A stretch of DNA of 48,825 bases from the NCBI GenBank assembly GCA_016219015.1, contig JACRCL010000021.1, positions 1-48,825 on the forward strand, given 5' to 3'. Below are positions 1 through 48,825 of this stretch, one piece after another; the first letter of the stretch is position 1; every line of letters starts with the position of its first letter. Position numbers and translations under genes: made by a program. The notes beneath the pieces are model-generated. The model had not been told where the DNA came from. It made no database searches and saw only the letters and a program-made list of their open reading frames with translations. The stretch comes from Deltaproteobacteria bacterium. GTDB lineage: Bacteria > Desulfobacterota > GWC2-55-46.

Positions 1-75
1 CTTCTCCTCGGCAAGCATGGTGGTTATCAAGTCTCTTTCAGACAAAGACAGGTGTACATATTCTCTTTTTGACAT
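1..75 (-). CDS. IS30-family transposase, N-terminal fragment
   Basis: Reading leftwards from the ATG at 75 gives 25 residues beginning MSKREYVHLSLSERDLI, the standard N-terminus of IS30-family DDE transposases (HLSLxERxxI, start of the helix-turn-helix that binds the element end). The frame is open to the window edge, so the gene is cut by the end of the sequence and is not shown to be broken. An identical start lies at 48753 on the plus strand. Confidence 0.75.
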   Translation of the reverse strand, partial: MSKREYVHLSLSERDLITTMLAEEK

Positions 76-140
76 AGCCACTTAGGATAGCATCTTCCTT
101 CCTGCTCTCCCAAGTGTTGCACTTCGCTATTGAACCGGCG
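3..140 (-). mobile_element. IS30-family element, 5' end (left copy)
   Basis: These 138 bases are the exact reverse complement of 48688-48825. The shared sequence starts at an outer end containing TTCAATAGCGAAGTGCAACA, which resembles IS30-family terminal repeats (TTCAAT followed by GCAACA), and runs into the transposase start codon. Only the 5' end of the element lies in the window; the rest is off the left edge. The element sits inside a REP-associated transposase gene. The exact boundary is uncertain by a few bases because the CGCCGG next to TTCAAT is present at both insertion sites. Confidence 0.8.
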
Positions 141-356
141 GATAGTATCAGCGGAATAAACGATTAAATGGATGTGATTAAGCATGAAAACATAGGCATG
201 GAGCTTCAGCCCCTTGTTTTTCTGGCAGTATTTTAATGAGTCTGAGAGGATTTCAAAACGGTTATGCCTGTCAAATATGTAATAATAATTTCTTACGGTG
301 AAGGTAAGAAAATAAACTCCTGAAGGGTTTTCTTTTGGAATTCTTATTGACGGCAT
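141..356 (-). pseudogene. REP-associated tyrosine transposase (Y1, RAYT), truncated by IS30
   Basis: The frame from the ATG at 356 encodes an N-terminal part of a Y1/TnpA_REP transposase: a FLTFTVRNYYYIF beta strand, then HAYVFMLNHIHLIV, which carries the HxH (His-Ile-His) metal-binding motif of the HUH superfamily. After ADTIRRF the family sequence ends and the frame runs into the IS30 terminus, so the catalytic Tyr helix is missing. RAYTs are known to process dispersed palindromic REP sequences. Such repeats are abundant in this window, including one about 50 bp upstream of this gene. The insertion most likely inactivated it. Confidence 0.75.
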
Positions 357-405
357 GAGTCGCCTGAATTTATGGGTTTAAGTTACAAACTTGAACCCGC
401 AAACC

Positions 406-476
406 GTTACGAGATTCTTCGGTCGCTCCGCTCCCTCAGAATGACAGCAAGACATAATTAGTCAGAGCTTCCTTAA
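406..476. repeat. REP/BIME-like repeat, family 1 (partial copy)
   Basis: Contains GAGATTCTTCGGTCGCTCCG followed by CTCCCTCAGAATGACAG and a right end reading TCAGAGCTTCCTTAA. The same modules recur at 18211, 27901, 35840, 40107 and 45302. This copy has only the right half. It fills the gap between the truncated RAYT gene and the 3' end of cysS; no gene or clear terminator is seen otherwise in 357-489. Confidence 0.75.
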
Positions 477-489
477 AAATAATTCAAGC

Positions 490-1929
490 TTACCCCTTCA
501 CGCTCCAGGTCGTCCCTTTGGGTGAGTCTTCGAGGACAATGCCTTTCTGCAACAGCCCGTCCCTTATCTCGTCGGACTTCTTGAAGTCCTTGTTCTTCCT
601 CGCGTCATTCCTCTCCTTTATGAGCCTTTCAATCTCTTCGGGCGGCAGGGCCGCGCGGGAGTTCTTTTCGCTGAAGTATTCCTCAGGGTTCCTTGTGAAG
701 AGGCCGAGGAACTTGCCGGCCTCCCTGAAGACGAAGATTATGCAGGACAGGTCCACGAGGCCCGAGGGCTTGCCGGACGCCTTCGCCTCGTCCATGATCC
801 TGTTCGCCCTGTTCACCTCCTTGAAGATTATCCCTATGACCTCGGCGGTGTTGAAGTCGTCGTCCATGGCCTCGAATATCGGCTGGAAGCGGTCCTCGAT
901 GCACGGGACGCAGAACTCTATTTTCAAGGCGTCGGGATATTCCGCGCCTATCCTCTGTACGGTCTTGTAGAACCTATCCATCGCTGCTTCGGCATCCTTC
1001 AGCGAATCTTTCGAGTAATCGATCGGCGACCTGTAGTGGCTCGATAGGAGAAATAGCCTTACGGCCTCGCTCGTGTGGTCCTTCAGCACGTCCCTGATAT
1101 TGAGGATGTTGCCGAGCGATTTGCTCATCTTCTCGCGCTCGATATTGACGAACCCGTTATGGAGCCAGTACTTCGCGTACGGCGTCTTGCCGGTGGCGGC
1201 CTCGCTCTGGGCTATTTCGTTCTCGTGGTGCGGGAAGATGAGGTCCTTGCCGCCGCCGTGTATGTCTATCGTCTCTCCGAGCCACTCCATGCACATGGCC
1301 GAGCACTCGATGTGCCAGCCGGGCCTGCCCTTGCCCCAGGGGCTGTCCCAGGACGGCTCACCCGGCTTGCTCGATTTCCACAGCGCGAAGTCGAGCGGGT
1401 CCTTCTTCCTCTCGTCCACGCCGACGCGCGCGCCGGACTCGAGCTCGTCGATGTTCTTGCCCGAGAGCTTCCCGTAGTCCTTCTTGAGCCTTACGGAGTA
1501 GTAGACGTCCCCGTCCAGCTCGTAGGCGTAGCCCCTTTTTATAAGGCCCTCGGTGACCTCTATTATCCGCCCTATAGTCTCCGTAGCCTTCGGCCTTATG
1601 TCGGGGAGTTCCACCCTCAAGGCCTCCATGTCCTCGTCGAAGGCCTTTATGTAGCGCTCGGCGAGATCCTTCGCGCCGACACCTTCCTCGTTCGCCCTGT
1701 TTATGATCTTATCGTCCACGTCGGTATAGTTCCGCGCGTACTTCACCTTGAAGCCCTTGTACTTGAGGTACTTGTAGATGACGTCGAAGGATACCGCGCT
1801 CCTCGCGTGCCCGATGTGGCTGAGGGCGTAGACCGTCGGGCCGCAGACGTACATGAGCACCCTGCCTTCGGCTGTCGGGACGAAGTCCTCTTTTTTCCTC
1901 GTAAGCGAGTTGTATACCTTTATGCCCAT
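490..1929 (-). CDS. cysS: Cysteinyl-tRNA synthetase
   Basis: Class I aminoacyl-tRNA synthetase that charges tRNA-Cys in the cytoplasm. Visible motifs are the N-terminal zinc/ATP region YVCGPTVY, the HIGH motif as SHIGHARS, the zinc-site region GWHIECSAM and FPHHENEIAQSEA, and KMSKS as EKMSKSLGN. The C-terminal part ends with the usual lysine/arginine-rich anticodon-binding segment. The ATG at 1929 is preferred (479 residues) over the in-frame GTG at 1938 because GTGAGGA then serves as its ribosome-binding site. It lies 20 bp downstream of gltX on the same strand and is the last gene of a minus-strand run. Confidence 0.97.
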   Translation of the reverse strand: MGIKVYNSLTRKKEDFVPTAEGRVLMYVCGPTVYALSHIGHARSAVSFDVIYKYLKYKGFKVKYARNYTDVDDKIINRANEEGVGAKDLAERYIKAFDEDMEALRVELPDIRPKATETIGRIIEVTEGLIKRGYAYELDGDVYYSVRLKKDYGKLSGKNIDELESGARVGVDERKKDPLDFALWKSSKPGEPSWDSPWGKGRPGWHIECSAMCMEWLGETIDIHGGGKDLIFPHHENEIAQSEAATGKTPYAKYWLHNGFVNIEREKMSKSLGNILNIRDVLKDHTSEAVRLFLLSSHYRSPIDYSKDSLKDAEAAMDRFYKTVQRIGAEYPDALKIEFCVPCIEDRFQPIFEAMDDDFNTAEVIGIIFKEVNRANRIMDEAKASGKPSGLVDLSCIIFVFREAGKFLGLFTRNPEEYFSEKNSRAALPPEEIERLIKERNDARKNKDFKKSDEIRDGLLQKGIVLEDSPKGTTWSVKG

Positions 1930-1949
1930 AGTCCTCACTTTGACAGATT

Positions 1950-3347
1950 TTATTTATAGCCCCCGGCCTTTTTAAGCCTCTCTATGACCCTTGCCCTGCC
2001 CAGTAGCTTCAATACCGTCACAAGCTCTATGCCCTCGGCCTGCCCGGTAAGGGCCGCGCGGATAGGCATATAAAGCCTCTTGCCCTTCTCGTTCGTGGCG
2101 CGCTTTACGCCGTTCATGATATTGAGGTAGTTCGTCTCGTCGAGGACTGCCGCGCCTTCGGCCTCTTTCAGGAACGCCTTCAGCACCTCTTTCGCGTACG
2201 GCTCGGACAATATCGAGCGCGCTTCATCGGTAGATACCGGGGTAAATACGGGCAGGTCCGTAAACGGATTCAAAAGCCTTTTCAACTCCCCGATGGTAAC
2301 GGCATTCGGTTTAACCGCCTCCAGCGCCCTTTTAAGCCCCTCGTCCGCTTTAAGCCCCATTAACCCGAAGAGCTCTTCGGGGCTGAGCGCGCTTATCGCC
2401 ATTTTATTATACCGCTTCAAGGTGGAGGGGTCGAATACCGAAGGGCTCCTCGAGAGCCTGCCTATGTCGAAAAGCCGGGCCATCTCATCGAGGCCGAGGA
2501 AGCCCTCGCCGGGCGACCAGCCGAGCCTGGCGACGGAGTTCAGCACGGCCTCCGGCAGGTAGCCATCCTCCCTTAAAGAGCGTAAAGACGCGCTGATATC
2601 CCTCTTTCCCAGCGGGACCCTGTCCGTGCCGAGGACGAGAGGGATGTGTGAAAAACGCGGGGGCTTGAACCCGAGCGACTCGAAAAGGAGTATCTGCCTC
2701 GGGGTGTTGGACAGGTGGTCGTCCCCCCTTATGACGTCGGTTATGCCCATGAGCGCGTCGTCGGCCACGACGGCGAAGTTGTACGAGGCCGCGCCGTCGG
2801 AGCCCATTATCACGAAGTCCCCGAAGGACTTCGAGTCGAATATCACCTCGCCGTGGACGCCGTCGGCGAACGAGACGTCCTTTGCCGGGACCTTGAAGCG
2901 CACCGCGGGGCGGACGCCAACGGGTATTCCGGAGTCCTTGATACCCCTGCACCTGTTGTCATAGCGGGGAGGGACCCCGGAGGCGAGCTGGGACTTTTTA
3001 AGTCCCTCGAGCCTTTCCTTCGTGCAGTAGCAGTTATAGGCCGCGCCCTTCACTACGAGCCTGTCGGCAAGCTCCTTATACATGGCGAGCCTCTCGGACT
3101 GGCGGTAAGGGCCCCATTTGCCGCCGGTATCAGGCCCCTCGTCCCAGCCGAGCCCGAGCCACTTGAGGTCCTCGAATATCGACGCCTCGAAGACCGCGCT
3201 TGAGCGTTCTATGTCGGTATCTTCTATCCTTAAGACGAAATCGCCGCCAGTATGGCGGGCGAAGAGCCAGTTGAAAAGGGCCGTGCGTGCGTTCCCGATG
3301 TGGAGGCGCCCGGTGGGGCTCGGGGCGAAGCGCGTGCGCGGCTTCAT
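1950..3347 (-). CDS. gltX: Glutamyl-tRNA synthetase
   Basis: Class I synthetase, 465 residues, charging tRNA-Glu (and possibly tRNA-Gln if the organism uses the transamidation route; not determinable here). It has RFAPSPTGRLHIGNARTA (HIGH as HIGN) near the N-terminus and a CYC...C zinc-binding segment. The KMSKS loop reads VPLGKRDISA, where Gly replaces the usual Ser of LSKRxG; the second lysine is kept. The start codon directly abuts the ispF stop (3347/3348), so the two are translationally linked. Confidence 0.96.
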   Translation of the reverse strand: MKPRTRFAPSPTGRLHIGNARTALFNWLFARHTGGDFVLRIEDTDIERSSAVFEASIFEDLKWLGLGWDEGPDTGGKWGPYRQSERLAMYKELADRLVVKGAAYNCYCTKERLEGLKKSQLASGVPPRYDNRCRGIKDSGIPVGVRPAVRFKVPAKDVSFADGVHGEVIFDSKSFGDFVIMGSDGAASYNFAVVADDALMGITDVIRGDDHLSNTPRQILLFESLGFKPPRFSHIPLVLGTDRVPLGKRDISASLRSLREDGYLPEAVLNSVARLGWSPGEGFLGLDEMARLFDIGRLSRSPSVFDPSTLKRYNKMAISALSPEELFGLMGLKADEGLKRALEAVKPNAVTIGELKRLLNPFTDLPVFTPVSTDEARSILSEPYAKEVLKAFLKEAEGAAVLDETNYLNIMNGVKRATNEKGKRLYMPIRAALTGQAEGIELVTVLKLLGRARVIERLKKAGGYK

Positions 3348-3821
3348 CTAAAGCTCCTCGATGAGGACCGTGGCGTAGGCCGCAATACCCTCGCCGCTGC
3401 CCGTAAAGCCGAGCCCTTCTTCGGTCTTAGCCTTGACGTTGACCCTGTCAACGGGGCAGCCCGCGACCGTAGAGATGTTCCTCGCCATATCAGTTATGTA
3501 AGGGGATAATCTGGGGGACTCGCAGACGATGGTGGAATCGATATTGGAGACCTTGAACTTCTTTTCTTTAAGAAGCGCCATAGTCCTCGATAAAAGCTCG
3601 ATGCTCGATATATTCTTATACGCGGCCTCCGAAGGGGGGAAGTGCCTCCCTATGTCGCCGAGGCCAGCCGCGCCGATGAGCGCGTCGATTACCGCATGCA
3701 GGAGCACGTCGGCGTCGGAGTGGCCCAGGAGCCCTTTTTCAAAAGGGACCTCTACACCGCCGAGGATGAGTCTCCTGCCTTCGATTAGCCTGTGGACGTC
3801 GTAGCCGAAACCTGTTCTCAT
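3348..3821 (-). CDS. ispF: 2-C-methyl-D-erythritol 2,4-cyclodiphosphate synthase
   Basis: Fifth enzyme of the MEP isoprenoid pathway: it cyclises CDP-methylerythritol 2-phosphate with release of CMP. At 157 residues it has the family length. The signature metal site GYDVHRL is at the N-terminus (Asp8, His10), followed by LGHSDADVLLHAVIDALIGA with the second histidine, and DIGRHFPPSE. Its upstream neighbour is ispD, the usual pathway partner, separated here by an inserted repeat (3868-3979). No strong Shine-Dalgarno sequence precedes the ATG. Confidence 0.97.
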   Translation of the reverse strand: MRTGFGYDVHRLIEGRRLILGGVEVPFEKGLLGHSDADVLLHAVIDALIGAAGLGDIGRHFPPSEAAYKNISSIELLSRTMALLKEKKFKVSNIDSTIVCESPRLSPYITDMARNISTVAGCPVDRVNVKAKTEEGLGFTGSGEGIAAYATVLIEEL

Positions 3822-3867
3822 TAATTAAATTCCGTTAAGATGCTGCTTAAAATTAAAATCACATAAA

Positions 3868-3979
3868 GGCTGCTCAAAAAGCTACAGATGCGAGGCGTCA
3901 AGGAGCGAGGAATGAGGCGTACTCTCCTTACGCTATGACAAGACGCAGACAACAAAGCAGATGGATTTTTTGAGCAGCC
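3868..3979. repeat. Inverted-repeat element, family 2 (GGCTGCTCAAAAA ends)
   Basis: A 112 bp element with terminal inverted repeats GGCTGCTCAAAAA and TTTTTGAGCAGCC. It ends 2 bp before the ispD stop codon and fills the ispD-ispF gap. The inner sequence ACAACAAAGCAGATGGA recurs in related form at 17504-17668 and 45251-45275. It could act as a transcription attenuator between ispD and ispF. No target duplication is evident. Confidence 0.75.
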
Positions 3980-3981
3980 TG

Positions 3982-4674
3982 TTAGAGCCCCGCGGCCCTT
4001 TTCCTGAGGACGCACTCCGCGAAGGCGAGGTCGTCCTCTGTCGTTATCTTTATGTTCTCGTAAGCGCCTTCGACCACGCTTACCTCGGCCCCGAGCCTTT
4101 CAACGAGCGAGCTCTCGTCGGTGCCAATGAACGAGTCCTTTTGCGCCGTCTCAAAGGCCTTCAATAACAGCTCAGTCCTGAAGGCCTGAGGCGTCTGGAC
4201 GGACAGGAGCGACTCCCGTTGAAGCGTTTTCTTTACGCGGCCGGAGGATGTCTCCTTGATGGTGTCCTTGGGGCGCACCCCGCATACCGCGGCGCCGGTC
4301 TCGACAGCGGCCCTGATGACGGCCTCTATTATGCCGGGGGTGACAAGGGGCCGCGCCCCGTCGTGGACGGCTACTATGTCGAACCCTTTGGCGAGCTTCA
4401 GGGCGTTGGCGACGGAGTCCTGCCTCTCGGCCCCGCCCTCCACTACGCCGATGACCTTCTTAAACCCGTATCTGGCCACGACCTCATGCCTGCAATACTC
4501 GGCGTCGGACGGTTGGACCGCGACGACGATGGAAGTGACAACGGGGCACTGCTCGAACGCCGAAAGGGTATGCGCGAGCACGGGCCTGTCCAGGAGGGCC
4601 AGGAAGTTCTTCCTCCTCGACCCCATCCTCCGTCCCATGCCGGCGGACGGTATTATGGCGAGTACCTTTTTCAA
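3982..4674 (-). CDS. ispD: 2-C-methyl-D-erythritol 4-phosphate cytidylyltransferase
   Basis: Third MEP-pathway enzyme: transfers CMP from CTP to methylerythritol 4-phosphate. 230 residues. The nucleotide-binding loop reads IIPSAGMGRRMGSRRKNFL (family G-x-G-x-R-M and K), and VAVHDGARPLVTP is the conserved CTP/metal segment. The start is a TTG at 4674; the assignment rests on the family N-terminus (KKVLAIIPSAG) because no ATG fits. It is in the same direction as ispF and is separated from the PIN-TRAM gene by 95 bp. Confidence 0.96.
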   Translation of the reverse strand: MKKVLAIIPSAGMGRRMGSRRKNFLALLDRPVLAHTLSAFEQCPVVTSIVVAVQPSDAEYCRHEVVARYGFKKVIGVVEGGAERQDSVANALKLAKGFDIVAVHDGARPLVTPGIIEAVIRAAVETGAAVCGVRPKDTIKETSSGRVKKTLQRESLLSVQTPQAFRTELLLKAFETAQKDSFIGTDESSLVERLGAEVSVVEGAYENIKITTEDDLAFAECVLRKRAAGL

Positions 4675-4769
4675 TTCCGGAATTTTTCTGAAAGAGTGCG
4701 AGGCAGGATACAGTTTAATAGAATAAGGGCTTCTTGAAAAGGATTTTTTGCGCTTTCAGCCGCTGCGGC

Positions 4770-5798
4770 CTATTGGTAGACCGGCCTTTTAAGGTCTTCC
4801 TTCACCTTGGAGAATATCATCCTGCCGCCGGTAGTCTGCAGGACGCTCGTTATCGAGACGTCCACGGATTTCCCGAGGTGGTCTCTGGCGTTGTCGATGA
4901 CGACCATTGTGCCGTCCTCGAGGTACCCCACGCCCTGGCCGTGCTCCTTGCCCTCCTTGAGGACGAGTATGTGCATGACCTCGCCGGGCAGGACTACCGG
5001 CTTCATGGCCGTGGCGAGCTTGTTTATGTTAAGCACCGTGACCCCGTGGAGCTCGGCGACCTTGTTCAGGTTGGCGTCGTTCGTAAGCACCTTGCCGCCG
5101 ATAACCTTGGCGAGGGCCACGAGCTTGCTGTCTACCTCTTTTATGTCGGGAAAATCGCGCTCGGTTATGGAGACCTCGACCTTCTTGTTCGACTGTATGG
5201 TCTTAAGGACGTCGAGCCCGCGCTTGCCCCGCGCCCTTTTGATCGGGTCGGGGGAGTCGGCTATGTACTGCAGCTCCTGGAGCACGAACTGCGGCACTAT
5301 TATCTCGCCGGAAAGGAAACCGGTCTCGCAGACCTCGGCCACGCGGCCGTCTATGATGACGCTGGTGTCTATTATCAGTCCGGGTTCTTTCTTCCCGTTT
5401 GGCTCGGCCGCGTGCGGCCCGTTAAAGTTCTTGAAGAAAGAGCCGTCGAACTCGTCGCCCTTCTTCATGCCGATGGAAAGGCCCACGTACCCGATGATGC
5501 AGTTCGCCACGAGGTAGGCCGACAGCTCAAGGTACCTGTTGTTGTTATTGCTTATCATCAGGGGGTAGGTGAGGAGGTTTGCGACGACGAGGCCGGTTAT
5601 GAAGCCGATGGCCCCGCCGATGACTATCTTAAGGGGGGTTTTCTTGACCCTTTCTTCGAAGAAAAGGGCAAGGACGGCTATGAGGACCCCGCTGGCGAAG
5701 CCGATATAGGCGAACTTACTGCCTGCGATCTGATATGTTATGAAGTACCCGCTCGCGGAGGCGAACAGCACAAGCAGGGAGCGCATTATGATGAACAC
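4770..5798 (-). CDS. PIN-TRAM domain membrane protein (YacL-like)
   Basis: 342 residues. Four hydrophobic segments occupy roughly residues 4-140. They are followed by a PIN ribonuclease fold starting GLIIDTSVIIDGR, with acidic residues at IIDTS, VLQELQYIAD and TNDANLNKVAE, and a C-terminal TRAM-like beta domain (GQGVGYLEDGTMVVIDNA). The family is commonly found next to carD and ispD in bacteria. The substrate is not known; PIN plus TRAM suggests membrane-anchored RNA cleavage or binding. The start is a GTG at 5798, 15 bp from the carD stop; an ATG at 5786 is possible. Confidence 0.9.
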   Translation of the reverse strand: MFIIMRSLLVLFASASGYFITYQIAGSKFAYIGFASGVLIAVLALFFEERVKKTPLKIVIGGAIGFITGLVVANLLTYPLMISNNNNRYLELSAYLVANCIIGYVGLSIGMKKGDEFDGSFFKNFNGPHAAEPNGKKEPGLIIDTSVIIDGRVAEVCETGFLSGEIIVPQFVLQELQYIADSPDPIKRARGKRGLDVLKTIQSNKKVEVSITERDFPDIKEVDSKLVALAKVIGGKVLTNDANLNKVAELHGVTVLNINKLATAMKPVVLPGEVMHILVLKEGKEHGQGVGYLEDGTMVVIDNARDHLGKSVDVSITSVLQTTGGRMIFSKVKEDLKRPVYQ

Positions 5799-5813
5799 CC
5801 TGTAAGACCCCCC

Positions 5814-6320
5814 TCATCTTTGCATGATGCGGTAAAGCTCTTCTTCAACCTTCTCCTCTTTGATGTTCTTGGCTATGGAGAGCTCCTTTACAAGCAGGTT
5901 CTTGGCGGTATCGAGCATCCTGCGCTCCCCGAAGGAGAGTTCCTTGTCGAATTTGAGCATGTAGAGGTCCCTCATCACCCTGGCGACCTCCATTACGCAC
6001 CCGCTCTTTATCTTGTCCGTATAGTCCCTGTAACGCCTGTTCCACGTCTGGTTGTCGAGTATGACGTCCTTCCGGTCCTTCAGTATCTCGTATATCTTGG
6101 GGACCATCGATTTCTTGACGACCTTACGCAGGCCCACCGACGAGGCGGTATCTATGGGGACCATTATGGTTGCCTCGGTATCGAGTATCTTGAGGATGTA
6201 GAAGTGCTTGCTGACCCCGGAAACGCTCCTGCACTCCACGCCTGTAATCGTTCCTACGCCATGTGCAGGGTAAACGGCAAGCTCGCCTGTCTTAAAGGAC
6301 TGGATACTGGTCTTCGGCAT
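5814..6320 (-). CDS. carD: CarD/CdnL-family transcription regulator
   Basis: 168 residues. The N-terminal Tudor-like RNA polymerase-interacting domain (FKTGELAVYPAHGVGTITGVE) is followed by a helical DNA-binding domain (KDRKDVILDNQTWNRRYRD...). CarD/CdnL proteins bind the RNA polymerase beta subunit and stabilise open promoter complexes. The ATG at 6320 has AAGGA five bases upstream. The gene is first in the carD-PIN/TRAM-ispD-ispF run and has a clear promoter of its own. Confidence 0.95.
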   Translation of the reverse strand: MPKTSIQSFKTGELAVYPAHGVGTITGVECRSVSGVSKHFYILKILDTEATIMVPIDTASSVGLRKVVKKSMVPKIYEILKDRKDVILDNQTWNRRYRDYTDKIKSGCVMEVARVMRDLYMLKFDKELSFGERRMLDTAKNLLVKELSIAKNIKEEKVEEELYRIMQR

Positions 6321-6357
6321 GGATTCCTTAGTTTGAGGGAAAGAGAAGGTACATTCT

Positions 6358-6404
6358 TTTATACCACGAAAAGAGCGCTAAAGTCAAACAATTTAAATAA
6401 TTGT
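6358..6404 (-). promoter_or_regulatory. Sigma-70-type promoter of carD with adjacent inverted repeat
   Basis: On the minus strand TTGACT (6387-6382) is followed after 18 bases by TATAAA (6363-6358), a close match to a housekeeping promoter, about 38 bases upstream of the carD ATG. Directly upstream of the -35 box lies a perfect 6-bp inverted repeat, ACAATT-5-AATTGT (6388-6404). It could be an operator; this is inference. Confidence 0.65.
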
Positions 6405-6414
6405 GGAATGGGGT

Positions 6415-7026
6415 TTAGTGGAGCGCCTTCGAATTGAAAAAATCCGTGTCTAATTCGGGATTTATCTCGACGGAGGTGTATCTTATCCTGAGAGTCCTTC
6501 CCCCTCCCTCGATCGAAATATTAAATGGGATGTGAGCGCCCCCGGCCTCGCGGTAGTCGGAAAGGGAAGCGGTAAAGACAGGGGAGCCGTCCTTGAGCCT
6601 GACTATCCTTGTTACGTGCCCGCTGGGGTCCTCGGAGACCATTTGTCCGTCCTGCGGGGCTGGCGCGGTCCCAAGGAGGAACGACACGATGTCTCCGGCG
6701 CTGAAAGGGTAGGGCGGCTCGGTCTCTCCGAATTGCGGCGGGTCGTTGCCTGTAACGACCCGGAGGCTTTCACCGTCGCTTACGATGAGGGCGAGCGTGG
6801 AGTTGAAGGGCCCGAGCACCTCTATCCTGAAAGACGCCGGGCTTTTCGCGGCTATCACCGCCTTGCCGCGCAGCGTTACGGACCTCCCGGCCTCCACTAT
6901 CGCCTCGGCCTTTATCGAGGAGGGCGTAACCATTGCACGGGGCAGGGGCGGGACCGCGGGCCTCACGGCCGCGCACCCGCAGATGGCGGCCGCAAGAACC
7001 GGGACTGACAGGTCCTTAAGCCTCAA
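6415..7026 (-). CDS. LolB-like outer-membrane lipoprotein
   Basis: 203 residues starting at a TTG whose TTGA overlaps the TGA stop of the TPR gene. The N-terminus has a short basic/hydrophobic signal with a lipobox ICGC (Cys about 18). The body (SVTLRGKAVIAAKSPASFRIEVLGPF, then TLALIVSDGESLRV) follows the beta-sheet pattern of LolB/LolA-like and DUF4292 lipoproteins that handle lipids or lipoproteins in the periplasm. Assignment is at fold level; strict LolB function is not shown. Translationally coupled to the TPR protein. Confidence 0.7.
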   Translation of the reverse strand: MRLKDLSVPVLAAAICGCAAVRPAVPPLPRAMVTPSSIKAEAIVEAGRSVTLRGKAVIAAKSPASFRIEVLGPFNSTLALIVSDGESLRVVTGNDPPQFGETEPPYPFSAGDIVSFLLGTAPAPQDGQMVSEDPSGHVTRIVRLKDGSPVFTASLSDYREAGGAHIPFNISIEGGGRTLRIRYTSVEINPELDTDFFNSKALH

Positions 7027-8735
7027 GGGTTGCTGGCCTTCATTTCCTCGCGGAGTTTCTCGAGCTTGTCCTTGAGCTGGTTGTTGCCGGGGTTTATCTT
7101 GAGGGCCGACTCGTAGGAGGACAGGGCCTTCTGCTTCTGGTCGTACCTCAGGTACGCGTCCCCGAGGTGCTCTATCACGAGCGGGTCTTCGGGAAGGGCG
7201 CGGGCCGCCTTCTCAAGCTCCTTCACGGCCTTGCTGAACTCGCCCTTCTTGTAATAGACCCATCCGAGGGAGTCGAGTATGTGGCCGCTTTCGGGCTTGA
7301 GCTCAAGGGCCTTTTTTATGAACTCCTCCGCCTCGTTGAGCTTCACGCCCTTTTCGGCGTAGGAGTAGCCGATATAGTTAAGGGCGTTGGCGTGTTTGGG
7401 GTCGAGGGCGAGGACCTTGTACATGGACTCTATGACCCTGTCCTGCATCTGCGCCTCGTCGTATACCACGCCCTGGAGGAAGTAAAGCTCGGGGTCCTTG
7501 GGGTCGGCCTTGATGGCGCGGTCGAGCGTATCTATGGCCTCCTGGTACTTCTTCGCCTCCCTGTAGATGGTGGCCAGCAGGCGCAGGAGGTCAGAGTTGT
7601 CGCCCTTTATCTTTATCGCGTCGCTCAGCTCCTTTATGGTGTTGTCGAGCCTGCCCTGGCGCTCATAGATGTAGGCGAGGTGTATCTTCGAGTCGATGAA
7701 GCTCGTGTCCTTCTCCGGGATCTTCTGAAACTCGCTGGCCGCCCTTATGAGGTCGCCTTTCTCCTCGTAGGTGGTGCCGAGGTAGTACCTCACCCTGTGG
7801 AAGTCCGGGTTCGCGGTGAGGACGTCTCCGAACTTCGTTATCGCCTCGTCGTACTTCTTCTTCTCGAAATATATGAGGCCGGTCTTCACCATCGCGTCGA
7901 GCCGCGTTTCGTCGTTCTTCTCGAGGTCCCTGTACTGGGCGAGGGCCTCGTCGAGCCTGTTCTGCTGGATGTATAGCGTCCCGAGCCTGCTCATGATGGC
8001 GGTGTCGTGCGGCATTATCTCTATGCCCTTCGTGTATACCTGTATGGCCTTGTCGGTCTTCTTGTCCAGCTCGTAGGTCACCCCGAGCTCGAAGTAGGCG
8101 GCCCCGAAGTGCGGGTTCGAGGCCAGCGCCTTCTCGTAGTACTCCGCCGCCGAGGGGTAATTGGACCGGTCGAACTCGACCTTGGCGAGGTAATAGTATG
8201 CCATGACGGAGTCCGGGTTGACCTTCAGGAGCCTGCTCAGGACCTCTATGGCCTTGTCGTACTCCTTTATCCTTGCGTAGATGGAGCCGAGCAGCAGGTA
8301 GGTCTTGTAGTTGTTAGGGTCGAGCTCTATGGCCTTGCCGTAGTTCTCGGCCGCCTTGTGCTCGAGCTTCAGGACCGACTGCAGCTCCGCGAGGGCGAGG
8401 TAGGATTCGGCCCTGTTGGGGTCGAGCTCCACGGCCTTTTCGAGGGAGTCCCCGGCAAGGTCCGTCTCTCCCACGGACATATATGTCTGCCCCAGCTCGG
8501 CGTGCAGGACGGCCGACTTCGGGTCGACCTCTATCGCCTTTTTCAGGAGGTCTATGGCGCCGGAGCTGTTGCCGCCCTTTTTAAGCATCTCGGCGGCCGT
8601 GAAGTAATAGTACGAATCCGAGCTCTTCGTCCTCTTCGCCGTCACCTTCGCCTCGGCCTTTACGGCGAGCGAGGGCGTCAGGAAGCACAGGAAGAAAGCA
8701 GGGAATAGAAGGCTTTTTAAGAGTTTGTTTTCCAC
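7023..8735 (-). CDS. Exported tetratricopeptide repeat protein
   Basis: 570 residues. The GTG at 8735 is chosen because CGGAGGA lies just upstream and it is followed directly by a signal peptide (KLLKSLLFPAFFLCFLTP, cleavage near AVKA-EA). The in-frame codon at 8771 would add 12 unlikely residues. The mature protein is an almost continuous array of about fifteen 34-residue TPRs (for example AIDLLKKAIEVDPKSA). Such solenoids are protein-protein scaffolds. The coupled LolB-like gene suggests a role in envelope or lipoprotein assembly. Specific partner unknown. Confidence 0.88.
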   Translation of the reverse strand: MENKLLKSLLFPAFFLCFLTPSLAVKAEAKVTAKRTKSSDSYYYFTAAEMLKKGGNSSGAIDLLKKAIEVDPKSAVLHAELGQTYMSVGETDLAGDSLEKAVELDPNRAESYLALAELQSVLKLEHKAAENYGKAIELDPNNYKTYLLLGSIYARIKEYDKAIEVLSRLLKVNPDSVMAYYYLAKVEFDRSNYPSAAEYYEKALASNPHFGAAYFELGVTYELDKKTDKAIQVYTKGIEIMPHDTAIMSRLGTLYIQQNRLDEALAQYRDLEKNDETRLDAMVKTGLIYFEKKKYDEAITKFGDVLTANPDFHRVRYYLGTTYEEKGDLIRAASEFQKIPEKDTSFIDSKIHLAYIYERQGRLDNTIKELSDAIKIKGDNSDLLRLLATIYREAKKYQEAIDTLDRAIKADPKDPELYFLQGVVYDEAQMQDRVIESMYKVLALDPKHANALNYIGYSYAEKGVKLNEAEEFIKKALELKPESGHILDSLGWVYYKKGEFSKAVKELEKAARALPEDPLVIEHLGDAYLRYDQKQKALSSYESALKINPGNNQLKDKLEKLREEMKASNP

Positions 8736-9188
8736 CGGTCCTCCGAATTTGCCACGGGCGAAACTTGCCACTGGCGAATCTTGCCGCGAGCGCCGCGGGA
8801 TAAGAGTGCGGCCACGGTTAAGTTTAGGCTACCTCTAAAAATTGTTCTTTTTCCTGACCTCTATGTCAGGTCGGAAATAAAAATGCTCACATATTAACGT
8901 ATATGCTGCGCTTTTTATTTCCGCCCTTCCTTGACTTCAGAAAAAATCCCTGATTTTTATAGGCATCCTTTAATTCCAGGCGGGTTTGCCTGTGGAACGG
9001 CGGTCGAAAGGGGCGAGTCCTTAGAATAGGGCTTTCCCGAAGGCAAATTTTGCCGCCTCCATGATACCACCGTTCGAAACCATAGTCAAACTATTAAACG
9101 GCCCTTGGCTGGAAGCTGAATGAGGTTGAAAAGCGCCGGAGGAGCTTGGGGAGCGGGAGGATGAGTTTTTCGCCTTGGTCTTTGGGGC
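8736..9188. other. Intergenic region without a gene (8736-9188)
   Basis: A gap between the TPR gene and a small minus-strand gene. It holds MITE copy A (8827-8968). The remaining 220 bp (8969-9188) show no convincing coding frame, terminator or promoter. It contains runs such as GGCAAATTTTGCC (9043-9055), a perfect short palindrome of unknown meaning. Confidence 0.6.
8827..8968 (+). mobile_element. MITE-like element, copy A
   Basis: 142 bp beginning GGCTACCTCTAAAAATT and ending with a degenerate inverted copy (GATTTTTATAGGCATCC). It is flanked on both sides by TTTA, a putative 4-bp target duplication. The interior has a CCTGAC/GTCAGG hairpin and CGCTTTTTATTTCCGCCCTT, shared with the copies at 9624 and 27751. 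It encodes nothing, so it is probably a non-autonomous element moved by a transposase elsewhere. Confidence 0.85.
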
Positions 9189-9470
9189 CTAATTTTTATT
9201 TCCGGCGTTCTTGCGCCTCTCGAGCCTGTCCCTCACCTCGACAGGGATATGGACGGACTCGGTGTCGAGGTCCGATAGGATGTCGCTCAGGAGGTCTATC
9301 TTCTCCTCGACGGTCAACCCCTTGTGGATGAGGATGCGCCTTTCGCCCCTGAGCATGAATATCCCTCCGGGGGTGGCGACCTCGCCCTTGCGGAGGTCTT
9401 CGTAGCTGAGCTTTATGGAGAGCCTTTCGGCGGTCTCCTCGAGGATATTTAGGTAAGCTTCGTTTTCCAC
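9189..9470 (-). CDS. Small conserved-looking protein of unknown function
   Basis: The GTG at 9470 gives 93 residues starting with VENEAYLNILEETAERL, with AAGGA eleven bases upstream; the frame stays open to 9545 but that extension looks non-coding. The protein is charged and soluble: a helix (EETAERLSIKLSYEDL), a beta hairpin (GGIFMLRGERRILIH), another helix (TVEEKIDLLSDILSDL), then a basic tail. No catalytic motif is recognised. It is bracketed by two inverted MITE copies (8827-8968 and 9624-9755). Confidence 0.65.
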   Translation of the reverse strand: MENEAYLNILEETAERLSIKLSYEDLRKGEVATPGGIFMLRGERRILIHKGLTVEEKIDLLSDILSDLDTESVHIPVEVRDRLERRKNAGNKN

Positions 9471-9623
9471 GCGTGATATTTTCCTTGTTTGCCATTTTGA
9501 TGTCAAGGACAAAAGAGACAAAGGCGGCAATAAAGAGGTTGACACGGGCTATGCGTTAGATTATATTTCAAATAAGGATTTAGATTTCCTGAAAAATCCC
9601 CCCGGTCTGAAATCAAATCTGAA

Positions 9624-9755
9624 GGCTATCTCTAAAAATCAGGTATTTTTTCTGAAGTCAAGGAAGGGCGGGAATAAAAAAGCGCAGCAATTGTCCATTT
9701 TTATTTTCGCGCCTGACGCAGAGGTCAGGAAAAAGAACAATTTTTAGAGGCAGCC
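9624..9755 (-). mobile_element. MITE-like element, copy B
   Basis: 132 bp in inverse orientation to copies A and C. Read on the minus strand it begins GGCTGCCTCTAAAAATTG and contains the same CCTGACCTC/GTCAGG hairpin and AAGGAAGGGCGGG motif (plus strand). It is flanked by TGAA on both sides, again a 4-bp duplication. It ends 31 bp upstream of the trxA start, so it may carry or disturb the trxA promoter. Confidence 0.85.
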
Positions 9756-9786
9756 TGAAATCATAAGCCCGAAAGGAGCATTATTA

Positions 9787-10113
9787 ATGGCGGAAAACAT
9801 CGTTAACGTGTCTGACTCCAATTTTGAGGCCCTCGTGCTGAAGTCCGAGATACCCGCTCTCGTGGATTTCTGGGCCAGCTGGTGCGCGCCGTGCAGGGCC
9901 ATAGCTCCCATCGTGGAGGAGATGGCCAACGAGTACACCGGCAAGGTCCGCGTCGCCAAGATGAACGTGGACGACAACCCGGCAACCCCGGGCAGGTACG
10001 GCGTAAGGGGCATACCGACGCTCATACTTTTCAAGGGCGGCAAGGTCGTCGACCAGCTCGTGGGAGCGGTGCCAAAGAACCAGATAAAAGACCTTATTGA
10101 AAAAGGTATCTGA
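9787..10113 (+). CDS. trxA: Thioredoxin
   Basis: 108 residues, cytoplasmic dithiol-disulfide oxidoreductase. The active site is WCAPC (residues about 34-38) rather than the usual WCGPC; the family cis-Pro follows in RGIPTLILFKGG. AAAGGAG precedes the ATG at a proper distance. It is followed by a strong terminator, so it is probably transcribed alone. The Gly-to-Ala change between the two cysteines is seen in some thioredoxins and would shift redox potential modestly. Confidence 0.96.
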   Translation: MAENIVNVSDSNFEALVLKSEIPALVDFWASWCAPCRAIAPIVEEMANEYTGKVRVAKMNVDDNPATPGRYGVRGIPTLILFKGGKVVDQLVGAVPKNQIKDLIEKGI

Positions 10114-10138
10114 CATCAAGACGCCTGACGCTTACCGG

Positions 10139-10177
10139 AAGGGACAAGATGACATCTATTTTGTCCCTTTTTTTTTT
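10139..10177 (+). terminator. Rho-independent terminator of trxA
   Basis: AAGGGACAAGAT pairs with ATTTTGTCCCTT, and the stem is followed by an uninterrupted run of ten T residues. Confidence 0.9.
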
Positions 10178-10232
10178 GCGCCGGACAGCCTTGTAAAAGG
10201 GCCTGAAAAAAGTTAAAATGGGAAGGCTTAAT

Positions 10233-10754
10233 ATGAAGAAAAGACATTATATCGCCGCACTGGCTCTGTTTACGGCCTTTACCGTCGCGTTCCCCGGCTG
10301 TAAAAAAGGCGCGGAAGCCCCGGCGGAGAAAAAGGCTGCAGCACAGCCCGACCCCGTAATACCCTTCAAGCTTACGACCTTCGACAAAAAGGAGTGGAGC
10401 GTCGAGGCCTTCAAGGGCAGGCCGCTCGTGATAAACTTCTGGGCGTCCTGGTGCGGCCCCTGCAGGCTGGAGGCGAATGAGCTTCAAAGCGCTTACCTGA
10501 GCCTCAAGGACACGGGCGTGGAGTTCATAGGCGTGGCGCTCCAGGACACGGACCAGGACGCGATGGGGTTCATAAGGAAGTACAAGCTCACCTTCCCGTC
10601 GGGCAGGGACTCGACCGGCGAGATAATGAGGGCGTATAACATATACGGCGTGCCCACCACCTATATAGTCGGCAGGGACGGCTTCATCAAGTACGTCCAC
10701 TCCGGCGCCATCACCGAAGAGATACTGAAGGCCGAGATAAAAAAGGCGCTCTAA
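10233..10754 (+). CDS. TlpA/ResA-like thioredoxin-fold lipoprotein
   Basis: The ATG at 10233 (173 residues) is preferred over 10218 because GGAAGG sits six bases upstream of it. Signal sequence MKKRHYIAALALFTAF, lipobox-like FPGC, then an Ala/Lys linker and a TlpA fold with WASWCGPC and the cis-Pro loop YGVPTTYIV. This class reduces disulfides in periplasmic substrates such as apocytochrome c or acts in thiol homeostasis. Here it would be anchored by lipid. Its partner is not visible; trxA lies just upstream but behind a terminator. Confidence 0.92.
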   Translation: MKKRHYIAALALFTAFTVAFPGCKKGAEAPAEKKAAAQPDPVIPFKLTTFDKKEWSVEAFKGRPLVINFWASWCGPCRLEANELQSAYLSLKDTGVEFIGVALQDTDQDAMGFIRKYKLTFPSGRDSTGEIMRAYNIYGVPTTYIVGRDGFIKYVHSGAITEEILKAEIKKAL

Positions 10755-10845
10755 CAGGCATGACTGTCGTTATCACGGTCATAAAATTCCCGCCCTGAAA
10801 ATTTACCCCCCTCCGCCATCCGTCAACTCCCGGTCCGCGGCGCGG

Positions 10846-10874
10846 TTGCGCTGTCCATTTATCGCTGATAGAAT
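10846..10874 (+). promoter_or_regulatory. Sigma-70-type promoter of nrdJ
   Basis: TTGCGC and TAGAAT are separated by 17 bases, 35 bases upstream of the ribonucleotide reductase start codon. Confidence 0.55.
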
Positions 10875-10908
10875 TTAACTATTAGATTTATTTCATGAAG
10901 GGGGGCGG

Positions 10909-12636
10909 ATGGCACTGAACCTTTCATCCGGCGCGCTCATAGTCCTGCAGAGGCGGTACCTTAAAAAGGACGAGCAGGGCAACGTCATTGAGACCCCCGA
11001 TGAGATGTTCAGGAGGGTGGCCGGGAATATCGCCGGGGCCGAGGGGCTCTACGACAGGTCCCTTGTAAAGAAATACGGGGAGGAGTTCTACGGCCTCCTT
11101 TCAAGGCTTGAGTTCCTGCCCAACTCGCCCACGCTCATGAACGCCGGCAGGAGGTTGCAGCAGCTCGCGGCCTGCTTCGTGCTGCCGGTGGGCGATTCGC
11201 TCGATTCGATCTTCGATTCCGTCAAAAATACCGCGATAATACACCAGTCCGGCGGGGGCACCGGGTTTTCGTTCTCGAGGCTGCGCCCCTCGACCGACAT
11301 CGTAAGCTCCACCGGGGGGACCGCGAGCGGGCCCGTATCCTTCATGCGTGTGTTCAACGCCGCGACCGAAGCGATAAAGCAGGGCGGCACGAGGAGGGGC
11401 GCCAACATGGGCATACTCCGCGTGGACCACCCCGATATAATCTCCTTCATCACGGTAAAGGATGACCCGGCCGAGTTCGTCAACTTCAACCTTTCAGTGG
11501 CCGTAACGGACTCCTTCATGGAGGCGCTGGAGAAGGGCTCGGACTACCCCCTCATAAACCCGAGGACAGGCAAAGCGGCCGGGTACATGAGCGCGAGGGA
11601 GGTATTCGACAGGATCGTCGAGTCGGCCTGGAAGAGCGGAGAGCCGGGGGTCATATTCATAGACAGGATCAACAAGGCCAACCCGACCCCGCACATAGGG
11701 AGCTTCGAGGCGACGAACCCGTGCGGGGAGCAGCCGCTCCTTGATTACGAGCCGTGCAACCTCGGCTCCATCAACCTCGGTAAAATCCTGAAGAGGGGCG
11801 CGAAGGGCTGGGAGATCGACAAAGATAAGCTCGAATATACCGTCCGCCTCGCAGTCCGTTTCCTCGACGACGTGATAGACATGAGCAAGTATCCCACCCG
11901 CGAGATAGACGCGATGGCGAAGGCTAACAGGAAAATAGGGCTCGGCGTGATGGGGTTCGCGGATATGCTCGTAAGGCTGAGAGAGCCGTACGCCGGAGAG
12001 CGGAGCTTCGGGATAGCCGAAGAGGTGATGGGGCTCATAAGCCGGATTGGCCGGGACGAGTCAAGGAGGCTCGCGGAGGCGAAGGGGCCTTTCCCGAACA
12101 TAAAGGGGTCGGTATTCGACAGACCCGGCGTAAGGCCCGTGAGGAACTCCACCGTCACCACCATCGCCCCGACCGGGACATTGAGCATAATCGCCGGATG
12201 CTCCTCCGGCATAGAGCCTTTCTACTCGTTAAGCTATACGAGGCAGGTCTTAAACGGAGTAAAGATACCGGAGGTGAACCCGCTGGTGGCCGAGGTGGCC
12301 GGGGAGGAAGGGTTCTACTCCGACAACCTGGTGGACTTCATCACGCGTGGAGGGGAGATAAGGGAAAGGAAAGACGTGCCCGCGCGCATAAAGGACATCT
12401 TCGTAACCGCCTTCGACGTCCCGCCGGAAGGGCACATAAGGATGCAGGCGGCCTTCCAGAAGCATACGGACAACGCCGTATCGAAGACCATAAACCTCCC
12501 TCCCGGCGCCCTTCCCGACGACGTGAAGCAGGCCTATCTCCTTGCCTACAGGCTCGGGTGCAAGGGCGTCACGGTCTACAGGTCGGGGACAAGGGCGGAG
12601 CAGGTCCTTACGTGCAAAAGCCCGCTGTACTGCTGA
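10909..12636 (+). CDS. nrdJ: Class II (adenosylcobalamin-dependent) ribonucleotide reductase
   Basis: 575 residues. Reduces ribonucleotides to deoxyribonucleotides with a radical generated from coenzyme B12. Recognisable elements: LEFLPNSPTLMNAG, the first active cysteine in QQLAACFVLPV, HQSGGGTGFSFSRLRP, the finger-loop motif NPCGEQPLLDYEPCNLGSIN with the radical cysteine, and TIAPTGTLSIIAGCSSGIEP. The C-terminus ends with two cysteines (CKSPLYC) able to re-reduce the active site. No partner subunit is encoded nearby, as expected of class II. The ATG is preceded by a G-rich ribosome-binding site. Confidence 0.95.
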   Translation: MALNLSSGALIVLQRRYLKKDEQGNVIETPDEMFRRVAGNIAGAEGLYDRSLVKKYGEEFYGLLSRLEFLPNSPTLMNAGRRLQQLAACFVLPVGDSLDSIFDSVKNTAIIHQSGGGTGFSFSRLRPSTDIVSSTGGTASGPVSFMRVFNAATEAIKQGGTRRGANMGILRVDHPDIISFITVKDDPAEFVNFNLSVAVTDSFMEALEKGSDYPLINPRTGKAAGYMSAREVFDRIVESAWKSGEPGVIFIDRINKANPTPHIGSFEATNPCGEQPLLDYEPCNLGSINLGKILKRGAKGWEIDKDKLEYTVRLAVRFLDDVIDMSKYPTREIDAMAKANRKIGLGVMGFADMLVRLREPYAGERSFGIAEEVMGLISRIGRDESRRLAEAKGPFPNIKGSVFDRPGVRPVRNSTVTTIAPTGTLSIIAGCSSGIEPFYSLSYTRQVLNGVKIPEVNPLVAEVAGEEGFYSDNLVDFITRGGEIRERKDVPARIKDIFVTAFDVPPEGHIRMQAAFQKHTDNAVSKTINLPPGALPDDVKQAYLLAYRLGCKGVTVYRSGTRAEQVLTCKSPLYC

Positions 12637-12689
12637 AAGGTTTGGACAAGCGGGCTTAAATCTGGTAAAGGATTGTTCTGGACCAAGCC

Positions 12690-13358
12690 ATGAAGATATC
12701 CCCTTCGATACTGTCGGCGGACTTTACCCGCCTTAAAGACGAGCTCAAGGCGATCGAAGCCGCCGGGGCCGACTACGTCCATGTGGACGTGATGGACGGC
12801 CATTTCGTCCCGAACATAACCATAGGGCCCTTCGTGGTGGAGGCGATTAAAAAGGCCACGCGGCTGCCACTCGACGTACACCTCATGATAGAGGAGCCGG
12901 AGAGGTACATAGACGACTTCGCGAAGGCGGGCAGCTCGATTGTAACCGTCCACGTCGAGGCGACAAGGCATCTTCACAAAGTGGTTCAGATGATAAGGGA
13001 CAAAGGGTTGAAGGCCGGGGTGTCGCTTAATCCCGCTACCCCAGTCCACACTTTGGACGACATCATCGGGGACGTAGACCTGGTGCTCATAATGTCCGTC
13101 AACCCCGGCTTTTCCGGGCAGGGGTTCATCCCTTCGGCATTGAAGAAGATAGAGGCCGTAAGGAGGATGATAGGAGAGACCGGAAGGGCTATCGAGCTCG
13201 AGGTAGACGGGGGCATTAAGGTAAACAACATAAAAGAAGCCGCGCTTGCCGGGGCCGACGTCTTCGTATCGGGCTCGGGCGTATTCGGCACAAATGATTA
13301 CGGAAAGACAATAGAGGCGATGAGAAAGGAGATAAGCCCGGTAAGATTAAAGGCCTGA
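12690..13358 (+). CDS. rpe: Ribulose-phosphate 3-epimerase
   Basis: 222-residue TIM barrel that interconverts ribulose 5-phosphate and xylulose 5-phosphate in the pentose phosphate pathway. It has the signatures SPSILSADF, VDVMDGHFVPNITIG, LDVHLMI, MSVNPGFSGQ and LEVDGGI, which include the two catalytic aspartates and the metal histidines. It begins 53 bp after nrdJ on the same strand. A supply link (ribose phosphate to deoxynucleotides) is a reasonable inference. No clear Shine-Dalgarno sequence is seen. Confidence 0.97.
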   Translation: MKISPSILSADFTRLKDELKAIEAAGADYVHVDVMDGHFVPNITIGPFVVEAIKKATRLPLDVHLMIEEPERYIDDFAKAGSSIVTVHVEATRHLHKVVQMIRDKGLKAGVSLNPATPVHTLDDIIGDVDLVLIMSVNPGFSGQGFIPSALKKIEAVRRMIGETGRAIELEVDGGIKVNNIKEAALAGADVFVSGSGVFGTNDYGKTIEAMRKEISPVRLKA

Positions 13359-13447
13359 TATCCCCCACCCTGATAATTCACCCCTTGCCACGCTGCATTT
13401 ACGGAACATTTCATCACGGCTGAAAACCCTGAAAAACCTTCTAAAAG

Positions 13448-13476
13448 TTGAAAAAAAACAGGTTTTATAGTAAATT
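13448..13476 (+). promoter_or_regulatory. Putative promoter upstream of the PAS membrane protein
   Basis: TTGAAA and TAAATT are spaced by 17 bases in an AT-rich gap, about 60 bases upstream of the ATG at 13536. Confidence 0.4.
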
Positions 13477-13535
13477 ATAGGCATCGCATCCAGAGAAAGC
13501 GCCTTGTGTATCGTTTTTTAATAAGAGCACTTCTT

Positions 13536-14684
13536 ATGGATGATAAAAGAAAAACAAGAACCCACCCCGTCCGCAACTTCGTCCTCATCGGAATAATCCT
13601 CGCGATAGTCTTCTGGCTCCTCGAATCCGCGATGCACGCCTATATATTCGGGCGGAGTAATCTTATGGCCGAATTGGTCCCGGCCGATTCCAACGAGCTA
13701 TGGATGCGCTCCGTGATATCTCTCCTTTTCATCGGGTTCGGCGTCTACGCGGACATGATGATAAACAGGAGGAGGGCCGCCGAGGAGGCGCTCGCATCGA
13801 GCGAGGAGAAGTACCGCCGGATAATAGAGACCTCCGAGGAGGGCGTATGGGTAATCGACGGCTCCGGCAGGACGGCCTTCGTAAACAAAAAGATGGCTGA
13901 GATGCTCGGGGCGACGCCCGGGGAGATGGCGGGCAGGCATCTTTTCGATTTCATGGACACGGAGTCGGTAAAAAGCGCCGAGGCGTACCTTGAGCGCAGG
14001 AAAAGCGGCATCAGGGAGCAGCACGACTTCAGGTTCAAAAGAAAGGACGGTGGCGACCTCTGGGCCATAGTGTCGACCACTCCCATAACCGGCCCGGACG
14101 GGGAGTACGCCGGCGCGCTCGCGATGATAACCGACATAACCGAGAGAAAGCGCGCGGAAGAGTCCCTGAGGTCGACGAACGAGCTCTACAGCACGCTCGC
14201 AAAGACCGCGGAGGAAGCGATATTCATAGTAGGCAGGCCGTACTCGGTCCTGTTCGTGAACGCCTCGGCCGCGAACCTCCTGGATAGCAGCCCCGAGGGT
14301 GCGACCGGCAGGGCGCTCGAAGACCTCTTGCCTGAAAGCACGTTAAAAGCGGCAAGGCCGCTGGTCGATTCGGTATTCAACACCGGGAAGCCGTGTTCTT
14401 ACGAGGGCGGGTTTACCTTAAAAGGGAAGGAGATATGGCTCGATACCTCGCTCGCGCCACTGTTCGACGAGGCAGGCGGGGTCAAGGCGGTCATGGGCAT
14501 AGCCCATGACACCACGAAGAGGAGGAAGTCCGAAGGGGCGCTCCGTGAGAGGGTCGAGGAGCTCGAGCGCTTCAGGAGGGTGACCGTGGACAGGGAACTC
14601 AGGCTCAGGGAGCTTAAGGACAGGGTCGTTTTTCTGGAAGCGGAGCTTGATAAGGTCAACGGACATGGCACGGCCCCCGGGTAG
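13536..14684 (+). CDS. Membrane PAS-PAS sensor protein without an output domain
   Basis: 382 residues from the ATG at 13536 (a GTG at 13506 would add ten). Two hydrophobic segments (FVLIGIILAIVFWLLE and SVISLLFIGFGVYADMMI) flank a short periplasmic loop. They are followed by PAS 1 (EEKYRRIIETSEEGVWVIDG ending ITDITERKRAEE), PAS 2 (about residues 215-335) and a C-terminal coiled coil (VEELERFRRVTVDRELRLRE). There is no histidine kinase, GGDEF or EAL domain. It may signal through a partner such as the HD-GYP protein downstream. Confidence 0.85.
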   Translation: MDDKRKTRTHPVRNFVLIGIILAIVFWLLESAMHAYIFGRSNLMAELVPADSNELWMRSVISLLFIGFGVYADMMINRRRAAEEALASSEEKYRRIIETSEEGVWVIDGSGRTAFVNKKMAEMLGATPGEMAGRHLFDFMDTESVKSAEAYLERRKSGIREQHDFRFKRKDGGDLWAIVSTTPITGPDGEYAGALAMITDITERKRAEESLRSTNELYSTLAKTAEEAIFIVGRPYSVLFVNASAANLLDSSPEGATGRALEDLLPESTLKAARPLVDSVFNTGKPCSYEGGFTLKGKEIWLDTSLAPLFDEAGGVKAVMGIAHDTTKRRKSEGALRERVEELERFRRVTVDRELRLRELKDRVVFLEAELDKVNGHGTAPG

Positions 14685-14706
14685 AATCCACCCCGGGACA
14701 ATCACC

Positions 14707-14842
14707 TTGAACACCATAGCGAGCGCATTCCCCGAAGAAAAGCCGCGTGGAATCTTCGACACATAAGGAAATTTCGATTTCGGTTCGCTCGCTAAACCCC
14801 GCTGCAAGCAGCGGGGAATGCGCTAAGCTGTGTGTATTCAAC
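14707..14842. repeat. Inverted-repeat element, family 3 (copy 1)
   Basis: The outer arms TTGAACACCATAGCGAGCGC and its inverted counterpart ending ATTCAAC bound about 136 bp. The interior ATCTTCGACACATAAGGAAA and CCGCTGCAAGCAGCGG recur in inverse orientation at 35981-36092. It lies between two signalling genes and encodes no protein. Confidence 0.75.
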
Positions 14843-14915
14843 AAGTTCCAAAGCTGAAAGAAAAAAGGCCCGCGCGGGTCCCGCGCCGCTTTTTCGGCGA
14901 CAAGAGGGCGGTCGA

Positions 14916-17504
14916 ATGGAAAGCGAAAAGGAACGGATAGCCCGGCTTGAGGCCGAGGTCTCGGAGCTAAAGGCCGATATCGAAAGGGCGCGCCTGCACG
15001 AGCGCGACCTCGACGAGACCAGGAGGGCCATGCTCTTCCTGCTCGAAGACACGAGCGAGGCGGCCGCCGGGATCGCGAAGGCGAAGAAGGACTGGGAGGC
15101 GACCTTCGACTCGATCTCGGACCTCCTTTTCATACACGACAACGACATGAAGATAGTCAGGTGCAACAGGGCCTACGAGGAGACCGCCGGGCTGCCGTTC
15201 AAGGAGATAATGGGCAGGCCCTACTACGAGGTCTTCCCCAAAATGAACGGCCCGTTCGGCGCGTGCTTGAAGAAGGCGGAAGGCCTGGAGCAGGAGGAAG
15301 AGGAGGTAGCGGCCTTGCCGCACCTTGACAGGGTATACAAGATAAAGTTCTTCTCGGTGAGCGAGGACGGGAAGAACACCTTCGTCCACGTGATGGAGGA
15401 CATAACGACCGAGAAAAGGGCCGGGGAGGCGCTGAAGGCCTCCGAGGACAAGTACCGCCACCTTTTCGAGAACTTGAATGACGCGGTCTTTCTCGCGGAC
15501 ATAGCCACGGGCAGGGTAATAGAGACGAACAGGAAGGGCATGGAGCTGCTCAATAGAACGCGGGAAGAGATAATCGGCATGCACCAGGGCGAGCTCCATC
15601 CGCCGGGCAAGGCCGACGAGTACAGGAGGCGTTTCTCCGAGCACGTCGAAAGGGGGAATAAGGCGGATTATGACGGCGAGGTGGTCCGCAAGGACGGGGT
15701 CCAGGTGCCTGTCACGGTAAGCGCCACGGTCGTCAATATCGGCGGTAAAGACCTTTTGCTCGGCATATTCAGTGACATCACGGAGCGGAAGAAGGCGGAG
15801 GAGAAGATAAAGGAGGAGATGGAGCTGAGCAAGCACCTCCTGATGATAGCCAACGCCACGGCGCATACGACTGACATGAACAGGCTCATGGCGCAGGTCG
15901 CGGAATGCGTGCTGAACATAATGAGGTGCGACGTCGCGCTCTCGTACGTCTGGGACAACGAGAGGTCGGTATTCCAGCCGTCGCAGGGCGCGGGCCTTAC
16001 GCACGAGTTGGTCCCTTTCTTCAGGGTGAGCGCCCTTGCGCCGGACGTCCCTTTCATAAGGGAGGCCCTCGGGTCGAAGGGGCCGGTCATCGAGAGGTTC
16101 ACCCGTGAAGGCGGAGGGCTGCCGCATAAGACCGGGGCGGATATGCCCTCCGGCGCCTTGCCGCCGGCGGGGGCGGAGGTCTTCCACTGGATGCCAAGGC
16201 TCAAGCTGGCGGTAGCCATGCCGCTCATAGGCAAAGAGGACCACCTTGGCCTGCTCGTGTGCCTCTACTCCGGCGCAGGCAGGTTCCCGGACGGGTTATC
16301 GCAAAGGGACAGGGAGGTCATGGACGGGATCTCCTTCCAGGTATCCACGGCTCTCGACGAGGCCCGGCTTTACAAGGACTCCATGGACAAGGCCATGGAG
16401 CTGTCGCGCAAGGTCGAGACTATCCAGACCATGCATGAGATCGATACGGCCATACTGTCCACCATCCAGCCGCAGGAGATACTCGAGACAGCCATGAGGA
16501 TGGTCGCAAAGATGGTCTTTTGCGACAGGGCGACGGTGGCCCTGCTGGACAGGGACAGGGGCGGGTTCATCTACTCCGCGGGCTTCGGCACCGCCAATAT
16601 CGAGAAAGGCTCTTTCATACCTTTCAGCGATACCAGCGCGACCGACGTCGTCAAGACCGGGAGGCCGCAGTACGCGGCGAACATAAAGGAGCTTCGCGGG
16701 CTGCTGCCGCTCGAAGCAAAGCTGCTGAATGAGGGTTTCGTATCCCATATAAGGGTCCCGCTCGTCGTAAAAGGCGATGTGACGGGGGTGCTGAGCATAG
16801 GCGCGAAGAGGCCGTCCGCCTTCACCCCGGACGACCTGAGCATCCTTGAGAAGCTCTCCTCCCAGATAGGCGTGGCCCTCGAGAACGCAAGGCTGCTTTC
16901 GGACCTCGAAGGGCTCTTTATCGGGATAGTGAGGACCCTGTCGGAGGCCATCGACGCCAAGAGCCCGTGGACTGGCGGCCATTCCGAACGGGTCACAAGC
17001 ATAGCCATGCAGATAGGGAAAGAATTGGGGCTCAAGGGGGAGGAATTGAAGAGGCTCGAGCTCGCGGGCCTCCTTCACGACATCGGCAAGCTCGGCACCT
17101 ATGAATCGATCCTCGACAAGCCGGGCAGGCTCACCGAGGACGAGGTCAGGATAATAAAGCTCCATCCGGAAAAGGGCGCGGAGATACTATCCCCCATACG
17201 GCAGATGAGGGACATAATACCCGCCATCAAGCACCACCACGAGTTCTATGACGGCACGGGCTATCCGCAGGGGCTCAAGGGCGAGGAGATCCCGCTCATG
17301 GCCCGGATATTGACCGTGGCGGACACGGTGGACGCAATGGGCGCGGACAGGCCTTACAGGAAGGGCAGGTCGATGGACAAGATAATAGTTGAGATCAAGA
17401 GGTGCTCGGGCACGCAGTTCGACCCGAAGTTGGTGGAGGCTTTTTTAAGGACCCTGGGGGAAGAGGCGGCGGGCTGTTGGCGGTGTGACGAGTTGAAGCC
17501 ATAG
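14916..17504 (+). CDS. PAS-PAS-GAF-GAF-HD-GYP protein, predicted cyclic-di-GMP phosphodiesterase
   Basis: 862 residues from the ATG at 14916, preceded by GAGGGCGG. N-terminal coiled coil (ERIARLEAEVSELKADIE), PAS 1 (about 60-170), PAS 2 (about 175-295, ending IFSDITERKKAEE), a GAF-like region (about 305-490), a second GAF (about 505-670) and an HD-GYP domain. The catalytic set is complete: GGHSERV, LLHDIGKLGTYESILDKPG, LHPEKGAEIL, HHHEFYDGTGYPQGLKG and ADTVDAM. It lacks membrane segments, so it is cytoplasmic and would sense a soluble or partner-derived signal and hydrolyse cyclic-di-GMP. Confidence 0.93.
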   Translation: MESEKERIARLEAEVSELKADIERARLHERDLDETRRAMLFLLEDTSEAAAGIAKAKKDWEATFDSISDLLFIHDNDMKIVRCNRAYEETAGLPFKEIMGRPYYEVFPKMNGPFGACLKKAEGLEQEEEEVAALPHLDRVYKIKFFSVSEDGKNTFVHVMEDITTEKRAGEALKASEDKYRHLFENLNDAVFLADIATGRVIETNRKGMELLNRTREEIIGMHQGELHPPGKADEYRRRFSEHVERGNKADYDGEVVRKDGVQVPVTVSATVVNIGGKDLLLGIFSDITERKKAEEKIKEEMELSKHLLMIANATAHTTDMNRLMAQVAECVLNIMRCDVALSYVWDNERSVFQPSQGAGLTHELVPFFRVSALAPDVPFIREALGSKGPVIERFTREGGGLPHKTGADMPSGALPPAGAEVFHWMPRLKLAVAMPLIGKEDHLGLLVCLYSGAGRFPDGLSQRDREVMDGISFQVSTALDEARLYKDSMDKAMELSRKVETIQTMHEIDTAILSTIQPQEILETAMRMVAKMVFCDRATVALLDRDRGGFIYSAGFGTANIEKGSFIPFSDTSATDVVKTGRPQYAANIKELRGLLPLEAKLLNEGFVSHIRVPLVVKGDVTGVLSIGAKRPSAFTPDDLSILEKLSSQIGVALENARLLSDLEGLFIGIVRTLSEAIDAKSPWTGGHSERVTSIAMQIGKELGLKGEELKRLELAGLLHDIGKLGTYESILDKPGRLTEDEVRIIKLHPEKGAEILSPIRQMRDIIPAIKHHHEFYDGTGYPQGLKGEEIPLMARILTVADTVDAMGADRPYRKGRSMDKIIVEIKRCSGTQFDPKLVEAFLRTLGEEAAGCWRCDELKP

Positions 17505-17668
17505 ACGGACGCAATAAATGTCTTTATACTTTGTTGTCCTCCTCGGAAAATCCTCGACGTACAAAACAAGTACGCCTGCGGTTTTCCTCGTCGGCCGCCT
17601 CGTCTAAAGCCATTTCTTGCGTCCGTGTGATGGCTAATTCATAAGGCAGATGGACTTTTTGAACAGCC
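17504..17668. repeat. Compound palindromic repeat, family 2 (copy 2)
   Basis: GACGGACGCAATAAATG at the start is mirrored by CATTTCTTGCGTCCGT at 17611-17626. An inner palindrome surrounds GTACAAAACAAGTAC. The right end GCAGATGGACTTTTTGAACA matches the right end of the 3868-3979 element. It starts at the HD-GYP stop codon and ends at the slp stop codon, so it fills the whole convergent gap and may serve as a bidirectional terminator. Confidence 0.7.
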
Positions 17669-18174
17669 TAGTCGATGTGCGTGTAGCCGATCCCTATCCC
17701 GATACCTATGGATGGCTCCTCGTAGCCGCCCCGCCTCGGCCAGAGGTAATGCTCGGACGGCTCGATGACCGGGTACCTGTAAGTACCCTTGCCGAGCTTT
17801 TTCTCAAGAGACCCCTTGACCCGTCCGGCCACGGTCAGCCTTTTGCCGGCAGAGTAGATGGCCGGGTCCTTGAAGCCGGGGAAATCGACGAGGAACCTGC
17901 CCGCGGACTCATCCGTATATACGGGGTTCAGCTGGGAGTTCATGCCCTGCTGAACGACTTCGAGGACGGTCCTGTCCCCGGTATTCTCCACGTTTATGAT
18001 GGTCCCGCCGAAGACGACGTTCTTACCGGTGTACGCGCCGGGGTCCTTTACCACATCCTCGAACTTTATCCCCCTGTCAACGGTCGCGAGAGTATCCTTT
18101 GAGATAACGGGGGCGCAGCCCGCAAGCGCGGCCGTTATAACGGCTATCGACAATAATTTCTTTAAATTTTTCAT
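17668..18174 (-). CDS. slp: Slp-family outer-membrane lipoprotein
   Basis: 168 residues from the ATG at 18174 (an in-frame TTG at 18198 is an alternative). Signal MKNLKKLLSIAVITAA with lipobox LAGC, then the Slp pattern ISKDTLATVDRGIKFEDV, GAYTGKNVVFGGTIINV and TGDRTVLEVVQQ. The C-terminus is Ile/Gly-rich (SIGIGIGIGYTH). Slp was first described as a starvation-inducible outer-membrane lipoprotein in enterobacteria; its molecular role is unclear. It stands alone between two repeats. Confidence 0.88.
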   Translation of the reverse strand: MKNLKKLLSIAVITAALAGCAPVISKDTLATVDRGIKFEDVVKDPGAYTGKNVVFGGTIINVENTGDRTVLEVVQQGMNSQLNPVYTDESAGRFLVDFPGFKDPAIYSAGKRLTVAGRVKGSLEKKLGKGTYRYPVIEPSEHYLWPRRGGYEEPSIGIGIGIGYTHID

Positions 18175-18210
18175 ATCCCACCGGGAAGAGGTCTTCAAGC
18201 ACGATATTAT

Positions 18211-18387
18211 TTAAGGAACCTCTGATTAATTCGCAACAATATGTCATTCTGAGCGTGTGAGCCGAAGCCCTGAGCGAAGCGAAGGGGAAGAATCTAAGTA
18301 GTATACAAATCAGCAAGTTACGAGATTCTTCGGTCGCTCCGCTCCCTCAGAATGACAGGGAGGCATAATTAATCAGAGCTTTCTTAA
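18211..18387. repeat. REP/BIME-like repeat, family 1 (complete copy)
   Basis: A 177 bp element bounded by inverted ends containing CTCTGATTAATT (left) and AATTAATCAGAG (right). Inside are two divergent half-palindromes: TGTCATTCTGAGCGTGTGAG ... GAAGAATCT and AGATTCTTCGGTCGCTCCGC ... CAGAATGACA. This is the best-preserved copy in the window and occupies most of the slp-udp gap. Confidence 0.85.
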
Positions 18388-18432
18388 AAGATACCATCTA
18401 ATCCGATTCTGTCAACCTGCATGGGGAAGACC

Positions 18433-19224
18433 TTACCGGAGCCCGCCTGAGACGAGGAACCGAAGGGAGTTTACCGCGGTCTTTATGGCGCTCTCCTCGC
18501 CCATCCTGAGGGCGGCCTTCGTGATCCTGCCCGTGGAGCCCTTGTTGACGACCCCTGTAACGCAGCCGCCCTTCAGCCCCATAGAGGCCGTAAGCGTAAG
18601 TATGGTGGAGGACTCCATTTCGTAGTTGAGCACATGGAGGGCCTTCAATTCCTCCGTCGCGCCCCTGAACCTCCTCAGGATGTATTTCCTGAAGGAGTCC
18701 TTCCTCTCCTCGCCGGGGTAGAAGGTGTCCGACGAGGCCGTGACCCCGATGTGGCAGTTTATGTCCGCAAGCCTTGCCCCCTGGATAAGGGCGCTGACGA
18801 CCCCGAAGTCCGCCACGGCAGGGTACTCTATGGGGGCGTAGTGCGTGGACGCGCCGTCGAGCCTGACGGAGCCGGTCGTGATGACGCAGTCGCCGTTTTT
18901 AATGTAATCCTGTATGGCCCCTGTAGTGCCTACCCTTATGAATGTGGTTACTCCGAGTTGGGCGAGCTCGTCAACGGCTATCGAAGTTGAAGGGCCGCCT
19001 ATGCCCGTGGAGGTGACGAGGACCTTCGCGCCCCTGGCTTCGCAGACGCAGGTGGTAAACTCCCGTTTCGAGGCGATGGTCTTGAAAGGGCCGCCGTAGC
19101 CGCCGTACTCTGCGGCAATTGACGCGGCTATCTTTTCGGACCGCGCAGGGTCGCCCGGCAGGAGCGCTATCCTTGCGCCCTGGATGAGCCTTTTATCGAG
19201 GTCGAGGTGGTAGACCTTCGGCAT
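18433..19224 (-). CDS. udp: Uridine phosphorylase (PNP/UDP family 1)
   Basis: 263 residues. Phosphorolysis of uridine to uracil and ribose 1-phosphate in pyrimidine salvage. Family motifs: IALLPGDPARSEKIA (phosphate-binding GDP), VTSTGIGGPSTSIAVDEL, TFIRVGTTGAIQ and NYEMESSTILTL (EMES, ribose-binding Met-Glu). The match to udp rather than deoD is based on GxTGAIQ and overall length. It is the last gene of the dsrE2-tusA-udp run, 6 bp after tusA; its place in a sulfur-transfer run is unexplained. Confidence 0.9.
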   Translation of the reverse strand: MPKVYHLDLDKRLIQGARIALLPGDPARSEKIAASIAAEYGGYGGPFKTIASKREFTTCVCEARGAKVLVTSTGIGGPSTSIAVDELAQLGVTTFIRVGTTGAIQDYIKNGDCVITTGSVRLDGASTHYAPIEYPAVADFGVVSALIQGARLADINCHIGVTASSDTFYPGEERKDSFRKYILRRFRGATEELKALHVLNYEMESSTILTLTASMGLKGGCVTGVVNKGSTGRITKAALRMGEESAIKTAVNSLRFLVSGGLR

Positions 19225-19230
19225 GGGGGC

Positions 19231-19467
19231 TTACGCCTTTTTCAGATAAATCTTGACGGTCGTATTCTCTTCCTCGATGCCGAGGAGCACGTTGCCGGTA
19301 GACTGCGCCCAGACGGGGAGGTCCCTTTTCGACACGGGGTCGTCCGTAAGCACCTCTATGACCTGCCCGTGCGACATCGCCTCTAAGGCCAGTGCGGTCT
19401 TGACCGACGGCATGGGGCAGCTCAACCCCCTCGCGTCAAGGGTCTTGTCGATACTGAAATGGGTCAT
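19231..19467 (-). CDS. tusA: TusA-family sulfur carrier protein
   Basis: 78 residues. The signature CPMP (KTLDARGLSCPMPSVKT) holds the single conserved cysteine that carries persulfide sulfur. TusA-like proteins pass sulfur for tRNA thiolation, molybdenum cofactor or dissimilatory sulfur metabolism. GAGGTGAT lies just before the ATG. It follows dsrE2 by only 8 bp, and the tusA-dsrE2 pair is a known arrangement that often also includes a rhodanese. Confidence 0.95.
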   Translation of the reverse strand: MTHFSIDKTLDARGLSCPMPSVKTALALEAMSHGQVIEVLTDDPVSKRDLPVWAQSTGNVLLGIEEENTTVKIYLKKA

Positions 19468-19475
19468 CTATCACC

Positions 19476-19964
19476 TCAGATAAAGAGATTTACGTTGGAA
19501 TCTTTAGCAAGGGAGAGATAGGATACGGCCCCTATCACGTCCTCGCACTCTTCTATGAAGTCCTTTTTGGTAAGCCCCATGAGTGTCATCGACATCTCGC
19601 AGGGGTAGAACTTCACCCCCAGCGCCGTTGCGGTCTTTATGAACTCATGGAGGTTAGGGATCCTCTTCTTCGCCATCATCGTCTTGAGCATGGCCGGGCC
19701 CATGCCGAGCATGTTGAGGTTCGAGAGGGCGAGCTTTTTGGCGTGGCCGTAGTTCATGAGGTTCAGCATCTTCTGCATCCAGTTCTGCCCCTTTATGAGG
19801 CCGCCCTGCTTCTTTATGGCGTTAAGTCCCCAGAAGGTGAAGAAGATGCTGGTCTGCATGCCCATCGAAGCGGCGGCGGTGGCTATGACGAAGGCGGCCA
19901 GCGCCTTGTCCATCTCACCGCTGAAAAGGACTATGGTGACTGATTTTTTAGGCAGTTCAGGCAA
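19476..19964 (-). CDS. DsrE2-like (DsrE/DsrF/DrsH family) sulfur-transfer protein
   Basis: 162 residues with a TTG start at 19964 (GGAG ten bases upstream). N-terminal strand KKSVTIVLFSGEMDKALAAF, a Met/Gly-rich insertion (MLNLMNYGHAKKLAL, LNMLGMGPAMLKTMM) typical of DsrE2, and the conserved cysteine in GVKFYPCEMSMTLMG. DsrE2 proteins are believed to be membrane-associated sulfur acceptors working with TusA. Its terminal residues (NVNLFI) match the family end. Confidence 0.9.
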   Translation of the reverse strand: MPELPKKSVTIVLFSGEMDKALAAFVIATAAASMGMQTSIFFTFWGLNAIKKQGGLIKGQNWMQKMLNLMNYGHAKKLALSNLNMLGMGPAMLKTMMAKKRIPNLHEFIKTATALGVKFYPCEMSMTLMGLTKKDFIEECEDVIGAVSYLSLAKDSNVNLFI

Positions 19965-20016
19965 CTGAAAGCATCTCCTTCCCTTCCTTATATCATATAT
20001 TAAGCGGGCCGGAGGC

Positions 20017-23000
20017 TCAAGGCTTTTTCGAGTGGTTTGGGCGTAGCCTCCTTGCGATTAATTTGCGGGCCTCGGCAGAGGCGAGGACGACGAAGGGGAA
20101 GGCGAGCAGCAAGGCCCAGTCCCGAAGCGTAAGCGGGTAGAACCCGAACGCGTCGCGCAGGCCGGGGGTGTAGATAAGCAACAGCATAAGCGCCGTCTCA
20201 ATGAGTATGCTGAGGAGTATGAACCTGTTCCTTAAAAGGCCCGCCTTGAATACCGACTCTTTATCGGTCCTGCAGGCGAAGACGTTGCCTATCTGGCAGG
20301 CTACGATCCCGGCGAAGCTCATGGTCGTGGCCGCGGCGTAAACGGCGCCACTCCCCGCAAGCCCGAGTCCCCCGCCCCAAGGAATCCAGCCCCTCATCCA
20401 ATAGGCGTAGAAGAACGCCCCCATGCTTAAAAGGGCCTCGACGGGGCCGAGGAAGAGGTAGGCCCTCGAAAGCGTCTTCCAGTCGAGGAGCCTCTTTGAC
20501 CTGGGCCTCGGCGGCTCCTCCATTATACCCGGCTCAGGGGGCTCCACGCCGAGGCCGAGGGCCGGGAATACGTCGGTCCCCAGATCGATTGCGAGTATCT
20601 GCAATGCCGTAAGCGGGAGAGGTATCCTGAATACCATGAACGCTATGAAGGGCACCGCCTCAGGGATGAGGTGGGCGAATATGTAGGTGACGAACTTTTT
20701 TATGTTCGAATATACGGCACGGCCCTCCCTTACGGCGTCCACTATTGAGGCGAAGTTGTCGTCGGCAAGGACTATCTCGGCCGACTCCTTAGCCACGTCG
20801 CTGCCCCGCAGGCCCATCGCCACCCCGATATCGGCCTTCTTCAGCGCCGGGGCGTCGTTCACGCCGTCGCCGGTGACGGCCACGACCTCGCCGTTTTTCT
20901 GCAGCGCCTCAACGACCCGGAGCTTGTCCTTCGGGGCGACCCTCGAGAATATCACCTCGCCCTTCTTGAGCACCTCGCTAAGTTCCCTGTCGGGCATGGC
21001 CCCGAGCTCCGCGCCTGAGATGACCCTGCCGCCCGCGGCTATGCCTGCCTGCGAGGCAATGGCCTTTGCCGTAAGGCCGTAATCGCCCGTGACCATTATG
21101 ACCTTTATCCCGGCCGTATGGCACTCCTCGACCGCCTTCTTGACCTCCGGCCTGGGGGGGTCGAGCATGGCCGCAAGGCCGATGAAGCAGAGGTCCCTTT
21201 CGACCTCCTCGGCCCTGTACGTCTTTTCCGCCTCTACCGCGCGGGAGGCCACTGCCAGGACACGGAGGCCCCTTGAGGCGAGGTCGTCGTTTATTTCGAG
21301 TATCCGGGACTTCTCCTCTCCGGTCATTTTGAAGGTCTTGCCTTCACGGTAGATGGAGGCGCAGAGCTCGACGACCTCTCTGGGCGCGCCCTTTATAAAG
21401 GCCTCAAGCCCGTGCTTTTCAGCCCAGCCCTTCGGGGTCTCATGGACCGTGGACATCCTTTTCCTTATCCTCTCGAAGGGCAGGTGCGCCACCCGCTTGA
21501 ACTTTTCCTTGAGCGCTTCGTGCCTGATCCCGGCCTTTTCAGCGAGCGTAAGGAGGGCCCCTTCGGTCGGGTCGCCGGAGATATTCCAGAAACGCTTATC
21601 ATCGGAATGTGGGGAATGTGGGGAATGTGGGGAGTGTGGGGAAAGTGGGGAAGGTGGATGGAGGGACGCGTTGTTGCACAGGGCCGCGGCCGTCAGGAGC
21701 CTTTCAACGGCCCCGCGTTTAAGCTCCTCCTCAGGGACGGGCTTGCCCCCGTAAAGGAACTTGCCCGACGGCTCGTAGCCCGTGCCAGTGACCTCCATGA
21801 GCCTGTTATCCACGAATAAGTTGACTACGCACATCTGGTTCGTTGTAAGGGTGCCGGTCTTGTCCGTGCAGATGACGGTGGCGCTGCCGAGGGTCTCGAC
21901 CGCCGAGAGCTTCTTTACTATGGCCCTCTTGCCCGCCATCCTCTGCACACCCATGGCGAGCGAGAGCGACACGGTCGGCAGGAGCCCCTCCGGGACATTG
22001 GCAACGATTATCCCTATGGCGAAGAGGAAGCTCTCCGCGAAGGTGAGCCCGGCTATCATGTAGCCGAGAAAGAAGAATACGGCCCCGAGCGCGACCGCTA
22101 TGAACGTGACTATCTTAGTGATGTTGCCTATTTCTTTCTGAAGCGGGCTCGCCTCGGCCTTTATCGCCTGCGTAAGGTATGCCACCCTGCCTATTTCGGT
22201 GTCCATGCCCGTGGCGGTCACGACCATCGCCCCTCCGCCCGAAAGGACGGTCGTCCCGGCGAAGACCAGGTTGGGGACCTCGGTCCACAGGAACCCCCGG
22301 CCGTTAAGCAGGGGCTCCGAGACCTTGTATACGGGTTTGCTCTCGCCGGTGAGGGCGCTGTTGTCCACCCGCATCTCCTGCGCCTCGACGAGCCTGCCGT
22401 CTGCCGGGACGCTGTCGCCCTCGGACAATATTATGAGGTCGCCGGGCACGAGGCCCGTGGCGTCTATCTCCATTTCCTTGCCGTCCCTTTTGACCCGTAC
22501 CTTTTTGGGCAGCAGGTGTTTAAGCGCCTCGACCGCGCGCTCGGCCTTGTATTCCTGGAGGAAGCTGAAGACGGCGTTTATGACTATCACGAGGAATATC
22601 GCCCAGCCGAGCTCCGGCATCCCGGCCACGAACGACATGACGCCGCCCGCCCAGAGGAGGACCGCGAAAAGGTTGAGGAACAGGTTATAGAGGAAGTCCT
22701 TGAGGAGCGTGCCTTTCTCTATCCTCTTCAAGGTGTTGGGGCCGGCAAGGGCGAGCCTTCTGGACGCCTCGTCCCCGGAGAGGCCCTTCTCGGCCGTGCC
22801 GAGCTCGGCAAAGACCTCGGATTCAGGCAAAGGGATGTAGAGCGTGCGGGAGTCGGCGTCGGACCCCTTGACGATCCTCCTCGCGTCCTGTTCATTCCCC
22901 GCGTTCAGTATCGCGTGCCTGAACGAATGGTCGAGGAGCATGGACTCGAGCCTTGAGAGTATCTGCAGGTGCGTGCCGCTCTCTTTAATGGGTGATATGA

Positions 23001-23310
23001 GCAGGAAGAAAATGCGGACGCGGGCGGTCTTTTTTACGGGGTGCGGCAGGTCCTTCTTCGATACCGCGAGGGCAAGGACAGGGTCCTTGACCTCTTCGGA
23101 CAGGCAGTGGAAGACGGCCGAGCCTGTGCCGGAAAGGACGCCCTCGATCGATTCGTGGTCCCTCAGGTCGCATACGGCCTTGCCGCCGGCCTTGAGCCCG
23201 GGCAGGAGCCTTGCCGTCATCTCCTTGAGGACAGTGGCGTGGTCTTTGGCCCTGATATTGAGGACCACGGCCTGCAGTATCTCCGATATGCCCATAATAA
23301 GCCCAAGCAT
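20017..23310 (-). CDS. P-type ATPase (Na+/K+-ATPase-like, P2 class) with N-terminal PTS EIIA-like domain
   Basis: 1097 residues. Residues 1-155 resemble a PTS EIIA type-2 fold (ISEILQAVVLNI ... GTGSAVFHCLSEEVKDPVLAL ... FFLLISPIKESGTHLQIL), keeping a histidine (AVFH) where the phosphoacceptor normally lies. The rest is a full P2 ATPase: actuator LTGES, phosphorylation site CTDKTGTLTTNQ (Asp about 482), hinge GDGVNDAPALKKADIGVAMG. VANVPEGLLPTVSLSLAMG and AIDLGTDVFPALGLGVEPPE resemble Na+/K+-ATPase TM4 and TM6 with both TM6 aspartates, and LIPEAVPF keeps the TM5 glutamate. Ion specificity is not proven. The nucleotide domain contains an in-frame SPH repeat tract. Confidence 0.92.
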   Translation of the reverse strand: MLGLIMGISEILQAVVLNIRAKDHATVLKEMTARLLPGLKAGGKAVCDLRDHESIEGVLSGTGSAVFHCLSEEVKDPVLALAVSKKDLPHPVKKTARVRIFFLLISPIKESGTHLQILSRLESMLLDHSFRHAILNAGNEQDARRIVKGSDADSRTLYIPLPESEVFAELGTAEKGLSGDEASRRLALAGPNTLKRIEKGTLLKDFLYNLFLNLFAVLLWAGGVMSFVAGMPELGWAIFLVIVINAVFSFLQEYKAERAVEALKHLLPKKVRVKRDGKEMEIDATGLVPGDLIILSEGDSVPADGRLVEAQEMRVDNSALTGESKPVYKVSEPLLNGRGFLWTEVPNLVFAGTTVLSGGGAMVVTATGMDTEIGRVAYLTQAIKAEASPLQKEIGNITKIVTFIAVALGAVFFFLGYMIAGLTFAESFLFAIGIIVANVPEGLLPTVSLSLAMGVQRMAGKRAIVKKLSAVETLGSATVICTDKTGTLTTNQMCVVNLFVDNRLMEVTGTGYEPSGKFLYGGKPVPEEELKRGAVERLLTAAALCNNASLHPPSPLSPHSPHSPHSPHSDDKRFWNISGDPTEGALLTLAEKAGIRHEALKEKFKRVAHLPFERIRKRMSTVHETPKGWAEKHGLEAFIKGAPREVVELCASIYREGKTFKMTGEEKSRILEINDDLASRGLRVLAVASRAVEAEKTYRAEEVERDLCFIGLAAMLDPPRPEVKKAVEECHTAGIKVIMVTGDYGLTAKAIASQAGIAAGGRVISGAELGAMPDRELSEVLKKGEVIFSRVAPKDKLRVVEALQKNGEVVAVTGDGVNDAPALKKADIGVAMGLRGSDVAKESAEIVLADDNFASIVDAVREGRAVYSNIKKFVTYIFAHLIPEAVPFIAFMVFRIPLPLTALQILAIDLGTDVFPALGLGVEPPEPGIMEEPPRPRSKRLLDWKTLSRAYLFLGPVEALLSMGAFFYAYWMRGWIPWGGGLGLAGSGAVYAAATTMSFAGIVACQIGNVFACRTDKESVFKAGLLRNRFILLSILIETALMLLLIYTPGLRDAFGFYPLTLRDWALLLAFPFVVLASAEARKLIARRLRPNHSKKP
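21604..21657 (-). repeat. In-frame 9-bp tandem repeat inside the ATPase gene
   Basis: About six copies of a 9-bp unit (GGAATGTGG on the plus strand, last copies degenerate), encoding Ser-Pro-His triplets on the minus strand (SPLSPHSPHSPHSPHS). It lies in the nucleotide-binding domain between CNNASLHPP and the conserved SGDPTEGALL. Because the unit is a multiple of three, copy-number change would lengthen or shorten a loop without frameshift. Confidence 0.9.
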
Positions 23311-23514
23311 AGCATACCGGGCAATAGATTTGAAGACTGAGGAGGACCGAGGAATACTCTTTATTTTTTTAAAAAAATGTGATAAAAGCCGGATACTCCG
23401 AAAAAACTCAAAGACTTTTCGAACTCTTTCCCGAAGTCGCCGGTCTGACGAGCGAAGTGATTGATTTTATAGCATTTTGAAGCGCCCAGCGGTTTGCTCT
23501 TAAGAGGTGAGGAC

Positions 23515-24321
23515 ATGCTCCCCAGACCCGACCACGACCCCGCCCTTACGGACCTCCTTGAGAAGGTCTATCACGCGAGGGGATGGGATTTCCGGAATTA
23601 CAAGAGGACAAGCCTCATGAGGAGGGTCTCCAAAAGACTGAACGCCCTCAGTGTGGGTTCAATGGGGGAGTACAGCCGTTTCCTTGAGGCGGACCCCTCG
23701 GAATACAACAGGCTCTTCTCCAGCGTGACGATAAAGGTCAGCGAGTTTTTCAGGGAACCGGAGGTCTTCCATTTCCTGTGCAAGCTCCTGAAATCGGATT
23801 ACCGGGATACGGCCGTCAAGGCGTGGTGCTGCGGATGCGCCTTCGGGGAAGAGGCGTACTCCCTGGCCATAACGCTCACGGAATGCCTGGGCGCCGAGGC
23901 CATCAAGAACACAAAGGTATTCGCCACCGACATCGACCCGGAAGCCGTTGAGCAGGCAAGAAGGGCACGGTACAGGGAGGAATCGCTCTGGAACGCGGAC
24001 GCCTCGGTAAGGGGGTCGCATTTTTTCCCCGTCAACGGCGGCGTTTACAAGGTCAAATACGGCATAAGGAACCTCGTGAAATTCGGCGCCCTCGACATAG
24101 TGAGGAACCCGCCGATAGCGAAGGTCCAGATACTTTTTTGCAGGAACCTCTTCATCTATTTCAACAAGACGCTGCAGGAAGACGTCTTCGAGAAGCTCGA
24201 TTACTCGCTCAGGCCCGGAGGGCTGCTTGTCCTCGGAAAGGCCGAGGTGGTGCCCCAGCGATTTTCGTCAAGATACCCCCGCATCGATAAGAGGATAAGC
24301 GTCTACAGAAAGGCGGAGTAG
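23515..24321 (+). CDS. CheR-type protein-glutamate methyltransferase
   Basis: 268 residues from the ATG at 23515, which has GAGGTGAGG just upstream (a TTG at 23494 is less likely). N-terminal CheR helical domain (NYKRTSLMRRVSKRLNAL), then a SAM-dependent methyltransferase fold. SAM motif I reads WCCGCAFGEEAYSLA (usual SxGEEPYSLA); then FATDIDPEAVEQAR, CRNLFIYF and LRPGGLLVLGKAE. It methylates receptor glutamates in classical chemotaxis. Here no cheA, cheW or cheB is near; the next gene starts 5 bp later and is a kinase, suggesting a dedicated partner. Confidence 0.93.
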   Translation: MLPRPDHDPALTDLLEKVYHARGWDFRNYKRTSLMRRVSKRLNALSVGSMGEYSRFLEADPSEYNRLFSSVTIKVSEFFREPEVFHFLCKLLKSDYRDTAVKAWCCGCAFGEEAYSLAITLTECLGAEAIKNTKVFATDIDPEAVEQARRARYREESLWNADASVRGSHFFPVNGGVYKVKYGIRNLVKFGALDIVRNPPIAKVQILFCRNLFIYFNKTLQEDVFEKLDYSLRPGGLLVLGKAEVVPQRFSSRYPRIDKRISVYRKAE

Positions 24322-24326
24322 CCCGG

Positions 24327-27224
24327 ATGATAAGGTTTTTCGCGAACAGGACGATGGGCTTCAAGCTCACCTTCATATTCCTCTCCGTAATACTCCTGCC
24401 GATGCTTGTCCTGGCGTACGCCTCGTACAGGGTCATAGATTCCAAGCTAATGGGGCAGGCGAGGGAAAGGATAGGGATGGGGCTGAAATCCGCATGGACG
24501 GAATACTACGTCCGCGGCGAGCAGATGCGCTACGGCATGCTCCAGGCCGCCTCGGAGGAGGAGATAAAAAACGCCGTGATACGCCGGGACAGGGCGTATT
24601 TAAGGCAGATGATGACGAAGTGGAAGCAGATGAGGCCCTATGTGGACATATGGGCGGTAGTCGATGAAAAGGGGAACGTGATAGCGCGCCTTAACAGCGA
24701 CTCCGCCGGGGATAATTTCACCCTGAACGGCATGGTAAGCGAAGCTATCTCCTCGGCGGAGCCGAAGGTCGCTACCGAGATACTCACGAGGGAGCACCTC
24801 AAGTTTGAGGGCGGATATCTCGCCGGAAACACCCCCGCGCGCGGTCTTCAGGGCGGGGCGGAGGGAGGGGGCCCGGAAGACCGCGGGAGCGGCGCGGACG
24901 TGATGGCCCTTATGGTAGTGACCCCGGTTACCGGCGCGCAAAAGGCCGTGGGCGCGATAATAACGGGGGACGTGCTGAACGGCGACGACCGTATCTCAGA
25001 CATAATAGCCAACAGGATACCCGGGCTCTTCACGACGATATCCTCGAACGGCAGAAGGATATCCACCAACCTCGTGGACAGGAGCGGGCGGAACGTCAGG
25101 GGCACCCGTATCCCGGAGAGCATCATGCAGGGCATCGCGGCCGGGGAGCCGATCTTCGGCGACTGGGCCATATCGGGCCAGGACTTCGTCTCGGTATTCG
25201 AGCCGATAAGGAATTCAGAGGATAAGGTCATAGGCTCCCTCGACGTGGGGATGCCGAAGGAGAACCTTTGGGCGATACAGAGTGAGACCCAGCGGGTCAT
25301 CGCGATAATCACGGTGCTCGGGCTTACGGTTTCTCTGCTGGCCGCGGCCGTCTCCACGTACATGATAACAAGGCCGCTAAAGGTCCTCAAGGACAAGATA
25401 AGCGCATTCGGGGACGGGGATATGTCCGCGAGGATAGACGTCGATAACGGCGCGGGCGACGAGATAAAGACGCTCGCCAGGGCCTTCAACTCGATGATGG
25501 ACGAGGTGGCCAAAAGGGAAGAGGACAAGGGGAGGTACCTGAAGGACATAGAGGAAAAGAACAGGGAGTTCGCCGAGCTTAACGAGGAGCTGAAGATCAC
25601 GAACGAAGAGCTCGAGGTATCCTACGAGGAGACACAGAGCCAGACCGAGGAGCTCCACGCGATAAACGAGGAGCTTAAGCTCCTGAACGAGGACCTTGAC
25701 AGGAAAAACAGCGAGCTCCAGAGGGCGAACAGGAAGATAATCCGCGAAGAGGAGGAGCTCAAGAGGGCGAAGGACAAGCTGCGCTTCATATACGACAGCA
25801 TAAGGGACTATATTCTCCTCGTCGACCTCGAAGGCCGGGTACTGGAGGCCAACAGGCAGTTCATCGAGAGCTTCGGGCAGCGGGGCACGGTAGCCGGCCA
25901 GAAGGTATACAATCTGCTCGGCATGGAGACGGTAAGGGACTGTCCGATAAAAAGGAGCATAGGGACGATGCTGCCCGTGGAGGCCGAGATGGTGACGCCG
26001 GGCGGGAAGGTCCTGGCCTGGCACGCCTACCCGTTCATCGACGGCAGCGAATCGAACAGGGCCGTCGTCTACATAAGGGACATAACCGAACAGAGGCTCC
26101 TCGTGCAGAAGCTCATGCAGAGCGACAAGCTGTCCTCTTTGGGCGAGCTGGTCTCGGGCGTGGCGCACGAGCTCAACAACCCGCTTACGGGCATCACGTG
26201 CTTCTCCGAGCTCCTTATGAGCGAGCCCCTGGGCGAGTACGTGAAGACCAGGCTCAAGAAGATAAACGAGGCCTCGCACAGGTGCAAGAAGATAATAGAC
26301 AACCTGCTTACCTTCTCGAGGTGGAAGCACCCGGAGAAGAGGTACGAGGACGTGAACAAGGTGATAAGGAAGAGCCTGGACCTGAGGTCGTACCAGCTGA
26401 ACGTCGACAACATAGTGGTCGAGCTCGCCCTGGACGAAAACATCCCGCGCACCATGCTCGACGAGAGCCAGATACTGCAGGTCTTCCTGAACCTCGCGAA
26501 CAACGCGAGCGACGCCATAAAGGAGAAGGGCGGAGACGGCAGGATAAAGATAAGCAGCGCTCAATCGGGCGGCAGGCTCGTCATAAAGTTCGAGGACACC
26601 GGCAAAGGCATCCCGGATGACATGATGACCAGGATATTCGACCCTTTCTTTACGACCAAGGGCGTTGGAAAGGGCACGGGGCTGGGCTTAAGCATCTCCT
26701 ACGGGATAATAAACGAGCACGGCGGGACCATCTACGCGTCGAGCGCGGAGGGGGCCGGCAGCACGTTCGTCGTCGAACTGCCGGTGCTCGAAGAGGCTGC
26801 CCTTGAAGAGGGCAAGGAGGATAAGCCGGAGGGCAGTCTCATGAAGGGCAGGGCGGACCTCCGCGCCCTAATCCTCGACGACGAGCAGATAATACTGGAC
26901 CTGCTTAACGACGCCCTCTGCAATTTCGGCTTCCTCGTGGAGAGAGCCGGATCAGGGGATGAGGCCCTGAAAAAGCTCGGGGAGAAAGACTACGACCTTA
27001 TCATAAGCGATATCAGGATGCCCGGCATGGACGGGAAGACCTTCTACGGGGAGGTCCGCAGGACCAGGCCGGACGCGCAAAAGAAGATAATCTTCATCTC
27101 CGGCGACAGCGCCAGCAAGGAAACGCAGGAGTTTTTGAAGGGAGCCGGAAACGTATCGCTTAAAAAGCCCTTCACCGTCGAGGAGCTGAACGAGGCGGTC
27201 TCAAGGCTTGTTTTCAGCGCCTGA
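24327..27224 (+). CDS. Membrane hybrid sensor histidine kinase (Cache-like/HAMP/coiled-coil/PAS/HisKA/HATPase/REC)
   Basis: 965 residues. TM1 about 10-32, a periplasmic sensor about 33-330 that looks double-Cache-like, TM2 (VIAIITVLGLTVSLLAAAV), HAMP (TRPLKVLKDKISAFGDGD), a long coiled coil (ELNEELKITNEELEVSYEE), PAS (about 490-600), H-box SGVAHELNNPLTG (His about 615), N box NLANNASDAI, DTGKGIPDD and GTGLGLSIS, then a REC domain with phosphoacceptor in LIISDIRMPGMDG. The coiled-coil sequence is of the type that joins CheR to PAS in CheB-CheR-PAS fusions. It is coupled to the upstream cheR. Confidence 0.94.
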   Translation: MIRFFANRTMGFKLTFIFLSVILLPMLVLAYASYRVIDSKLMGQARERIGMGLKSAWTEYYVRGEQMRYGMLQAASEEEIKNAVIRRDRAYLRQMMTKWKQMRPYVDIWAVVDEKGNVIARLNSDSAGDNFTLNGMVSEAISSAEPKVATEILTREHLKFEGGYLAGNTPARGLQGGAEGGGPEDRGSGADVMALMVVTPVTGAQKAVGAIITGDVLNGDDRISDIIANRIPGLFTTISSNGRRISTNLVDRSGRNVRGTRIPESIMQGIAAGEPIFGDWAISGQDFVSVFEPIRNSEDKVIGSLDVGMPKENLWAIQSETQRVIAIITVLGLTVSLLAAAVSTYMITRPLKVLKDKISAFGDGDMSARIDVDNGAGDEIKTLARAFNSMMDEVAKREEDKGRYLKDIEEKNREFAELNEELKITNEELEVSYEETQSQTEELHAINEELKLLNEDLDRKNSELQRANRKIIREEEELKRAKDKLRFIYDSIRDYILLVDLEGRVLEANRQFIESFGQRGTVAGQKVYNLLGMETVRDCPIKRSIGTMLPVEAEMVTPGGKVLAWHAYPFIDGSESNRAVVYIRDITEQRLLVQKLMQSDKLSSLGELVSGVAHELNNPLTGITCFSELLMSEPLGEYVKTRLKKINEASHRCKKIIDNLLTFSRWKHPEKRYEDVNKVIRKSLDLRSYQLNVDNIVVELALDENIPRTMLDESQILQVFLNLANNASDAIKEKGGDGRIKISSAQSGGRLVIKFEDTGKGIPDDMMTRIFDPFFTTKGVGKGTGLGLSISYGIINEHGGTIYASSAEGAGSTFVVELPVLEEAALEEGKEDKPEGSLMKGRADLRALILDDEQIILDLLNDALCNFGFLVERAGSGDEALKKLGEKDYDLIISDIRMPGMDGKTFYGEVRRTRPDAQKKIIFISGDSASKETQEFLKGAGNVSLKKPFTVEELNEAVSRLVFSA

Positions 27225-27280
27225 CGCGGAATTGAGTTATAATAATCGAAAGGAATATGGTCTTTTGTGGAGGCGCCCGA

Positions 27281-27688
27281 ATGAGAAAAGTCCTGCTGGC
27301 CGCAGCCCCTGTTGTGCTGCTCGTACTGGCGGCCGCGGCGTTCGCGATAACCAACGAAGAGGTCCCCAGGATAACGGTACAGGAACTGAAGGCCCGGCTC
27401 GACAGGGGCGAGGGCATAACGGTAGTCGACGTCCGCTCCCCCGGCTCGTACAATTCGAGCAAGGTCAGGATAAAGGGGGCCATAAGGATATCGCCTGAAG
27501 AGATAAGGCCGAGGGCGTACGAACTCCCCATGGGAAAAGAGATAGTCTTGTACTGCACGTGACCCGATGAGGCCACGAGCGCCCGTGCGGCGATCATATT
27601 GATGGAAAAAGGGTTTCAGAGGGTAAGGGCAATAAAAGGAGGGTTCGAGGCGTGGGTAAAGGCAGGTTATCCGCTCGAACCTAAATAA
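27281..27688 (+). CDS. Periplasmic rhodanese selenoprotein (in-frame TGA = Sec94)
   Basis: The ATG at 27281 (GGAGG upstream) starts a signal peptide (MRKVLLAAAPVVLLVLAAAA) and a rhodanese domain: ITVQELKARLDRGEGITVVDVRSPGSY, then IVLYCT followed by TGA (27560-27562). In the same frame the sequence continues PDEATSARAAIILMEKGFQR and IKGGFEAWVKAGYPLEP to a TAA at 27686. The TGA takes the place of the catalytic cysteine of the YCxCPxE-type loop, and everything after it is ordinary rhodanese. Reading TGA as selenocysteine gives 135 residues. A bSECIS-like hairpin follows. Translation stopping at TGA would leave no active site. Confidence 0.9.
27566..27595 (+). promoter_or_regulatory. Putative bacterial SECIS hairpin of the rhodanese mRNA
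   Basis: Directly after the TGA, GCCACG (27572-27577) pairs with CGT and GGC (27584-27586, 27589-27591, GC bulge), closing a six-base loop AGCGCC with G in second position. GAT/ATC (27566-27568, 27593-27595) can extend it. The loop begins 15 bases after the TGA, in the range expected for SelB-bound bSECIS elements. Pairing was assessed by eye. Confidence 0.6.
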
Positions 27689-27714
27689 GGAAAGGCCCCT
27701 AAAGGGGCCTTTCC
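27689..27714. terminator. Terminator hairpin after the rhodanese
   Basis: GGAAAGGCCCC and GGGGCCTTTCC form a perfect 11-bp stem with a four-base loop, right after the TAA stop at 27688. Its position supports the TAA, not the TGA, as the true end of the gene. The T-run is weak (AATTT). Confidence 0.75.
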
Positions 27715-27750
27715 AATTTACAGGTACGGCAACCCTTAGCATTAAATAAA

Positions 27751-27892
27751 GGCTACCTCTAAAAATTGTTCTTTTTCCTGATCTCTGTGTCAGGGCGAAA
27801 ATAAAAATGCTCACATATTATCATATATGCTCCGCTTTTTATTTCCGCCCTTCCTTGACCTCAGAAAAAATATCTAATTTTTAGAGGTAGCC
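27751..27892 (+). mobile_element. MITE-like element, copy C
   Basis: 142 bp with perfect terminal inverted repeats GGCTACCTCTAAAAATT and AATTTTTAGAGGTAGCC, flanked by TAAA on each side (4-bp target duplication). It is the most intact copy; the interior matches copies A and B. It lies between the rhodanese terminator and a family-1 REP repeat. Confidence 0.9.
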
Positions 27893-27900
27893 TAAAACCT

Positions 27901-28052
27901 TTAGGAACCTCTGATTAATTCGCAACAGCATGTCATTCTGAGCGTGTGAGCCGAAGCCCTGAGCGAAGTGAAGGGGAAGAATCTCGTAGTATGCAAATCA
28001 GCAAGTTACGAGATCCTTCGGTCGCTCCGCTCCCTCAGAATGACAGGAAGAC
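27901..28052. repeat. REP/BIME-like repeat, family 1 (right end missing)
   Basis: Starts with the same CTCTGATTAATT end as the copy at 18211 and keeps both inner half-palindromes (GTCATTCTGAGCGTGTGAGC and TTCGGTCGCTCCGCTCCCTC), but the right terminal arm is absent. No gene is seen between 27689 and 28163. Confidence 0.8.
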
Positions 28053-28163
28053 AGATATTTACTTTTGTTGCAGGTAGATGTATAAAGGGGGCCTTACACG
28101 GCCCTCTTTATACGCGCAATTTTATGAAAAATTGCCCATTCAAGGTTTTGCATGGTGACGTCC

Positions 28164-29588
28164 ATGAGCAAACGCCTCAATAACCTCCCGCTCCCCATAC
28201 TGCTGGTCGATGACGAGCCGCAGATATTGAAGGGCTTCACGGTCATGCTCAAGAGCATGGGCGTCAAGCAGGTGATCCCTGTCGAGGACAGCAGGAAGGT
28301 GATGAAGCTCCTTGCGGAGCATGACGCGGCCGCGGCCGTGCTCGACCTCTCCATGCCGTACCTTTCGGGCATAGAGCTCCTTACGGAGATAAACAACCTC
28401 TACCCCCATGTCCCGGTAATAATAATGACGGCGGTCAACGAAATCGAAACGGCCGTTGAGTGCATGAAGGCCGGGGCGTTCGATTACCTCGTAAAACCCA
28501 TAGAGAGGAGCAGGTTCGAGGCTACCATCAGGAGGGCAATCGAGTTTTTCACCTTGAGGAGCGAGGCGGCCTCCCTGAAGCAGAGGCTGCTGCTGGGCCA
28601 GGTCGAGAACGAGGAGGCATTCTCTTCCATAATCACGATAGACAGGAAGATGAGGGCCATATTCCAGTACGTCGAGGTGATAGCGGTGACCCAGCAGCCG
28701 GTCCTCATAATCGGGGAGACAGGCGTGGGAAAGGAGCTGTTCGCCAAGGCCGTACACGACATAAGCGGCAGGAAGGGCAGGTTCGTGGCCGTGAACGTGG
28801 CGGGCCTCGACGACACCATGTTCTCGGACACCCTCTTCGGCCACAAGAAGGGCGCGTACACGGGCGCGGAAGAGGCGCGCGACGGGCTCATCTCCCAGGC
28901 CGCGGGCGGGACGCTCTTCCTGGACGAGATAGGCGACACCAACGAGTCATCCCAGGTGAAGCTCCTGCGCCTGCTGCAGGAGCAGAAGTACTACCCGCTC
29001 GGCTCGGACGTGCCAAAGCAGAGCGACGTGAGGATAGTGGTGGCTACCAACCAGGACCTCCAAAAGCTCATAGCCGAGGGGAGGTTCAGGAAAGACCTCT
29101 ACTACAGGCTCCGGGCGCACCAGATAAACATACCGCCGCTCAGGGAGCGCAGGGCGGACATACCGCTGCTCCTGAACAGCTTCCTTGTGCAGGCCGCGGT
29201 ATCGATGAAGAAGAAAAAGCCGACCCCTCCGCCGGAGCTTGTGACGCTCATGTCCACGTACAATTTTCCGGGCAACATCCGGGAGATGCAGTCGATGGTA
29301 TTCGACGCCGTGGCCCGGCATAAGGGAGGGGTGCTCTCCATGGACAGCTTCAAGGACATAATCGGGCGCGAAAGGTCTTCGATAAAGGCGGCCGCCGCGC
29401 TGGCAAAGGAAGAAACGCCCGCCTACGGAGGCGAGGACTTCCCGACGCTCAAGGAGTCGGAGAACTCCCTCATAAAAAGGGCGCTCGAGCTGGCCGGAGG
29501 CAACCAGGGCATAGCCGCTTCCCTGCTCGGGTTGACGCGCCAGGCGCTCAACAAACGCCTCAACAGGAGAAAGCAAGAGGAGGGCTGA
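28164..29588 (+). CDS. Sigma-54-dependent response regulator (REC-AAA+-Fis HTH)
   Basis: 474 residues from the ATG at 28164 (GGTGA upstream; an ATG at 28152 is in frame). REC domain (ILLVDDEPQ, phosphoacceptor AVLDLSMP, switch MTAVNE, KPIE), AAA+ ATPase with Walker A IIGETGVGKE (about residue 183), sigma-54 contact loop GAYTGA (GAFTGA variant), Walker B GGTLFLDEIGD and arginine-finger region, then a Fis-type HTH (GGNQGIAASLLGLTRQALNK). It activates sigma-54 RNA polymerase when phosphorylated. A sigma-54 promoter lies 175 bp downstream, and the kinase at 24327 is a candidate partner. Confidence 0.96.
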   Translation: MSKRLNNLPLPILLVDDEPQILKGFTVMLKSMGVKQVIPVEDSRKVMKLLAEHDAAAAVLDLSMPYLSGIELLTEINNLYPHVPVIIMTAVNEIETAVECMKAGAFDYLVKPIERSRFEATIRRAIEFFTLRSEAASLKQRLLLGQVENEEAFSSIITIDRKMRAIFQYVEVIAVTQQPVLIIGETGVGKELFAKAVHDISGRKGRFVAVNVAGLDDTMFSDTLFGHKKGAYTGAEEARDGLISQAAGGTLFLDEIGDTNESSQVKLLRLLQEQKYYPLGSDVPKQSDVRIVVATNQDLQKLIAEGRFRKDLYYRLRAHQINIPPLRERRADIPLLLNSFLVQAAVSMKKKKPTPPPELVTLMSTYNFPGNIREMQSMVFDAVARHKGGVLSMDSFKDIIGRERSSIKAAAALAKEETPAYGGEDFPTLKESENSLIKRALELAGGNQGIAASLLGLTRQALNKRLNRRKQEEG

Positions 29589-29975
29589 GACCTTTTTTGC
29601 TGCTGAAAGCTTTTTTGCTGCGCGTTGGAATCCTTTCATTCATGCCGTTTCGCCCCCCTTTTGTTCGCCCCCTTTGAAAAGCGTCGCACCCCTTGAGGGC
29701 GTCCCGGAGGTTTGTTCCTCTCCTTTTCCCGCTAAACCACGGCAAATTTTTCCCGCCTTCCCTTGGCACGCTTCCTGCACTTTCACCATGCATGCTTTGC
29801 TTCGACCTGAATAGCTGGAAGGAAGCCCTTTCATGGATGTTCAAGGTTATCTGCGAAGGCAAACTACCCATTCATTTTAGAAGCTGAACGCGAGCGCTTT
29901 ATTCCGGGGCTGTCCCTTCCCAAGCAAAAGGGGTCGTAAGAGCGATTTTACCGTTTTAAAGGGAGCGGGGGAAAA
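29589..29975. other. Regulatory intergenic region (29589-29975)
   Basis: A 387 bp gap without a convincing gene. It holds a sigma-54 promoter at 29763-29779. Downstream of it is a leader of roughly 185 bases to the next ATG, long enough for activator-independent control (RNA structure or small peptide), though none is clearly identified. Enhancer sites for the activator would be expected in 29600-29750 but were not recognised. Confidence 0.6.
29763..29779 (+). promoter_or_regulatory. Sigma-54 (-24/-12) promoter
   Basis: TTGGCACGCTTCCTGCA: the -24 block TGGCACG is perfect, and the GC of the -12 block (CTGCA for TTGCA) lies at the exact consensus spacing. It points at the REC-PilZ, RpoS-like, NarL-like operon and lies just after a gene for a sigma-54 activator. 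Confidence 0.8.
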
Positions 29976-30701
29976 ATGTCAGGAAAGATAAGCGGCAGGA
30001 TACTTGTCGTGGATGACGACGAATCGATAAGGGCGCTCTGCAGGGAGGTCCTCACAGTGGCGGGGTACGAGGTCGATACCGCCGCCCACGGCGCGGACGG
30101 GCTGTCGATGCTGAAGTCCGGCTACGGCCTCGTGATCTCGGACGTGAACATGCCGGAGGTCGGCGGGCTCGAGCTGTACTCGTCGGCGCTCCGCGAGCAC
30201 CCGCAGATGAAGGACAGGTTCCTTTTCATGACGGGCGACTGCTCGAAACTGAGGCCTATAGCCTCGAAGGACCTGAAGTGCCTTCTAAAGCCGTTCAGGA
30301 TCTCGGAGCTCCTCGGCACGGTCGATACGATCATGACCAGGTCGATCGAGGGGCGCGGGAGGGACGAGCGGGGCAAAAGGCTGGAGGAGAGGTTCGAGGC
30401 GCACATCGAGTGCGACATCATCGACGGCGGGGAGGACGGGCGGGAGTTCCTCGCGGCGCGCGCCCTGAACGTCTCCCGCCACGGGGTCAGGGTCTCATAC
30501 GAAGGCGCGGCCCTTAAATCAAGGGACGTGAGCGTATTTATGAGCATCAGCCGTCTGAGCCTCCACAGGACCGCGGAGGTGGTCTGGTCAAGGAGGCTCC
30601 CGAACGGGTCGTGCGCCTGCGGGCTTAAACTGAACGAGCCCGTGCCGGCCTCCCAGCTCATAATCTTAAACCGCAGGCAAAAGGCTTCGGCCAAATCTTA
30701 A
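29976..30701 (+). CDS. REC-PilZ response regulator, predicted cyclic-di-GMP-binding
   Basis: 241 residues. REC domain (ILVVDDDES, LVISDVNMPEVGG, LFMTGD, LLKPF) joined by a basic linker to a PilZ-like domain. PilZ signs are RLEER (RxxxR) and NVSRHG (N/D-x-S-x-x-G), which in canonical PilZ proteins bind cyclic-di-GMP, then the beta-barrel end EVVWSRRLPNGSCACGLKL. The protein could integrate phosphorylation and cyclic-di-GMP. It is first after the sigma-54 promoter and 19 bp upstream of the sigma factor gene. Confidence 0.88.
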   Translation: MSGKISGRILVVDDDESIRALCREVLTVAGYEVDTAAHGADGLSMLKSGYGLVISDVNMPEVGGLELYSSALREHPQMKDRFLFMTGDCSKLRPIASKDLKCLLKPFRISELLGTVDTIMTRSIEGRGRDERGKRLEERFEAHIECDIIDGGEDGREFLAARALNVSRHGVRVSYEGAALKSRDVSVFMSISRLSLHRTAEVVWSRRLPNGSCACGLKLNEPVPASQLIILNRRQKASAKS

Positions 30702-30720
30702 AATCTTCAAGGAGGTTCCA

Positions 30721-31824
30721 ATGCCCAGGGAAAAAGCCAGAAAAAGGTACATAGGTTTCGGCAAGGAGGAGAAGGAGCAGACCTTCGTGCCGGTAAAAAA
30801 ACTCCCCTCGTCCGACTCAGCGCAGCCGAGGTGGCCGCTGCCGTTCCGCTCATCCGGCAGGAAACCAATGGCGCAGCCTGACGCCTCCCCTGAAGATAAG
30901 GCGAAGACCCTGGCCAAGGCTTCTCCGGCCCCGGAGGCTGAAATGCCCAAAAGGCGCGGGAGGAAGAAGGAGGACAGGGAGGGCAGGGAGAACGCCGCCA
31001 CCGATTCGGTAAAGGTCTACTTCAGCGGGATAAAGAAGTTCAACCTCCTCACCTCCGATGATGAGAAGTACCTCGCCAGGAAGATAGCGAGAGGGGACAC
31101 TGTGTCGAGGAGGAAGATGATAGAGGCGAACCTGAGGCTCGTGGTGAACATAGCCAAGAGGTACCTTAACAGGGGGCTGCCGCTTCAGGACCTCATCGAG
31201 GAGGGCAACATCGGGCTCATAAAATCCGTCGAGAGGTTCAAGGCCACCAAGGGGTGCAAGTTCTCCACGTACTCAACGTACTGGATAAAGCAGGCGATAG
31301 AGCGGGCCATAGCCAACCAGTCATCGATAGTGAGGCTCCCCATACACGTCACGGCCGACATATCGAGGCTTTCGCGGGCCAACCGCGAGCTTACGAGGTC
31401 GTTGAAGAGGGAGCCGAGCCTCGGGGAGCTTTCGGAAAAGACCGGGCTTTCCGGCAGGTACGTGAAAAAGCTCAATGCCATAAGCAAGAAGAGCTATTCG
31501 CTCGATGCGAGCTTCCCGGACGACACGGACCAGTCGCTCCTCGACAGGCTCGAAGACGACAGGTTCCCGACCCCCATGGACCTCATCGACGAGTCCCGGA
31601 GGGTGGACAGGATAAACGGCTGGCTCGGGATGCTCGACGACAACGAGAGGACGATAATAAGGCTCAGGTTCGGGCTCGACGAGGACGAGCCGCAGACTCT
31701 CGAGTCCATCGGGAGGTCTTTCGGGGTCACGAGGGAGAGGGTGCGCCAGATAGAGGTGAAGGCGCTCGATAAGCTCAAAAAGATAATAAGGCAGTCCGAT
31801 ATCACGTCCTTTGACTCCATATAG
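30721..31824 (+). CDS. Group 2 sigma-70 factor, RpoS-like
   Basis: 367 residues; AAGGAGG before the ATG. A basic, low-complexity N-terminus (about 90 residues, includes KRRGRKKE) precedes sigma regions 1.2 (VKVYFSGIKKFNLLTSDDE), 2 (MIEANLRLVVNIAKRYLNRG, DLIEEGNIGLI, FSTYSTYWIKQAIERAI), 3 and 4 (LRFGLDEDEPQTLESIG, GVTRERVRQIEVKALDKL). The lack of a large region 1.1 and the short length fit a group 2, RpoS-like factor rather than RpoD. Its place behind a sigma-54 promoter suggests conditional expression. Confidence 0.93.
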   Translation: MPREKARKRYIGFGKEEKEQTFVPVKKLPSSDSAQPRWPLPFRSSGRKPMAQPDASPEDKAKTLAKASPAPEAEMPKRRGRKKEDREGRENAATDSVKVYFSGIKKFNLLTSDDEKYLARKIARGDTVSRRKMIEANLRLVVNIAKRYLNRGLPLQDLIEEGNIGLIKSVERFKATKGCKFSTYSTYWIKQAIERAIANQSSIVRLPIHVTADISRLSRANRELTRSLKREPSLGELSEKTGLSGRYVKKLNAISKKSYSLDASFPDDTDQSLLDRLEDDRFPTPMDLIDESRRVDRINGWLGMLDDNERTIIRLRFGLDEDEPQTLESIGRSFGVTRERVRQIEVKALDKLKKIIRQSDITSFDSI

Positions 31825-31860
31825 GATGGCCAGCCTTCAGGGGCGAGGGAAGGGGGATCT

Positions 31861-32502
31861 ATGCTCATAAAGGTCATGGTCGCTTTCAGCAACACCCTTT
31901 TCGCCGAAGGAGTAAAAAGGCTGCTCGAAGGCTCCGAGGACATCAGGGTAACCGAGATACTCAAGCCCGGCGCCGCCGCGTACAAGGCGGCAGAGGCCGC
32001 CAGGCCGGATATCATACTCGTGGACTTCACGACGCTGTACAACGTCTTCGGGGAGGCAGGGCCCAACGGCATGAGGTTCATCCTCTTCGACACCCTCTGC
32101 GGCGAGGACAACATCATCTCGGCAGTGATAACGAGGGGGCTTAAGGGCGTGCTCATGGGGAACTCGACCGCGCCGCTCCTTAAAAAGGCGATACGGGCCG
32201 TCGCGGAGGGCGAGATATGGCTCGACAAGCTCAACGTGAAAAACCTCCTTACCGGCCTCCACGCCCTGAAAAAGAGCGCGAAGGCGGCGCTTTCGGAGAG
32301 GGAATGGGAGGTCGTCTCCCTCGTGGGCCGGGGCTACAGGAACAGGGAGATAGCCGAGAAGCTCTGCATAAGCGAGCCGACGGTAAAGACGCACCTGCAG
32401 AGGATATTCCATAAGCTCGACATACAGAACAGGCCCCAGCTCATCACCTTCGCGATAAAAAACCAGAGCGAACTCCACCAACGGGGCCCTGTACTTCAGT
32501 AG
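31861..32502 (+). CDS. NarL/FixJ-family regulator with degenerate receiver domain
   Basis: 213 residues. The C-terminal LuxR-type HTH is intact (LSEREWEVVSLVGRGYRNRE, then EPTVKTHLQRIFHKLDI). The N-terminal half has a REC-like fold, but the usual acidic pair at the end of strand 1 reads VAFSN, and the lysine of strand 5 is not evident (GVLMGNS); only an aspartate in IILVDFTTL remains. It probably acts without phosphorylation. It is third in the operon after the RpoS-like factor (36 bp gap). Confidence 0.87.
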   Translation: MLIKVMVAFSNTLFAEGVKRLLEGSEDIRVTEILKPGAAAYKAAEAARPDIILVDFTTLYNVFGEAGPNGMRFILFDTLCGEDNIISAVITRGLKGVLMGNSTAPLLKKAIRAVAEGEIWLDKLNVKNLLTGLHALKKSAKAALSEREWEVVSLVGRGYRNREIAEKLCISEPTVKTHLQRIFHKLDIQNRPQLITFAIKNQSELHQRGPVLQ

Positions 32503-32531
32503 GGGCCCCGCCCTCACACGCCCAATTTCAA

Positions 32532-32559
32532 TTGACAGCCGCCCGCCGTTTAATGTAGA
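32532..32559 (+). promoter_or_regulatory. Putative promoter of ppa
   Basis: A perfect TTGACA is followed after 16 bases by TGTAGA (weak -10). It is about 55 bases upstream of the GTG start, in a gap following the sigma-factor operon. Confidence 0.45.
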
Positions 32560-32613
32560 CTTTTTAAAGTCTTACACATATCCCGCAATTTCATAAAAGG
32601 AGAGTTTATCCAG

Positions 32614-33129
32614 GTGGACCAGAAGCAGAAGGGGACTATCAACGTGATGATAGAGATCCCCAAAGGGTGCAGGAACAAGTACGAGTACGACAAGGAGAGG
32701 CAGGTAATAAGGTTCGACCGGATGCTCTTCTCGGCGGTCCACTACCCGAGCGACTACGGCTTCGTGCCGGAGACCCTGGCGCAGGACGGCGACCCGCTCG
32801 ACGCGCTCGTGCTCGTCTGGGAGCCGACATTCCCGGGCTGCTTTATCGAGGCCAAGCCCGTGGGGCTTTTCAAGATGTGGGACGAGAAAGGCCCGGACGA
32901 GAAGATACTCTGCGTGCCCATCGGCGACCCGCTCTGGAACCATATAAAGAGCCTGAAGGACGTCCCCCCGCACCTGCTGAAGGAGATAGAGCACTTCTTC
33001 ATGGTCTACAAGGACCTCGAGGACAAGAAGACCGGCGTGGAAGGATGGGAAGACCGCGCCTCGGCCATAAGGATAATAAAGGAATCAAGGCAGAGGTACA
33101 AAGACGGGCTCAAGACGCCCCGGCAATAA
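32614..33129 (+). CDS. ppa: Inorganic pyrophosphatase (family I)
   Basis: 171 residues with a GTG start (AAAGGAG thirteen bases upstream). Hydrolyses pyrophosphate to phosphate in the cytoplasm, driving biosynthesis forward. Typical elements: MIEIPKGCRNKYEYDK, the HYPSDYGFVPETLAQDGDPL metal-binding loop (family signature D-G-D-P-L-D), and WDEKGPDEKILCVP. It is followed after 59 bp by a sensor kinase gene on the same strand; functional linkage is not suggested. Confidence 0.95.
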   Translation: MDQKQKGTINVMIEIPKGCRNKYEYDKERQVIRFDRMLFSAVHYPSDYGFVPETLAQDGDPLDALVLVWEPTFPGCFIEAKPVGLFKMWDEKGPDEKILCVPIGDPLWNHIKSLKDVPPHLLKEIEHFFMVYKDLEDKKTGVEGWEDRASAIRIIKESRQRYKDGLKTPRQ

Positions 33130-33188
33130 AAGAAACCCCTGGCAGAAACGCCAGCGACAGACCCAGATACCTCCACCGGCTGAACATC

Positions 33189-35813
33189 ATGAAGATAATC
33201 CCATTCACTCTCACGAAAAAGGTGCTCCTGGCCTTCTTCGCGGTGCTCCTTCCGATCATCGGCGTCTTTATAATCACATACAGCAATGCTAAAGGCCATG
33301 TCAAGAGGTTCGTCCTTGAAGACCTGAGGACCATCGCGGACGAACGCGAGGGCTACGTCCTGCTTTTCATGGATATTAACGAGAAGCTGGTCAAGGACTT
33401 TGCGAACGACGGCTTCATAAGGAGCGAGCTTCAGAAAATATTGGCCGGCGGCAAGGAGGGGTCCGGCGTCCTGAGCAGGTATCTGCTGAAAAACAAGCTG
33501 CCCCTGGCCGAAAACTTCTACCATTTCGGGGTCATCTCGGTTGACGGGGTGATCAGGGCGTCCACCAACGCGTCGGAGATAGGAACAGACGCTTCGAAAG
33601 AGGAATATTTCATAAACGGCGAAAAAGGGATGTATATCACCGAGATCGAAGGCCCGAAGCCCGAGATCGTAATATCCGCCCCGATATACAGCCGGGACGG
33701 GGGCAGGATAATAGGCGTGCTCGACGGCTGCATCTACCTGTCCGAGTTCCATAAGATATTTGGAGGCGAATATTTAAGCGACCTCGGCGCGGCCTCATCC
33801 TTTTCATCGAGTCTTAAAAAGCGGCAGACCATGGAGGTCTATCTGGTCAACAGAAACAGGCGCATGCTCACCGAATCCCGCTTTATAAAAGATTCGGTCA
33901 TGAAACAGAGGGTAGACACGCCGCCCGTCAACGCGTGCCTGGAGTCGAATAAAGAGACCACGGACTTCTACAGGGATTACAGAGGCATTGAGGTCGCCGG
34001 CGCGTCGATGTGCATGCCTTCGCTCGGCTGGATTCTTGTGGCCGAGATCGACAAGGACGAGGCGCTCGCCCCTGTAAATGAGATAGAGAGGTATGTGGTC
34101 GCGGCTTTCATCGTGACCGTAGTCCTGACGACGGCGCTTATAGGTTTTTTCCTCAGGGTTTTCGTGCGACAGATAAATAGCCTTGCCGGCGCGTCGAGGG
34201 AGATGGCCTCGGGGAATTACGAGGTCAACCTGCCGGCAGGCTCAGGCGATGAGATAGGGGCGCTCACGGAGAGCTTCAACTCCATGGCCCGAGAGATAAG
34301 CGATAGGAAAAGGGCGCTCGAAGAGAGCAGAGAGAGGCTCACGAACGCCCAGAGGATAGCCCACGTCGGGGACTGGGAGTGGGACATCGCGAAGAACGTG
34401 AACCGCTGGTCGGAGGAGGTCTTCCGCATCTTCGGGCTGGAGAGCAGGGAAGGGGGGCTGCCTTACGACGAATTTCTGAAGCGCCTCCACCCCGACGACA
34501 GGGAACCGGTGAACAGGGCGGTGAAGGACGCGATAACCGGCAATCGGCCCTATTCCATAGACTTCAGGGTCATAAGGCCCGACGGGAGCGAGCGCGTGGT
34601 GCATTCGGAGGCCGAGGTCGCCTTCAGTGAAAAAGGCAGGGCCGTAAGGATGTCCGGGACGAACCAGGACATAACCGAGATAAAGAATATCGAGAAGACC
34701 TTGAGGCTTAGCGAGGCGAGCCTCGCTAACGCCCAGAGGATCGCCCGCATCGGGAACTGGGACTGGGATATCGCGCGTAACACCCTTCACTGGTCCGACG
34801 AGATATACAGGATCTTCGGGGTAGCCCCGCAGGAATTCGGGGCCACGTACGACGCCTTCCTGGGCTATGTGCATCCCGGCGACAGGGAGTTCGTCGAGGA
34901 ATCGGTGAACGCCGCGCTCCGCGACGGGAAACCCTACTCCATCGACCACCGCATAGCGCTGTCCGACGGGGCCGAGCGCGTGGTCCATGAGCAGGGCGAG
35001 GTCGCCTTCGACGGCAACGGCAACCCGGTCAGGATGACAGGCACGGTGCAGGACATAACCGAAAGGAAGATGGCCGAGCAGGAGGTAATGAGGCTGAACG
35101 CCGAGCTCGAATCAAGGGTCAGGGAGCGCACGGCGCAGCTGGAGGCCTCGAACAGGGGGCTGGAGTCCTTCAGCTACTCGGTGGCGCACGACCTCAAGTC
35201 GCCGCTCCGGACGATAGACGGCTTCAGCAAGGCGCTGATCGAGGACTGCTCGGACAGGCTCGACGGCAAGGGGCTTGATTATCTCAAGCGGGTGCGGGAC
35301 GCGAGCCAGCGCATGGGCCGGCTTATCGACGACCTCCTTGAGCTTTCCCACATAACCCGAACCGAGATGATCTACAGATACGTGGACCTGAGCGCGCTCG
35401 CGCGCTCGATAGCCGCGGAGTTCAAAAAGGCCGACCCCGGAAGGGAGATGGAGTTCATAATAAGCGACGGGCTATGGGTCAACGGGGACGCGGGACTTCT
35501 GAAGGTAGCGCTTGAAAACCTCATCGGGAACGCCTGCAAGTTCACCGGCAGGCTCCCTTCAAGCAGGATAGAGTTCTCGAAGATGGAAAAAGACGGGCAG
35601 ACCGTCTTCTACGTGCGCGACAACGGCGCCGGGTTCGACATGGACTACGCGGGCAAGCTCTTTACCCCGTTCCAGAGGCTCCATTCCACTACCGAGTTCC
35701 CCGGCACGGGCATAGGGCTTGCAACGGTTGCCCGGATAATAGAGCGCCACGGGGGCAGGGTGTGGGGCGAAGGGGCCGTTGGCAGGGGGGCGACGTTCTA
35801 TTTCACGCTCTGA
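33189..35813 (+). CDS. Membrane sensor histidine kinase (Cache-like/HAMP/PAS/PAS/HisKA/HATPase)
   Basis: 874 residues from the ATG at 33189; a longer open frame to 32667 overlaps ppa and is not real. TM1 (KVLLAFFAVLLPIIGVFIIT), a periplasmic double-Cache-like sensor (HFGVISVDGVIRASTNASEI), TM2 (VVAAFIVTVVLTTALIGFFL), HAMP, two tandem PAS domains that are clear duplicates (LTNAQRIAHVGDWEWDIAKN and LANAQRIARIGNWDWDIARN), H-box YSVAHDLKSPLRTIDGF (His about 667) and HATPase with ENLIGNACKFTG. The kinase core resembles phytochrome-type kinases. No REC domain; a separate CheY-like protein is encoded 445 bp downstream. Confidence 0.94.
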   Translation: MKIIPFTLTKKVLLAFFAVLLPIIGVFIITYSNAKGHVKRFVLEDLRTIADEREGYVLLFMDINEKLVKDFANDGFIRSELQKILAGGKEGSGVLSRYLLKNKLPLAENFYHFGVISVDGVIRASTNASEIGTDASKEEYFINGEKGMYITEIEGPKPEIVISAPIYSRDGGRIIGVLDGCIYLSEFHKIFGGEYLSDLGAASSFSSSLKKRQTMEVYLVNRNRRMLTESRFIKDSVMKQRVDTPPVNACLESNKETTDFYRDYRGIEVAGASMCMPSLGWILVAEIDKDEALAPVNEIERYVVAAFIVTVVLTTALIGFFLRVFVRQINSLAGASREMASGNYEVNLPAGSGDEIGALTESFNSMAREISDRKRALEESRERLTNAQRIAHVGDWEWDIAKNVNRWSEEVFRIFGLESREGGLPYDEFLKRLHPDDREPVNRAVKDAITGNRPYSIDFRVIRPDGSERVVHSEAEVAFSEKGRAVRMSGTNQDITEIKNIEKTLRLSEASLANAQRIARIGNWDWDIARNTLHWSDEIYRIFGVAPQEFGATYDAFLGYVHPGDREFVEESVNAALRDGKPYSIDHRIALSDGAERVVHEQGEVAFDGNGNPVRMTGTVQDITERKMAEQEVMRLNAELESRVRERTAQLEASNRGLESFSYSVAHDLKSPLRTIDGFSKALIEDCSDRLDGKGLDYLKRVRDASQRMGRLIDDLLELSHITRTEMIYRYVDLSALARSIAAEFKKADPGREMEFIISDGLWVNGDAGLLKVALENLIGNACKFTGRLPSSRIEFSKMEKDGQTVFYVRDNGAGFDMDYAGKLFTPFQRLHSTTEFPGTGIGLATVARIIERHGGRVWGEGAVGRGATFYFTL

Positions 35814-35839
35814 CAGGCCGCTGAAAAAGCCACAAAGTC

Positions 35840-35953
35840 GTCATCCTGAGGAGCCAAAGGCGGCGAAGGATCTCGTAATTTGTCGATTCTCCGGCCCCGT
35901 GATTCTTCCCCTTCGCTTCGCTCAGGGCTTCGGCTCACACGCTCGGAATGACA
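35840..35953. repeat. REP/BIME-like repeat, family 1 (core only)
   Basis: Contains GTCATCCTGAGGAGCC at the left and TTCCCCTTCGCTTCGCTCAG ... CACGCTCGGAATGACAG at the right, the two diverged half-palindromes of the family, without the CTCTGATTAATT ends. Together with 35981-36130 it fills the 445 bp gap before the CheY-like gene, in which no coding sequence is seen. Confidence 0.75.
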
Positions 35954-35980
35954 GTATAAAACAGTTTCTACCGCAACCCT

Positions 35981-36092
35981 GTTGAACACGCATAGCGAGC
36001 GCATTCCCCGCAGCTTGCTGCGGGGTTTAGCGAGCGAATCGGAAACGAAATCTTCCTTATGTGTCGAAGATTCTCCGCAGAAAAGCTGCGGG
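35981..36092. repeat. Inverted-repeat element, family 3 (copy 2)
   Basis: Inverse orientation copy of 14707-14842: GTTGAACACGCATAGCGAGC, the stem CCCCGCAGC/GCTGCGGGG, AGCGAGCGAATC and CCTTATGTGTCGAAGATTCT are shared. Confidence 0.75.
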
Positions 36093-36098
36093 GAGATG

Positions 36099-36130
36099 AA
36101 AATTCTCCGCCATAAATGACGGAGAATTTT
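36099..36130. repeat. Perfect inverted repeat (hairpin)
   Basis: AAAATTCTCCG and CGGAGAATTTT form a perfect 11-bp stem with a ten-base loop between the family-3 element and the CheY-like gene. On the plus strand the stem ends in TTTT and could terminate transcription from upstream. Confidence 0.6.
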
Positions 36131-36258
36131 GATGGTACGGAATATCATTTTTACTTGCCAGCCTTGACCCGCCGCTGAAGCGACGGGATTGCGGCTGGCA
36201 TACCCATTCAATTTAACATCGGAGTGGCATACTCATACAATAAAAGGAGAAGGCCGTT

Positions 36259-36693
36259 ATGAACGAAAAACTGATACTGCTTGTCGAGGACAACCCGGAC
36301 GACGTGGCGCTTACAATGCGGGCGTTCAAGAAGAACAACATAAGGAACGAGGTCGTGCTCGCAGGCGACGGGGTCGAGGCGCTCGATTACCTCTTCGGCA
36401 CCGGCAAGCGGGCCGGAAACGCGATCACGCCGCAGGTGGTCCTCCTTGACCTGAAGCTCCCGAAGGTAGACGGGCTCGATGTGCTCAAGGCGATAAGGTC
36501 GGACGAAAGGACGGCGCTTCTCCCGGTGGTGGTGCTCACGTCCTCGAAGGAGGAGCAGGACCTCGTCAACAGCTACAGGCTCGGCGCGAACAGCTATATA
36601 AGGAAGCCCGTGGACTTCGAGCAGTTCATCGAGGCGGTAAGGCAGCTCGGCCTGTACTGGCTCGTCCTGAACGAGTCGCCGAAAGGGGTATAG
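36259..36693 (+). CDS. Stand-alone receiver protein (Rcp1/CheY-like response regulator)
   Basis: 144 residues. A single REC domain of the Rcp1 type that accompanies phytochrome-like kinases: LLVEDNPDDVALT, phosphoacceptor VVLLDLKLPKVDG, VVVLTSSKEEQD, NSYIRKPVDFEQF and an aromatic C-terminus (LGLYWLVLNE). AAAGGAGAAGG precedes the ATG. Its stop codon directly abuts the ATG of the next gene, so the pair is co-translated; it may also take phosphate from the kinase at 33189. Confidence 0.94.
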   Translation: MNEKLILLVEDNPDDVALTMRAFKKNNIRNEVVLAGDGVEALDYLFGTGKRAGNAITPQVVLLDLKLPKVDGLDVLKAIRSDERTALLPVVVLTSSKEEQDLVNSYRLGANSYIRKPVDFEQFIEAVRQLGLYWLVLNESPKGV

Positions 36694-38607
36694 ATGCGGG
36701 GACTGAAGGTCCTGATAGCCGAGGACCTCGAAGACGACGCGCTGCTTATTCTGATGGAGCTCCGCAGACACGGCTTCGACCCGGTGTCCAGAAGGGTGGA
36801 CACCAGGGAGGGCCTCGTCTTTGAGCTGGAAGCGCGCGAGTGGGACGTGATAATCACGGACTACTCGATGCCCGGATTAAGCGGGCTCGAAGTGCCGAAG
36901 GCCGTCGAGGACAAGGGGCTCGGCATACCGGTCATAGTCATCTCCGGCGTGATGGGCGAGGAGTTCGCCGTGGAGGCCATGAAGGCCGGGGCGAGCGACT
37001 ACATAAGGAAGGGCAGCCTCTCGAGGCTCGCTCCCGCCATAGAGAGGGAGCTTAAAGAGGCGAAGATAAAAAAAGAGCACCGCGAGGCCGTAAAGGCCCT
37101 CAAGGAGAGCGAGGAGAGGCTAAGGACGATATTCGAGTCCTCGATGGACGGGATGTTCGTCATAGACACGCAGGGCAGGTACCTTGACGTGAACTTCGCC
37201 GGGTGCCACATGTTCGGCTACACCCGCGAGGAGATACTCTCGTCCGACATAAACCTCCTTATCTATCCCGAAAACTCCGGCAGGATGGCGGAGCATAAGG
37301 CCTACTGGAAGAAGGGGGCGTATCTGCCCGAGGTGCGGATGCGCAAAAAGGACGGCTCCCCCATCTGGGTCGACCTCGCGATAACCCCTTTCAACGTGGG
37401 GGACAGGGAGCTTGCCCTCGGCGTCAAGCGCGACATAACCGAAAGGAAGAGGGCCGAGGAGGGATTGAAGGAGAGCGAAGAAAGGTTCCGCCAGATATTC
37501 GGGCAGAGCGAGGACGCGCAGCTTATCCTGAACCGCCTGGACTGCAGGGTGATAGACGTCAACGGCGCGGCCATCTCCCTCTACGGGTACACGAGGGAGG
37601 AGATGCTGGAGCGCGGCTGCAGCCTGCTACTCGGGAAAGATTGCGAAAAGATATTAAACGGCGCCGAGGAGAGCAGGGGCTTCCGCCTGGAGCGTTCCGA
37701 GGCCAGGAAGAAGGACGGGACCAGGATACTGACCTCCGTCCGCGGACAGTTGATAAAGCTCCGTCAAAACGACGTGGTCTACTGCACCGTCAGGGACCTG
37801 ACGGAGGTGATGAGGCTCGAGGAGGAGAGGAGAGTAATACAGGCCAAGCTCATACACGCGAACAAGATGACGTCGCTCGGCACGCTCGCCTCGGGCGTGG
37901 CCCACGAGATAAACAACCCCAATAACTTCATACTCTTCAACTCCACCCTCCTGACGGACGCCTGGAAGGACGGGGCGGCGATACTCGAGGCGTATTACAG
38001 GGAGAACGGGGACTTCTCGCTCGGGGGGCTGCCCTACTCCGAGATGAGGGACGTGATACCGGAGCTGCTCCTCGGCATAACCGACGGGTCGCGCAGGATC
38101 AAGGGCATAGTCGACAACCTGAAGGACTTCTCAAGGGCCGGCAAGGCCGGGGTGGACGGGGAGTGCGACGTGAACAGGGCCGTTATGGCCGCGTCATCGA
38201 TCCTGGGCAACCAGATTTCAAAATACACCGACGGCTTCCACGTGTCATGTTCCGATAACATCCCCGTGGTAAAAGGGAACGAGCAGAAGATAGAGCAGGT
38301 GATAATAAACCTAATCATTAACGCCCTCCACGCGCTGCCACACAGGGGCCGCGGGGTCTGGGTCACGACGGCTTCCGCCGGCAAGTGCGTAGAGGTGAAG
38401 GTCAGGGACGAGGGCATAGGCATGTCGAAGGAGGTCCTCGACAGGATAACGGAGCCGTTCTTCACCACAAAGACCGACACCGGCGGCACGGGGCTGGGGC
38501 TTTCGATATCGTATACCATAATAAAGGAGCACGGGGGGGCGCTCGAGTTCGATTCGGAGCCGGGCAGGGGCACTACCGTGACGATAAAATTACCGGCGCA
38601 ATCCTGA
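36694..38607 (+). CDS. Soluble hybrid histidine kinase (REC-PAS-PAS-HisKA-HATPase)
   Basis: 637 residues, no membrane segment. N-terminal REC (VLIAEDLEDDALL, IITDYSMPGLSG, KGSLSRL), two PAS domains (SEERLRTIFESSMDGMFVID and SEERFRQIFGQSEDAQLILN), H-box SGVAHEINNPNNFI (His about 403), N box INLIINALHALP, DEGIGMS and GTGLGLSIS. A REC at the N-terminus of a kinase suggests it is itself controlled by an upstream kinase, perhaps via the co-translated CheY-like protein, making a phosphorelay. Confidence 0.94.
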   Translation: MRGLKVLIAEDLEDDALLILMELRRHGFDPVSRRVDTREGLVFELEAREWDVIITDYSMPGLSGLEVPKAVEDKGLGIPVIVISGVMGEEFAVEAMKAGASDYIRKGSLSRLAPAIERELKEAKIKKEHREAVKALKESEERLRTIFESSMDGMFVIDTQGRYLDVNFAGCHMFGYTREEILSSDINLLIYPENSGRMAEHKAYWKKGAYLPEVRMRKKDGSPIWVDLAITPFNVGDRELALGVKRDITERKRAEEGLKESEERFRQIFGQSEDAQLILNRLDCRVIDVNGAAISLYGYTREEMLERGCSLLLGKDCEKILNGAEESRGFRLERSEARKKDGTRILTSVRGQLIKLRQNDVVYCTVRDLTEVMRLEEERRVIQAKLIHANKMTSLGTLASGVAHEINNPNNFILFNSTLLTDAWKDGAAILEAYYRENGDFSLGGLPYSEMRDVIPELLLGITDGSRRIKGIVDNLKDFSRAGKAGVDGECDVNRAVMAASSILGNQISKYTDGFHVSCSDNIPVVKGNEQKIEQVIINLIINALHALPHRGRGVWVTTASAGKCVEVKVRDEGIGMSKEVLDRITEPFFTTKTDTGGTGLGLSISYTIIKEHGGALEFDSEPGRGTTVTIKLPAQS

Positions 38608-38618
38608 GGCGTGTCATA

Positions 38619-38648
38619 TAGCAGGTTGCGGAAAAACGCAACCTGCTA
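38619..38648. terminator. Hairpin after the REC-PAS kinase gene
   Basis: TAGCAGGTTGCG pairs perfectly with CGCAACCTGCTA around a GAAAAA loop (12-bp stem). There is no T-run, so it may be a transcript-end stabiliser or Rho-assisted terminator. Confidence 0.6.
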
Positions 38649-38673
38649 CGCAATCCTGTTATATAATAATCGA

Positions 38674-39777
38674 ATGCAAACGCCATCCATAAAAAAGGGA
38701 CGGATAATAATCTACAGGCTCTTTGACGTCGCCCTGGAGATAAACCTCGCCAGCATCGAGCGCACGGCGAGGGAGGGGGCACGCAGGCTCAAGTTCTCGA
38801 AGTACCCCTACATGAAGGCGCTCGAGTTCACCAACCCGCCGCTGTCGTTCGAGCTCGCCCCTTTCAATAAATTCCTCTTCGGGCAGGAGACAAAGGTAAA
38901 CGTGATAGCGAAGGCGTATGACTTCGGCGTCCTGTCCGTCGCCTTCGACGCCCCCATCCCGGAGGGCTGCGCTTTCGCGCTCCTCGAGGAGGTCACAAAG
39001 GGGCTCGACATCGACTCCACGGTAGACGAGAAGGCCCGCGAGTACGCGAAAGAGCTGATGGAAAGCCTCGGAAGCGCGCTCGTGAACCCGGAGCTGAAGG
39101 AGGGGTTCACCGAGGACTACATGATAATCTACATAGAGGAATTGGAAGGCGGGGCGCAGCCGGGGGCGCTGCTCGAAGCCTACGATCCTTCGAGGCTCCT
39201 CCTTTACGAGGACAGGGAACTGAGCCGGTTCACAAGGCAGGAGACGCTCAGGCACAGCTTCAGCTATTACCCCGAAGACCTCATAATAGTCCATGTGGAC
39301 AACGCATTGATCATAGACCCGTCCGGGAGCTTCGACATGCCGGACATACTGGAGTTCGCAAACGCCCAGATATTCGAGTTGAGGTACTACGACAACATCA
39401 TAGACAAGGAATTGAAGTCCATCTACGGCGAGCTTTCCGGCAGGAGGAGGGGGGTATCCATATTCCGCCTGAGGGAATACGAGCGGCTCGCGAAGAAGAT
39501 AACCCAGACGATAACCGACATAACCGAGGTCACGGAGCGGGTGAACAACTCGCTCAAAGTGACGGAGGACATCTATTACGCGAGGATATACAGGACCTTC
39601 ATGGCGTTGCTGCGGAGCCGGGACCTCGAGGTCGGGATAAGGGAGAAGCTACAGATAGTGATGGACACGTACAAAATGCTCCACGACGAGATAGCCGCCA
39701 AGAGGGGCTACCTGCTGGAGCTCGGGATATTCATCCTGATAGCCCTCGAGTTCGCCCTCGTGATAATCGGGCGGTAG
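38674..39777 (+). CDS. RMD1/YagE family (DUF155) protein with C-terminal membrane helix
   Basis: 367 residues from the ATG at 38674; the frame reaches 38611 but the extension reads through the hairpin. The family pattern is visible: YDNIIDKELKSIYGELSG, LLRSRDLEVGIREKLQIV, YKMLHDEIAAKRGYLLEL and a final transmembrane helix (LGIFILIALEFALVII). In eukaryotes members are mitochondrial or nuclear membrane proteins (RMD1/RMD8); the bacterial role is not established. A TATAAT only 6 bases upstream of the ATG suggests a leaderless transcript. Confidence 0.85.
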   Translation: MQTPSIKKGRIIIYRLFDVALEINLASIERTAREGARRLKFSKYPYMKALEFTNPPLSFELAPFNKFLFGQETKVNVIAKAYDFGVLSVAFDAPIPEGCAFALLEEVTKGLDIDSTVDEKAREYAKELMESLGSALVNPELKEGFTEDYMIIYIEELEGGAQPGALLEAYDPSRLLLYEDRELSRFTRQETLRHSFSYYPEDLIIVHVDNALIIDPSGSFDMPDILEFANAQIFELRYYDNIIDKELKSIYGELSGRRRGVSIFRLREYERLAKKITQTITDITEVTERVNNSLKVTEDIYYARIYRTFMALLRSRDLEVGIREKLQIVMDTYKMLHDEIAAKRGYLLELGIFILIALEFALVIIGR

Positions 39778-39780
39778 CCG

Positions 39781-40071
39781 TTACTTCCTGAACTTGGAGA
39801 ACGTGCTCTCGAAGGTCTTCTTGAGGTCCGAGAAGGCCGCTTCGACCCTGTCCTTCAGGGCCTCCCACCTGTCTTCACCGGCCCCTATTAATTCCTTCAG
39901 CTCTGTACGCGCCCTGTCCTGCTTGACCCTCAGGGCCTCCATCTGCTCGTGGTATTTTACCTTCACGTCCGCCCTGCCCTGGTCCGCGATCTTCTTAAGC
40001 TCCTCGACCTTCGAGTTAAGGTCTTTTAAGAACGCCTCTTTCTTCTCCTGGTACGCCTTTTTTGTCTCCAT
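39781..40071 (-). CDS. Small coiled-coil protein of unknown function
   Basis: 96 residues from the ATG at 40071, which has GGAGG six bases upstream (an upstream in-frame start at 40098 is less likely). Almost entirely charged helix: KKAYQEKKEAFLKDLNSKVE, LKKIADQGRADVKVKYHEQM, then WEALKDRVEAAFSDLKKTFE. The pattern resembles small Sll1863-like coiled-coil stress proteins. It is convergent with the RMD1-family gene, with 3 bp between stop codons, and shares no obvious terminator. Confidence 0.8.
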   Translation of the reverse strand: METKKAYQEKKEAFLKDLNSKVEELKKIADQGRADVKVKYHEQMEALRVKQDRARTELKELIGAGEDRWEALKDRVEAAFSDLKKTFESTFSKFRK

Positions 40072-40106
40072 ATAGCCCTCCTTCCGCCCGATTTTCAAGC
40101 ATTCTA

Positions 40107-40254
40107 TTAGGGAAACTCTGATTTATTCTGTTTTCTGTCATTCTGAGGGAGCGTAAGCGACCGAAGAATCTCGTAACTTGCTGATTTGTCTAAATACGAG
40201 ATTCTTCGCTTCGCTCAGAATGACAGGGTTGCGAATTAATCAGAGCTTCTTTAG
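40107..40254. repeat. REP/BIME-like repeat, family 1 (near-complete copy)
   Basis: Left end AAACTCTGATTTATTC and right end GAATTAATCAGAGCTTC bound TGTCATTCTGAGGGAGCG ... CGAAGAATCTCGTAAC and GAGATTCTTCGCTTCGCTCA. It fills the gap between the coiled-coil gene and ftsH. Confidence 0.8.
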
Positions 40255-40394
40255 AGTATATCTTCTTATCGCGGCCAGTCAAATGTGTGGTTTACGGGGG
40301 TTTTCGGGCTTTTCCGGAAGCAAAGGGCTTATTGGCCCGGTTTTGAAGGTCGGGCGCGGATTGATTTCAGGCGAATCTAATATAGAATTGAAGT

Positions 40395-42299
40395 ATGGCT
40401 AACGGAAGAAAAATCCCGGACAGGGGCGGGAGTCCATCCGTCTGGAGGGTGGCCGTGTTGCTGGCCGTGTTCGGGGTGCTCGTATACTTCTGGGGGGAGT
40501 TCGTAAAATCCAAAGAGATAACCCAGCAAAGGAGGATAAGCTACAGCGAATTTCAGGAGGAGCTGGGCAGGGACAACGTCAAGTCGGTCACCATCAAGGG
40601 GCTTGAAGTATCGGGCGAGCTAAGGAAGAGCATACAGGTAAAGCCGCCGGGGGAGGGGAAGCCGAGGGAGACGGTCAGCTTCGTGACCTCCCTGCCGTCC
40701 TTCCAGGGCGCGGATATAATAAAGGAGCTTGAGGCCAAAGGTGTCAGGATCGACGTCGAGCCTTCGGAAGGGATAACCCTCTGGCAGGTCGCGTTGATCG
40801 CGCTGCCGTGGGTCTTTATCATAGGCCTGTGGTGGATAATCATGAGGCGCGTGCAGCAGGCGCAGGGCGGGGCAGGAGGGTTATTCAACTTCGGGATGAG
40901 CAAGGCCCGCCTCTTCAACCCGAAAACCCCGGGGGTCACCTTCAAGGACGTAGCCGGGCTCGAGAACGCCAAGGCAGAGCTCAAGGAGACCGTGGAGTTC
41001 CTCAAGGACCCGGCGCGGTTCACCAGGGCCGGCGCCAAGGTCCCGAAGGGGATACTCCTCGTGGGCCCGCCCGGCGCGGGCAAGACGCTTTTGGCCAGGG
41101 CCGTTGCCGGGGAGGCTGGCGTGCCGTTCTACAGCGTAAGCGCCTCCGAGTTCATCGAGATGTTCGTGGGCGTGGGCGCATCCCGCGTGCGCGACATGTT
41201 CAAGAGGGCGCGCGAGACCCGGCCGTCGATCATATTCATGGACGAGATAGACTCGGTCGGCAGGACACGGGGGGCCGGGCTCGGGGGCGGCCACGACGAG
41301 AGGGAGCAGACCCTTAACCAGCTCCTGAGCGAGATGGACGGGTTCGAGCCGCACGAGGAGATAATCGTGATGGCCGCCACCAACAGGCCGGACGTGCTCG
41401 ACCCGGCGCTCCTGCGGCCCGGGCGGTTCGACAGGCACATAATAATAGACAGGCCCGGATGGAAGGACAGGAAGGCGATACTCGAAGTCCATACGAGGAA
41501 CAAGAGGCTCGCCCCGGACGTGGACCTTGAAAAGATCGCCAAGGGCACGCCCGGCATGACCGGGGCCGACCTTGAGAACCTCGCCAACGAGGCGGCCCTC
41601 GAAGCGGTAAAGATGGGCAGGGATGGTGTCGAGATGAGGGACTTCGAGGAGGCGCGGGACAGGATAGTAATGGGCACGAAGAGGGAGGAGACCTTCAGCC
41701 AGGAAGAGAAGCGGATAACGGCCTTCCACGAGTCCGGCCACGTGCTCGTTTCATGGGAGCTGCCGTACACCGACCCCATCCACAAGGTCTCCATAATACC
41801 GAGGGGCATGGCCATGGGCGTAACTCAGTTCCTGCCCGCGGAGGACCGGCATTACTACCCGCGCAAGTACCTCATAAACAAGCTGGCCGTGGCGCTGGCC
41901 GGCAGGGCCGCCGAAAAGCTCATATTCAACGATGTAAGCTCCGGGGCGCAGGACGACCTGAAGAACGCCACGTCCCTGGCCGAGAAGATGGTGGCGCAGT
42001 GGGGGATGAGCGAGGCGGTGGGGCCGGTGAGCCTGGGCAGGGGCGAGGAGCACCCCTTCCTCGGCAGGGAGCTGGCTCTGCCCAAGCGCTACAGCGAGGA
42101 CATGGCATGGCTCATGGACCAGGAGATAAGAAAGCTTATAATGGAGGCCGAGGGCAAGGCCGACGAGATATTAGCTAAAAACAGGGACGTGCTCGTGAAC
42201 CTCGCCGAGGCCCTCATGAGGGACGAGTCCCTCGACAAGGAGGACGTCGAGAGGATAATAGGGGAGCCGGGCGGCAAGCTCAAGGCCGCAGCCCGGTGA
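40395..42299 (+). CDS. ftsH: ATP-dependent zinc metalloprotease FtsH
   Basis: 634 residues. Membrane-anchored AAA+ protease that degrades misfolded membrane proteins and regulatory proteins. TM1 ([16 protein letters not shown]), periplasmic segment, TM2 ([20 protein letters not shown]), AAA+ module with Walker A GPPGAGKT (about 222), Walker [13 protein letters not shown] and [23 protein letters not shown], zinc site HESGH (about 444), and the third-ligand region [15 protein letters not shown]. Only a weak GAAG precedes the ATG, and an AT-rich -10-like TATAGA lies 8 bases upstream. Confidence 0.97.
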
Positions 42300-42334
42300 C
42301 CTTCAGAAATCTCGATACCGCCAGCAGTTCCCTA

Positions 42335-42362
42335 TTGACTGCCACGCAAATTCCGATAAAAT
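42335..42362 (+). promoter_or_regulatory. Sigma-70-type promoter giving a probable leaderless mRNA
   Basis: TTGACT and TAAAAT are spaced by 16 bases, and only 8 bases separate the -10 box from the ATG at 42371. Initiation would fall within about three bases of the start codon, and no Shine-Dalgarno sequence is present. Confidence 0.55.
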
Positions 42363-42370
42363 AACGCATA

Positions 42371-43024
42371 ATGAAAAAGGCGGGCATCTTCATAGCGGAC
42401 GACCACCCTATCATAAGGGACGGGATAAGGAACGTCATATCCTCCACCCCCGACCTGAACGTGGTGGGCGAGGCGGGCACTGGCACGGAGGCCATCGACA
42501 GGATAGCTATCATCAGGCCCGACCTTGTGCTGATGGACATAACCATGCCGGAGCTTGACGGGATAGCCGTCACGAAGCGGGTGGTGGACGACTTCCCGGA
42601 AATAAAGGTTATTATACTGTCGATGCACGCGGACCCGTTCAAGACCATAGAGGCATTCAGGGCCGGGGCCTCCGGGTACGTGCTCAAGGACTCCCCGCCG
42701 GAGGAGGTGCTTACGGCCGTCCGGAAGGTCCTTAATGGCATCAAGTACGCGAGCCCGGAGGTCTCCGAGGGGCTTTTAAACGACTTCGTCGAGAGGATAA
42801 AGAAAGAGGAAGGGCCGGAGGATTCCCTCACCGACAGGGAGAGGGAGATAATAAGGCTCATCGCCGCCGGCTCCACAAGCAACGAGATAGGCAAGAAGCT
42901 CTTTATCGCGACCTCCACCGTAAAGAGCCACAGGAACAAGATAATGAAGAAGCTCGGCATAAACGACATGGCGAGCCTCATAAAGATAGCCATCCAAAAA
43001 GGCATAGTAAGCCCCGACGCCTGA
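42371..43024 (+). CDS. NarL/FixJ-family response regulator
   Basis: 217 residues. Complete REC domain: acidic pair FIADDHPIIRDG, phosphoacceptor LVLMDITMPELDG, VIILSMH and GYVLKDSPPEEV; then a LuxR HTH (LTDREREIIRLIAAGSTSNE, TVKSHRNKIMKKLGI). Unlike the paralogue at 31861 all phosphorylation residues are present. It follows ftsH with its own promoter. The partner kinase is not adjacent. Confidence 0.95.
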   Translation: MKKAGIFIADDHPIIRDGIRNVISSTPDLNVVGEAGTGTEAIDRIAIIRPDLVLMDITMPELDGIAVTKRVVDDFPEIKVIILSMHADPFKTIEAFRAGASGYVLKDSPPEEVLTAVRKVLNGIKYASPEVSEGLLNDFVERIKKEEGPEDSLTDREREIIRLIAAGSTSNEIGKKLFIATSTVKSHRNKIMKKLGINDMASLIKIAIQKGIVSPDA

Positions 43025-43220
43025 GAACGGGACTACCCGCCCCATCCACCTTTAGCACATCATACCGTAATCCTTAAGGACATCCAAAAATCAACCTTCG
43101 GCTCTATGGAGGAATCCTTTCCTGAATCCGATATGGGCTTATAAGCAAAAAGTCGGGGGAAGCAAGAGTTTCAGGAAGGCCTGATAAGGCATGATTTCGA
43201 AATAGAAATGGAGGAAGGTT

Positions 43221-45188
43221 ATGAACCTGCATTCTTTGAAGACACGGTTTATGGGGAGCTACCTCGTGCTGCTCGTTCTCTTTATAGTACAGGTGCCTAT
43301 AATCTATGTCCTTGTCGGCGGCATGAGCGAGAAGTACGCGCAGGTCGAGGAGGCCGGGTCGCTCAGAAAGAGGGCGGTCGAGGTGACCGAGGTCCTGAAC
43401 CGCCACATAATGAGCGGCAACGAGGAGCTTGAAAAGGTCTTCCAGACGAAAAAGACCGAATACGGTGAGGTCATAGCACAGCTCAGGAACGGCTCAAAGG
43501 AATTCCCCGCATTGAAGGACCCCAAGACGCTCGAAAAGCTCGACGAGCTCGACAGGAAATGGAACTCGATGCGCGCCGGGCTCGATAAGGCGATGGAGTT
43601 CGGGGACGGCCTCCGGACAACGAAGGAAGAGGTGGAGAAGACTACGGCTGACATGCTCGACAAGGTCGGGGGCGACGGCGTGGCGAAGGCCCGGACGCTC
43701 AAGATGAGCTACCTCTTCGAGAGGTACCTCACCTCTTATACGGACAGGGACGCCGTCCTGGGCGAGCTTAAAAAGACCGTAGCCGAGTTCGACTCATCGG
43801 TAAAAGGCGGCTCGCTTGCCGCGGCGTGGCAGAGCAGGAAGAGCAAGATACTCGAGGGCGTAACCGCGAGCGATAACTATTCGACCCAGTTGAACTCCCT
43901 CATAAACGACCATACGCCTCAGATAGTAGGGGCCGCAAACGCGCTTACGCAGATGATAGCCTCGGACGCAAAAGACGCGGCCATGAAAGGCATCCTCGTG
44001 ATGGGTCTTTCGATATTCGCATCCGCCGCTTTAGCCATATTCTTCATGTGGACGGCCAACCAGCAGTTGATCAAGCCTATTGACGCCATCAAAAAGACGG
44101 TCCGGGACTTCGCGGACGGGGACCTCACGAGGAGGACCGGCGTAAAGATAAGGTTTTTCGGCAAGGAGATAAAAGACGAGATAACCGACCTCGGGGAGAG
44201 CGTAGACGAGATGGCGTCCCAGATGTCGGCGGTGATAGGCAGCATAGCTGAATCGTCCGAGCACCTCGCCTCGGCCTCCGAGCAGCTCTCGGCCTCATCG
44301 ACGCAGATGAGCCAGGGCGCGGAGAAGCAGTCCGGCCAGACCGCGCAGGCCGCTACCGCGATGGAGGAGATGAACGCCACAGTTATAGAGGTAGCCAAGA
44401 ACTCGCAGCAGGCCTCGGAATCGGCCAAGGGCGCCAAGGAGATAGCGGCCAAGGGCGGGGCTGTCGTATCACAGGCGATAACGGCCATGCAGGAGGTGGC
44501 GGAATCGACCTCTGTGGCGGCAGATACGATCAAGAAGCTGGGCAGAAGCTCAGAGGAGATAGGCACGATAGTGTCCGTCATAAACGACATAGCCGACCAG
44601 ACCAACCTCCTTGCGCTGAACGCCGCCATAGAGGCCGCGAGGGCAGGGGAGCAGGGCAGGGGCTTTGCGGTTGTCGCTGACGAGGTGAGGAAACTTGCCG
44701 AGAGGACGACCAAGGCGACCAAGGAGATAAGCGGGATGATACAGTCGATCCAGGACGAGACGGGCAAGGCCGTCATCGCCATGGACGAGGGCACGAAGAA
44801 GGTCGAAAACGGCGTAAGGCTCGCGAACGAGGCCGGGACTTCCTTAAACCGGATAGTCGCAGGGGTCGAGGGCGTCACCGACATGATCAGCCATATCGCG
44901 ACGTCCGCCGAGGAGCAGAGCGCGACTACGGACGAGATAACCCAGAACATGGACTCCATCGCCGAGGTGGCGAAGTCCAACGTGGCCGCCATTGGAGAGG
45001 TGGCCAACGCCACGGACCAGCTCGCCGGGCTCGCGGCCGAGCTAAAGGAGCTTGTAGAGAGGTTCAAGATAGAAAGGCAGTCCCGCCAGGGCGCGGCGTC
45101 CGCAAAGGACAAGGCGAACAAGCGCGGGCTTCACCTCGTAAAAAACACACCGAAACAGGATACAACCCTCAAAGCTGAAAACGCGTAG
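43221..45188 (+). CDS. Methyl-accepting chemotaxis protein
   Basis: 655 residues; GGAGGAAGG before the ATG. TM1 (SYLVLLVLFIVQVPIIYVLV), a periplasmic helical-bundle sensor about 33-255, TM2 (GILVMGLSIFASAALAIFFM), HAMP (KPIDAIKKTVRDFADGD) and a cytoplasmic signalling hairpin with the invariant tip INDIADQTNLLALNAAIEAA followed by GRGFAVVADEVRKLAERT. Glu/Gln/Ala-rich methylation helices flank the tip (GAEKQSGQTAQAATAMEEMN). No cheA/cheW is nearby. The CheR at 23515 could act on it, but the distance gives no direct link. No clear C-terminal CheR-docking pentapeptide is seen. Confidence 0.96.
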   Translation: MNLHSLKTRFMGSYLVLLVLFIVQVPIIYVLVGGMSEKYAQVEEAGSLRKRAVEVTEVLNRHIMSGNEELEKVFQTKKTEYGEVIAQLRNGSKEFPALKDPKTLEKLDELDRKWNSMRAGLDKAMEFGDGLRTTKEEVEKTTADMLDKVGGDGVAKARTLKMSYLFERYLTSYTDRDAVLGELKKTVAEFDSSVKGGSLAAAWQSRKSKILEGVTASDNYSTQLNSLINDHTPQIVGAANALTQMIASDAKDAAMKGILVMGLSIFASAALAIFFMWTANQQLIKPIDAIKKTVRDFADGDLTRRTGVKIRFFGKEIKDEITDLGESVDEMASQMSAVIGSIAESSEHLASASEQLSASSTQMSQGAEKQSGQTAQAATAMEEMNATVIEVAKNSQQASESAKGAKEIAAKGGAVVSQAITAMQEVAESTSVAADTIKKLGRSSEEIGTIVSVINDIADQTNLLALNAAIEAARAGEQGRGFAVVADEVRKLAERTTKATKEISGMIQSIQDETGKAVIAMDEGTKKVENGVRLANEAGTSLNRIVAGVEGVTDMISHIATSAEEQSATTDEITQNMDSIAEVAKSNVAAIGEVANATDQLAGLAAELKELVERFKIERQSRQGAASAKDKANKRGLHLVKNTPKQDTTLKAENA

Positions 45189-45202
45189 TCTTTAAAGCCT
45201 GC

Positions 45203-45225
45203 CGCCCCCTGTCCATCAGGGGGCG
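45203..45225 (+). terminator. Terminator hairpin after the chemoreceptor gene
   Basis: CGCCCCCTG and CAGGGGGCG form a perfect 9-bp stem with loop TCCAT, 15 bases after the stop codon. The downstream tract is pyrimidine-rich (CTCCCTTCCTTCTT). Confidence 0.75.
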
Positions 45226-45250
45226 CTCCCTTCCTTCTTGGCAGACTGCA

Positions 45251-45275
45251 CAAAAAGTCCATCTGCTTTGTTGTC
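45251..45275. repeat. Fragment of repeat family 2
   Basis: CAAAAAGTCCATCTGCTTTG followed by TTGTC matches the inverse of the right ends of the elements at 3868-3979 and 17504-17668. Only this end is present. Confidence 0.6.
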
Positions 45276-45301
45276 ATCACCGCTCAAAAAAAGTCCCCAG
45301 T

Positions 45302-45417
45302 TGTCATTCTGAGGAGCCGGAGGCGACGAAGAATCCAGTAACTTGTTGATTCCATCAGCCGCGAGATTCTTCCCCTTCGCTTCGCTCAGGGCTTCGGCTC
45401 ACACGCTCAGAATGACA
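45302..45417. repeat. REP/BIME-like repeat, family 1 (core)
   Basis: TGTCATTCTGAGGAGCCGGA at the left and ACACGCTCAGAATGACA at the right bound CGAAGAATCC and GAGATTCTTCCCCTTCGCTT. The outer CTCTGATTAATT arms are missing. Together with the neighbouring fragments it fills the gap 45226-45600; no gene is seen there. Confidence 0.8.
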
Positions 45418-45501
45418 ATTTATTTTTAAGCAAGCTATTATGAGATATGTCCGGAAGCGTATTTTCTCTTCGTGGGTGAAAAACTCTCACCCTCCCCTCA
45501 G

Positions 45502-45524
45502 TCCCCTCCCGTCAAGGGAGGGGA
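45502..45524. repeat. G/C-rich hairpin
   Basis: TCCCCTCCC and GGGAGGGGA form a perfect 9-bp stem around GTCAA, within a non-coding stretch between the family-1 repeat and the tRNA promoter. Function unknown. Confidence 0.55.
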
Positions 45525-45599
45525 GGTTTAAGAGATACGTTGGTTCCTGCGGGGTAGTTCATTGTTGTCCATGTCCGCGGGCTTGGTGATATAAAATTG

Positions 45600-45628
45600 T
45601 TGCAAGCGCAAAATTTGCGTGCTATATT
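45600..45628 (+). promoter_or_regulatory. Promoter of tRNA-Pro
   Basis: TTGCAA and TATATT are spaced by exactly 17 bases; the -10 box ends 19 bases before the mature tRNA. The short leader fits a tRNA transcript. Confidence 0.65.
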
Positions 45629-45647
45629 TACGGTTTAAAATTTTTGT

Positions 45648-45724
<77 letters not shown>

Positions 45725-45733
45725 TGAAATTAG

Positions 45734-45767
45734 AAAGGGATTGGCTTTTGAGCCAATCCCTTTTTTA
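45734..45767 (+). terminator. Rho-independent terminator of tRNA-Pro
   Basis: AAAGGGATTGGCT pairs with AGCCAATCCCTTT around TTTG, followed by a T-run. Confidence 0.92.
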
Positions 45768-45796
45768 TTGTTTGAAACGATGAGTTGAGCTATATT

Positions 45797-45817
45797 GGTG
45801 GGCAGAGCCCACCCTAC
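45797..45817. repeat. Short palindromic repeat at left edge of the cassette
   Basis: GGTGGGC-AGA-GCCCACC with a CTAC extension. An inverse copy with two mismatches lies at 47763-47783, so the pair brackets the small secreted protein and the Mrr-TPR gene. Confidence 0.65.
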
Positions 45818-45860
45818 TACAAAACTGGATTTTATAGCTCCCCTTGAACGAGGATGCGGA

Positions 45861-46148
45861 ATGAGTATAAGAGTGAACCTCCTCATGGCTCTCTTTCTTC
45901 TGGCCAGCCAGCCTTTGTCTTTACTTGCGGACGACACCTACCGTGTCTTTGATAAAAAAGGGAATGTAACGGAGATATGGAAGGAAAAGGATGGACTGAT
46001 CGAGGTCTATAATCCCGACATGTCCAGGAAGGGATATATCAAGAAAGAAGGGCACAGACTAGAGAGATATGACAAGGATTGGAGAAGAGAAGGAACCATC
46101 CGAAAGGAGACGCATCCATCGGAAGAGAACTCTCAACCCCGAAAATAG
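45861..46148 (+). CDS. Small secreted protein of unknown function
   Basis: 95 residues from the ATG at 45861. Signal peptide ([20 protein letters not shown], cleavage near SLLA-DD), then a polar mature part made of repeated short strands each with a turn: [38 protein letters not shown] and [15 protein letters not shown]. This pattern recalls small periplasmic WG-like or hairpin-repeat proteins; no function can be given. An upstream in-frame extension to 45795 runs through the palindrome and is rejected. The base composition is intermediate between the GC-rich genome and the AT-rich next gene. Confidence 0.65.
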
Positions 46149-46193
46149 CAACCTTTCAAGTGTAAGTCCCTGCCGCATTTAGGAGATGATGCC

Positions 46194-47705
46194 ATGACTA
46201 ACGGATTGGATTTTGAAAGACAGGTTCATGCTTTACTCAAAAAAATGGGATTTGAGGCGGAGGTCACAAAAGCTTCGGGTGACGGAGGGGTAGATATTAT
46301 CGCTCAGAGCAAAGATCATATAATCAGCGGGAGGTATGTAATTCAATGCAAGGACTGGTCTAAGCCAGTTGGAGAGCCTCCCATCCGTGACCTTTATGGC
46401 GTTGTAACTGCCGAGAATGCCAATAAAGGAATTCTGATTACTACATCTATATTTACTGCTCCTGCCTTAAAATTTGCAGAAGGTAAGCCATTGGAGTTGA
46501 TTGATGGTACCAAGTTCAATCAACTGCTGACAAAATACAGCGTGGCAGGGTCGCAAGGCGTAGCAATGGATATCGTAGAGGATGAACGGATCAATGAATT
46601 AACTGAGCAGCTAAATAATAATCCAAAAAATATTTTTATCTTGAAGGAAATAGCAGATATTTACCTTCTGCGAGGTGATTATAATAAAGCGGTAGAATTT
46701 TATGAAATGTTAATTCCTTTGAATCCATCGATAGAGACGGAGAGATTAAATAATGCATATCGAGGTGGACTCATTAATTATGGCGTGGCATTAGCTAAAC
46801 TAAAGCGATATGATGATGCATTGAAAGCTTTCAAAGAAAATAACTTAAACTTAAACGAGGCGCACCTCACACATTATCTTGGGTTATATGATATCGCAAT
46901 CTCAATTTATCAAAAATTTAAATCGGTTGACAATCCTTCTGATTGGGACGAAATGATTGATAAGGCCTATGTGCAGACACAGTTAGATTTTCCATGCCTC
47001 GGCGCATTGGTAAGCAAGGATGGAAACGATGAGTGGACTATTATTCCTCTTGAAACAGCTACAGAAAAAGTAAGGCAGGAAAAGGATAGGTACGCGAGAC
47101 TTTTTATGCCGATAGCCGATACTATTGACGAATTTGCTGAGAGATGGATTGCTTTAAGAACCATGATAGAAATTGATCAATATTTGGGAAGGTCAGAAGA
47201 AGATTATCAGTATGAAGCGGAAAGCATGCTCGCTTTAGAAAACAAATGTCTTACAATTATTTCTGACAGTAACGATATCATGAATGTTGCAACAACTAAT
47301 GCATTGCAAGAGAGTTATCGAGAGTACCTTGTTAGGCAAATAACATTAGCCACCTTGGTTTATGATAGCATTTTAAAATTTAAAAAATATTTAAGTGATA
47401 GCTTTGACTCCGTCGACCACGGCAATCTAACTGATAGCAATACGGATTACGAGCTTTGGAAGCAAGGATTACTTGAATGTTTAGATAGTAGCATTTCAGC
47501 TTTTCACAATAAAATTATAGAAGATGAATCATTGGGTATGGGGTTTATCGAAGAAGAAAAGAAAGTAACAGCAATATATGAAGCGACGATAGAAAAAGAA
47601 AAAACCGAATGGAGGGAAAAGCTTCGTAAAACTTTATATTCAAACCAAGCACCTATGGAAAGAGGAAATATTCCGTTTGCGCAGTATAGACATGGTGAGC
47701 CATAA
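46194..47705 (+). CDS. Mrr-like restriction endonuclease fused to a TPR-like helical region
   Basis: 503 residues. Residues about 5-115 form an Mrr_cat PD-(D/E)XK domain: FERQVHALLKKMGFEAEVTK, SGDGGVDIIAQ (catalytic Asp), YVIQCKDWSKPVGEPPIRDL (QCK) and GILITTSIFTAPALKFA. Residues about 135-250 contain TPR-like repeats (FILKEIADIYLLRGDYNKAV, YGVALAKLKRYDDALKAFKE), and the rest is an unrecognised helical region. Mrr enzymes cut foreign, often modified DNA. Base and codon use (AT-rich, AAA/GAA/ATT) differ sharply from all neighbours, indicating recent transfer. No methyltransferase is adjacent. Confidence 0.85.
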   Translation: MTNGLDFERQVHALLKKMGFEAEVTKASGDGGVDIIAQSKDHIISGRYVIQCKDWSKPVGEPPIRDLYGVVTAENANKGILITTSIFTAPALKFAEGKPLELIDGTKFNQLLTKYSVAGSQGVAMDIVEDERINELTEQLNNNPKNIFILKEIADIYLLRGDYNKAVEFYEMLIPLNPSIETERLNNAYRGGLINYGVALAKLKRYDDALKAFKENNLNLNEAHLTHYLGLYDIAISIYQKFKSVDNPSDWDEMIDKAYVQTQLDFPCLGALVSKDGNDEWTIIPLETATEKVRQEKDRYARLFMPIADTIDEFAERWIALRTMIEIDQYLGRSEEDYQYEAESMLALENKCLTIISDSNDIMNVATTNALQESYREYLVRQITLATLVYDSILKFKKYLSDSFDSVDHGNLTDSNTDYELWKQGLLECLDSSISAFHNKIIEDESLGMGFIEEEKKVTAIYEATIEKEKTEWREKLRKTLYSNQAPMERGNIPFAQYRHGEP

Positions 47706-47762
47706 GCCCGTAGTGCAGACCGTAATTTGTAAAAGTCAACCTCTCGCCGGACAGTCAGTAAC

Positions 47763-47783
47763 GTAGTGTGGGCTGTGCCCACC
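47763..47783. repeat. Short palindromic repeat at right edge of the cassette
   Basis: GTGGGC-TGT-GCCCACC, the inverse partner of 45797-45817 (19 of 21 bases), 58 bp after the Mrr-TPR stop codon. Confidence 0.65.
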
Positions 47784-47854
47784 TTTAAATGAATGGATTT
47801 AATAGATTTGCTAACTAAGCCGCTTTAGGTGTTCGGAAATTGTGAAAATTAAAG

Positions 47855-47892
47855 AGGGCTGGGGTTTGAGAACCCAGCCCCCTGTTTTTTTA
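47855..47892. terminator. Bidirectional terminator between Mrr-TPR and cupredoxin genes
   Basis: GGGCTGGG and CCCAGCCC stem. On the plus strand it is followed by CCTGTTTTTTTAT; on the minus strand by CTCTTTAATTTT. It serves both convergent genes. Confidence 0.85.
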
Positions 47893-47934
47893 TGCCCCGT
47901 TCTTGAGAGCGGTTCTTTTGAATGCGTTTTCCCC

Positions 47935-48582
47935 CTACTCCTCCACCGTTATCTTCCCGATCATCGCGTGGTGGATGAAGCAGAGGTAGAAGTACTCGCC
48001 GGGTTTTTCGAACTTGTACTCGAACGTCCCGTTAGGCTCCACGCTCTTTGAGTTGAACGACGCGGCGCTGATGACCGGCATCGTCGCGAAAATGTGGGGC
48101 GTGTCGTCCTTGTTCACCCACTTTACGGTCTCGCCCTTTTTTATTACGATGTTCTCTGGCTTGAAGACGTTCTTCACGTCCCCCGTGGGCTTTGGAAGCT
48201 CTATCATGTAGACGCCGTTGTCGGCCGCCGGGCGCGTGGCGGGGGCGAGCTTCGCGTCAAAGGCCTTCATCTTCACTTCTTTCAAGGGCCCGACTTCGTT
48301 CGTGGCGTCCTTGTACGCCTTCGCCATCAGCTCCGCCTGGTAGAACTTGGCGTCCCTGTCCTCGGGGCTGATGCCCGGCTGTTTGGCCTCTTCGAGGAGC
48401 GACTTTACCTCGCCGGGGAGCTTGTCTTTATTATCCTCGATTATCTTTGTCATCGAGATGAAGTCGTTCTGTTCGAGGGCGTGAACGTATTTATCCGTCA
48501 GCTCGGAGGCCTGCGGGCAGGCGCCTTTCAGGATAAGAGGCAGTGCTATGGCGAGCGACAGGCCTATTTTCTTTAGGTCCAT
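47935..48582 (-). CDS. Exported cupredoxin (amicyanin/plastocyanin-like) with N-terminal helical region
   Basis: 215 residues from the ATG at 48582, which has GGAGG six bases upstream. Signal sequence MDLKKIGLSLAIALPLILKG, a charged helical region about 25-110, then a cupredoxin domain: FKPENIVIKKGETVKWVNKD, first copper His in DTPHIFAT, and YLCFIHHAMIGKITVEE giving Cys-x2-His-x2-Met, the short loop spacing of amicyanin. The protein would bind type 1 copper in the periplasm and shuttle electrons. Redox partner unknown; the N-terminal region is unusual for a simple cupredoxin. Confidence 0.9.
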   Translation of the reverse strand: MDLKKIGLSLAIALPLILKGACPQASELTDKYVHALEQNDFISMTKIIEDNKDKLPGEVKSLLEEAKQPGISPEDRDAKFYQAELMAKAYKDATNEVGPLKEVKMKAFDAKLAPATRPAADNGVYMIELPKPTGDVKNVFKPENIVIKKGETVKWVNKDDTPHIFATMPVISAASFNSKSVEPNGTFEYKFEKPGEYFYLCFIHHAMIGKITVEE

Positions 48583-48687
48583 AAAAAACCTCCGGGGCGC
48601 GTTTTTGGGTACACCGGTAAATCGGCTAATATTAGCATGAATTTGTTTAAAAATCGTCAATTTTTTTATCCAGCGCTGAATGCGCTT

Positions 48688-48825
48688 CGCCGGTTCAATA
48701 GCGAAGTGCAACACTTGGGAGAGCAGGAAGGAAGATGCTATCCTAAGTGGCTATGTCAAAAAGAGAATATGTACACCTGTCTTTGTCTGAAAGAGACTTG
48801 ATAACCACCATGCTTGCCGAGGAGA
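48688..48825 (+). mobile_element. IS30-family element, 5' end (right copy)
   Basis: Exact reverse complement of 3-140. It starts about 105 bp upstream of the cupredoxin gene's start codon and runs off the right edge of the window. The insertion may separate the cupredoxin gene from upstream promoter elements. Confidence 0.8.
48753..48825 (+). CDS. IS30-family transposase, N-terminal fragment
   Basis: The ATG at 48753 starts the same protein as on the left edge (MSKREYVHLSLSERDLITTM), open to the last base. Only the beginning of the N-terminal DNA-binding region is present. Confidence 0.75.
   Translation, partial: MSKREYVHLSLSERDLITTMLAEE

Follow-up and report, generated by a model that had tools for sequence, protein, structure and literature searches.

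A 142-bp sequence with inverted ends, at positions 27,751-27,892, recurs in variant form at two other places of the same contig. This raises the question of what kind of element it is, how it was moved, and where its interior came from. The window, i.e. the whole stretch of DNA that was analysed (48,825 nucleotides), is one of the contigs of a 2.24 Mb 'Deltaproteobacteria' metagenome-assembled genome (MAG) from groundwater, with 33 contigs and 96.6% completeness.

Copies in the window

The initial annotation had described three copies with 17-bp inverted ends, each flanked by a repeated tetranucleotide (TTTA, TGAA and TAAA). Copies, coordinates, ends and flanking repeats all proved exact, and the ends are far above chance: the 17-bp end sequence occurs five times in the window at up to 2 mismatches, where 0.07 occurrences are expected at up to 3 mismatches. 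The copies are as follows.

8827-8968, plus strand: MITE copy 1, 142 bp, target duplication TTTA at 8823-8826 and 8969-8972, with a degenerate right tip; missing from the same-genus genome G001
9624-9755, minus strand: MITE copy 2, 132 bp (apical deletion), target duplication TGAA at 9620-9623 and 9756-9759; thioredoxin promoter on one side, start codon on the other
27751-27892, plus strand: MITE copy 3, 142 bp, perfect 17-bp terminal inverted repeats, target duplication TAAA at 27747-27750 and 27893-27896

Copy 2 is inverted relative to copies 1 and 3 and carries two mismatches in one end and one in the other, while the right end of copy 1 has four mismatches to the 17-bp end. The whole element forms one long imperfect hairpin, in which CCTGA pairs with TCAG of the opposite arm; copy 3 folds at -53 and -67 kcal/mol on its two strands (z -10 and -12). 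The initial annotation had also pointed to a conserved CCTGAC/GTCAGG hairpin. As a local structure this is neither the preferred fold nor the conserved one; it is the global hairpin that is conserved, as its covariation attests. The window holds no matching transposase, as had been noted.

Amplification, target duplication and empty sites

The same ends are abundant across the host genome. The 17-bp end was found 95 + 95 times at up to 2 mismatches, against 0 + 1 for a reversed-pattern control, and the 28-bp left end at least 100 times at up to 3 mismatches. Duplications were measured on 85 copies with both ends, in stretches taken around copies. Identical 4-mers flank 36 of the 85, compared with 4.9 expected by random re-pairing of the flanks (p ~1e-22), and in 22 further copies the two 4-mers differ by one base. 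Since none of the 85 has a 5-bp flanking repeat, the duplication is exactly 4 bp. It is AT-rich, with target sites of the type TTTA, TTAA, TTAT and similar (T first in 32/36, A last in 27/36). Copies elsewhere in the genome thus carry the same 4-bp duplications as those in the window. Against this stand the 49 of 85 measured copies without an exact duplication, which is put down to decay or other loss.

The duplications also bear on whether the element is a transposon at all. Spread by recombination or gene conversion, in the manner of REP/BIME units mobilised by a tyrosine (Y1) transposase, would account for the long hairpin, the intergenic placement and the failure to find a DDE_Tnp_1 transposase. 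However, Y1 transposases are not known to leave a duplication, and the exact 4-bp repeats around 36 of 85 copies contradict such an origin, which we regard as highly improbable.

The length distribution of the copies has maxima at 142-143 and 130-132 bp, and the 62 full-length copies have a mean pairwise identity of 93%. Deletion forms of 46-88 bp retain both ends, some still with duplications. Among the 37 copies having full flanks, 36 are intergenic. MITE copies also lie at the extreme ends of contigs C16, C17, C24 and C26 of this genome, where the assembly seems to break. Longer variants (L093:94-321, L105:4110-4337, L112:1414-1731 and L114:5292-5523) contain an extra, structured-looking insert of about 86 bp (GCGCAGGGCAAAATCTCGAACGGAGCC..GTCCGGCAAGGACTGC) that has no match in Rfam and is duplicated in tandem once, in a copy with TAAC duplications at its flanks. 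Another copy, L142 (G000:C14:76869), has an insertion of about 117 bp of a third repeat (GGAATCTTCGACACATAAGGAAGATTCCGATTCGCTCGC), and a similar repeat is present in L131.

Evidence of movement comes from G001, where the loci of copies 1 and 2 align on both sides and both copies are missing; the copy-2 site there holds a different short repeat. Sites in relatives are therefore not always occupied, and these empty sites, together with the genome-wide 4-bp duplications, support the reading of the repeat as a MITE. In another genome (L073), a MITE copy is split by a second MITE with CTAA duplications at its flanks. The site of copy 2, before the thioredoxin gene, lacks the element in all family loci inspected.

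9539-9567, plus strand: thioredoxin promoter TTGACA-17-TATATT, sequence read directly; conserved in the family and upstream of copy 2
9787-10113, plus strand: thioredoxin gene, with copy 2 in its leader

Because copy 2 sits between the conserved promoter and the start codon, the thioredoxin transcript should carry its hairpin in the leader.

The element is present family-wide: DNA matches were obtained in 26 of 30 family genomes, reaching 96% identity across genera, as well as in four genomes of other families of the order. In named genomes, exact matches to the left end were confined to 'Deltaproteobacteria' MAGs, several of them from groundwater. These results add to the known MITEs a family-wide element of about 100 copies in groundwater bacteria that have not been cultured; one of its copies occupies a thioredoxin leader.

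The putative mobilising enzyme and other MITEs

To find an autonomous partner, we searched 30 family genomes for the terminal inverted repeats followed by non-MITE sequence, inspected 27 loci and examined all resolvable left ends. These, and four IMG/VR contigs with the 17-mer, yielded only MITEs, internal deletions, nested repeats and chance matches. Every resolved copy is short, and none combines these ends with a transposase. The element was also not found in plasmids, phages or IMG/VR, the last searched with the 28-bp left end. Of 10 family genomes, 9 lack PF01609 (DDE_Tnp_1), the one transposase family searched, among them a single-contig complete genome, and the tenth gave one partial match; as a control, the same model matches in 9 of 14 control genomes. 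From the ends and the target duplication alone, we infer a candidate DDE-type transposase acting in trans, perhaps lost, of a family other than PF01609, or missing from these assemblies. Such an enzyme would cut at the GG..CC ends and join them with a 4-bp stagger.

Derivation from the IS5 group was considered and set aside. The duplications are mostly of the TTTA/TTAA/TTAT/TGAA type and not YTAR, and the host genome has no PF01609 match.

The window contains a second MITE family (18215-18383, 40111-40250 and a partial end at 27904), with GGAAGSTCTGATTAATT ends, YTAR duplications (TTAA, TTAG) and an interior TGTCATTCTGAGCG... This family is IS5-like: of the 12 copies measurable in the loci collected, 8 have a 4-bp target duplication, and 7 of these are YTAR. 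It resembles the present element in its tip (GGAACCTCTGATTAATT vs GGCTACCTCTAAAAATT), its 4-bp duplication, its length of about 140 bp and its occurrence in the same genomes, but differs in the YTAR duplication and in the interior.

Bacterial MITEs such as Correia/NEMIS, RUP and the Chunjie element of Geobacter uraniireducens have been reviewed (PMC2229807, PMC10969869). Like the present element, they are shorter than 200-250 bp, with terminal inverted repeats, a target duplication, tens to hundreds of copies and hairpin transcripts. The present element has 17-bp terminal inverted repeats, a fixed 4-bp duplication, dispersed short copies without transposase, and empty sites. Its AT-rich 4-bp duplication sets it apart from Correia, ERIC and RUP, for which TA-type ends are tabulated. 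It is a real MITE, ordinary in mechanism; the unusual part is its hairpin core, which, in contrast to bacterial MITEs in general, is related to hairpins behind stop codons. Within the resources searched, ISfinder not among them, it matches no described family. New relative to the initial annotation are the very large number of copies, the distribution across the family, the absence of a recognisable partner and this relation of the core.

The hairpin core and its tip-less relatives

What is specific to the MITE is confined to its tips (GGCTRCCTCT); the remaining core of about 120 bp is a long hairpin that also occurs without them. We aligned 34 tipped and tip-less copies and built from them a covariance model, R1. 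The alignment describes one long hairpin with 87% of cells paired (the structure of alignment A2 was taken from RNAalifold), and 26 of 47 pairs are double-changed, a result reached in 0 of 500 shuffles and far above slid controls. With R1, 38 of 48 genomes of the order give matches, and tip-less hairpins are detected at 33-68 bits, with one to five in each low-copy genome. In family f7 the DNA match is limited to the core; unrelated sequence takes the place of the tips, in some cases in tandem arrays. At one f7 locus (L192:114-576), about four core hairpins lie in tandem at 129 bp spacing, immediately following the stop codon of a gene that resembles methyltransferases.

Of the 16 tip-less hairpins of low-copy genomes that were examinable, 14 begin no more than 10 bp past the stop codon of an ORF on the same strand. 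The genes ahead of them, to judge by their C-termini, include hdrA (five genera, two families), lpdA and lptG. Downstream of hdrA, some genomes have the hairpin, and others lack it or have different hairpins in its place, even within one genus. On their own, the tip-less hairpins again covary strongly (25 of 39 pairs double-changed), with arms that vary between copies yet stay complementary. A second model, R2, was built from these tip-less stop-codon hairpins alone and matches both the core of the MITEs and further hairpins in the window.

27758-27885, plus strand: core hairpin of MITE copy 3, matching R2 at 61.7 bits, E 2.4e-15
17503-17628, plus strand: tip-less related hairpin immediately after the stop of ORF 14832-17504; R2 54.6 bits, E 3e-13
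3865-3982, minus strand: tip-less related hairpin with CAGGCTGCTCAAAAA arms, immediately after the stop of minus-strand ORF 3982-4674; R2 32.4 bits, E 1.6e-6

The window MITEs score E 2e-15 and 1e-14 with R2. A sequence-only HMM of the tip-less hairpins also matches MITE copies, at E 3e-9 to 1e-5, so palindromy is not the only basis of the link between core and hairpins.

IS elements are a frequent source of MITEs, and the core could be an internal remnant of a lost insertion sequence in an ordinary MITE, with a coincidental or convergent likeness to stop-codon hairpins. The pairwise similarity of the two consensus sequences is indeed short (27 points, with 3 of 2000 shuffles as good). But three conserved blocks occur in the same order and in the same covarying helix layout, and independent models match in both directions, which makes an IS remnant unlikely in our view.

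The best explanation overall, and one we hold with considerable confidence, is a non-autonomous MITE amplified to about 100 copies per genome, whose body appears to share ancestry with the stop-codon hairpins. The body between the tips is a long covarying hairpin, apparently akin to those behind stop codons in related families. In the simplest history, such a hairpin would have acquired tips recognised by the transposase, or an older mobile hairpin would have had its own tips replaced. The outcome would be a mobile element that also folds into a stable hairpin at each place of insertion, for instance in the leader of the thioredoxin mRNA.

The history may also have run the other way, with the stop-codon hairpins of families f2, f4 and f7 going back to old MITE insertions whose tips disappeared while the hairpin was retained at the 3' end of the mRNA. 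Some f7 copies retain a recognisable right tip (L191), the f2 genome G036 has tipped copies, and presence behind hdrA is patchy, all of which would fit. Set against these are hairpins with arms that are unrelated yet complementary, found in low-copy genomes of several families and in the same orientation behind the same genes; tip decay alone would not create new complementary arms. We consider this reverse course doubtful, though a little less so than an IS remnant. Which of the two, MITE core or stop-codon hairpins, descends from the other is not proven, and because the pairwise scores are modest, convergence on a common hairpin motif keeps some residual probability. One hairpin module is seen in a single bacterial order both as a tipped mobile element and as a tip-less element behind stop codons. 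The long-open question of where MITE interiors originate, and that of why elements such as ERIC have a conserved structure, thereby become testable by comparative genomics.

In G000, MITE left ends at first seemed to favour stop codons, but this came from comparing unequal flanks; once the flanks were made equal, no orientation bias was left, and 7 of 18 versus 4 of 19 MITE ends lie within 10 bp of stop codons. For the given orientation, A.C mismatches outnumber G.T mismatches (A4, 23:7; A2 f1/f2, 63:18 with one constant column dropped; f7, 48:37; G000, 50:31). This excess favours folding of the opposite strand, but the cells are non-independent, so no conclusion is drawn.

No Rfam model reaches its gathering score and nothing relevant was returned there, and literature searches on the sequence blocks gave unrelated papers only. 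Among known repeats, ERIC/IRU, the 127-bp enterobacterial repeat, resembles the element in length and in its long imperfect palindrome. Reading the sequences directly, we find the blocks TCACWTAC..GTAWGCTCC (apical) and CTTGTC..CCTTCCT (flank) in the same order in ERIC and in the stop-codon hairpins. On 49 kb of E. coli, R2 has a single match at E up to 5, namely the ERIC element located there, at full length and with a weak score (E 0.13), and both ERIC copies score 16 bits. Against the stop-codon hairpins, the ERIC consensus is equalled by 1 of 2000 shuffles; compared directly with the MITE consensus, it is not above shuffles (378/2000), and R1 gives no match on ERIC. The termini of ERIC are TA and its ends are different (PMC2229807); the present element has GG..CC ends and a 4-bp duplication. 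The link to enterobacterial ERIC is suggestive, not proof.

More tentatively, and with a probability we place on a par with that of the reverse history, the tipped MITEs, the stop-codon hairpins of the order and ERIC could form one ancient superfamily of covarying hairpins of about 125 bp across phyla. Their conserved loops would be bound by a host factor, and repeated gain of transposase tips, with different ends and target duplications, would confer mobility. Yersinia ERIC at gene ends is reported to alter mRNA stability through RNase E (PMC2229807, PMC10969869), and this offers the best functional analogy. IMG/VR contigs (L333-L346) likewise contain a hairpin sharing the apical block (CCTCACGTAC..GTACGCTCCGGTT), which reaches up to 30 bits with R2, a score biased by the choice of these contigs by that block.
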